From a virus: a stretch of 35,186 bases of DNA. The stretch lies in IMG/VR virus record IMGVR_UViG_3300048837_001131, positions 1-35,186 of that record; one strand, 5' to 3'. Shown here piece after piece: positions 1 through 35,186 of this stretch (position 1 is its first letter; every line of letters begins with the position of its first letter). The translations under genes were made by a program, and so were the position numbers. The notes below the pieces were generated by a model. That model worked only from the letters and a program-made list of their open reading frames with translations, was not told the DNA's origin and searched no databases.

Positions 1-1
1 C

Positions 2-95
2 GACCAAGGCGCGTCCTTCACGGCCCCGGTGCTCGCCCAGAGCGGAGACGTTCGGCTCTACCAAGGCGCGTCCTTCACGGCCCCGGTGCTCGGGA
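2..95 (+). repeat. 57-bp tandem repeat units at the left edge
   Basis: One complete unit (2-58) is followed by a partial one (59-95) identical to the first for the segment encoding YQGASFTAPVL, after which the sequence diverges into the C-terminus of the gene. The near-perfect copies point to recent duplication. Confidence 0.85.
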
Positions 96-130
96 TTCAG
101 GACGGAACCAAGTTCACCAAACACGCATAA
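2..130 (+). CDS. C-terminal end of the 19-residue-repeat protein (continues from the right edge)
   Basis: This open frame enters from the left edge and ends with TAA at 128-130. It encodes one full 19-residue repeat (DQGASFTAPVLAQSGDVRL), a partial second copy (YQGASFTAPVL) and a short tail ending in KFTKHA. The 5' part is the gene starting at 34598. Overlapping the last two bases of the window with the first two (CG) keeps one frame and gives a junction repeat reading RLDQGASF. The repeats resemble short strand-turn repeats of leucine-rich-like phage proteins, but the fold is inferred. The copy number is uncertain because identical tandem repeats collapse easily in assembly. No function can be assigned. 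Confidence 0.75.
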   Translation, partial: DQGASFTAPVLAQSGDVRLYQGASFTAPVLGIQDGTKFTKHA

Positions 131-135
131 CCGCG

Positions 136-510
136 ATGAATATCCATCCGATAATCTTCGTCGCGTTCTGTCTCGCCGTCTCGGGCGCTACTTTGGCATG
201 GGCCATCAGTTACGCAAAACTCGTCATGATTCCAAAAGCGACCATGGCCGCCCGGAAGAGTGCCGTGGAAGCCATGAAAGCCGAGGTGTTCCGCACGGCG
301 AAGAAATACGTCGGGAATCCCGATGCAATGATCATGGCGGTCTGTGAAGGCGGGCCGCTCGACGGGATCGTGTTTTTCCAAAGCGTGAACGCCGATTTGG
401 CCGTGTGGCGGCGCGGTCCGGAAGTCGTCGCCACCTATGCGATGAGCTTCCGGAGTTCCCCGAAAACCGGCCATTGGGTTTTCAAACACATCCCCCACCC
501 GGCCCGCTGA
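136..510 (+). CDS. Small membrane-anchored protein of unknown function
   Basis: The product has 124 residues. Residues 5-25 (IIFVAFCLAVSGATLAWAIS) form one hydrophobic segment suited to an N-terminal membrane anchor or uncleaved signal. The following stretch is Lys/Arg/Ala-rich and the rest is soluble-looking. It starts 5 bases after the stop of the repeat protein and so probably shares its transcript. No family was recognised. No strong ribosome-binding site is visible before the ATG. Its place among early genes suggests a host-interaction or superinfection role, but that is only a guess from position. Confidence 0.6.
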   Translation: MNIHPIIFVAFCLAVSGATLAWAISYAKLVMIPKATMAARKSAVEAMKAEVFRTAKKYVGNPDAMIMAVCEGGPLDGIVFFQSVNADLAVWRRGPEVVATYAMSFRSSPKTGHWVFKHIPHPAR

Positions 511-550
511 ACCCTCTCCCCAATAAATCGTTAGCCCCAAGAATATACCA

Positions 551-925
551 ATGAAAACCACTCCAACGGCCTTGGCCGAAACCACCCCGACCAACATGTT
601 CGACGACATGATCCGCAAACACCGAAAAGGCGTGGCGGCGACTGAGGCGAGCAAGCTCCTACTCGAAGCGATCACCGCCACCCGGGACACCGGGGCGAAG
701 TCCGAAATGACTCTCAAAGTCATTCTCAAAAGCGGCACTGACAACCAAATGCTGATCGACATCCAAGTCACCTCGAAGCTGCCCAAGGCGAAACTGCCGA
801 GCGGCCTGTTCTGGGTGGATGACGACAACAAACTTCACACCAGCGATCCGAACCAACGGGAACTGAATCTCCGGGAAGTCGAGCGGCCCGCCGCCGCCGA
901 TTTGCGCGAAGCAACCGGCTCCTGA
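551..925 (+). CDS. Early phage protein of unknown function upstream of the DUF2303 gene
   Basis: The product has 124 residues. The N-terminus is Thr/Ala-rich, followed by a helical stretch around 20-50 and a beta-rich middle with the pattern MTLKVILKSG. It lies 37 bases before the DUF2303 gene and probably belongs to the same transcription unit, which ends at the terminator at 1846-1873. Genes of this size often precede DUF2303 genes in temperate phages, so a shared role is plausible, but the biochemical function is unknown. Confidence 0.65.
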   Translation: MKTTPTALAETTPTNMFDDMIRKHRKGVAATEASKLLLEAITATRDTGAKSEMTLKVILKSGTDNQMLIDIQVTSKLPKAKLPSGLFWVDDDNKLHTSDPNQRELNLREVERPAAADLREATGS

Positions 926-962
926 TTTCAATCCGAACTCTCCGCTAACAAACGCACCAACA

Positions 963-1808
963 ATGAAAAACGACATCGATACCGCCGATTTAGGCAATGA
1001 TCCCCTCGCGGCCTTTGAGGCCGGAATGAAATCACAGATACCCGTGGAAGTGATTCCCGGGATTCTGATCCACCACCGCGATCTTGTCATTTCCGACCAG
1101 TCAGCGAAGCGCCTGGCAGAAGCGAAACGCTCGGAAGCCGGACCGATCAATCCGGCCGGAACCATCACTCTCCACACCATGGAGAGTTTCACGAAAGCGT
1201 TGCTCGACCGTTCCACACCCCGGACCAAGACCTTTGCGGACAGCGAAGCGTGGGTGATCACCAGCGTTTTCGATTTCCTCACCAATGAGTCACCGAACGC
1301 CACGGTTGGAACCGGATGGGGCCAACTCCGGGCGGATCTCCATTTCAAGGAAAGCCGCAAGTTGACGGAATGGCGCAAAACGCTGGATTGGATGAGTCAG
1401 GCGGATTTCGCCAACTTCCTAGAAGATCACCTTGAAGACGTGGTGACACCGGAAGGGCAGGATTTGCTCGGACTTGTGACGGATCTGGAAGCGAGCCTTG
1501 ACGGCAGTTTCAAGGGCAAGATGAACCTGAGCAACGGCGCGGTGAAGCTGGCCTATCAGAGCGACGTGGAAACATCCGTTGAGGTTCCAAAGACCCTCAC
1601 CCTCGGGATTCCGCTGTTCGAGCACGGCGAGCGTTACAAGCTGACGGTCCGCCTCCGCTTCAACATTACCGGCCAAGGCGTACGCTTCAAGCTGCTCTTC
1701 ACGAACCTCGACGACTCCAAGGAAAAGGAGTTCGAGCGCGTGGCACAGGAAATCGAAGAGAAGACTTCCGCCGTGATCTACCGCGGCAAGCTCTCCCTCC
1801 CCTGGTAA
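963..1808 (+). CDS. DUF2303 (YfdQ-like) family protein
   Basis: The product has 281 residues, about the usual length for the family. Typical features are the WMSQADFANFLEDH segment in the middle, a following DLLGLVTDLEA helix, and a C-terminal beta-rich half with the pattern VPKTLTLGIPLFEHGERY and LRFNITGQGVRFKL. DUF2303 proteins occur in the early regions of many temperate phages and prophages; their role is not established. This gene is the last before a strong rho-independent terminator, so it probably closes the transcription unit that begins upstream. The start is the ATG at 963, 37 bases after the previous stop. Confidence 0.8.
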   Translation: MKNDIDTADLGNDPLAAFEAGMKSQIPVEVIPGILIHHRDLVISDQSAKRLAEAKRSEAGPINPAGTITLHTMESFTKALLDRSTPRTKTFADSEAWVITSVFDFLTNESPNATVGTGWGQLRADLHFKESRKLTEWRKTLDWMSQADFANFLEDHLEDVVTPEGQDLLGLVTDLEASLDGSFKGKMNLSNGAVKLAYQSDVETSVEVPKTLTLGIPLFEHGERYKLTVRLRFNITGQGVRFKLLFTNLDDSKEKEFERVAQEIEEKTSAVIYRGKLSLPW

Positions 1809-1845
1809 CGATCTAACCGCGCCGGGCATCCGGAAACATGAATCG

Positions 1846-1873
1846 CCCCACCCTCGCAAGGGGGTGGGGTTTT
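1846..1873 (+). terminator. Rho-independent terminator after the DUF2303 gene
   Basis: CCCCACCC at 1846-1853 pairs perfectly with GGGTGGGG at 1862-1869 across an 8-base loop, followed directly by TTTT. It lies 37 bases after the DUF2303 stop codon. It also argues that the next gene starts at ATG 1886 and not at the in-frame ATG 1838, which would place the hairpin inside the coding sequence. Confidence 0.85.
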
Positions 1874-1885
1874 CGGGGCAAAACC

Positions 1886-2155
1886 ATGAAGGATCTGAAC
1901 GAAAGTGTGGGGAGATACCGTGTGACCCGCGGCGAAATGGCGACCACTGCCGAGCTTGGCAATTACGGTGCTTTCCGTGTGCCGCTGGCTGGAAAGGCCG
2001 TGGCGATAATCATCGCGAACGATGGCGAGGAATGCGGATGGGAACATGTGTCCGTTCACGTCCGCTATGCCGACCGAAACGGCAAGATGCACATGAGAAC
2101 CCCGACATGGAATGAAATGTGCGCGATCAAGGGCCTGTTCTTCGAAGCCGAATAA
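1886..2155 (+). CDS. DUF7694-like phage protein, apparently truncated by an in-frame stop
   Basis: As written, the product has 89 residues. The segment WEHVSVHVRYADRNGK followed by RTPTWNEMCAIKGLFFEAE matches a widespread small phage family (the DUF7694 type), which normally continues directly into a segment like TVxQFHPPxxxYVNxHPxCLHLWRP. Here that continuation is present in the same frame right after the TAA at 2153-2155. The gene therefore looks full-length except for one ochre codon. Start choice: ATG 1886, just past the terminator stem. Function is unknown. Alternatives are a sequencing error, a recent nonsense mutation, or stop-codon readthrough. Confidence 0.7.
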   Translation: MKDLNESVGRYRVTRGEMATTAELGNYGAFRVPLAGKAVAIIIANDGEECGWEHVSVHVRYADRNGKMHMRTPTWNEMCAIKGLFFEAE

Positions 2156-2272
2156 ACCGTGATCCAGTTCCACCCGCCGGCTTCCTCATACGTCAACCGG
2201 CATCCGCATTGTTTGCACCTGTGGCGGCCCGAAACCGTGGCGATTCCACTTCCACCCATCGAATTCGTATGA
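2153..2272 (+). pseudogene. In-frame continuation of the DUF7694-like gene beyond the TAA
   Basis: Reading on in the frame of the upstream gene past TAA gives a 38-codon stretch that begins TVIQFHPPASSYVNRHPHCL, goes on to HLWRPETVAI, and ends at TGA 2270-2272. This matches the normal C-terminus of the family. The terminal TGA overlaps the ATG of the next gene (ATGA at 2269-2272), the same 4-base coupling used at most junctions in this genome. That supports the region as the genuine original 3' end of the gene. Confidence 0.65.
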
Positions 2273-2889
2273 AGGTGAAACCGATCATCGCCGACCCGAT
2301 GCGGCTTTACGAACTCGGACTGCGGAACCTGATGGACATGGCGATTCTCGTTTACATCGGCCGATGCGGAATCATCGGAGCCAAACGCAAGGCCATCGCG
2401 GAGGAAATGAAGGTACACTATCACACGGCGTTTTCCGGAGTGGATCGGCTTATTGACCTTGGATTGGTGACCAGCATTTCCCGCGATCACCGGCCGGGCT
2501 CGCCTCACAACTTCGTTTGCACGCTGCGCGGCTGGGATCTTCTGACCAAGCCGGCCGATTTCTCGATGTTTCCCCATTCACAACTCGCCCTTGAAAACCA
2601 TGCCCGCAAAAAAAGCCGCAACACGACGCCCGAGAATCAAACGCCCGCCGCCCATCCTCCCGGAATCGAATTGGGAAGCCGGAGCGATGACGATCGTTCT
2701 CCGGATGCCGCCGCGGATCCTGACACCGAACGGAAGGCCGAAGCATTGGGCCGCGAAACACCGGGCGACGAAACAGGCTCGGGCACAGGCGAAGTTGAAC
2801 ACGCTGAAAGCGCTGTGCGGGGCGAAGGCCCCGAAGCCGCGGGAATACTCGTTGCGGTATCATTGGCCGACGAAGCGCCGGCTGGATGA
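2269..2889 (+). CDS. Winged-helix DNA-binding protein, with a 3' end that overlaps the RusA gene
   Basis: The frame gives 206 residues from ATG 2269. Residues 1-100 look like a winged helix: AILVYIGRCG, then AIAEEMKVHYHTAFSGVDRL as a recognition helix with LIDLGLVTS and a wing, ending near a C-terminal FSMFPHS. This fits an early regulator or replication-associated protein. Residues after about 110 are low-complexity and acidic, and read through nearly 300 bases of the RusA gene in another frame. They look like a shadow of that gene. The functional protein may end near 2600 and have lost its stop through a small indel. ATGA coupling to the preceding frame supports the start. Confidence 0.6.
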   Translation: MKVKPIIADPMRLYELGLRNLMDMAILVYIGRCGIIGAKRKAIAEEMKVHYHTAFSGVDRLIDLGLVTSISRDHRPGSPHNFVCTLRGWDLLTKPADFSMFPHSQLALENHARKKSRNTTPENQTPAAHPPGIELGSRSDDDRSPDAAADPDTERKAEALGRETPGDETGSGTGEVEHAESAVRGEGPEAAGILVAVSLADEAPAG

Positions 2890-3040
2890 CGACAACGCGA
2901 TTGCCAGCGTGAAAGCCTACATGGACGGGATTTGTGAAGCGCTGCGCATCGATGACGCCTCCCTGAAATTCCGCGAACTGATCCATGCCGCCGACAAGGC
3001 CAAACCACGACTTGAAATCATTCTCCACATCGACCCATGA
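2600..3040 (+). CDS. rusA: RusA-type Holliday junction resolvase
   Basis: The product has 146 residues. The RusA signature is clear: DDDN at 96-99 after a basic strand, YMDGICEAL around 107-115, and DD at 118-119, giving the acidic residues that bind metal in this nuclease family. RusA enzymes cut four-way DNA junctions symmetrically, and in phages they resolve replication or recombination intermediates before packaging. A basic N-terminal extension (residues 1-29) precedes the usual start, and ATG at 2687 (MTIVLRMPP) is an alternative start. The stop overlaps the next ATG (ATGA at 3037-3040), consistent with translational coupling to the exonuclease gene. Confidence 0.85.
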   Translation: MPAKKAATRRPRIKRPPPILPESNWEAGAMTIVLRMPPRILTPNGRPKHWAAKHRATKQARAQAKLNTLKALCGAKAPKPREYSLRYHWPTKRRLDDDNAIASVKAYMDGICEALRIDDASLKFRELIHAADKAKPRLEIILHIDP

Positions 3041-3699
3041 AAACACATATTCTGATAGACATTGAAGCCCTTGGAACGCGGCCCGGCTCCGCGATCTTCG
3101 AACTCGGGGCCGTCGCCTTTTTTCCGGAATCCGGGACCATCGGCGAAACCTTCGAAGCGATGATTGAACCGCAAGCGCCATTCACCGCGGATCTTGAAAC
3201 GCTGGAATGGCACAGCAAAAAGGGCACCTGGCCGCGGCCGTTCGCGGAGGGCTCCCATTCCATCGGTTCCGCCTTGGCGGAGTTCGAGGGCTGGATTCGC
3301 CAGCGTGGCGAAGTGGCAGCGTTCTGGGCATGGGGGGCGACCTACGATTTCCCATTGCTGGCGGCGGCTTATGACTTTACCGGCTTCGCGTCCCCGTGGC
3401 GCTACTATGAAAGCCGCTGCGCCCGCACGGTGTGGCAACTGGCCTTTGGTGACCGTCGGCACGGGCCGCGCCCTCACCGGGCCGTCGAGGACGCCGCCTA
3501 TGCCGCCGCGGATCTGATGGAGGCAATAAAAATTCTCCGGGGCGATTACGAATCCGCCACCGTTCGCGCTCATGAAGACGGAACGATTGAGTTGGTGAAC
3601 GTGCCTTTCGTTTCCCTGATTGCCGACGAAATGCTTCGAACGCTTGTTGCGGGTTCGAATGCCGCCGTTCTCGCTGCCAAAGAAAGGGGGGCAGCATGA
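3037..3699 (+). CDS. DnaQ-like (DEDDh) 3'-5' exonuclease
   Basis: The product has 220 residues. Exo I is DIE with Asp8 and Glu10; Exo II is the region WAWGATYDFPLL with Asp104; Exo III is HRAVED with His147 and Asp152, five residues apart as in the DEDDh class. It most resembles the short stand-alone phage exonucleases and not a polymerase domain. Likely role: trimming single-stranded DNA or RNA 3' ends during replication or recombination, next to RusA. The C-terminus ends in KERGAA, where the coding sequence doubles as the purine-rich ribosome-binding region of the next gene (ATGA at 3696-3699). Confidence 0.8.
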   Translation: MKTHILIDIEALGTRPGSAIFELGAVAFFPESGTIGETFEAMIEPQAPFTADLETLEWHSKKGTWPRPFAEGSHSIGSALAEFEGWIRQRGEVAAFWAWGATYDFPLLAAAYDFTGFASPWRYYESRCARTVWQLAFGDRRHGPRPHRAVEDAAYAAADLMEAIKILRGDYESATVRAHEDGTIELVNVPFVSLIADEMLRTLVAGSNAAVLAAKERGAA

Positions 3700-3956
3700 A
3701 GGGCTTCATCGTAATCGAAAAGGCGGAGGATTTCGAGCAACCGCTCGGGCTCGAACACGGTAAGAACATCCCGGCCGGTGGCTTGCTTGTGTGGACTGAT
3801 GGGGCTCGGGCTGTATTCCCTGACAGGAAATCAGCCCGCGAGGCCATCAACCGGACGGATCACTATCAGAAAGCGTTCGACTCCACCGACTATCCGGTTG
3901 CCATTTTTTGCAAAATCGTTCCCGTCGTCATGGTGGGTGGAAAGGCGGACGCATGA
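3696..3956 (+). CDS. Small early protein of unknown function
   Basis: The product has 86 residues. No family was recognised. It is a compact alpha/beta-looking protein with LLVWTDGARAVFPDRKSARE in the middle. It is joined to both neighbours by 4-base ATGA overlaps, with the purine-rich junction motif at each end (3682-3699 and 3939-3956). The tight packing and the frame being open from ATG to stop support it as a real gene. Confidence 0.65.
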   Translation: MKGFIVIEKAEDFEQPLGLEHGKNIPAGGLLVWTDGARAVFPDRKSAREAINRTDHYQKAFDSTDYPVAIFCKIVPVVMVGGKADA

Positions 3957-5053
3957 GTGAAAACTCTTCGATTGAGTGGACGAATCACACCTTCAATCCC
4001 GTGCGCGGATGCACCAAGGTTTCCCCTGGTTGCGTGAATTGCTACGCGGCCCGCGATGCCGTGAGATTTCCTAACATCCGGGGAATCTGGGGCGACAAGG
4101 GAACTCGCATCGTCGCTGTGCCAGACGCATGGAAAGCGCCGCTCAAATGGCACAAGAAAGCGCTCAAAGAGTCGCCAGCGACCCGCCCGCGGGTGTTCTG
4201 TGCCAGCCTCGCCGACGTGTTCGAGGACTGGAAAGGCATTCTCCATTTTCCGACCCCATACGCGGCGGACGGGCTTTGTGTCGCCCGCTGGGACGGCAAG
4301 CAACTTGTCCGGGAGATTGAACCGAACGACCTTCCGACCGCATGCATGGATCATGTGAGAGTCGAGCTTTTCGACCTGATCCGGCAAACCTCGCAACTCG
4401 ACTGGTTGCTCTTGACCAAACGGCCCGAAAACGTGGTCCCGATGATTGAACGGGTTATTCGCATGGTTGAACCCGATCCGAGTTTTGATCCGCTTCGCGA
4501 TTGGCTGGCGGATTGGGCATTGCTCCGCAAAGCGCCGGACAATGCTTGGATCGGAACCACGGTCGAGGATCAGGCCCGCGCCGTGGAGCGGGTTCCGATC
4601 TTGATCGATATTCCGGCAAAGGTCCGATTCCTATCATGCGAGCCGTTGCTTGATGCGGTGGATCTTCGCCATATCCACGACGCCGACGGGAACACCCTCG
4701 ACGCTCTCACTGGCGATTGGGGCGTTGAAGGTCGAGGCCACACAGGACCTTCGAAACGCCGGGTTGATTGGGTGATCGCTGGCGGCGAAAGCGGCCCGGC
4801 AGCGCGGCCGATGCATCCGGCATGGGCAAAGAGTCTCCGGGACCAATGCCAAGCCGCTTGCGTGCCGTTTCTGTTCAAGCAGTGGGGCGAACACGTTGCC
4901 ATTGCATGCCCTGATGCGACTTGGAAAGACGGCACCCCGGTTTGTCCTGACTTGGAACCCGTGATTTATCAGAAAGTCGGCAAAAAAGCCGCCGGGCGAA
5001 TCTTGGAAGGTCGAGAGTGGAACGAGTTTCCCATGGGAAAGGAGGGCGCATGA
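3953..5053 (+). CDS. Phage Gp37/Gp68 (DUF5131) family protein
   Basis: The product has 366 residues from ATG 3953. The N-terminus carries the family hallmark WTNHTFNPVRGCTKVSPGC followed by VNCYA, with Cys20, Cys27 and Cys30 in a C-x6-C-x2-C cluster reminiscent of radical-SAM-type iron-sulfur ligands. Later family signatures are VFCASLADVFED, LDWLLLTKRPENV, WIGTTVEDQ, FLSCEPLL and WVIAGGESGPAARP. Proteins of this family are frequent in phage early regions; a radical-SAM-like chemistry is often proposed, but the substrate is unknown. Here it sits between an exonuclease and DNA-modification genes, which makes a nucleic-acid substrate plausible by inference only. Confidence 0.85.
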   Translation: MSENSSIEWTNHTFNPVRGCTKVSPGCVNCYAARDAVRFPNIRGIWGDKGTRIVAVPDAWKAPLKWHKKALKESPATRPRVFCASLADVFEDWKGILHFPTPYAADGLCVARWDGKQLVREIEPNDLPTACMDHVRVELFDLIRQTSQLDWLLLTKRPENVVPMIERVIRMVEPDPSFDPLRDWLADWALLRKAPDNAWIGTTVEDQARAVERVPILIDIPAKVRFLSCEPLLDAVDLRHIHDADGNTLDALTGDWGVEGRGHTGPSKRRVDWVIAGGESGPAARPMHPAWAKSLRDQCQAACVPFLFKQWGEHVAIACPDATWKDGTPVCPDLEPVIYQKVGKKAAGRILEGREWNEFPMGKEGA

Positions 5054-5298
5054 ATACGGACATGCTGAATGAAGCCCGCCGTGGCATTTCCGATGTTGTC
5101 GAGGAAACCGGCACTGTTTGCTTGCACCTCCGCGAAGCGATGGATTTCGCTGAAAATGGAAGCATCGGAAACGCTGTCGCCAGCGTCGAGGACGCACAGG
5201 ATGCGATTGATAACACGGTCCGGGAACTGATGAAGATCCGCGACAAGGCGGGCCGCTGGGCTGTCTGGGCAGAGGGAAAGGAGAAAGCCGATGCGTAA
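5050..5298 (+). CDS. Small helical protein of unknown function
   Basis: The product has 82 residues, mostly amphipathic helix, with a repeated acidic pattern (VASVEDAQDAIDNTVRELMK) that could form a coiled coil. The start is ATG 5050, overlapping the previous stop by 4 bases (ATGA). The junction motif GGAAAGGAGGGCGC precedes it. It overlaps the ASCH-like gene by 8 bases. No family was recognised. Its place between DUF5131 and ASCH genes suggests an accessory role, unproven. Confidence 0.65.
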   Translation: MNTDMLNEARRGISDVVEETGTVCLHLREAMDFAENGSIGNAVASVEDAQDAIDNTVRELMKIRDKAGRWAVWAEGKEKADA

Positions 5299-5659
5299 CA
5301 TGTCGTTTTCCCTCACGACGGCACAGTTCCTTGCCGGCTCGAAAGACGTCACCCGTCGGCTTGGCTGGCTTTTCCTGAAACCCGGCGACCTGGTGATGGG
5401 TTGTGAAAAGTGCATGGGCCTGAAACCCGGTGAAAACATCGTGCGGCTTGGCATCGTGGAAATTCTCGACGTCCGAAGGGAACCGCTCAACCGGATGACG
5501 GCCGATGCCGAATACGGACGGGCCGAAGCGATCCGGGAAGGATTCCCCGACATGACCGGCGGGCAGTTCGTTGAAATGTTCTGTTCACACATGGCCGCCA
5601 AGCCTGAAACGCTGGTGACCCGGATTGAATTCCGCCGCGTGGAAGGGGGGGCGGTTTGA
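5291..5659 (+). CDS. ASCH/PUA-like domain protein
   Basis: The product has 122 residues. The pattern FSLTTAQFLAGSKDVTRRLG, then LKPGDLVMGCEKCMGLKPGE and IVEILDVRREPL, follows the ASCH-type PUA-like fold seen in many phage early regions. Such domains are thought to bind RNA or modified nucleotides, and some act as readers or hydrolases of modified cytidine. Its position directly before a cytosine methyltransferase fits a role connected with nucleic-acid modification, an inference from context. The stop codon overlaps the TTG start of the methyltransferase. Confidence 0.7.
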   Translation: MRNMSFSLTTAQFLAGSKDVTRRLGWLFLKPGDLVMGCEKCMGLKPGENIVRLGIVEILDVRREPLNRMTADAEYGRAEAIREGFPDMTGGQFVEMFCSHMAAKPETLVTRIEFRRVEGGAV

Positions 5660-7206
5660 AATATCAGATTGCCGACCTTTTCTGTGGGGCGGGTGGAACA
5701 TCCGCCGGAGCCGTCGAGGCCGTCGCCGCTCTTGGCCGCCGCCCGCTGGTGACAGCGATCAATCATTGGCCTGTGGCGATCGCGACCCACACGGTGAACC
5801 ATCCTGAATCCCGCCACCTTTGCACCGGAGTTGATTCGGTGAATCCGCGGGAGCTTTTCAGCGAAGGGGAGCTTGATCTTCTTTGGGCATCCCCTGAATG
5901 CACGCATCACAGCATCGCCCGCGGTGGAAAGCCGATCAATGATCAGAGCCGGGCGACGGCGTGGTGTGTGGTACGATGGGCGGAAGCGCTCCGGCCGCCC
6001 GTGATCCTGATTGAGAACGTCCCGGAGTTTCAGACATGGGGGCCGATCGGTTCGAATGGGAAGCCGCTCGCCTCGAAAAAAGGCGAGACGTTTCAAGCCT
6101 GGCTGAACGCGCTTCGCTCGCTGGGATACAAGGTCGATCACCGGATGCTTTGTGCGGCCGACTACGGCGACCCGACGACGCGGACCCGTTTGTTCGTTCA
6201 AGCCGTGCGCGGCCGGCGGAAGATCGTTTGGCCGCATGCCACGCACTCGAAGGACGTCGATCTAATGTCCCCGAGACGATGGACACCGGCCCGCGAAATC
6301 ATCGATTGGAGCTTGCCGGCCGGATCGATCTTCGAACGGAAAAAACCGCTCTCGCCGAAAACCATGGCGAGGATCGACGCCGGCTTGAAGAAATTCGGCT
6401 TGAAAGGATTCATCGTGGCTTGGGATCACACGTCCGGCGGCTCGGGGAGCGGAATCGCTTCCGTCGAGTCGCCGCTCTCGACAGTGGTCACCAAGGCCCG
6501 CCATGGCATCGCGGAGCCGTTTCTAATCGGGCTTCGCGGAACCGGAGCCGATCAAATCAATTCTACGGCGAAGAGCCTCGACAATCCGACTCCGACGGTT
6601 ACCGCCTCCGGCAAGCACCTTGGGCTTGTATCGCCGTTCCTGATCAAGACCGCCAACGGATCGGGAGAATCGAACGCCTCCCGCGTCAAGTCACTTGACG
6701 AACCGATGCCGACGGTGTGCGGCAACCGTGGCGACGTCGCTCTAATCGAACCCTGTTTGCTCGGGCAACAATCATGTTCCGCGCTCCGCCCGATCAGCGA
6801 ACCGGCTCCGACTGTTTCAACGGCCGGAGCGATCGCCCTTGTCGAACCATTCCTGGTGAGCTTCTACGGCAACGGACAAGCCCATGACATCGGCGAGCCC
6901 GCTCCAACGGTGACTTGCAAGGATCGCTTCGGCCTGGTGCGGCCTGTGGTCGAAATCGACGGCAATCGATACCTTTTGGACATCCGATTCAGGATGCTTC
7001 AACCGCATGAACTGGCACTTGCGCAAGGGTTTCCCGCTGAATACCGGTTCACTGGCAGCAAGACCGATCAAGTGAAACAGATTGGAAACGCGGTGCCACG
7101 GCGGCTTGCAAGGGCCATCGTCGCCGCGGTTGTTTCCCAAAATGAAGACGTCGGCTTTCTGGTGGATGCAGAGGACGCCCGCAACACGGAAAGGGGGGCG
7201 GCATGA
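5656..7206 (+). CDS. DNA cytosine-C5 methyltransferase of phage type
   Basis: The product has 516 residues with a TTG start overlapping the previous stop (TTGA). Motifs: I, DLFCGAGG (7-14), binds S-adenosylmethionine; IV, ASPECTHHS with nucleophile Cys82 in a Ser-Pro-Glu-Cys context instead of the usual Pro-Cys; VI, ENVPEF (120-125); VIII-like, RTRLF; X, IGNAVP (476-481). The enzyme methylates carbon 5 of cytosine in a specific target, most likely to protect phage DNA from host restriction. No cognate restriction enzyme is adjacent. Residues 252-430, where target recognition should reside, consist of five degenerate repeats. The purine-rich motif GGAAGGGGGG gives a good ribosome-binding site for the TTG. 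Confidence 0.9.
   Translation: MKYQIADLFCGAGGTSAGAVEAVAALGRRPLVTAINHWPVAIATHTVNHPESRHLCTGVDSVNPRELFSEGELDLLWASPECTHHSIARGGKPINDQSRATAWCVVRWAEALRPPVILIENVPEFQTWGPIGSNGKPLASKKGETFQAWLNALRSLGYKVDHRMLCAADYGDPTTRTRLFVQAVRGRRKIVWPHATHSKDVDLMSPRRWTPAREIIDWSLPAGSIFERKKPLSPKTMARIDAGLKKFGLKGFIVAWDHTSGGSGSGIASVESPLSTVVTKARHGIAEPFLIGLRGTGADQINSTAKSLDNPTPTVTASGKHLGLVSPFLIKTANGSGESNASRVKSLDEPMPTVCGNRGDVALIEPCLLGQQSCSALRPISEPAPTVSTAGAIALVEPFLVSFYGNGQAHDIGEPAPTVTCKDRFGLVRPVVEIDGNRYLLDIRFRMLQPHELALAQGFPAEYRFTGSKTDQVKQIGNAVPRRLARAIVAAVVSQNEDVGFLVDAEDARNTERGAA
6409..6945 (+). repeat. Five degenerate protein repeats inside the methyltransferase
   Basis: Residues 252-430 of the methyltransferase contain five units of 32-39 residues. 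Each begins with a hydrophobic F(L/I)(V/I) strand, has the core SLDxPxPTVT or a close variant (ESPLSTVV, SLDNPTPTVT, SLDEPMPTVC, SEPAPTVS, GEPAPTVT), and ends in LVEP, LVSP or LIEP. They occupy the place of the target-recognition region between the two halves of the catalytic domain. At DNA level they are diverged, so the copies are old or under strong selection for diversity. Confidence 0.8.
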
Positions 7207-7865
7207 AGGTTTCCTTTTTCCCTTACCCTCTCCAAATCGGAGCGCTCGAATCGTTTTGCCATCCGGACCCATGCCACGTTTACGCGAAGCCTGCCTATCA
7301 CGACGGGCAGGCGTTGGCCGGGAACGGATTCATCCTGATCCGGGTTTCCCGCGGCCTGTGGATGCCCTCAGACTTCGAAGCTCCGCCCGCCGGCTTCATG
7401 ACGCGGTTTCAGGCCGCGCCTTGGAAAGCCCTCGACCCTGAATCCCCGGAATGGCGCTCGCTCGACGAAATCAAGGGCGATCTGTTCCGCTTTGGACAGA
7501 AAGGCGCATGGCTAAATGAGAAGTGCGCCCCGTCGCCCGTGTGGCGCGTTGGCGGCTCATTTCTGGCCCGCCAGACCCACTTGCAAATGATAGCCCGGCT
7601 TCCGCGATGCGAAATCTTGCTGGGGCAAGGCCCGCTTCATTTCAGGTTCAGCGGCGGCATTGGGATTCTCGCCAATGACCCGAAGTTGAAACTTTCATCC
7701 TTTTCGGTTTTCGCGCCGCAGTACTGCCCGCTGAACGGGCATGAAATCAAGCGGTCGAAAACACCTCCGCCGAATTTCGGCAAACCGCCACCGCCAGAGC
7801 CAACGCTCGACGATTGGCCGCCTGTGGATGCTTCCGACGATTCCAACATTCAAACTCAAGACTAA
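7203..7865 (+). CDS. Early protein of unknown function with a proline-rich tail
   Basis: The product has 220 residues. The body (1-180) looks alpha/beta, with GFILIRVSRGLWMPSDFE and FSVFAPQYCPLNG; the last 40 residues are proline- and acid-rich (PPPNFGKPPPPEPTLDDWPP), typical of a flexible tail. The ATG overlaps the methyltransferase stop (ATGA), and the purine-rich junction motif precedes it at 7188-7206. A distant likeness to single-domain DNA sliding-clamp-like phage proteins was considered but no defining motif is visible, so no function is claimed. Confidence 0.65.
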   Translation: MKVSFFPYPLQIGALESFCHPDPCHVYAKPAYHDGQALAGNGFILIRVSRGLWMPSDFEAPPAGFMTRFQAAPWKALDPESPEWRSLDEIKGDLFRFGQKGAWLNEKCAPSPVWRVGGSFLARQTHLQMIARLPRCEILLGQGPLHFRFSGGIGILANDPKLKLSSFSVFAPQYCPLNGHEIKRSKTPPPNFGKPPPPEPTLDDWPPVDASDDSNIQTQD

Positions 7866-7875
7866 CCCACCATTT

Positions 7876-8697
7876 ATGATCTGGCTCAACATCGCTGTTT
7901 CCGTCGCCCGCTCGCCCCAATACATCGGCAGCGAACCCACCCAAAGGAGCACTTGGTTTTCCCTGATGGCCTATTGTGCCGAACAGGAAAACGGGGGCGT
8001 CATCCGAGATTGCCACGAATGGAAGGACCGCCGATGGCAGCAAACGGCCGCTGTGACATTGGAGGAAGTGAACGATCACTGTGACCTTTTCTGGTTCGAT
8101 GGCGCGGACCTTCACGTTGCGTTCTATCCGGTGAATCGCGAGGCACAGGTTGCCGCCGGAAGGGCTGGCGGATCAAAGGGCGGGAGGCCCCCGAAAAACC
8201 CTCAAGAAAAACCCTCCCCGGAACCCTCCGAAAAACCCTCCCCTAAACCCGAAGAGAAGAGAAGAGAAGATATGGAAGGTAAGAGAGAGAGTGAAGATCC
8301 TGACACTCTCGCTCGCGACGGATTGGATCCGCTGGTTTCCAAAATCAAATCACTCCGCCCCGCATGGAAATCGCCTGCCGTTCTCACAGCCAAGGAACGG
8401 CCGATCTTCGAAGCGAACAGGGAAGTCTTTGCATGCTTCGATGACGATGATTGGGCCATTCAGCGCGAATACCTGGCCGCCCGCTTGCCCGACGGGAACC
8501 CCGGCTGGCAACCCCGTAGCCTGATCCAATACCTCGACAACCCGAGCGACGTCATGGGCCATGCCCGAAGCTGGAAGGCCAAGCAAAGGCCAGCCCCGAG
8601 CCCACCTAAACCTTTGCCGGAAGCAAGCGAGGAAGACAAAGCCGCTGTCGCGGACTTCCTCAAGAGCGGCGGACTTCTCAAGAGCAAGATCGCATGA
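7876..8697 (+). CDS. Probable phage replication-initiator-like protein
   Basis: The product has 273 residues from ATG 7876. Residues 1-90 (LMAYCAEQENGGVI, TLEEVNDHCDLFW) resemble the N-terminal domain of phage replication-organiser proteins. A charged linker at 96-135 is made of EKPSPEP-type repeats (EKPSPEPSEKPSPKPEEK), and a conserved-looking C-terminal helical domain follows. This arrangement recalls lambda O-type proteins: a DNA-binding head, a repetitive linker in which the origin often lies, and a partner-binding tail. The repeat-rich DNA at 8190-8300 could therefore hold the origin. The assignment rests on architecture and position only. Confidence 0.5.
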   Translation: MIWLNIAVSVARSPQYIGSEPTQRSTWFSLMAYCAEQENGGVIRDCHEWKDRRWQQTAAVTLEEVNDHCDLFWFDGADLHVAFYPVNREAQVAAGRAGGSKGGRPPKNPQEKPSPEPSEKPSPKPEEKRREDMEGKRESEDPDTLARDGLDPLVSKIKSLRPAWKSPAVLTAKERPIFEANREVFACFDDDDWAIQREYLAARLPDGNPGWQPRSLIQYLDNPSDVMGHARSWKAKQRPAPSPPKPLPEASEEDKAAVADFLKSGGLLKSKIA

Positions 8698-8834
8698 ATA
8701 ACCGTTTGAAAGCATTGACTTTCCAGCCCCATGAAGCCCCTGGGTCCTCCCCGGAGGGTGTCTCCCGCAGTCGTCTGTCTCGCGGCATTTCCGTAGCTCC
8801 AGCCCTCGCCGGTACGCCACACCTATTCCCATGA
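8694..8834 (+). CDS. Very small ORF bridging the replication and packaging genes
   Basis: The frame gives 46 residues (MNNRLKALTFQPHEAPGSSP and onward). Its ATG overlaps the stop of the upstream gene (ATGA at 8694-8697) and its TGA overlaps the ATG of the small terminase gene (ATGA at 8831-8834). The double 4-base coupling is the main evidence that it is translated, possibly mainly to hand ribosomes on to the terminase gene. No family or domain was recognised. Confidence 0.45.
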   Translation: MNNRLKALTFQPHEAPGSSPEGVSRSRLSRGISVAPALAGTPHLFP

Positions 8835-9322
8835 GTGCGAAGGCCAAACCATCGACCAAGGCGAAGCCGAAACCGACTCCGGGAGAGCGGAATAAATCCG
8901 GCCCGAAACCAGCGTTAGAACCTCTCGGATACACGGTGGCGAGGTTTTCCCAACTTGTGGGATTTGATCGCCACGCGCTGGCGGCCCGGGTCCAAGAAAT
9001 GGATTTGAAACCGGTTGGCAAAAGCGATGCCCAAGGCGCGGACCTGTATTCGATTAGGGATCTGGTTCGTGCCGTTCTTGGCGGGGACATCGAAGCCGAG
9101 AAACTCCGGAAAACACGCGAGGAAGCGGACAGGCTTGCACTCATGAACGCCCGGTCCCGGGGCGAGCTGGTCGAGATTGCGGCCGTGAAAAAGCTCGGGG
9201 AAAAGGTGATGATCGCAATCCGAAACCGCATTCTAAACATGCCGCTTACCGATGACGAAAAGGACCGCTGCCTTTTGGATTTGATGGAATTGGAGAAGAT
9301 TGACTGGAGTCGCGAGGCGTGA
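8831..9322 (+). CDS. Terminase small subunit (Nu1-like)
   Basis: The product has 163 residues. After a Lys/Pro-rich N-terminus, residues 35-55 (GYTVARFSQLVGFDRHALAA) form a helix-turn-helix-like segment, followed by YSIRDLVRAVLGG and a long helix with EAEKLRKTREEADRLALMNA, then a C-terminal domain. This is the plan of Nu1-type small terminase subunits, which bind the packaging site on phage DNA and recruit the large subunit. It lies directly upstream of the large subunit gene with a 4-base overlap (GTGA). Confidence 0.75.
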   Translation: MSAKAKPSTKAKPKPTPGERNKSGPKPALEPLGYTVARFSQLVGFDRHALAARVQEMDLKPVGKSDAQGADLYSIRDLVRAVLGGDIEAEKLRKTREEADRLALMNARSRGELVEIAAVKKLGEKVMIAIRNRILNMPLTDDEKDRCLLDLMELEKIDWSREA

Positions 9323-11184
9323 ACATCGCTTGCCAAGACGTAGCCGGGCATTGGCTGTCGATCTTCACGCCGCCCCCTCGGATGACGGTCACCGAATGGG
9401 CGGTGGGTTTCCGTTGGTTGTCGCCGGAGAGCTGTTCCAACCCCGGGCAATACACACTCGAATTCACACCCTACGCGGCGGAGTGGATGGATTCGGTGAA
9501 TGATCCGGAGGCAACCGGAACGATCCTGATGGTTGCCAGCCAGCTCGGGAAAACCGAGGCCCTCAACAACATCGTCGGATACTTCATCGACATCGAACCC
9601 GCCGCGATCCTGATGGTTCAGCCGACCGAGGCTCTAGCGGAAGCGTGGTCGAAAGAGCGGCTTGATCCCATGATTCGGGACACCCCCGTCTTGCGTGAAA
9701 AAGTCGCCGAGTCGAAAACCCGAGATAGCGGAAACACCATTCTTTACAAAAGCTACCCTGGCGGAAATATCGCCATGGCCGGCGCGAACGCGCCCTCGGG
9801 CTTGGCCGGACGCCCGCGGCGCGTGGTCTTGCTCGACGAAGAAGATCGGTTTCCAGCGTCCGCCGGCAAGGAAGGCGACCCCGCTTCCCTCGCCATCCGC
9901 CGGACGGAAACCTATTGGAATGCCGTCGTTTTCGAGACATCGACTCCGACGATCAAGGGGCTATCGCGAATCGAGGCCCGGTTCGAGCAAAGCGATCAGC
10001 GCCGATGGATGTGCCCATGCCCTAACTGTGGACATCATCAATCCCTCAAATGGTCACAAGTCCGGTGGGTTGCCGACGACGGTTCCGATGCCTGGTATGT
10101 CTGCGAAAATGCCGCCTGCCCATCCCCATCATTGGATGATGAACAGCGCCGGAAGATGGTCCGCGCTGGAAAATGGATCGCGGATTTCCCAACCCGAACG
10201 CTCCGCGGCTATCACCTCAACGGCATCGCCTCGCTTTTCCGACACAAGAAGGGATATAAAAACCGGCTCCATCAGATGGTTGCCGAGCATTTGTCCGCGA
10301 AGAAAAAGGGAGCGGAATCACTGCGGACTTGGGTGAATACCTTCCTCGCGGAAACGTGGGAAGAGGAAGGCGAAAGCCTCGCGTGGGAACCGCTGATGCA
10401 GCGTCGGGAAAATTGGGGCGAGTTCCCGGCCGGTGGGTTCATCGTCACGGCCGGCGCGGACATCCACCCCGACCGTGTGGAACTTGAACTCGTCGCATGG
10501 GGCGCGGACGAAGAAAGCTGGTCGCTCGATTACGTCGTGATCATGGGGGATTTCAATCGCCCCGAGATTCAGGCCGAAGTGGACAAGCAACTTCAACGCA
10601 CCTGGCAGCATCCTTGCGGCGTGCAAATGCGGGTCACCGCGGCGTTCCTCGACTCCGGAAACAAGCCGAAGAGCATCTACGAATTCACGAAGAAGCGGGA
10701 GCGGCTGAAAATCTTCTCTGCAAAAGGCCGCGGCGGGGCCGGGATTCCCATCATCAGCCGCCCGACCAGACAGGGGAAAGTGAGGGCGGCGCTCTTCACC
10801 GTCGGAACGGACACCTCGAAAGACATCATCTATTCGCGTCTCCAGAACGCGGACCTCGGGCCGGGCTACATGCATTTCCCGAGTGACCGGGACGAAACTT
10901 GGTTCCGCCAGTTGACGGCGGAAACAAAGGTGACCCGGTACAAGGACGGAGTTCCGTATTCCAAATTCGAGAACCCGAGCAAGGCCCGGAACGAAGCGCT
11001 CGACTGTCGGGTTTACGCGCTCGGAGCGCTCCAACTTCTGAACATCAACTGGAAGAAACTTGCCGGACACTTCAAGGTAATTGCTCCCGAGGCCGCATCC
11101 GGCGAGGAACCGCCAGCCGCGGAATCGAAAGAAAAGAAGAAACGGCCGCCCCGCCGCGGTGGCGGCTGGGTGAATAGCTGGTGA
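9319..11184 (+). CDS. Terminase large subunit, GpA type
   Basis: The product has 621 residues with a GTG start overlapping the previous stop. The ATPase has a Walker A-like ASQLGKTE (73-80), Walker B VVLLDEEDRFP (169-179) matching the DExDRFP signature of lambda GpA relatives, and a coupling motif ETSTPT (206-211). Cysteines at 232, 234 and 237 with later CENAAC suggest a zinc-binding insert. The nuclease domain has AGADIHPDRVE (378-388). It pumps DNA into the prohead and cuts the concatemer. The C-terminal tail is Lys/Arg/Pro-rich, as expected for portal contact. Members of this type usually cut at cos or cos-like sites, but none could be located. Confidence 0.92.
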   Translation: MNIACQDVAGHWLSIFTPPPRMTVTEWAVGFRWLSPESCSNPGQYTLEFTPYAAEWMDSVNDPEATGTILMVASQLGKTEALNNIVGYFIDIEPAAILMVQPTEALAEAWSKERLDPMIRDTPVLREKVAESKTRDSGNTILYKSYPGGNIAMAGANAPSGLAGRPRRVVLLDEEDRFPASAGKEGDPASLAIRRTETYWNAVVFETSTPTIKGLSRIEARFEQSDQRRWMCPCPNCGHHQSLKWSQVRWVADDGSDAWYVCENAACPSPSLDDEQRRKMVRAGKWIADFPTRTLRGYHLNGIASLFRHKKGYKNRLHQMVAEHLSAKKKGAESLRTWVNTFLAETWEEEGESLAWEPLMQRRENWGEFPAGGFIVTAGADIHPDRVELELVAWGADEESWSLDYVVIMGDFNRPEIQAEVDKQLQRTWQHPCGVQMRVTAAFLDSGNKPKSIYEFTKKRERLKIFSAKGRGGAGIPIISRPTRQGKVRAALFTVGTDTSKDIIYSRLQNADLGPGYMHFPSDRDETWFRQLTAETKVTRYKDGVPYSKFENPSKARNEALDCRVYALGALQLLNINWKKLAGHFKVIAPEAASGEEPPAAESKEKKKRPPRRGGGWVNSW

Positions 11185-11209
11185 CTTTGACAAACGGCAC
11201 CGGTCACCT

Positions 11210-11455
11210 ATGCACTACAAAAACGGCAGGCCGGCGAACCCCGGCGACAAGATTGTTCATCTCCCCACCGGTCAATCGGGCATTCTGCACAGTCCGAACG
11301 CGCAGTCGAATACCTGCAACGCGAGGCTTGCCGAAATCAAGCAAACCGATCCGTGGATCACCGTCGGCGAGTGTCTCCACATCGACGACATCGCCGCCGC
11401 TTCCATCCCCGATGCATCGGCCGTTCAGACGGTTGACAGCCCGCCGGCGGAGTGA
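11210..11455 (+). CDS. Small protein between terminase and gpW-like gene
   Basis: The product has 81 residues. The N-terminal half is beta-rich (MHYKNGRPANPGDKIVHLPT), suggesting a small SH3-like barrel. It lies 25 bases after the terminase, and the motif CTTTGACA occurs in the gap (11185-11192). The stop overlaps the GTG of the following gene. Genes of this size between terminase and connector are common in lambda-like phages, but the function is unknown. The overlapping frame starting at 11181 is considered a shadow. Confidence 0.6.
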   Translation: MHYKNGRPANPGDKIVHLPTGQSGILHSPNAQSNTCNARLAEIKQTDPWITVGECLHIDDIAAASIPDASAVQTVDSPPAE

Positions 11456-11697
11456 CCAACGAAGAACGCCTGGTATCCGTGCAAGCTCTCATCGCCGCGC
11501 TTGACGCGTCGATTCTCAAACTGGCCAGCAAAACGAACCAGAGCGTTTCTTTCGGGGATCAAACCTACTCCCTCGCCGACATCGGCAAGCTCGACGCCCT
11601 CCGCGACAAATACCGAAACGAGGAAAAGTCCCTCGAAAGCCGACTCTCCGGAGGCACCAAACGCCGCACCATCAAGATCGGATTCCCATCATGCTGA
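11452..11697 (+). CDS. gpW-like head-tail connector protein
   Basis: The product has 81 residues with a GTG start. It begins with a helix carrying LVSVQALIAALDASILKLAS, a short beta hairpin (QSVSFGDQTYSLADI) and a second helix (LDALRDKYRNEEKSLES), the alpha-beta-alpha plan of lambda gpW. Its place between the terminase and portal genes is the canonical gpW position. gpW plugs into the filled head and provides the platform for tail attachment. The C-terminus is short and basic. It overlaps the portal gene by 7 bases. Confidence 0.7.
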   Translation: MTNEERLVSVQALIAALDASILKLASKTNQSVSFGDQTYSLADIGKLDALRDKYRNEEKSLESRLSGGTKRRTIKIGFPSC

Positions 11698-13148
11698 ACC
11701 GTTTCCGGAACTTCTTTCGCCGTACGGTCGCCAGCAAGGGCGAGCGCAGTTTCACCGCTGCCAATAACAGCCGCCTGACGCTGGATTGGATCACTTCCCC
11801 TCTCTCTGCGGACGCCGCCATGCGTGGAAGTCTCGGAGCCATCCGCAGTCGAACCCGCGACTTGGAACGGAATAACGAATGGTGGCGGGGTTTCCTGCGG
11901 ACCTTGGAAAACAACGTCATTGGTGAAATGGGCATCGCCCTGCAACTGCGGGTGAAAGATCCCGGTACCGGCAAGCTCGACGAAGTGGCAAACGACAAGA
12001 TTGAAACCGCGTGGTGGCAATGGGGGCGCAAGGGTAAATGCACCCTATGCAAGCGCCACACATGGCGGGACTTTCAACGGATCGTCATTCGGGCCATCGC
12101 CCGCGATGGCGAAATCGTCATTCGCAAAGTCCGCACTCCGCAGGGGCTTCGACTCCAAATCATCGAAGCCGACATCCTCGATACCGATGCCAACTTCATT
12201 GCATCCAATGGCAACGAAGTCCGCTTCGGAGTGGAGACCAACGCCGACGGCGCGGTCGTCGCCTACCACTTGCTTGGTCGCCATCCCGGCGATTCCGATT
12301 TCAACTCCCGGCAGAATTCCAAGGTGGTCGTCACCGCTGCCGACATCATACATATGTTCCTGACCGAGCGCCCCGGCCAAAGCCGAGGACTACCCTGGCT
12401 GGTTGCCTCCATGCAAGGGCTGAAAATGCTCGACGGCTATGCGGAAGCCGAGCTGGTCGCCGCCCGCACCGGGGCCGCCAAGATGGGTTTCTTTACCAAG
12501 AAAACGCCCGAGGGATGGGACGGCGAGGTTGACGGAGACGGAAACCTGTCCATGGACGCCAGCCCTGGCACCATCGAAGAGCTTCCGCAAGGCGTCGAAT
12601 TCAAGGAATGGTCAACCGATCACCCGAATTCCGGTTATGGTGACTTCGTGAAATCTCGCCTCCGCGGTGTGGCGACATCCCTCGGGATTTCCTACAACAG
12701 CCTCGCCAGCGATCTTGAAGGGGTGAACTATTCCAGCATCCGGGCCGGTTTGTTGGAAGAACGCGATGTATGGAAAGCCCTCCAACGATTTTTGATTGAG
12801 CACCTTTGCGAGAACGTGTTCGAGGAATGGCTTCAACTCGAACTGCTATCCGGCCGCCTCGGACTCCCGTTTGAAAAAATGTGGAAGTTCAACGTCCCGG
12901 AATTCCAAGGCCGGCGGTGGGCATGGGTTGACCCGAAGAAAGACATGGAAGCCAACATTCTCGGGATTCGTTCCGGTCAAACCTCACTCCGCAAGGTGAT
13001 CGCGGAAGCCGGCGGCGACATCTACGACGTTCTCACCTCGCAGAAAGCCGACGCTGAACTTGCCGACTCGCTCGGTGTCAGCCTTCCCGAGCTCACGGAC
13101 GCACCCAAGCCCGCCCCCGTCGTGGCGGAGATTGACACCTCAGCTTGA
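11691..13148 (+). CDS. Portal protein, lambda gpB-like
   Basis: The product has 485 residues, typical of the lambda portal family. Signatures include RSRTRDLERNNEWWRGFLRT near residue 50, WRDFQRIVIRAIARDGE, HMFLTERPGQSRGLPWLVAS, ELVAARTGAAKMGFF and YNSLASDLEGVNYSSIRAGL. The portal forms the dodecameric ring at one head vertex through which DNA enters and leaves. It follows the gpW-like gene and precedes the protease-capsid fusion by three bases, so assembly genes are in the usual lambda order. Confidence 0.9.
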   Translation: MLNRFRNFFRRTVASKGERSFTAANNSRLTLDWITSPLSADAAMRGSLGAIRSRTRDLERNNEWWRGFLRTLENNVIGEMGIALQLRVKDPGTGKLDEVANDKIETAWWQWGRKGKCTLCKRHTWRDFQRIVIRAIARDGEIVIRKVRTPQGLRLQIIEADILDTDANFIASNGNEVRFGVETNADGAVVAYHLLGRHPGDSDFNSRQNSKVVVTAADIIHMFLTERPGQSRGLPWLVASMQGLKMLDGYAEAELVAARTGAAKMGFFTKKTPEGWDGEVDGDGNLSMDASPGTIEELPQGVEFKEWSTDHPNSGYGDFVKSRLRGVATSLGISYNSLASDLEGVNYSSIRAGLLEERDVWKALQRFLIEHLCENVFEEWLQLELLSGRLGLPFEKMWKFNVPEFQGRRWAWVDPKKDMEANILGIRSGQTSLRKVIAEAGGDIYDVLTSQKADAELADSLGVSLPELTDAPKPAPVVAEIDTSA

Positions 13149-13151
13149 TCC

Positions 13152-15251
13152 GTGAAGCCGAAGCTCAATCCCTTTCTAGCAACCGCTTTCGCGGCAGCGC
13201 TGATGACCCGGGATGCGCCGGCTCCCGATGAGAACACGCGCTTTCTCACGTTCGAACTCGACCGCGCCGGCATCGATAAGGCCGCTCGAACTGTTGCCCT
13301 TTCCTTTTCCTCAGAGACCCCCGTCGAGCGGTGGTTCGGATCTGAAATTCTAGACCACACCCCGAGCGCCGTTCGGTTAGGCCGACTCAACAATGGCGGC
13401 GCTCTCCTGATGGATCATGACCGATCCGACCAAATCGGAGTCGTGGAATCCGCCACCATCGGCAAGGACAAAAAAGGTCGGGCCGTGGTCCGATTCGGCA
13501 AGTCCGCCCGAGCCGAAGAAATTTTCCAAGATGTGTTGGACGGAATCCGCCGATTGGTCTCGGTCGGGTACCGCATCCACAAGACGGAAACCACACAGGA
13601 AAGCGGCGGAGTGGAATCCGTTCGCGTCACTGATTGGGAGCCGTTCGAAATCAGCATCGTTTCCATTCCTGCCGACGATTCCGTGGGAGTCGGCCGGGGT
13701 GCTACTGGTCCCGCGAACCCTAACACAAATTCTCCAAATACGTCCATGAACCGTGAACAAATCATCGCCGCGCTTCGCGCCGCCAACGTCGCTTTCCGCG
13801 ACGACATGACCGACGACCAACTCCGCGCCCTGCTTCCTGCCGGTCCCGGTAGCCAAGCCGCCCCTGTGGTGGTCCCGCCCGCGGGCCAACGCGCCGCCGA
13901 AACCGCTCCCCACATCCCAGGCCAAAGCCTGACCGTGGTTCGCGAGGCCCCGCCCGCACTCACGCAAGAGGATCTGAATCGCAGCATCGCCGCGGAGCGA
14001 ACCCGCGTTTCCACCATCGGAGCCATCGCCGCCCAAGCCCGCAATCAGGGAATCACCGTCGATGACAATGCCGCCGTTCGCGATGGCATGAGCGCCGATC
14101 AATTCCGCGCCCAAGTTTACGACTCCCTGATCGGTCGCCAAGCGAGCTTCACGCCCGGCACTCCAAGCCGCACTGAATCCCGCGATCTCGACCGCTTCTC
14201 CATGGGCCGCGGCATTCAGTTGGCCGCCGCTGGTCGCCAGCTCGACGGTATCGAGCGTGAAATGCACGATGAGGCCATTCGCGAAGCCCGTGAATTCGGC
14301 TTGGTCCTGACCGGCCAATTCCACGTCCCGATGATGGCGCTCCAACACGGCCGCCGTGACATGACCGCTACCGGAACGACTTCCGTCACTGGCGACCAAG
14401 GCGGGAATACCATCCTGACCACGTTCGGTCCGTTCATCGAACTGCTCTACAACAAGCTCGTTCTCCGCGGGCTTGGAACGCAGTTCATCACCAACCTTCA
14501 AGGGAATTTTTCCCTTCCGAAGTTGGCGACCGGAACGGCCCCTGCGAAGGCCGCGGAAAACGCCGCGCTCGGAGAATCCAGCCCGACTTCCAACCTGGTG
14601 AACTTCTCACCAAAACGCGCCGGCCGGTTCGTGGAATACTCGAAGCAACTCGTCATGCAGTCTGCCTTGTCTTGGGAGCCGATCCTCCGCAATGACCTGA
14701 GCACCATGCTTGCCGTCTGCATGGAGACCGCCGCCATCAACGGCGGAGGCACCAATGAACCAACCGGAATCCTCGGAACTTCGGGCATCGGCAGCGTTGC
14801 CGGCGGAACCAACGGCTTGGCGCTTACCCGAGCCAATGCGATCAAGCTCAAGACGGCCGTTGCAACCGCAAACGCGGATGTGGGAACCCTCGGATTCCTT
14901 ACCAACGCGGCCGTGCGCGGCAAGGCTCAGGAAACCGCTATCGATGCGGGCTCCGGACTCTTCCTGTGGAAAGAGGATCGCGACGATTGGTTCATGGGCT
15001 ACAACGCAGGTGTCACCAACTGCGTTCCGAGCACTCTTACCAAGGGCTCCGCTTCCGGTGTTTGCTCCGCGATGATCTTCGGAAACTTCGCGGATTCCGT
15101 CCTCGCCCAATGGGGCGGCATCGACTTCACGGTGAACCCTTACATCAAGGACACCGAGGGTCTGATCCGCATCACTGGCGATTGCTTCTATGACTTCGGC
15201 ATCCGTCGCGCCGCGTCGTTCGCCGCAATTCAAGACCTTCTCACCACGTAA
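13152..15251 (+). CDS. Prohead protease fused to HK97-type major capsid protein
   Basis: The product has 699 residues with a GTG start. The first 180 residues form an HK97-type (S78) protease: catalytic His89 in LMDHD, Ser137 in LVSVGY, and EISIVSIPAD at 166-175. Residues 199-350 are Ala/Gln-rich and coiled-coil-like, acting as the scaffold or delta domain, and the rest is the capsid (TTFGPFIELLYNKLVLRGLG, NEPTGILGTSGIG, a C-terminal FGNFADSVLAQWGG). The protease probably frees itself and removes the scaffold during maturation. An internal ATG at 13746 could start a capsid-only product, giving a way to make capsid in excess over protease. Confidence 0.92.
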   Translation: MKPKLNPFLATAFAAALMTRDAPAPDENTRFLTFELDRAGIDKAARTVALSFSSETPVERWFGSEILDHTPSAVRLGRLNNGGALLMDHDRSDQIGVVESATIGKDKKGRAVVRFGKSARAEEIFQDVLDGIRRLVSVGYRIHKTETTQESGGVESVRVTDWEPFEISIVSIPADDSVGVGRGATGPANPNTNSPNTSMNREQIIAALRAANVAFRDDMTDDQLRALLPAGPGSQAAPVVVPPAGQRAAETAPHIPGQSLTVVREAPPALTQEDLNRSIAAERTRVSTIGAIAAQARNQGITVDDNAAVRDGMSADQFRAQVYDSLIGRQASFTPGTPSRTESRDLDRFSMGRGIQLAAAGRQLDGIEREMHDEAIREAREFGLVLTGQFHVPMMALQHGRRDMTATGTTSVTGDQGGNTILTTFGPFIELLYNKLVLRGLGTQFITNLQGNFSLPKLATGTAPAKAAENAALGESSPTSNLVNFSPKRAGRFVEYSKQLVMQSALSWEPILRNDLSTMLAVCMETAAINGGGTNEPTGILGTSGIGSVAGGTNGLALTRANAIKLKTAVATANADVGTLGFLTNAAVRGKAQETAIDAGSGLFLWKEDRDDWFMGYNAGVTNCVPSTLTKGSASGVCSAMIFGNFADSVLAQWGGIDFTVNPYIKDTEGLIRITGDCFYDFGIRRAASFAAIQDLLTT

Positions 15252-15274
15252 TCTTCGGATTGCCGGTGAATCAT

Positions 15275-15308
15275 GCGGGGCGGTGGTTATGGGTTTCCGC
15301 CGCCCCGC
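15275..15308 (+). terminator. Strong GC hairpin after the capsid gene
   Basis: GCGGGGCGG at 15275-15283 is perfectly complementary to CCGCCCCGC at 15300-15308, with a 16-base loop, 24 bases past the capsid stop codon. There is no proper T-run after it (ATCTTCTAACC), so it may be a partial terminator or a 3' stabiliser that raises capsid mRNA above downstream messages. No coding function is proposed for 15252-15337. Confidence 0.55.
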
Positions 15309-15337
15309 ATCTTCTAACCAAACCCTTTTCGCTCATC

Positions 15338-15550
15338 ATGAAAAATTTGAAAATCACTCAAGATTGCGCCGTCAAAGGCGAACACACACCAGCGGGGACC
15401 ATCCTCGAAAACGTCGATAACCAACTCGCCGCCGATCTGATCGGCTCCGGTCGGGCAGTAATCGCCACCAATGAGGAATTGGAAAACCGCGATCCGGCTC
15501 CCGAGAACCGCGATCCCAAGGCCGCGAAAAAGGCCAAGGAAACTGAATGA
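15338..15550 (+). CDS. Small capsid-adjacent protein
   Basis: The product has 70 residues from ATG 15338. It has a beta-like N-terminal half (MKNLKITQDCAVKGEHTPAG, then a DLIGSGRAVIAT segment) and a highly charged C-terminal tail. Small proteins with this first half are common right after capsid genes and may be decoration or head-completion components, which is not shown here. Upstream in-frame codons from 15260 fall in the hairpin region and are unlikely to be translated. It overlaps the next ATG by 4 bases. Confidence 0.65.
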   Translation: MKNLKITQDCAVKGEHTPAGTILENVDNQLAADLIGSGRAVIATNEELENRDPAPENRDPKAAKKAKETE

Positions 15551-15864
15551 CGGCTCAAACAGCCAGCGATCTAGCCGAGGCGTTCCGGGAACACCGGGAC
15601 GCCTTTGGCGTGTCGATCACTTTCGGCACGAACCCGGCAATCACCGCCATCGTTGCGGAGTCGGAGTTCGGGCGCGAACTTGTAGGGGGTGGCTTTGCCG
15701 AAGTCGGTGACCTCCAGTGCAAGATTCTGCTATCCGATCTTCCGACGGCCCCGGCCAATGGTGACCCGGTGACCTACAATGGCCGGGCGTTCAAGGTGAC
15801 CAGCGTTTCAATCCAACCTGGAAGCCTGATCGGAGAGTTCAATTTGCGGCCGGCGAAACGCTAG
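15547..15864 (+). CDS. Head-tail joining protein (gpFII-like)
   Basis: The product has 105 residues. After an N-terminal helix, it shows a beta-barrel-like pattern (VSITFGTNPAITAIVAESEF, then GDPVTYNGRAFKVTSVSIQP), resembling the lambda gpFII/phage head-tail attachment family. Such proteins close the head and form the knob to which the tail binds. It is the last head gene before the minus-strand cassette. Its TAG stop overlaps the stop codon of the convergent gene (15861-15864), leaving no room for a terminator. Confidence 0.65.
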   Translation: MTAQTASDLAEAFREHRDAFGVSITFGTNPAITAIVAESEFGRELVGGGFAEVGDLQCKILLSDLPTAPANGDPVTYNGRAFKVTSVSIQPGSLIGEFNLRPAKR

Positions 15865-16565
15865 AGCCCTTCCAGCATTTCAAGAAGTTGCTCCGCGTCC
15901 TCTTTCAGCGCCGTCCTTTGTTCGGCGGACATCGTGGGAACCGTCTTGCGAAGGATGGTGAGCAACCGCGTGAGGTGTGGAACGTAGTTGTCATGACCGG
16001 CCTGTTCGCCGCGTGAGGTGATTTCCTCGTCAGAAACTATGCGCGGGGATTCCTCCGCGATCCGGATCGAAAGCCCGAGCCGCTTCACCGTGGGGAGCTT
16101 CTTAGATTCCGAATCTAAGAGTTGCATCCATTCCAGCCGTTGCGGTGTGGGAAGTGGTGCAAGCAACCGGTGATGACCGAACGACAGATGAATCCGCCGC
16201 TCTTCGCGGGGGATTTTACGGCACACGCTGGCGTATTGCGAAAGGGTTTGGCGGTCGAGGCCGGTCGAGGCAATCGCCATGTCGAACACGGCGGAGGGGA
16301 TGCGATCCGGCTTTTTCGGGTCGAACTCCGCCCCATCCATCAGGACTTGTTTTCCCCATTTGCGCTCCCCGTAAACCATCCAGTCGCCAATGCACCATGC
16401 GGCCGTCTGCAATGCCTTTCCGAAGTTCCCGGCGATGGCCGCCCATTCGGTGAACGTGAGGTCTTTTGAGAGGATCAGGCCGGTTGGCGTGGTTTCGATG
16501 AACGCGGGGACGGTGGCAACTTCCATGCCACGCGGGATCACGTCAAAATCGATGGCCGAAATCAT
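15861..16565 (-). CDS. DNA-binding regulator of the ParB/KorB-like LSFGHH type
   Basis: The product has 234 residues from the ATG at 16565. It shows FTEWAAIAGNFGKALQTAAW, WCIGDWMVYGERKWG, STGLDRQTLSQYASVCRKIP and LSFGHHRLLAPLPTPQRLEW. This combination occurs in a family of plasmid- and phage-associated proteins with a helix-turn-helix similar to the central domain of ParB/KorB proteins. It is probably a sequence-specific DNA-binding protein controlling transcription or partition. It is the second gene of a two-gene minus-strand unit: its ATG overlaps the stop of the gene at 16562-16930. It lies between head and tail genes that run the other way, as a typical moron would. Confidence 0.6.
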   Translation of the reverse strand: MISAIDFDVIPRGMEVATVPAFIETTPTGLILSKDLTFTEWAAIAGNFGKALQTAAWCIGDWMVYGERKWGKQVLMDGAEFDPKKPDRIPSAVFDMAIASTGLDRQTLSQYASVCRKIPREERRIHLSFGHHRLLAPLPTPQRLEWMQLLDSESKKLPTVKRLGLSIRIAEESPRIVSDEEITSRGEQAGHDNYVPHLTRLLTILRKTVPTMSAEQRTALKEDAEQLLEMLEGL

Positions 16566-16930
16566 TGCTCCGCGAGGGATTGCAAACGGGCTTCGCGGCA
16601 TCGCTCGCGATTCTTTTCCGGCCGCATGGCGCGGACGGGTGGAATCCCGAACGCATCGCACAAATCGACACAGCGTTTCGAGACGGCCGCCCGGGTGACA
16701 CCGTGACGCCTGGCAATCTCCGCCATGCTCGAACCCTGATAGCCGATTCCGGTCACCAGCGCCATGCACTCGCCGCCAAGGGCCGGATTCGAGTCCGCCA
16801 GCATCAGGCCGACCAGCCGCCTCACCATGACCAGAGCCGTGCGTTCCGGGCGAGGGTGTTCGTCGATTTGCCTTCCATCCCGGACCGGGACGCGCTGTCC
16901 GTTTTCCCATCCCATGGCTTGACTTCGCAT
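16562..16930 (-). CDS. Helix-turn-helix protein, first gene of the minus-strand cassette
   Basis: The product has 122 residues from the ATG at 16930. Residues 67-88 (SSMAEIARRHGVTRAAVSKR) form a clear helix-turn-helix of sigma-region-4/MarR-like type, with a downstream helix CDAFGIPPVRAMRP. The family was not identified. The ATG codon overlaps the ATG of the divergent tail gene at 16929, so the cassette's promoter must lie inside that gene. Together with the following DNA-binding protein it could act as a regulatory pair. Confidence 0.6.
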   Translation of the reverse strand: MRSQAMGWENGQRVPVRDGRQIDEHPRPERTALVMVRRLVGLMLADSNPALGGECMALVTGIGYQGSSMAEIARRHGVTRAAVSKRCVDLCDAFGIPPVRAMRPEKNRERCREARLQSLAEQ

Positions 16931-17654
16931 GCCACTGTTAATGCCCGCAGAAGTCCACGGAATCAAGACCCGAGTTATTCCCCAGAGTGAAGAGAACGGG
17001 ACAATCGATCGCTATGGTGTGGATGTGTTGACCCGGGTCGAGGAAGTTCCCTCGGACCGTTTTCCAGCGCTGATGCGGTCGAAGTATTCCGTTCATCCCC
17101 GGTTCACGGCGATGGGCGTTTCGAAAGTGAATTGGTCGTCTGGGAAACACGGGAAATTCTATCGAATCACCTACACTTATGAGGGGTTTTTGAACAGCCT
17201 CCCCGAGCCGGTTTACACCCTCAGTTCGTCGCTATCAGAGGAACCGATTGAGCTTCACCCGGACTTCGAGGACTTCGCTGGAAAGCCCTCAGCGCCGCTC
17301 AACGGCGCGGTGTTCCTCGATCCGGACACGCAGAAAATCACCACTGACGACAACCGGGGAGTTTTCCGCGAGTTCCTCGCGAATTTCGACGGGGCGGCGA
17401 ACCTGAAAGCCGGGATTGAATCGTTCCTGAATCCGGGCGCGACATGGACGGAAATTTACTTTTCCCAAACCCGCCCGACCGATCTCGGAAGCCTCGGGGA
17501 AATAGACAGCCCGAGCGGCCCAAATCCAACCATCGGCAGCGGCCGGAACTGGATTTATTCCGGGGTCGATTCCACCCGCCGCGGCGGCATCTACGAGATT
17601 CGGAAAACCTGGTTGCTCTCGGGCCGCAACGGTTGGGATGACGACATTTACTGA
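16929..17654 (+). CDS. Virion-associated protein of unknown function
   Basis: The product has 241 residues, acidic and beta-rich, for example HGKFYRITYTYEGFLNSLPE and AAPLNGAVFLDPDT-like stretches. No catalytic motif is visible. It starts the plus-strand tail region directly opposite the minus-strand regulator, with the two ATGs overlapping in CATG. It is followed by two further large unknown genes and a glycosyltransferase. A tail-tip, neck or surface role is likely from position only. Confidence 0.6.
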   Translation: MPLLMPAEVHGIKTRVIPQSEENGTIDRYGVDVLTRVEEVPSDRFPALMRSKYSVHPRFTAMGVSKVNWSSGKHGKFYRITYTYEGFLNSLPEPVYTLSSSLSEEPIELHPDFEDFAGKPSAPLNGAVFLDPDTQKITTDDNRGVFREFLANFDGAANLKAGIESFLNPGATWTEIYFSQTRPTDLGSLGEIDSPSGPNPTIGSGRNWIYSGVDSTRRGGIYEIRKTWLLSGRNGWDDDIY

Positions 17655-17656
17655 TC

Positions 17657-18262
17657 ATGGATCTATCGGACATTTTCAGCGGGACCATGACCCCGGCCAA
17701 GTGGCGGGCTCTTGGCTCATATCTCGAAAGCTCCGGAACGATCACCGGTCCGGGACTTCGCGCCCGCAAGGTTGGAAACAAGACCATCCTATCGACTCGC
17801 CGCCGCGGAATGGGCGGCGGCTCCGGTGGCGCTTATGTGCCTTGGGCTCCCAAGTTTTTCACAACGGGAAGCCCGCCGTCGCTCGTTTACAAATGCCGGT
17901 TCAACCTCGGGACGCTGAACAATGTCCCCGCCACGAATTGGAATGATGATTTCACGCTCGGGATGGGCGCGGACGTTTACCATTTCGTGGTCCTGACGAT
18001 CACCACCGCGTCGGGCCAAGTGACCGGCCTGACCCTCAGCATCGATTCCACTCCGCCGGAAACCGATAACATTGCCAAGGGGACACCGCCGGTCACCCAC
18101 AAGATCGTTCTTGGGGCTATCGGCCGGACGGAAGCGAAGATGATCGAAACCACCAACTTGAACGCGGTGGCGTCCGTCGTGTTCCTCGAAAGCAAGGCCG
18201 CCCCCGCGGTTGGAGCGGAACCCTATGATCGCTGGTGGCGGTGGAATCACAACGCGGTCTGA
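17657..18262 (+). CDS. Virion-associated protein of unknown function
   Basis: The product has 201 residues. It opens with MDLSDIFSGTMTPAKWRALG, continues through a basic Gly-rich turn (RRRGMGGGSGGAYVPW) and a beta-rich C-terminal half (HFVVLTITTASGQVTGLTLS). No family was recognised. It starts two bases after the preceding stop and is followed three bases later by the Ser/Thr-rich gene, so the three are probably co-transcribed. Confidence 0.6.
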   Translation: MDLSDIFSGTMTPAKWRALGSYLESSGTITGPGLRARKVGNKTILSTRRRGMGGGSGGAYVPWAPKFFTTGSPPSLVYKCRFNLGTLNNVPATNWNDDFTLGMGADVYHFVVLTITTASGQVTGLTLSIDSTPPETDNIAKGTPPVTHKIVLGAIGRTEAKMIETTNLNAVASVVFLESKAAPAVGAEPYDRWWRWNHNAV

Positions 18263-18265
18263 CGC

Positions 18266-20842
18266 ATGTTCTCATTCACGACCATTTCCCCGGTTTCGAT
18301 GCCGACCTACGTCGAATTGATGCTGGGGAGTTATTCCATCGGATCGACCGTTGCCGAGGCGTACACCGATCTTGACGCAACCGGCGATTCCGATGCTGGA
18401 AGCACCGCGACTTTTGGGCTCGCCGCCGGCTTCACCGCGGACACCGGAATTACCTTTTCCATCAGCGGAACCAGTGAAACAAAATCGTATTCCGGAACGG
18501 CGTCGAGTTCCATCGCCACGCACTTTTCGCCGTCCACCGCATCGGAGACGGTAGGTTCGGACTCGGGGCCGCCGTCGTCGGCGAGCTACTCGACGACATA
18601 CACGCTGAATCAAACCAATAGCGGAAGCACCAACCGATCCGGAACTACATCAGAGGTGACCCATTCTGAGGACACTTTTCACGGAAACTCCGGCTCTTGG
18701 GGTGATGAGACCGATTACACTGCGGGGGTCACCTACGACACCGTGACATCCGGAAGCACTTCGAACGGGACTTTCTCCACCGGCTCTTACCCTGCAAGCT
18801 CTTCGACCAACTCGACGCAGACGATTTCCACGAGGGCTTCCTCGACCGCCCGCACCGGCTCGGGCACTATATCTTCGGAGTTCCGGGATACTTACACCTA
18901 CGGGTATGCGTCCCGAACGACGACCGAAAGCCTGGATAGCGATTGCCCCCGGGTCACCACGACAAGCGGAACCTATGATGTGGAAGGGGCCGACCCTCCG
19001 ACCACCGCGTCTTCATGGGACTTCGATTATACTATGGTCAACGCGGCGCACACCGCGACGACAATGGACTTCGATACGGACACCCTGACCGTCGAAGGGG
19101 ATTCCACTTCGCAGCGAACGGAAAACTTCACTTCCGGGACCACTACCGGAACCCGCCTCGCCTCATCCTTTGCACGAACCACAAGCATCTTTCACCAGTT
19201 GGAAGATACGATCTATCGGCTATCAGATGGCGGCTCGGATTTCCTCCGCGGTTACATGGTTTGGAGCATGACGCAGCCAGCGCCATCGGCGAGCACCTAC
19301 ACCGGGAAGTTCACCGACCTGTATGTGGCATCCACGGGGCAGTCGTTCACGATTTCGGACTATCAGAAATTTTCCACCAACAGCCTGCCGATTCCCATCG
19401 TCTCGCTCTCACGGGCCGCCACGACCACCCAGGCCACGACAGGCACCGGCACGGGCACGGGGACTTCGGAAAGCTCGATCACGGTCACCCTTACCAACGG
19501 GCATCCGGTTTTCACGACCAGCGCTTGGACCAACACGTTCAGCCTCGGGGACATCAGCACGTCCGCATCGATGCCGACCGGGACGCAAACCGCCACCACG
19601 ACGCGATTCACTCACGTTGATTTCGTGTCCGGATACGCGACCAGCGGCAACCGGCCATTCACCACCGGGACCACGGTCGGATTTTGGGAATCCACTTCCC
19701 AAACTGGCGTCCGGGACGCGTGGGCATCGTCCTACACCACCACCGCGACCAAGAACAGCCGCCACGTCACTTCCGACGTTGTTCTTCGGAATGTCCAAAC
19801 GGTGACAATGACCACCGGAACCAGTTCCTATCTCTCGTTTCTCGGGCTGAGCCGCTTCACCACCTCGCGAATCATTCAAAAGGTAATCACCGTGCCGAAC
19901 ACGGCATGGAGCGTGGGATACATGCTGGAAAACTGGACATCCTCTAACGTTCTGACCAACACCGCTGACACTAACGAAGCCAAAACGCGAATCACCAGCC
20001 GATCTGGATCGCATGACCTCACCCACTCGACGAAAGAACGGCTAATGGCCCGAACCTATGGCGGGATTCTTTCGCCGCCCGCCTACAACGAAGCATGGAT
20101 GACGACGCCCGCCCGTGGATGGGCAGGGTTTTGCGGGTCCTTCACCCAAACCAGCCCGGCAATCTACCTCACCACCACAAGCGGACTTGCGGCCGGAGCC
20201 ACCTTTTCCGATGCCTCTCCGGCGATCTATCTCGGGACCAAGGGCATGAATGAAGACGGGGTGAAGATCGTGCCGTGCCATGAATCCACGGGAATCACCC
20301 TTGGCGGAGTCGGCCTGGTGAAAAGCAGTCTGATTTCCGTGCCGTCAGCGCTTACGTCCGCGTTGTCCATTGCCGCCACTTGGACCAGTACCAGCGAGGC
20401 CGGGACTTCCACGGTCGTAAGCACGCGCTCCGCCACCCACACGGCCGCAATGCAATCCCTGGTGACCGGCGAGTATTGGACGAAGTTCCCGATCACCTTC
20501 GATAGCGGCGCGGACATCGGCTATAACGGCCCGCATGCGTCCATCGGCGGGTATGTCGCCGGAGACAACCGAATGGGAACCCATGAAGTGAGGGTAAACG
20601 CCGGGGCGGTTTCATGGACTCAATTCACCGCTTCGGCATCGGACACAACCGGGGTGACCGGCGCGACCAGCGGAACCGATGAATCCGCATCGTTCACTGT
20701 TTCTCAGGGAGCCGCGGTTCGTATCGCCGTCGAACCGATCATCACCGTTTCGTGGATTCCGACCAACAATTACCCATATCACGGCGACCACATCATTCCG
20801 ACCTCTCCGCATCAACCGTTTCTCTACGCGTCCGCACCCTGA
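18266..20842 (+). CDS. 858-residue Ser/Thr-rich surface protein
   Basis: This is the largest gene of the window, at 858 residues. By eye roughly a third of residues are Ser or Thr, with runs such as TTTQATTGTGTGTSE and SSTNSTQTISTRASSTARTG, almost no Lys and few Cys. Low-complexity stretches are interspersed with Tyr- and Trp-containing beta-like segments, which suggests an extended beta-rich appendage or adhesin. It is not recognised as a known fibre family. The next gene downstream, 6 bases away, is a glycosyltransferase, which makes O-glycosylation of this protein a testable idea. No enzymatic motif or signal peptide was seen. Confidence 0.65.
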   Translation: MFSFTTISPVSMPTYVELMLGSYSIGSTVAEAYTDLDATGDSDAGSTATFGLAAGFTADTGITFSISGTSETKSYSGTASSSIATHFSPSTASETVGSDSGPPSSASYSTTYTLNQTNSGSTNRSGTTSEVTHSEDTFHGNSGSWGDETDYTAGVTYDTVTSGSTSNGTFSTGSYPASSSTNSTQTISTRASSTARTGSGTISSEFRDTYTYGYASRTTTESLDSDCPRVTTTSGTYDVEGADPPTTASSWDFDYTMVNAAHTATTMDFDTDTLTVEGDSTSQRTENFTSGTTTGTRLASSFARTTSIFHQLEDTIYRLSDGGSDFLRGYMVWSMTQPAPSASTYTGKFTDLYVASTGQSFTISDYQKFSTNSLPIPIVSLSRAATTTQATTGTGTGTGTSESSITVTLTNGHPVFTTSAWTNTFSLGDISTSASMPTGTQTATTTRFTHVDFVSGYATSGNRPFTTGTTVGFWESTSQTGVRDAWASSYTTTATKNSRHVTSDVVLRNVQTVTMTTGTSSYLSFLGLSRFTTSRIIQKVITVPNTAWSVGYMLENWTSSNVLTNTADTNEAKTRITSRSGSHDLTHSTKERLMARTYGGILSPPAYNEAWMTTPARGWAGFCGSFTQTSPAIYLTTTSGLAAGATFSDASPAIYLGTKGMNEDGVKIVPCHESTGITLGGVGLVKSSLISVPSALTSALSIAATWTSTSEAGTSTVVSTRSATHTAAMQSLVTGEYWTKFPITFDSGADIGYNGPHASIGGYVAGDNRMGTHEVRVNAGAVSWTQFTASASDTTGVTGATSGTDESASFTVSQGAAVRIAVEPIITVSWIPTNNYPYHGDHIIPTSPHQPFLYASAP

Positions 20843-20848
20843 TTCCAT

Positions 20849-21856
20849 ATGCTCGCAATTGCCGTCGCCGCCACCAAGTCTTACATTCACGCGCTGCCGC
20901 AGTGCGTTCGATCCATCGCCGTCGCCGCCGCCCATCTGGAAACCGCCCATTTCATATTTGCGACGGACGAAAGCGAAGAATCGGTGAAAGCGGAAGAGAT
21001 GATCAAAGCGGAGCTCCCGCCGGATTGGAAAATCACCACGTTCCGGCTCGCCGGCATGGATGACGACGCGAAGGACTACAAGCACGCCGCGCAACTCCGC
21101 ATCGCCGCCTTGCAAGGCCGGGCGTTCCATTTCGCGAAAGTGAAACTGAAAGCCGACATGCTGTGGAGCGTGGAAAGCGACAACATCGTGCCACCGCACG
21201 CCCTGCGAATGCTGGAATGGACGCTTTCCATGCCGCGGGAAGATGGCAGTCCGTTCTATGAAGTTGCCGCCGCTACCTATCCGAACGGCTTGTTTCTCGG
21301 GGGCTTCGGCACGCCGCAGAATCCCATTGCCGAAGATTTCCTGCCTCATGAACGGAACCTGAAACCGCGCCTGCGAACCTGCCTTGACGCCTGCGAAACC
21401 CGGCTGAAATCCGGTGGTAGCGAGCGGGAAATCAAACGCATGGGGAGGCTCCGCGAACGGGTGAAGAAATCTCCACCGGATGGGAATATCTGGGAGGTGA
21501 TCGCAAAGCATGGCTGGCGCAAGCGCGGCTGGATGGACTTCGCGTATCCCGGCATCGGGGAAGGGGCCGTGGTCCCATCCGACTGGTGTGGTCTCGGATG
21601 CACGCTGATAGGAAAGCGGGCGCTCAGCCTGGCGGATTTCGCCGGCTACGATGGCGGTGGCACACAGGATCTATTTCTATGCTGGCACCGCTGGCACCCG
21701 GCGGCGGTCCGCATCGCGTGCGTCCCTCACGTCGTCTGTGACCATGTGAAGCGCCAGCCGGACGGCTCCATTGTTCACATGCGGGCTTACCACGAACAGG
21801 CCGCCGAATTCCGCGGGCATCTCCGAGTCCGGAATCAGCCGTGGGTTCCGGTGTGA
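20849..21856 (+). CDS. Glycosyltransferase-like protein (GT-A fold)
   Basis: The product has 335 residues. MLAIAVAATKSYIHALPQCV at the start and FIFATD near residue 40 fit a Rossmann-like nucleotide-sugar site; MLWSVESDNIVPPHAL (104-119) contains an acidic triplet (Glu-Ser-Asp) at the usual DxD metal position; later GCTLIGKRALSLADFAGY and DGGGTQDLFLCWHRW, then HVVCDHVKR, resemble the acceptor and catalytic parts of family-2-like enzymes. It probably transfers a sugar to a phage or host molecule. There is no membrane segment. Its location in the tail region, after the Ser/Thr-rich protein, suggests a virion target. The exact family is not certain. Confidence 0.7.
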   Translation: MLAIAVAATKSYIHALPQCVRSIAVAAAHLETAHFIFATDESEESVKAEEMIKAELPPDWKITTFRLAGMDDDAKDYKHAAQLRIAALQGRAFHFAKVKLKADMLWSVESDNIVPPHALRMLEWTLSMPREDGSPFYEVAAATYPNGLFLGGFGTPQNPIAEDFLPHERNLKPRLRTCLDACETRLKSGGSEREIKRMGRLRERVKKSPPDGNIWEVIAKHGWRKRGWMDFAYPGIGEGAVVPSDWCGLGCTLIGKRALSLADFAGYDGGGTQDLFLCWHRWHPAAVRIACVPHVVCDHVKRQPDGSIVHMRAYHEQAAEFRGHLRVRNQPWVPV

Positions 21857-21876
21857 GTTGACCGCCGGACGAAAGC

Positions 21877-22653
21877 ATGCTCGACGTAAAAGTTGATACC
21901 TCGAACCTGGAATCCGCTCTCGCAGAATTCGCCACTCTGACGCACAAGGATCTCGGGGAGGTGACCAAGCAACAGGCCGGGATTCTGGTCGGGCATGTGA
22001 TCGCGATCACGCCGCCGGGTGGCAAAGGCGGCGAGGCGTTCACCGATGCCGGCGGGATCGGGCTGGAAGCAAAAAAGCGGGGAGAGGCCGCCATTGCCGC
22101 GGACATCACCCGGCTTTTCCCCACCTCGAAGCTGAAACACGAAACGCTTGTCGGGATGGTGAATGCCGGCTTCGAATTCCAAACCGGCAAGGGTCACAAG
22201 GACATCGTTCGCGATGTTGCCGAAAGCGCCGACGACTTGGCCCGAGTCCATAAATTTGCCCGGAATCCTCGAACCGGGCGGACTCGGAAAATGAAGGGTA
22301 TCGGAATGGCGATCACGCGCAAGGGAATCTTGAAGCAGTACATCCGACAGGAGATGGCGAAGGTCGGGAAACTGAACGCGGGATGGATCAACGCGGCTCG
22401 GGAGCTGAAAACCGCGAACCGGGCCGTCCCCGCCTGGATCACTCGCCACGGCGCGGGCCGGGGCGGCGCGAATGTGACCCAACAGGCGGGCCGGATCGGC
22501 GTCACGATTTTCAATTCGGAGATATGGTTCCCGAGCGGCATGGAAGCCCGCGTTGCGCTGGCGGTGGCACGTCGGGAGAACGGACTCATGAAGGCCATGG
22601 AAGCCGTCTTGGAGCGGCGGGCCAAGGCCGCGGAAAGGCGCATGGGGCGTTGA
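21877..22653 (+). CDS. HK97 gp10/lambda Z-like minor tail protein
   Basis: The product has 258 residues. The N-terminus (MLDVKVDTSNLESALAEFAT) and VTKQQAGILVGHVIAITPPG follow the start of the gp10/Z group, whose members sit at the head-proximal end of the tail. The protein is basic and helical in the second half and ends in a Lys/Arg-rich tail. It precedes the tail-completion and tube genes, which is the normal order. The match is by pattern, not by a decisive motif. Confidence 0.6.
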   Translation: MLDVKVDTSNLESALAEFATLTHKDLGEVTKQQAGILVGHVIAITPPGGKGGEAFTDAGGIGLEAKKRGEAAIAADITRLFPTSKLKHETLVGMVNAGFEFQTGKGHKDIVRDVAESADDLARVHKFARNPRTGRTRKMKGIGMAITRKGILKQYIRQEMAKVGKLNAGWINAARELKTANRAVPAWITRHGAGRGGANVTQQAGRIGVTIFNSEIWFPSGMEARVALAVARRENGLMKAMEAVLERRAKAAERRMGR

Positions 22654-22669
22654 CTGGCGAACCGATGCA

Positions 22670-23080
22670 ATGACCCGCGCAACTGTCATCGCCGCCGTCC
22701 GAGACTATCTTTCCGCTTCCTATCACGGCCCGGTGGCGATCCATCCGGAATCGAGCACGGAAACAATCCAGCCGCCTTATACCGTGATTCGCATCGGCAG
22801 CGGCGAACAGATGTACCCGGGGCAGGCGGAAATCTGGGATATGAACATTCTGATCGGCGTTTTCCACGATGCGGACACGACCACGGCCGAAGATGCGGAA
22901 GCTCAGGCTGGCGAAGTGTTCGCCATGTTCGATGATCCCGCCGGCTTTTTTACGGCGTCGGCGGAAACCCTTGTTTGGTCCGCCTTTGAGCGACACGTAA
23001 CCGAGGCCAGTATTGCCGAAACCCGCTGGCAACATGTCGCCGGTTTCCGGGGAATCGTCGCCCCGGCGGCTGAGGATTGA
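22670..23080 (+). CDS. Tail completion/terminator protein (gpU-like)
   Basis: The product has 136 residues. MTRATVIAAVRDYLSASYHG, then PPYTVIRIGSGEQMYPGQAE and IWDMNILIGVFHDADT, give the helix-then-sheet plan of tail-terminator proteins, which cap the tail tube and stop its growth. Its place just upstream of the tube protein gene supports this. The start is ATG 22670, 16 bases after the previous stop. Confidence 0.65.
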   Translation: MTRATVIAAVRDYLSASYHGPVAIHPESSTETIQPPYTVIRIGSGEQMYPGQAEIWDMNILIGVFHDADTTTAEDAEAQAGEVFAMFDDPAGFFTASAETLVWSAFERHVTEASIAETRWQHVAGFRGIVAPAAED

Positions 23081-23096
23081 CACCGCCCGGGGAGGC

Positions 23097-23498
23097 ATGT
23101 CAGCGGCAGTAAAAGGCAAACAGGTCATCTGGGGCATTCCGAACCAAGCAATCACGGCGGCGACGAACGTCCTCACCAACTCGGGAATCGTTCAGAGCTT
23201 CGAAATCGATTCTGGCGGTGGAACCACGGTGATTGGTGATGAAGATGACGACGCCGTAACCCGCATTGATCACAATTTCGAAAACAAAATCTCCATGGAG
23301 GTTCATTGCGTTTCGGCTACTGCCAAACCCGCCAAGGGCGCGGAAATCCTTGGGTCGTCTCTCGGTACTATCGATGGCGTGGTTTTCACCACCGGCCGGA
23401 CATTCGTCGATTCCTCCAAGGTCACTTATCAACAGGGCGGAGTGAAGAAAATCGCAATCACGGCGACCCACTATCCGACCATGGCGGCCGACGCCTAA
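23097..23498 (+). CDS. Major tail (tube) protein
   Basis: The product has 133 residues from ATG 23097, with a good ribosome-binding site (GGGGAGG). It is beta-rich with FEIDSGGGTTVIGDEDDDAV, FENKISMEVHCVSATA and VKKIAITATHYPTM, resembling small tube proteins that polymerise into the tail. It is followed by the tRNA gene and then by the chaperone gene pair, the expected order for siphovirus tails. The protein is short for the class but within range. Confidence 0.65.
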   Translation: MSAAVKGKQVIWGIPNQAITAATNVLTNSGIVQSFEIDSGGGTTVIGDEDDDAVTRIDHNFENKISMEVHCVSATAKPAKGAEILGSSLGTIDGVVFTTGRTFVDSSKVTYQQGGVKKIAITATHYPTMAADA

Positions 23499-23507
23499 CA
23501 ATCAAAA

Positions 23508-23583
23508 AGCGGGGTAGTTCAGTTGGTAGATCGGCGGACTCATATTCCGCAGCGCGTCGGTTCGAATCCGACCCCCGCAACCA
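23508..23583 (+). tRNA. tRNA-Met (anticodon CAT) between tail genes
   Basis: A 76-base cloverleaf with encoded CCA can be drawn by hand. The acceptor is AGCGGGG/CCCCGCA with an A1-A72 mismatch; the D stem is GTTC/GATC with a T11-T24 mismatch; the anticodon stem is GCGGA/TCCGC with loop CTCATAT (anticodon CAT); the variable loop is AGCGC; the T stem is GTCGG/CCGAC with loop TTCGAAT; the discriminator is A73, then CCA. The unpaired 1-72 position is a feature of initiator tRNAs, but the anticodon stem lacks the full three G-C pairs of an initiator. It could also be read as an Ile(CAT)-type precursor. It sits 9 bases after the tube gene. Confidence 0.88.
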
Positions 23584-23591
23584 CTTTCAAT

Positions 23592-24047
23592 ATGTCAGAA
23601 CCCGCCACTCCAGAACCAACCCTCGACGACATTGCCGCCGCGATTGCCGCCGCCGAGGGAAAGATTCCGGCCGCCGTTCTGAACGCATTCCTTCCGATCC
23701 CGAAAACCCACCTCGGGCACACGCTGGTACCTCTCAAAGCCGGTCATGAATTGTTGCTTTCACAGATTGGCCATCCGCTGGCTACGGGCGAGAAATGGGA
23801 AGATGTTGACGTGCTGATGGCCCTATTCATTTTCTCCCGGCCGTCCCGAGAGTTGTTCGACATGGTGGCGGCCGACACGTTCGAGCGGCAGTTTTTTGAA
23901 TTCATCGATTCGATCCCGCCATCGGATGTTTCCTCCCTCGGGGAAGTCATGGTTGCCCATTGGGTGACCGCCCGAGTAACCGCGATTGCGATGGAAAGCA
24001 AACACGCCAAGGGTCAAAAAAAAACGGCGGTTTTGGCTGGCTTCTGA
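23592..24047 (+). CDS. Tail assembly chaperone, short form (lambda gpG-like)
   Basis: The product has 151 residues from ATG 23592, 8 bases after the tRNA. An upstream in-frame alternative codon lies inside the tRNA and is rejected. The protein is acidic in the first half and helical later, with WEDVDVLMALFIFSRPSREL and WVTARVTAIAME. It lies between tube and tape measure genes. Near its end the frame meets a run of nine A residues (24016-24024) that allows a -1 shift to the longer GT form. Such chaperones coat the tape measure protein during tail assembly and are absent from the finished virion. Confidence 0.8.
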   Translation: MSEPATPEPTLDDIAAAIAAAEGKIPAAVLNAFLPIPKTHLGHTLVPLKAGHELLLSQIGHPLATGEKWEDVDVLMALFIFSRPSRELFDMVAADTFERQFFEFIDSIPPSDVSSLGEVMVAHWVTARVTAIAMESKHAKGQKKTAVLAGF

Positions 24048-24247
24048 ACACGATCAGCGGGGCTTGCAAAACCCATGGATGGACTCCCGACGTGGCGATT
24101 CACGACATACCGCTTTGCCAACTTTTCGCGCTGAACGCCTGCCACGCGTGGGGCGAGGGTTTGGAGGTAGCCGGACCCACATACGAGGATCAGGAAATGC
24201 AATCCGAGCTTGCCCGAATCATGGCCACAAAGCTCCCGAAGCCTTGA
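23592..24247 (+). CDS. Frameshifted chaperone GT fusion
   Basis: A -1 slip in the A9 run gives about 218 residues: the first 144 or so from the G frame, then NGGFGWLLNTISGACKTHGW and the rest up to ATKLPKP. The T part overlaps the 3' end of G and is unlikely to be translated by itself, since its own upstream codons are in the wrong context. In lambda the T extension binds the tail tube protein while G holds the tape measure, and the G to GT ratio matters for tail assembly. The same role is inferred here from gene order and the slip site. Confidence 0.8.
24016..24024 (+). promoter_or_regulatory. Slippery A9 site for programmed -1 frameshifting
   Basis: In the zero frame the codons are CAA AAA AAA ACG, containing the heptamer A AAA AAA. 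A one-base slip back leaves the frame with stop TGA at 24045-24047 and enters the open -1 frame (AAC GGC GGT TTT), which runs to 24247. This is the classical arrangement for tail-chaperone genes of long-tailed phages. No downstream pseudoknot was worked out. Confidence 0.85.
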
Positions 24248-24263
24248 CAACCTTGCCCGCATC

Positions 24264-25871
24264 ATGGCTGGAATCTCTATCACTCTTGCGGGTAACTTCG
24301 CGAAGCTCGACGAACTCAAGGACAAGGCGCACAAGACAGCAGGGAGCATCAAGGCCGCGTTCGGTTCAAATATCAGCAAGGCCATGTTCGCGGGAGTCGC
24401 CGCGGCAAGCGCCGCCGCATTTGCGGGAGTCGTCGCCGCGGTTAAATCCGCCATTGATGCCGGCGGAGAGCTTCAAGACATGATGGCCCGGACCGGAGCC
24501 GCCGGGAAGGGGCTCGTCATCATGCAACGTGCATTCGAGAACGCCGGCTTGGCCGCCTCTCAAGTCCCGCAAGCGCTGAATCGAATGCAAAAGGCCCTCG
24601 CCGGGGTGAATGATGAGGGGCAACCGACGAACGAAGCATTCGCAAAACTTGGGCTGTCGATCTCCGATCTTCTAACCCTCGACCCGGTGGAAGCATTCAA
24701 ACGGACGGCCGAAGCCATCGCGGGGATTCAGGACCCGGCCCAGAGAGCGACAATCGCCATGGAACTTTTTGGAAAATCCGGCGGCGAAATGCTCGCCGTC
24801 CTGACCGACCCCGCCGCGTTCTCCGGAGCCGCCGAACAGGTCGGGAGCCTCGGGGATACTCTCGCCGATAATGCCGCCGCTCTCGATGCCGTGGGGGATG
24901 CGTTCGGGGCGCTTGATACCAAAGTTCAGCAAATCGGCGCGGAAGTCGCCGTTGCCCTTTTACCGCAACTGGAAGCCCTCGGGCAATGGCTGAATGAAAC
25001 CGATTTTTCCTCCGTTGGTGGTGGCATTGGAATCATCGTCGAGAAAGTTGCCGCGTTGGCGGAGATGCTTGCCGAGGCGTCGAAATACATGCCGCTGATG
25101 ATCCTGATGAACAAAATGGCGGACCTCACTATTGGCGGCGATCTGACCGACGAGGACAAGGCCAAGGCCCGGAAGATGGCCGACGATTGGGCGGCGAATG
25201 ATCCCATGGCCGGAAAAAGCCGGACCGGCGTCGAGGCGCAGAAGAAAGCGACCGCGAACCAAGTTCGATCAGACGCCGAATTCGCCAAGGGAGCCAAGGA
25301 ACGCGAGAAAGAAGCCAAGGAAGCGGAGCGGGCCGCCAAAGCCGCTGAGAAGAAAGCGGAAGCGGAGCGCAAATCCGCCGCCGAAAAAGAGAAATCCAAG
25401 GCCGCCGCGGTCGAGGATTACAACATGGAAAGCCGGATACTATCCGCCCGCCTGGCAGGCGACAAAATCCGACTCGCCGCGCTGGAACGCGAAAAGGCAA
25501 TCCGCGAGGAAATCAAACGCCTTGAAAGCGCCGGTTTCACCAAAGCCGAGGCCACGCGCCCGGCGGAGGCAAAAGTAGATGCCGAGAAAAAGGCCGCGGA
25601 CAAGGAAGCCGCTCAGAAGCAGGCACAGGAGGAAAAAACCAAGCTCCAAGAAAAACTTGCCGGTAAAGTGAACCAATTCCGCGATAAGCTCGACGATCTC
25701 CAATATCAATCCAGCATCGGTTCTATTTCATCCATGCAACGTGTCGGCGGCGGCGGCGGGGCCGTCGGTTCGGGGCTCGACTACCAAAGGCAGGTGGCGG
25801 ACCTCCAACGGGAGGCAAACGGCTACCTCCGCGAACTGATCGAAGTTTCCCGCAAGGAAATCGAGGTGTGA
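24264..25871 (+). CDS. Tail tape measure protein (short)
   Basis: The product has 535 residues from ATG 24264, 16 bases after the GT stop. It has a hydrophobic, Ala-rich segment at about 40-67 (AMFAGVAAASAAAFAGVVAA), then the tape-measure-type pattern ELQDMMARTGAAGKGL, and a Lys/Glu/Ala-rich coiled coil over about 320-500. No lytic transglycosylase or peptidase domain is visible. At roughly 0.15 nm per residue of extended helix this suggests a tail near 80 nm, a family-based estimate. It sets tail length and may help DNA cross the host membrane. Confidence 0.85.
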   Translation: MAGISITLAGNFAKLDELKDKAHKTAGSIKAAFGSNISKAMFAGVAAASAAAFAGVVAAVKSAIDAGGELQDMMARTGAAGKGLVIMQRAFENAGLAASQVPQALNRMQKALAGVNDEGQPTNEAFAKLGLSISDLLTLDPVEAFKRTAEAIAGIQDPAQRATIAMELFGKSGGEMLAVLTDPAAFSGAAEQVGSLGDTLADNAAALDAVGDAFGALDTKVQQIGAEVAVALLPQLEALGQWLNETDFSSVGGGIGIIVEKVAALAEMLAEASKYMPLMILMNKMADLTIGGDLTDEDKAKARKMADDWAANDPMAGKSRTGVEAQKKATANQVRSDAEFAKGAKEREKEAKEAERAAKAAEKKAEAERKSAAEKEKSKAAAVEDYNMESRILSARLAGDKIRLAALEREKAIREEIKRLESAGFTKAEATRPAEAKVDAEKKAADKEAAQKQAQEEKTKLQEKLAGKVNQFRDKLDDLQYQSSIGSISSMQRVGGGGGAVGSGLDYQRQVADLQREANGYLRELIEVSRKEIEV

Positions 25872-25895
25872 TGCTTTGACAAACCACCAAACACC

Positions 25896-26828
25896 ATGCG
25901 CTTTGTCATCGATCTTGATTCACTCGAAGTCATCGAATCCGCCACCGACCGCCGGAAAGTCTCACAGGTCGAAGGCAAGCGGGGCGACGATTCACCATTC
26001 GAGGTGATTTTTGTCCGAACCGGGGTGGCGGAAGAATTGGCCGGATCTACGGTCTTGACCTTCGGAGCCAAGAAGGAAGGGAAATACGATGCGGCGGCCG
26101 TCGTGTTGGAAAACGGCTTCACGCTCAGCGGCTCGGGAACGACCGCCGTCTATTCCGGAAATCCATCCTTCAACACCGCCGCGTTGAACGCGCTTTTCCT
26201 GATCGATGCGAACGACGCGAACGATCCGCCATACGTCGATCTGATGGCGGAATTCACCTGGCAAGTCGGAGCCGGAGCGCCAACCAGCACGAAGACGTTC
26301 AGGTTCCGCGTTCACAATGACGTTGTGCGCGACGATGAAGTGAGCCCGACGCCGGCTTACTCGCCGATCGGTATCGGAGCACCGGTAAACGTCGCAACCG
26401 CCATCGGCAGCTTAGAATTGAACCCGGGATTTTACACGGAAGTTGCGGCCTTGGCGACATTCACCATTGGGGATACCGTAATCACCGAAGGGAACGAACT
26501 GAACGGTCACCCCTATTCTGGAAATGGATCGTTGGTGGACGATCTGGTTTACTACATCAACACCGTCGCCCCGAACGATTTCGCTGTCATTGCCTCCAAG
26601 ATCGATAGCGACAATATCGAGTTCATCGCCAAAGCGGAAGGCACCGCAGGGAATGGCATTGTCATTGCAACAAACGTCGGAACCGAAGGTGTGGACTACA
26701 CGGCCAATGACACCGCGGGCGGAGTGGACGCGACCGTTGCCCCACCTTACATCCGGGTGAATACCAACCAAATGTTCATTCAAGACGAAAACGGCGCATG
26801 GAAAGCCGTAACCATCGCTTCTTTCTGA
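25896..26828 (+). CDS. Tail-tip-region protein of unknown function
   Basis: The product has 310 residues. It begins MRFVIDLDSLEVIESATDRR and is beta-rich, with a domain change near residue 165. The second half (TFTIGDTVITEGNELNGHPY, then EFIAKAEGTAGNGIVIATNV) resembles a phage structural module seen in tail-tip or baseplate proteins. It is followed by a BppU-like gene and a fibre gene, which points to the host-contact end of the tail. CTTTGACA occurs in the preceding gap (25874-25881). Confidence 0.6.
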   Translation: MRFVIDLDSLEVIESATDRRKVSQVEGKRGDDSPFEVIFVRTGVAEELAGSTVLTFGAKKEGKYDAAAVVLENGFTLSGSGTTAVYSGNPSFNTAALNALFLIDANDANDPPYVDLMAEFTWQVGAGAPTSTKTFRFRVHNDVVRDDEVSPTPAYSPIGIGAPVNVATAIGSLELNPGFYTEVAALATFTIGDTVITEGNELNGHPYSGNGSLVDDLVYYINTVAPNDFAVIASKIDSDNIEFIAKAEGTAGNGIVIATNVGTEGVDYTANDTAGGVDATVAPPYIRVNTNQMFIQDENGAWKAVTIASF

Positions 26829-26831
26829 TCC

Positions 26832-27188
26832 ATGTCCCGCGCCACGCTCAACCTTGAAATTCTGAAAGGGACCACTTTTGGACCGGTTCAAATCATTTGT
26901 AAGGATGCCGCCGGGGTCGTGGTTCCTCTCGCCGGATGGTCGGCGTATGCGGAAGTGCGCAAGGATGAAAAATCATCGGTGATTCTCGACTTGGCCCCGG
27001 TGATCGCCGCCGATGACGCCGCGGGACTCGTCACCTTGCCGGAAATCGGATGGCAAACCACCGATGACCTTCCGACGATGGTCGGGCAATGGGACCTGAT
27101 TCTTGAAGATCCGTCCGGCCGCCGCCTGCCTCCCTTCCTTGGCGGCCGTGTAACGATCGCGCTTCCGATCACTCAGAAGACGACATGA
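26832..27188 (+). CDS. Small beta-rich tail-tip protein (BppU-N-like)
   Basis: The product has 118 residues. NLEILKGTTFGPVQIICKDA, VVPLAGWSAYAEVRKDEKSS and MVGQWDLILEDPSGR form an Ig-like beta pattern similar to N-terminal attachment domains of baseplate fibre proteins. It overlaps the fibre gene by 4 bases and lies four bases after its upstream neighbour. It may anchor the fibre to the tail tip. The likeness is by pattern only. Confidence 0.6.
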   Translation: MSRATLNLEILKGTTFGPVQIICKDAAGVVVPLAGWSAYAEVRKDEKSSVILDLAPVIAADDAAGLVTLPEIGWQTTDDLPTMVGQWDLILEDPSGRRLPPFLGGRVTIALPITQKTT

Positions 27189-28192
27189 GCGATCCCGTTC
27201 AAGCTGCCGTCTCGTATCCGGCGCTTGTCGTCGCCGCCGTCACGGTGGAATTGCCAAGCACGTTTCCGGGAGTGATTCCCGCGCCGGCCGGACCGGAAGT
27301 GGAAGCGCCCGCCCCGGTTTTGGTGGAAGTGAACATGCCGGAAAGCCCGGCCGCCGCGACGGTGATCGTGCAAACCGGCCCTCCCGGCCCCGCGGGAGCC
27401 GATGGCGTTCCCGGCCCGCCTGGTGCCGATGGTGCGGCGGGGGCGACAGGTCCGGCCGGTGCTACCGGACCACCCGGAACAACAGATGCCGGTGCGCTGA
27501 CGGGGAATACCCTGGCTCCCGGCGTAACAATGTCGTCACTGACAACGGTCGGAACACTGCTCTCCATCACTACATCCGGGACCATTACCTTTGGTTCCGG
27601 GGGCAAACTTTCTACGGCGTTGGATGTTAATAATGTATCCGTGCAGGCCGTTTACATCGAGCCACCATCGGGCGGGCAGCGGATGCATTTCGGAACGACT
27701 GCAAAAGGGTTCTACTCGTTAAATTTCGCGAAGGTGGCCTTTTTTGAAAGCCTTCCAGCGAGCATGACTTTGCAGGGGGCAGTGGAAAACGGATTGACCT
27801 GTTCGCGGGTGGCATCCACCGGCGACTTGGTGCTTGAGGCCGGAGCTGGAACCGGCATCAACTACATTTCCAGCAAAAACTTACCCGCGTCATCCCGGAG
27901 GCAGATGCCGTTTATTTTCCGGGGGCTTGATACCGACTCTTACCGCCGCGCAGCCGGGTACATATACGCGGCAGCGGCCACGGCGGCGACATGGACCTCC
28001 CCGCACACTGTCTGGACGTGCAACATGGAATCGACCGTGCTCATGCAGTTGTCCATGAGCGGCATTTTATCCGTCAACTGCGTTAAAACATCGGTTGTCT
28101 TTGCGGATGATGCAGCCGCCGCCCTCGGTGGCGTTCCGGTCGGCGGCATTTACCGCAAAAATGGTGGCGTTGTTGTGTGGCGTCAGGTGTGA
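27185..28192 (+). CDS. Collagen-like tail fibre protein
   Basis: The product has 335 residues. Residues 65-100 are twelve uninterrupted Gly-x-y triplets (GPP GPA GAD GVP and onward), a collagen-like stalk usual in phage fibres. Before it lies a Val/Pro-rich segment; after it the chain is beta-rich and ends FADDAAAALGGVPVGGIYRK and a short tail, the usual end of a phage receptor-binding protein. It forms the host-contact fibre in a trimer by analogy. The unit ATGA overlaps the preceding gene. Confidence 0.75.
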   Translation: MSDPVQAAVSYPALVVAAVTVELPSTFPGVIPAPAGPEVEAPAPVLVEVNMPESPAAATVIVQTGPPGPAGADGVPGPPGADGAAGATGPAGATGPPGTTDAGALTGNTLAPGVTMSSLTTVGTLLSITTSGTITFGSGGKLSTALDVNNVSVQAVYIEPPSGGQRMHFGTTAKGFYSLNFAKVAFFESLPASMTLQGAVENGLTCSRVASTGDLVLEAGAGTGINYISSKNLPASSRRQMPFIFRGLDTDSYRRAAGYIYAAAATAATWTSPHTVWTCNMESTVLMQLSMSGILSVNCVKTSVVFADDAAAALGGVPVGGIYRKNGGVVVWRQV

Positions 28193-28260
28193 GGTGGATC
28201 GGGCTGTCCGACGAACAGGTTGATTCGATGTTCATTCAGGCGGCGGCGTTGGCGGTCTAG
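28189..28260 (+). CDS. Tiny ORF after the fibre gene
   Basis: A GTG overlapping the fibre stop (GTGA) opens 23 residues (MRWIGLSDEQVDSMFIQAAA plus LAV). The LSDEQVD helix and the coupling to the preceding gene make translation plausible. It is too short for any family assignment, and a non-coding stretch is the alternative. Confidence 0.3.
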   Translation: MRWIGLSDEQVDSMFIQAAALAV

Positions 28261-28311
28261 CAACTTTGACATTGGGCAATGGCATGTCGGGCGAAAATGC
28301 CTTTGCCGAAC

Positions 28312-28683
28312 ATGACATACCATATCGAAACCTTTGCCGCCGGAGCTTCAACCTTACTCGCCGGAATCGCCGGCTCAAAAATCGGATTGGTCATTGCCGA
28401 AACGGCGCAAGCCTCCATGCCGCCTTGGATGGCATGGGCGCTCGGGCCTTTCGGTGCGCTGATCGGCGTCTTGCTCGCCCTGGTATGGATGGCGAAGCGG
28501 CTTAACGCGGCGGAAATCCGCGAGGAAGAACGCCGGAAAGAACGCGAGGCTGACCGCAAGCTGACACAGGAAACGCTTATCTCGCTCGTACGCGACACGA
28601 ACACCGTGACGACCAGCGCGGTGGAAGTCATGCGGGCTGTGAATAAAACCATCGAAGGTTGCCCGGGAAGGGACAAGTCATGA
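28312..28683 (+). CDS. Holin-like membrane protein
   Basis: The product has 123 residues from ATG 28312. It has one weakly hydrophobic stretch (about 8-30) and one strong membrane segment (38-60, MAWALGPFGALIGVLLALVW), followed by a highly charged coiled-coil tail (EIREEERRKEREADRKLTQE). This layout and its place at the head of a lysis cluster fit a holin or holin-like protein that would open the inner membrane at lysis. ATG 28279 is an alternative start that adds a short N-terminus. Confidence 0.6.
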   Translation: MTYHIETFAAGASTLLAGIAGSKIGLVIAETAQASMPPWMAWALGPFGALIGVLLALVWMAKRLNAAEIREEERRKEREADRKLTQETLISLVRDTNTVTTSAVEVMRAVNKTIEGCPGRDKS

Positions 28684-29180
28684 AGGTGATCCGGCCAGCT
28701 TTTTGCGAGGGGGTCGAGTGGCGAAAACTCACTCCCGAAGAGCGCGACGGCAAGCCGTGGAAATACGTTCTGTTGAAGGACGTCTTCATTCAGGTCGAAA
28801 CCGGCCTGACACGGCATTTCAACTGCTGTGGTGAAAACGGCGTCATCTGGATGATGATCCTCCCACACGGCATCCGCATGATGAAGGGATACGCGTGGAA
28901 CGGCAACACGGCATCGCCTGACCGTCTGTTAGGCCGCTGGCTCTTGCTCGAATCACTCCCGCATGACGGGCTGTTTCAATTCTCCGGAGCCGCCGGCTTC
29001 CCGCGTGACGTGATCACCCTGAATTTCGCCAACTGCCTTTATTTCGCCCTCGCTCCGCCTTTTAGCGGCTGGGCCTATTACTCGGGGCTGACGCTCGGGT
29101 CATGGGCGCTGTGGGGCCGCCCGCCGAAAAATGGCGATTACGTCGAAAGCCTGCCCCTTTTTCTGCCCGAACCCACATGA
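28680..29180 (+). CDS. Lysis-cluster protein, DUF1353-like
   Basis: The product has 166 residues. The pattern GYAWNGNTASPDRLLGRWLL followed by ESLPHDGLFQFS and NFANCLYFALAPPFSGW resembles the DUF1353 group of phage proteins, whose function is unknown. It contains no obvious signal peptide but has hydrophobic stretches near the C-terminus. The ATG overlaps the holin-like gene stop (ATGA), so it is co-translated with the lysis genes. Confidence 0.55.
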   Translation: MKVIRPAFCEGVEWRKLTPEERDGKPWKYVLLKDVFIQVETGLTRHFNCCGENGVIWMMILPHGIRMMKGYAWNGNTASPDRLLGRWLLLESLPHDGLFQFSGAAGFPRDVITLNFANCLYFALAPPFSGWAYYSGLTLGSWALWGRPPKNGDYVESLPLFLPEPT

Positions 29181-29302
29181 AACCCGACGATGACAACGGC
29201 AAGCGGACCCTGATCATTGAACAATGGTGGGTCGGGTTCGGCCTGCTGTTGTTCTGGGGAGGGGTAATCATGCTGTATTGCGCCAAATGTTCCACACCAT
29301 GA
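29177..29302 (+). CDS. Small single-span membrane protein
   Basis: The product has 41 residues: a charged N-terminus (MKPDDDNGKRTLIIEQW) and one membrane span (WVGFGLLLFWGGVIMLYC). It overlaps both neighbours by 4 bases. In a lysis cluster this could be an accessory holin or a spanin-like component, but the short length leaves several possibilities. Confidence 0.55.
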   Translation: MKPDDDNGKRTLIIEQWWVGFGLLLFWGGVIMLYCAKCSTP

Positions 29303-29502
29303 AACTCGAAACCTATCGCCGCCGCCACATCCGCAACCGAAGCACCGGCCGCTTGCTGTGCGACCTGATCGTTGCCTTTGCCATCCTCGCCGGAGTCATC
29401 GCCCTGACCGGGTGCGGCGGCACCTTCATGTTGCGACCGGACGGAACTTTCAGCTACACCACGCCGGAAATCCTGAAAGCGCCGATTGTCCGCGAGAAAT
29501 GA
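29299..29502 (+). CDS. Small lipoprotein, possible outer-membrane spanin
   Basis: The product has 67 residues. After a basic N-terminus, a hydrophobic stretch (LIVAFAILAGVIALTGC) ends in a lipobox L-T-G-C at Cys39. A short periplasmic-sized tail follows, with no membrane anchor besides lipid. This is the plan of Rz1-type outer spanins or other small lipoproteins. A lysis role is inferred from the neighbouring holin-like and endolysin genes. The presence of a lipoprotein here suggests a host with an outer membrane. Confidence 0.6.
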   Translation: MKLETYRRRHIRNRSTGRLLCDLIVAFAILAGVIALTGCGGTFMLRPDGTFSYTTPEILKAPIVREK

Positions 29503-29576
29503 CGCCGCCAAACGTGCGGAGCATGGAAGCCGAGCGTTCCACGGGACGCGCCCGCATGTTCCACGGGCCGGATTGA
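29499..29576 (+). CDS. Tiny ORF before the endolysin
   Basis: The frame gives 25 residues (MTPPNVRSMEAERSTGRARM plus FHGPD). The ATG overlaps the lipoprotein stop (ATGA). The sequence holds two copies of GTTCCACGGG (around 29537 and 29558), which could be recombination or structure-forming repeats. It may be a ribosome-delivery element more than a functional peptide. Confidence 0.3.
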   Translation: MTPPNVRSMEAERSTGRARMFHGPD

Positions 29577-29591
29577 CTGCGGAGCCATGGC

Positions 29592-30101
29592 ATGTCCGCC
29601 ATTTTACCCGAGCGAGTCGCCAGCATCGCCGAAAGCAAGGTCGGTTTGAAAGAGTCCCCCGCGGGCTCAAACCGTGGTCCCGAGATTCAAGAGTTCTTCG
29701 ATGCCGACAGCTACGATCCGAACGGCCCGGCTCCCGGCGATTCCGGATACGCCTGGTGCGCGGCATTCGTGGATCGGATCGTTCAGCTTGCCATGGCTGG
29801 CAGGGAATGGACGTTCAAGCGTCCGACCACGCCGGGGGCTTGGGACCTCGAACGGTGGAGTCTCGAACAGGACAATTCTACTTCGACGAAAAAGCGGCCC
29901 GGGCGTGACATCGCCCGCGGGGACATCGTGATCCTGAAGGTTTCGCATGTCGGCATTGCCACCGGCCCGCCGGATGCCAGCGGTTACTTTTCCACGGTGG
30001 AAGGGAACACCAATTCCAAGGGCGAGCGGGAAGGAATCAAGGTCATGCCGAAGCGTCGTCATATCTCCGAAATCCGGAGCCGGATCCGCTTCACAGTGTG
30101 A
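29592..30101 (+). CDS. CHAP-type endolysin (peptidoglycan hydrolase)
   Basis: The product has 169 residues. The CHAP/NlpC-type catalytic core is visible: YAWCAAFVDRI with nucleophile Cys56, HVGIATG with His119, and a third polar position in VEGNTNS (Glu137/Asn139). Such enzymes cut peptide bonds in peptidoglycan. There is no signal peptide or separate wall-binding domain, so export should depend on the holin. It is the last gene of the lytic strand before attP. Confidence 0.85.
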   Translation: MSAILPERVASIAESKVGLKESPAGSNRGPEIQEFFDADSYDPNGPAPGDSGYAWCAAFVDRIVQLAMAGREWTFKRPTTPGAWDLERWSLEQDNSTSTKKRPGRDIARGDIVILKVSHVGIATGPPDASGYFSTVEGNTNSKGEREGIKVMPKRRHISEIRSRIRFTV

Positions 30102-30151
30102 CCGGTGTCACCGTCCGTATGGATCATGATACCGGTCCGATGTTCAGGGTC

Positions 30152-30173
30152 GAGATACCCGCGAGATACCGTC
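30152..30173 (+). repeat. Left attP arm repeat pair
   Basis: GAGATAC at 30152-30158 and GAGATACCGTC at 30163-30173 form a direct repeat with 11-base periodicity, matched by an identical pair at 30313-30334. The pairs flank the putative attachment core and suit arm-type integrase binding sites. Confidence 0.6.
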
Positions 30174-30194
30174 TCTGTAACTCACTGAAAATCA

Positions 30195-30220
30195 TGGCGG
30201 ACAGGGAGGGATTCGAACCC
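30195..30220 (-). other. attP core: 3' end of a tRNA-Ser gene
   Basis: Read on the minus strand, this stretch ends in GGGTTCGAATCCCTCCCTG, then TCCGCCA: T loop, T-stem 3' side, acceptor CCTGTCC, discriminator G and CCA. This matches the 3' end of a serine tRNA. There is no matching 5' half (GGACAGG) upstream, so it is a fragment, not a gene. Lying directly beyond the 3' end of the integrase gene, it is the probable crossover core for integration into a host tRNA-Ser gene. Confidence 0.75.
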
Positions 30221-30234
30221 ACAAACACGGGATT

Positions 30235-31461
30235 TCACTCCCCGCCACTCCCCGTTTTCCTTGATTTTGCGGGCTTCTTTCGGAATGACGGGGAGTCACT
30301 TTCCAGAGGTCTGAGATACTTTTGAGATACCGTCGGCAGCTTGGCGAACCATGCCTTGGCCTCATCCTTACCCTTGGCATCGTTGTACGATTTCTTGGCT
30401 TCCGACTCGCTGTTGCCGGCTTCCATCGCCGTTTGAGCAAGCCCGACTTGGGCGGCCCGCATCGAAATGAAGGTGTGCCGTAGGGCGTTCTTCCGCCAGC
30501 CGCCGACGAGCTTCCCGAGGCGGGTGGTTTCCGCGTCCGCCCCGCCCCGCCGCGGGGTGTGTGGCGGGAGTTTGGGGCCGACACGCCCAAAGCTCTGCTT
30601 GATCGGCCAGAGGGCGGCTTTGAGCGCCGGGAGAATGGGAACGACGCGGCGGTGACCATTCTTGTCGGTTTCCGGCCGGATGATGATGAGGTTCCGGGAC
30701 CATTTGAAATCCGACCAGTCGAGCGGGCTTTTCCCGCTGGTCTCATCAGGGCAGGTTTCCTCAGTCCGGATTCCGGCGAGGCCCGCGCAGACCAGCCAAG
30801 CGAAGTACTTTGGATCGACGTTGGCGGCGAGAATTTCGAAATGGGAGCGGTCCCAGGTGGTCGGCACTTTGCGGATCACCTTGGGCTTTTCGAGCTTCTG
30901 AGGGGCGGTTTTCTCGCCGTAGGGCAGGAATCCCATTTCCGAGCACCATAGGAAGAATGTCACCCATGAAGATCGGAAGTTTTTGCGGTTGCGAGGGGCT
31001 CCGGTGATGGTTGGCAGGTCGGCCGGGCCGATGGCGGATAGATCCATGTCCGGGAGAACGGCGAGGTGGCGGGTCAAAATGTTGACATTGTGCGGGGAGC
31101 TTCCGGCGTTGGCCTTTTTCACCGCGAGGAACTCCGCGACGGCCTCTTTGCAGTTTTTCTTGGGAAGGCGCTTGGCATGCCACACAAGGAATTCGTCGGC
31201 GAGGGATAGGTAGGGATCGGCTTCCATGATGCGGCGGATGCCGCGGGTCTGCGAATCCGTGAGAGCCCCGAGTCTCGCCCGCCCCAGATAGGTTTCCTCA
31301 GCAATGCGTTTGGCTTCCGCCTTGGCCTTTTCCAATGTCGAGCGGACCACGTATTTTGAGCCGTTCCGGAACCGCCAGTAGCCGCGGCCGGCGGTGTTCG
31401 ACCACGGGAACACCGTGATCGAAACGGTTCGGTATTTGACCACGACGGATTCGGGTTTCAT
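30235..31461 (-). CDS. int: Tyrosine-type integrase
   Basis: The product has 408 residues from the ATG at 31461. The catalytic domain carries Arg232 in GLAGIRTEE, Arg328 in NALRHTFIS, and the nucleophile Tyr359 in KKSYNDAKG. The two usual histidine positions are Asn325 and Asn350 (AGNSES), variants seen in some integrases. The N-terminal part holds the arm- and core-binding domains. It catalyses integration and, with a partner, excision at attP, which lies 14 bases beyond its stop codon. The ATG overlaps the upstream minus-strand gene. It reads convergently towards the endolysin. Confidence 0.9.
   Translation of the reverse strand: MKPESVVVKYRTVSITVFPWSNTAGRGYWRFRNGSKYVVRSTLEKAKAEAKRIAEETYLGRARLGALTDSQTRGIRRIMEADPYLSLADEFLVWHAKRLPKKNCKEAVAEFLAVKKANAGSSPHNVNILTRHLAVLPDMDLSAIGPADLPTITGAPRNRKNFRSSWVTFFLWCSEMGFLPYGEKTAPQKLEKPKVIRKVPTTWDRSHFEILAANVDPKYFAWLVCAGLAGIRTEETCPDETSGKSPLDWSDFKWSRNLIIIRPETDKNGHRRVVPILPALKAALWPIKQSFGRVGPKLPPHTPRRGGADAETTRLGKLVGGWRKNALRHTFISMRAAQVGLAQTAMEAGNSESEAKKSYNDAKGKDEAKAWFAKLPTVSQKYLRPLESDSPSFRKKPAKSRKTGSGGE
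30313..30334 (+). repeat. Right attP arm repeat pair, inside the integrase gene
   Basis: GAGATAC at 30313-30319 and GAGATACCGTC at 30324-30334 repeat the left pair in the same orientation and spacing. They overlap the integrase C-terminus, encoding the VSQKYLRP part on the minus strand. The two pairs lie 161 bases apart with the tRNA-Ser core between. Confidence 0.6.
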
Positions 31462-31895
31462 GTGATCAGCGGGAAGAATTCGACGGTCGCTTGAAATGGG
31501 CGGACCGGGCCGGATTGGTATCCGAGGTTGAAGGCGGTAATGACATGACATCCGGAGCCGTGATTGATCCTGGCGAATGCCTGGAACTCTTCCATGGAAA
31601 CGTCACTCCCGATGATCCCGGAAAGCTCGAACGGCGATGCCGGGAACATGTCGCCGCCGGCATCGGGGAAAATCTCCGGATTCGCGTCAGGAACCAGCCG
31701 CCACGTTTCCCGATAGACGGGCCGGTTCTTGCTCCATGTCGATCCGGTGCAAACGTAGTTTCCGAACCGGTTCCCGGTCCTCATTCGATGATCCGGCCCC
31801 ATGACCATGCAATGGGCATCAATGAAGAACTCGACGGGGCGGATTCCCTCGATCAACGCAAGGGCGTCGGCGGGCTGGTGTGGGGCTGGTGTCAT
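31458..31895 (-). CDS. Unknown protein coupled to the integrase
   Basis: The product has 145 residues from the ATG at 31895 (MTPAPHQPADALALIEG); the in-frame ATG at 31967 would extend it by 24 residues but would overlap the divergent gene. The protein is globular, with AHCMVMGPDHRMRTGNRFGN and GCHVITAFNLGYQSGPV. No family was recognised. Its stop overlaps the integrase start, so both are expressed together, and a role in integration, excision control or lysogeny is possible. It has no helix-turn-helix, so it does not look like a typical excisionase. Confidence 0.6.
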   Translation of the reverse strand: MTPAPHQPADALALIEGIRPVEFFIDAHCMVMGPDHRMRTGNRFGNYVCTGSTWSKNRPVYRETWRLVPDANPEIFPDAGGDMFPASPFELSGIIGSDVSMEEFQAFARINHGSGCHVITAFNLGYQSGPVRPFQATVEFFPLIT

Positions 31896-31945
31896 GGTCG
31901 AAATGGGCTTGAGATTGCGGGGGAAATCCGATAGGCGGGGGCTGA

Positions 31946-32554
31946 ATGAAACCATCTTCGTGCCCACATTGCGGAACTTTGAATCAGATTCCCCCTCACT
32001 ATCTGGGGAAGCCGGTGAAATGCTCCGCGTGCAGCGGAGAGTTCAAGGCGATGGTTGCCAGTTTCCCGCCCCCCATGCCGACGATGGTCGCGGCTAACAA
32101 CCAACCTATCAGCCTGTGGAAGAAAAGCCCGGGGTGTATGGTGTTGGTTGTCTTGCTGGCGATTGGAATCGGCCTGTTTATCGCCATCACGGTGTTTTCG
32201 TCCGCGTTGCGCAGTGCAGAGCGGGAAAATCCGGCTTTCCGGGATCTCAATTCCGAAGCTCGGGCCGCCGCCGAAGATTCTGACGATTTGCCGCCTCTTA
32301 TCGAAGATCGCGGAATGGTATTGGCGAAAATCCGCGCCAACGCAGAAGCGAAATGGGGAACGAACTTCGCAATGGTCGAACACGAAATCGACCGTCAAGA
32401 AAGCGCCTATCGTGAGTTTCTCGGATACGCGGCGGCTGATGGGCAAGACGGCAGAATCGTTGCGACAGCCCGGCGCAAGTGGGGTGACAACTACGCGATG
32501 GCGGTTCACGAAATTGAACGGCAGAATGGAGCGCTGAACCGATTGGGCCGATGA
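31946..32554 (+). CDS. Zinc-ribbon membrane protein with a duplicated C-terminal motif
   Basis: The product has 202 residues. N-terminal zinc ribbon: Cys6, Cys9, Cys26, Cys29 (CPHC and CSAC). A strong membrane segment follows at 64-88 (CMVLVVLLAIGIGLFIAITV). The soluble tail carries two copies of the same motif, AKWGTNFAMVEHEIDRQ (135-151) and RKWGDNYAMAVHEIERQ (177-193). It is transcribed opposite to the integrase pair, in the lysogeny region. This suggests a membrane protein expressed from the prophage, for example for exclusion of other phages. No enzymatic motif is visible and no known family was assigned. Confidence 0.65.
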   Translation: MKPSSCPHCGTLNQIPPHYLGKPVKCSACSGEFKAMVASFPPPMPTMVAANNQPISLWKKSPGCMVLVVLLAIGIGLFIAITVFSSALRSAERENPAFRDLNSEARAAAEDSDDLPPLIEDRGMVLAKIRANAEAKWGTNFAMVEHEIDRQESAYREFLGYAAADGQDGRIVATARRKWGDNYAMAVHEIERQNGALNRLGR

Positions 32555-32558
32555 CAAT

Positions 32559-32672
32559 ATGCCAGAGTGGCTTAAAGGACGGCTGATCGTCGGGTTGGTC
32601 CTGTGGATTCTCATCGGGGCCGGGTGGGTGTTGTGGAAGGCCGGGCTTTGGGTGTGGGGCTGGTTTCAGTGA
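32559..32672 (+). CDS. Tiny membrane protein after the zinc-ribbon gene
   Basis: The product has 37 residues (MPEWLKGRLIVGLVLWILIG plus AGWVLWKAGLWVWGWFQ), a Trp-rich single span. ATG 32559 starts 4 bases after the stop of the zinc-ribbon protein, so the two are probably co-expressed and may act together in the membrane. It is small but nearly all of its sequence is membrane-suited. Confidence 0.5.
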   Translation: MPEWLKGRLIVGLVLWILIGAGWVLWKAGLWVWGWFQ

Positions 32673-32697
32673 CGGCTTCCAGCCCATGGGCCGATGA

Positions 32698-33108
32698 TCA
32701 CGGTCCGTTGGTCCCGTCCGCCCTTCCCTGCTTTGCGAGGATTCGGCCCGCTTCGGCCCGGATAATGTCACGACAGAATGTGGCAAGCGACGGGCTTCCG
32801 ACGAGTCGGCTTGCCCGGTCCGCATCTTCCAGTTCCTGACCGCTCAGGTAAATCGCTGTATGGCCAGTCGGGATCTCCGGTGGCGGTTCAATATCCGGCC
32901 GAGGTTTCTCCGCCGCCTGGCGCAATTGCTCCCGCTCGATGGCATCTGATAGAGCTTTCTGAAGTAGCTCGGAACGATTCTTAGGGTCCGCATTTGTTGC
33001 CAAAGCAACGCGGATCGAATCGGGTTTGCGCCCGGATTCTTGAGCAAGCCAAGCCCGGTCTTTTCCTAGGGATTTAAGCGCCGCGTCGATTTCTTCAAAA
33101 GGAATCAT
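32698..33108 (-). CDS. Repressor-like DNA-binding protein
   Basis: The product has 136 residues from the ATG at 33108. The N-terminal region (LKSLGKDRAWLAQESGRKPD, then SIRVAL) fits a helix-turn-helix. The C-terminal region (TAIYLSGQELEDADRASRLV then SLATFCRDIIRAEA) resembles a ribbon-helix-helix/Arc-like unit, so it may hold two DNA-binding modules. It faces a divergent small gene across a 100-base region with three copies of one motif. A lysogeny repressor is the likely role. No LexA-type peptidase domain is seen, so induction would differ from lambda. Confidence 0.65.
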   Translation of the reverse strand: MIPFEEIDAALKSLGKDRAWLAQESGRKPDSIRVALATNADPKNRSELLQKALSDAIEREQLRQAAEKPRPDIEPPPEIPTGHTAIYLSGQELEDADRASRLVGSPSLATFCRDIIRAEAGRILAKQGRADGTNGP

Positions 33109-33128
33109 GGGCGGATGCTATCACCAAA

Positions 33129-33142
33129 AAGCAGAACATCAT
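33129..33142 (-). promoter_or_regulatory. Operator-like site 1
   Basis: On the minus strand the site reads ATGATGTTCTGCTT, matching the consensus ATGANNTTCTGCTT of the two sites to its right but in opposite orientation. It lies 21 bases upstream of the repressor-like gene start. Confidence 0.6.
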
Positions 33143-33161
33143 ACAATTATTTTCCCAAAAG

Positions 33162-33175
33162 ATGAAATTCTGCTT
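33162..33175 (+). promoter_or_regulatory. Operator-like site 2
   Basis: The site reads ATGAAATTCTGCTT. It is 22 bases left of site 3 in the same orientation, which places both on the same face of the helix. It shares ATGA and TTCTGCTT with the other two sites. Confidence 0.6.
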
Positions 33176-33183
33176 GTGAATGG

Positions 33184-33197
33184 ATGATTTTCTGCTT
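33184..33197 (+). promoter_or_regulatory. Operator-like site 3
   Basis: The site reads ATGATTTTCTGCTT, 11 bases before the ATG of the divergent gene at 33209, well placed to block its translation-start region or promoter. The A+T-rich region between sites 1 and 2, with TACAATTAT, could hold promoter elements for both directions. Confidence 0.6.
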
Positions 33198-33208
33198 TTG
33201 CTTCCCAC

Positions 33209-33409
33209 ATGCAAACGCAAGACCGCCTCACCGCCGTGGATCTCCGGGACCTGACCGAATCCGAACATGCCGCGCTTCGTCAAGCCGCGATCACCGCGAA
33301 TCTATCACTTCCCGAATACCTCGGAAAGCTGGTTGCCGATACGTCCCGCCGTCTCTTGGACCGCTCCCGCCAGCCGGCGTCCAAAAAGATCACCGGCCCC
33401 GCCGGCTGA
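33209..33409 (+). CDS. Small ribbon-helix-helix-like protein, first gene of the lytic strand
   Basis: The product has 66 residues: MQTQDRLTAVDLRDLTESEH, then AALRQAAITANLSLPEYLGK and LVADTSRRLL. This is the pattern of a short helix-turn-helix/ribbon-helix-helix unit similar to small antitoxin- or Cro-like regulators. It opens the plus-strand early genes, divergent from the repressor-like gene. Its position suggests a Cro-like partner. The function is inferred. Confidence 0.6.
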   Translation: MQTQDRLTAVDLRDLTESEHAALRQAAITANLSLPEYLGKLVADTSRRLLDRSRQPASKKITGPAG

Positions 33410-33416
33410 AACCTAA

Positions 33417-33461
33417 CGGGGCCGGGGGAGTTCAGTTTCCTCCCATTCTGAGCCGGCCCCG
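33417..33461 (+). other. Two-part hairpin between early genes
   Basis: CGGGGCCGG (33417-33425) pairs with CCGGCCCCG (33453-33461), and inside it GGGAG (33426-33430) pairs with CTCCC (33440-33444). Outer and inner stems leave a short asymmetric bulge. There is no T-run, so it is a structured RNA element, attenuator or weak terminator between the Cro-like gene and the next early gene. Confidence 0.5.
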
Positions 33462-33491
33462 CCCCACCCATCCACAATCCGCATCCTCCCC

Positions 33492-33830
33492 ATGAAAAAA
33501 CCGAAACCCGTTTGTGAAACGCTGATGCCATGGCTGAAAGTGAACCTTGGCGAACGCTGCCTGGCACCTCTCACCGGAACCGACATCCGCGCCTTGCGGG
33601 CCGCCGTCCAAATCATCGACCTGTACGCTGATTGTCGTGACGCCGGCTTGCCCGCCGCATTCGGCGTGATCGTCGGGCAAATGCAACCGCAGTGCCGGGA
33701 CCTCGCCTATCACGCGATTGCCCATGTCCTCGATTGGTCCGACCGGGCGGACGTTTGGCAGCTCTCCGGCTTGCCGTCCATCAATCCGGGCGTCTGCGCC
33801 TATGAACTCAAAGCCCGGTATGCGGTATGA
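33492..33830 (+). CDS. Small early protein of unknown function
   Basis: The product has 112 residues, largely helical, with ALRAAVQIIDLYADCRDAGL and DLAYHAIAHVLDWSDRADVW. It starts 31 bases past the hairpin. The ATGA overlap to the next gene marks it as the first of a run of coupled small genes (33492-34588). No family was recognised. Confidence 0.6.
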   Translation: MKKPKPVCETLMPWLKVNLGERCLAPLTGTDIRALRAAVQIIDLYADCRDAGLPAAFGVIVGQMQPQCRDLAYHAIAHVLDWSDRADVWQLSGLPSINPGVCAYELKARYAV

Positions 33831-34093
33831 AACACCACGCTTCCAACAATTGGGGGAACCGCCGCTTGAAACCAGAGGCCGGGATTCAGACGGAACCGCC
33901 CCCGGCGAACCGGAATCAAGTCCGCGTGCTTCTCTCGGGGACGGTTGACGAGGCCCTCGGGTTCGTGAAGCGCCACGCCGAAAACGGCTCATTCCTCCGC
34001 ATCGCCGAAGAGCTGGAAGCGGCCCGCACGCCAGCCCGGCCGCCGGTGCTGAAACTCATCCGGCAACAGCTCGCCAGCCTTCCGACGCCATGA
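33827..34093 (+). CDS. Small early protein of unknown function
   Basis: The product has 88 residues with a polar, Asn/Pro-rich N-terminus and a helical C-terminus (SGTVDEALGFVKRHAENGSF, then RIAEELEAA). It is coupled by 4-base overlaps on both sides. No family was recognised; no catalytic residue pattern is visible. Confidence 0.6.
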   Translation: MKHHASNNWGNRRLKPEAGIQTEPPPANRNQVRVLLSGTVDEALGFVKRHAENGSFLRIAEELEAARTPARPPVLKLIRQQLASLPTP

Positions 34094-34239
34094 CACCCGA
34101 GCTGCTCAAGACCGTTTCCGAAGAATACCTGCATGGAGCGATCCAGCAATTGGAAGCCTCGGGAGATTGGCCGAAACGGCTGTGGGAACTCTGCCGTGAA
34201 AGAGCCCGCCGTTCATCGAAACGAAGAAAATCCGCATGA
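34090..34239 (+). CDS. 49-residue early protein
   Basis: The product is MTPELLKTVSEEYLHGAIQQ with a continuing helix and a basic C-terminus (RERARRSSKRRKSA). Both ends overlap neighbours by 4 bases (ATGA at 34090 and at 34236). The basic tail would suit binding to nucleic acid, but nothing more can be said. Confidence 0.6.
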   Translation: MTPELLKTVSEEYLHGAIQQLEASGDWPKRLWELCRERARRSSKRRKSA

Positions 34240-34496
34240 GTGCATCCCTCAAACTCCCTCCGGACATCTCCGCCGCCGTGATCAAGGCGACAGCCGTGGA
34301 ACTCGCGAACCGCTTGGAACGCCACTTCGACGACTTGGAGCTTTTCACGATCAAGGACGTTTCCGCACGGCTCAAGGTGACCGACAAGACGACGCGGGCT
34401 CTCCTAACCGAATACGTCGAGCTTGGCGAGGCCTCGAAACGAGTCAGCGCCAAGACCCTCCGCAAGCTGATCGCCGACAAAACCATCCCGGCATGA
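34236..34496 (+). CDS. Small helix-turn-helix protein
   Basis: The product has 86 residues. Residues about 36-75 (ELFTIKDVSARLKVTDKTTR, then ALLTEYVELGEASK) form a helix-turn-helix with a following wing-like part, and a last helix (KTLRKLIADKTIPA). It resembles MerR/excisionase-type small binders. It could be the excisionase or an early regulator; position (far from integrase) favours a regulator. It is coupled by ATGA to genes on both sides. Confidence 0.6.
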   Translation: MSASLKLPPDISAAVIKATAVELANRLERHFDDLELFTIKDVSARLKVTDKTTRALLTEYVELGEASKRVSAKTLRKLIADKTIPA

Positions 34497-34588
34497 ACCC
34501 TTTCCTTCCCGCCTGTCCATTTCCACGCACCCGGGGGGGATGCGTGCGGACGGCGGGGGGAATTCACTCTCCAAGAATCAAAAACTAA
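34493..34588 (+). CDS. Tiny ORF before the repeat-protein gene
   Basis: The frame gives 31 residues (MNPFLPACPFPRTRGGCVRT plus a short end) with the ATG overlapping the helix-turn-helix gene stop. DNA here carries a CACGCA/TGCGTG inverted repeat (34531-34554 region) that could form an RNA hairpin ahead of the repeat protein. Translation is not certain; it might be a leader or the remnant of a longer gene. Confidence 0.35.
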   Translation: MNPFLPACPFPRTRGGCVRTAGGIHSPRIKN

Positions 34589-34597
34589 CAAATCAAT

Positions 34598-35186
34598 ATG
34601 TGTGACTTCCATTCAATCGTTGTTCGCGCCGATGGCGCTTTCGCCCACATCGCCGGCAATTCCCACTCGGGAGCTGTCGAGGCCGCCGGCTGGCGGGAAA
34701 ATGACCAGATGGCCGATTTCCGCGGCAAATTCTTCGTGGAAGCGGAATGGGACGGGATTGGTGCTTTCCCAGGCGCGGAGTCGATCACCCGCGGCGACAT
34801 GAATGAGAAGCAACGGAAGCTGATCACCAACCATTACACCGCCCTTCAAAAGCTGCTATCCGATCCGGCGAGCCATGCGGAACGGATGTGTCTCGGACGC
34901 GGGATTTTCTCGAAACCGGAATTCGCCGACGTGCGGTGGAAGGCTTTCGTCGATCCCCGGACGCCCGAGGATGTGGTTGCGAAGCTGGCGGAAACCGAAC
35001 TGTTCGCGGACGGATGCACGATTTCAAAGCTTCACCCAGCGGTGACCCGGATCGACGGTGGTTTCCACATCGCGAAAAAGGCGGTGATTGAAGCCCCGGT
35101 GCTCGCCCAGAGCGGATACGTTCGGCTCTACCAAGGCGCGTCCTTCACGGCCCCGGTGCTCGCCCAGAGCGGAGACGTTCGGCTCG
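34598..35186 (+). CDS. 19-residue-repeat protein, 5' part (runs off the right edge)
   Basis: The frame opens at ATG 34598 and is still open at the window end (196 codons). Residues 1-150 form a non-repetitive domain (MCDFHSIVVRADGAFAHIAG; FFVEAEWDGIGAFPGAESIT; TPEDVVAKLAETELFADGCT). From about residue 160 it enters repeats: EAPVLAQSGYVRL, then YQGASFTAPVLAQSGDVRL. The gene resumes at positions 2-130 after the circular junction. The repeats suggest a stacked beta structure, as in leucine-rich-like proteins of phages. Function is unknown. The repeat part is expected to be variable in copy number. Confidence 0.75.
   Translation, partial: MCDFHSIVVRADGAFAHIAGNSHSGAVEAAGWRENDQMADFRGKFFVEAEWDGIGAFPGAESITRGDMNEKQRKLITNHYTALQKLLSDPASHAERMCLGRGIFSKPEFADVRWKAFVDPRTPEDVVAKLAETELFADGCTISKLHPAVTRIDGGFHIAKKAVIEAPVLAQSGYVRLYQGASFTAPVLAQSGDVRL
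35129..35185 (+). repeat. 57-bp tandem repeat unit at the right edge
   Basis: This unit encodes YQGASFTAPVLAQSGDVRL. Its 56 bases at 35130-35185 are identical to 3-58 at the left edge, so the same sequence is present at both ends of the window. Confidence 0.85.

Follow-up and report, generated by a model that had tools for sequence, protein, structure and literature searches.

A zinc-ribbon membrane protein with WG repeats in a phage lysogeny module, a candidate for superinfection exclusion

In Streptococcus phage TP-J34, DNA injection is blocked by Ltp, which consists of a lipid anchor, a spacer, and repeats, and the gene of which lies between the int and cI genes and is expressed in the prophage (PMC3952083). 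A protein of related build is encoded in the 35,186-base virus record analysed here, which is referred to as the window. Like Ltp (PF07553; PDB 4eqq), this protein A combines a membrane anchor, a spacer, and two small helical repeats, and its gene belongs to a lysogeny module. The first-pass annotation, which had proposed an exclusion function, knew of no described exclusion protein with this plan, and in this point it has to be corrected, as Ltp shows the same general arrangement of anchor, spacer, two helical repeats, and a gene between int and cI. The differences are nevertheless clear: Ltp has a lipid anchor, no zinc ribbon, and a gene oriented as int, whereas protein A has a membrane span, a zinc ribbon, and a gene opposed to int, and exclusion has been demonstrated for Ltp but is proposed for protein A by analogy. 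Protein A is not a member of the Ltp family by sequence or by anchor type. PF07553 is missing among its Pfam matches at E<=1, BLASTP against Ltp gave E=0.77 over 7 residues, and no lipobox can be read at its N-terminus, the anchor being an internal span. As to the fold, 4eqq is not among the Foldseek and VIA matches listed for its model.

In TcaA of Staphylococcus, a membrane span is followed by an outside domain. The protein has been described to possess a zinc ribbon (PMC10611510). TcaA and protein A thus share an N-terminal zinc ribbon, then a span, and then an outside domain, the latter being predicted in protein A, but TcaA has no WG repeats, is chromosomally encoded, and its outside domain is unrelated to that of protein A. 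In profile, BLASTP and structure searches, protein A matched no exclusion protein in sequence or fold, PADLOC anti-phage defence profiles gave no match at E<=1, PDB sequence, fold and BFVD searches gave nothing at E<=0.001, and no literature was found on a zinc ribbon in combination with superinfection exclusion and prophage.

The lysogeny module of the window phage

The following features of the window are relevant:
30195-30222, - strand: probable attP core, a tRNA 3' end (T-arm, acceptor, CCA), read directly, just past the integrase stop
30235-31461, - strand: tyrosine-type integrase (phrog_1, E=3e-11), likely start 31461; relatives align from here
31458-31895, - strand: small gene upstream of the integrase, translationally coupled by an ATGA overlap, no Pfam match
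31946-32554, + strand: protein A, 202 residues, with a zinc-ribbon-like N-terminus, one membrane span, a linker, and two C-terminal WG helical-hairpin repeats
31961-32035, + strand: zinc-ribbon-like segment CPHC...CSAC, protein A residues about 6-30, read directly
32138-32197, + strand: predicted single membrane span, protein A residues about 65-84, at the hydropathy maximum
32330-32425, + strand: WG repeat 1, AKWGTNFAMVEHEIDRQESAYREF, protein A residues about 129-160, from repeat alignment, HMM, and model
32456-32551, + strand: WG repeat 2, RKWGDNYAMAVHEIERQNGALNRL, protein A residues about 171-202, from repeat alignment, HMM, and model
32559-32672, + strand: Trp-rich hydrophobic ORF of 37 residues, starting 4 nt after the protein A stop
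32698-33108, - strand: repressor-like gene with a helix-turn-helix-like N-terminus, convergent with protein A and the 37-residue ORF, divergent from the + strand gene at 33209
33126-33200, no strand assigned: operator-like sequence TTCTGCTT in three copies, one of them inverted relative to the other two, between the divergent repressor-like and early genes

Both ORFs exist at the coordinates given in the first-pass annotation, and the span and the duplicated KWGxNxAM motif that it had recognised in protein A have been confirmed, as have two CxxC knuckles in the proposed zinc ribbon. Hydropathy peaks in the 19-mer from residue 66 on (mean KD 3.0). The two C-terminal KWGxNxAM repeats have 16 identical columns in their alignment, and as their local score of 80 lies above those of all 5000 shuffles (mean 20.0, sd 4.0, maximum 42), the duplication is not due to chance. 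Codon usage scores 0.135 bits/codon for protein A versus -0.129 for the fully open antisense frame, the other frames are also disfavoured, and the codon habit of the phage backs also int, the small gene ahead of it, and the repressor-like gene. The zinc-ribbon segment has weak, sub-threshold matches to PF21352 (E=0.001) and TIGR02098 (E=0.05), missing the cut-offs of these MJ0042-type / Thio2 zinc ribbons with 19.3 of 27.1 bits and 13.3 of 20.9 bits, respectively; both CxxC pairs are present despite these scores below the curated cut-offs. From the style of the zinc ribbon, a host of the PVC group is suspected.

Protein A is encoded between the repressor-like gene and the integrase, the likely start of which overlaps the stop of the upstream gene. 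A tRNA 3' end beside an integrase is a classic attachment site. The best family match of the repressor-like gene is weak (phrog_769, E=0.2) and direct comparison with the L008 and L006 repressors gave nothing significant, but homologues lie ahead of integrases in L149 (49% identical) and L150 (62% over the first 65 residues). The operator-like copies are confined to 75 bases and occur nowhere else in the window at the same match level. Taken together, the repressor-like gene, the operator-like cluster, the homologues that precede integrases, and the tRNA end place protein A in the lysogeny module of a temperate phage. The WG module is missing in 23 related phage records. Little or nothing separates repressor and integrase in L004, L008, and L150, while in L149 this slot contains a different hydrophobic gene of 101 residues on the opposing strand (1555-1860, - strand). 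Protein A is thus best explained as exchangeable cargo of the lysogeny module. In two related phages, a hydrophobic gene, possibly for a membrane protein, follows directly after the integrase (L007, 11500-11946; L008, 9411-9866), which is another possible lysogenic cargo.

As to its expression, protein A and the 37-residue ORF indeed oppose the integrase and its upstream gene, as had been noted before. The view that the pair is separate from the lytic transcription unit has to be qualified, since the two genes share their strand with the lytic genes and a search for an intervening terminator found none, so that a late read-through into protein A is possible in circular replicating phage DNA. 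The earlier suggestion of an expression from the prophage gains support from position, as the repressor-like gene with its operators, the integrase with its tRNA attachment site, and homologous repeats beside the repressors of unrelated temperate phages fit a membrane cargo that is expressed in the lysogen; a promoter could not be recognised upstream of protein A.

Protein A and the 37-residue peptide might instead be late proteins with a role in lysis, expressed when transcription of the lysis genes reads through. The location downstream of the endolysin on the lytic strand, without a convincing terminator between, would agree with this, as would the holin- or toxin-like composition of the peptide and a WG gene that adjoins a prophage amidase in the bacterial genome L106. 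It is nevertheless quite unlikely, as 1.8 kb of the opposed integrase pair, and in the prophage also the att site, lie between the endolysin and protein A, and as the homologues in most viral loci are found beside repressors and not beside holins. Protein A is encoded opposite to the integrase operon, almost touching it, and is convergent with the repressor gene, and binding of nucleic acids or proteins is common among zinc ribbons, which would suit a regulator, the zinc ribbon of which contacts DNA, RNA or protein, or a transcript antisense to the integrase operon, that tunes lysogeny or integration. Antisense control, however, needs neither a membrane span nor a conserved C-terminal hairpin domain, and related phages whose integrase is also related do without protein A, which makes such a role improbable.

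The 4-nt spacing after the protein A stop gives the two + strand ORFs the appearance of an operon. The small ORF contains 7 Trp and has a codon-usage score of 0.172 bits/codon, to be read with its short sequence in mind; profile searches and tblastn in phages found no homologue, and PADLOC profiles gave no match at E<=1. Going by the gene coupling, its product probably is a co-made membrane partner of protein A. A small, hydrophobic, Trp-rich peptide that is coupled to a membrane partner could also be a membrane toxin that is restrained by protein A, in the manner of a toxin-antitoxin pair, but with no homologue or known family match of the peptide, this is very unlikely.

The WG repeat family

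With protein A alone, a scan of viral contigs gave no convincing match, and neither did tblastn searches of phages and plasmids with the whole protein or its C-terminal half. The repeats were searched by pattern, and the module they constitute is named WG repeat module in the present analysis. Its core, [C/A]xx[KE]W[GP]x[DN][YF]xMxx[YH][C/E]xxxQxxA in tandem, is found in protein A. The pattern W-G-x-[DN]-[YF]-x-M-x-x-[HY]-x-[IV]-x-x-Q detected, at the DNA level, nine viral contigs, all with the same kind of repeat, mostly in tandem and within signal-peptide proteins, and these repeats are alike also beyond the searched positions, with tandem copies, a CX13C pair, and a trailing A. An HMM built from these contigs, with protein A left out, matched both repeats of protein A with 43.6 bits, versus a best score of 10.4 bits among 5000 shuffles of protein A, in a test that is partly circular since the pattern positions had been picked from protein A. 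Another pattern, in which Glu replaces the second Cys, yielded three viral and ten bacterial loci, and nine of the latter are family members (Chloroflexota, CPR bacteria, Bacillota, Bacteroidota, Alphaproteobacteria). The closest relatives are 31-40% identical to protein A across the whole two-repeat domain.

The WG repeat is a rare and patchily spread bacterial module. It is missing from Pfam, NCBIfam, and PHROGs as far as these were scanned, the repeat region of the sampled members having no convincing match in any of them. Beyond the seeds, it was found in 0 of 286, 0 of 300, 3 of 397, and 0 of 298 genomes in four phyla, and tblastn with three Cys-type relatives gave no convincing match in phages. 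Among 61 repeat units, the two cysteines of the CX13C pair are both present in 34, both missing in 27, and never single, whereby in the Cys-less class the second position had been fixed by the search pattern and the first was free. The repeats of protein A are Cys-less. AlphaFold2 models predict four helices, with one hairpin per repeat, for the repeats of protein A (pLDDT 89.4), and four helices also for a Cys-type relative (pLDDT 94.0), so that the prediction of a helical hairpin for each WG repeat is of high confidence; the coupled cysteines together with the hairpin models fit a hairpin outside the cytoplasm. Solved structures and viral models gave no good match to the WG models, the best VIA hit (Z 4.4) being a designed helical protein and uninformative.

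Two groups of relatives can be compared with protein A. The Cys-bearing WG proteins beside repressors of P2-like and other prophages (L091, L092, L095-L099, L118), for which no published name was found, share the core, the predicted hairpin pair, and the neighbourhood, but unlike protein A they have a signal peptide, a CX13C pair in each repeat, and no fused zinc ribbon or span. The Cys-less anchored proteins (L101/L113 of a phage; L103, L106, L107, and L112 of bacteria) end, like protein A, in a two-repeat domain that a linker joins to an anchor or signal, with 33-40% identity to protein A over the repeat domain, but their N-terminal parts differ. Alphaproteobacterial Cys-less proteins that consist of WG repeats only, have no signal peptide, and are apparently cytoplasmic also occur (L108, L110, L137). 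Zinc-ribbon genes, most of them with a span, adjoin WG genes in L107, L112, L115, and L123, in L115 as a zinc-ribbon bPH protein, but the zinc-ribbon/TM protein of L107 and L112 is a separate neighbouring gene, whereas protein A is alone among the collected WG proteins in having the zinc ribbon fused. The combination of domains that the first-pass annotation had called unusual is less so than claimed, as the repeat is present in many anchored bacterial proteins.

In eight other viral contigs (L091, L092/L119, L095, L096, L097/L117, L098/L115, L099/L123, L118), the WG gene lies directly or at most two genes after a CI/XRE-type repressor, with PHROG matches backing the repressors in L091, L095, L096, L115, L117, L118, L119, and L123. 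In L123 the order is repressor, zinc-ribbon/TM gene, WG gene, and integrase, and in L118 it is repressor, WG gene, several small genes, and integrase. Judged from their neighbours, several of these loci look like one P2-like lineage, and perhaps three or four are independent cases, in addition to the window. In bacterial genomes, an XRE-type gene lies directly upstream of the WG gene in L139, and in L111 a phage integrase is next to the WG gene. The WG genes of L093, L094, and L120, by contrast, lie in non-repressor regions, and together with the cytoplasmic-looking proteins they indicate that the WG module is not exclusive to lysogeny. Neighbours of the module are of membrane or envelope type (zinc-ribbon/TM, bPH/SHOCT, SNase). 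In L113, a phage with Mu-like gene order, a gene of a secreted staphylococcal-nuclease-like protein directly precedes the WG gene (6951-7406 and 7476-8267), and this pairing could bear on DNA entry. A possible WG-SNase fusion in the bacterial genome L143 was dropped as evidence, as its ORF is broken and has no Pfam match.

The real find is the family of WG repeats, together with its repeated occurrence next to repressors. What had been an orphan motif now belongs to a family of repeats that is not yet catalogued, for which a fold is predicted, the Cys pair offers a testable signature, and a site beside prophage repressors recurs, and a short list of candidate exclusion genes follows from it.

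Possible functions of protein A

By analogy with Ltp, the likeliest of the roles considered for protein A is that of a membrane-tethered superinfection-exclusion protein, for which the probability is estimated at roughly 0.42. It would be made in the lysogen as exchangeable cargo and be anchored by its one span in the inner membrane. The zinc ribbon would most likely face the cytoplasm, and the two rigid WG hairpin repeats most likely the periplasm. This orientation is suggested by the exported relatives, by the Cys pair that points to an oxidising compartment, and by the zinc knuckle that suits the cytoplasm. The repeats could then encounter the injection machinery of a superinfecting phage at the membrane and, like Ltp, prevent its DNA from entering.

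The positional evidence is identical if protein A, expressed from the prophage, serves another lysogenic conversion and alters the envelope, the stress response, or the metal handling of the host instead of phage entry. Many WG proteins are lipoproteins or membrane proteins of hosts (Chloroflexota, CPR bacteria, Bacillota), several of them without a phage gene in view, and a sensor of metal or redox state is conceivable in the zinc ribbon. Viral WG genes, however, are concentrated beside repressors, which is the classic site of exclusion genes, and protein A is not accompanied by a metabolic or envelope gene, so that such a conversion appears rather unlikely. As to the wider family, temperate phages from several bacterial phyla may keep the WG hairpin beside their repressors as a superinfection-exclusion module that has escaped description, disulfide-stapled in proteobacterial periplasms, Cys-less elsewhere, and here fused to a zinc-ribbon membrane anchor; this generalisation is tentative and must be regarded as doubtful.

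Other features of the window

A 57-bp tandem repeat, encoding a unit of 19 residues, is found at both contig ends (1-92 and 35093-35186), and the record thus probably represents a circular or permuted genome that is broken inside the repeat of the gene at 34598. A phage-encoded tRNA-Met (CAT) lies between structural genes (23508-23583), and among the early genes, the region 5656-7206 reads as a C5 cytosine DNA methyltransferase.
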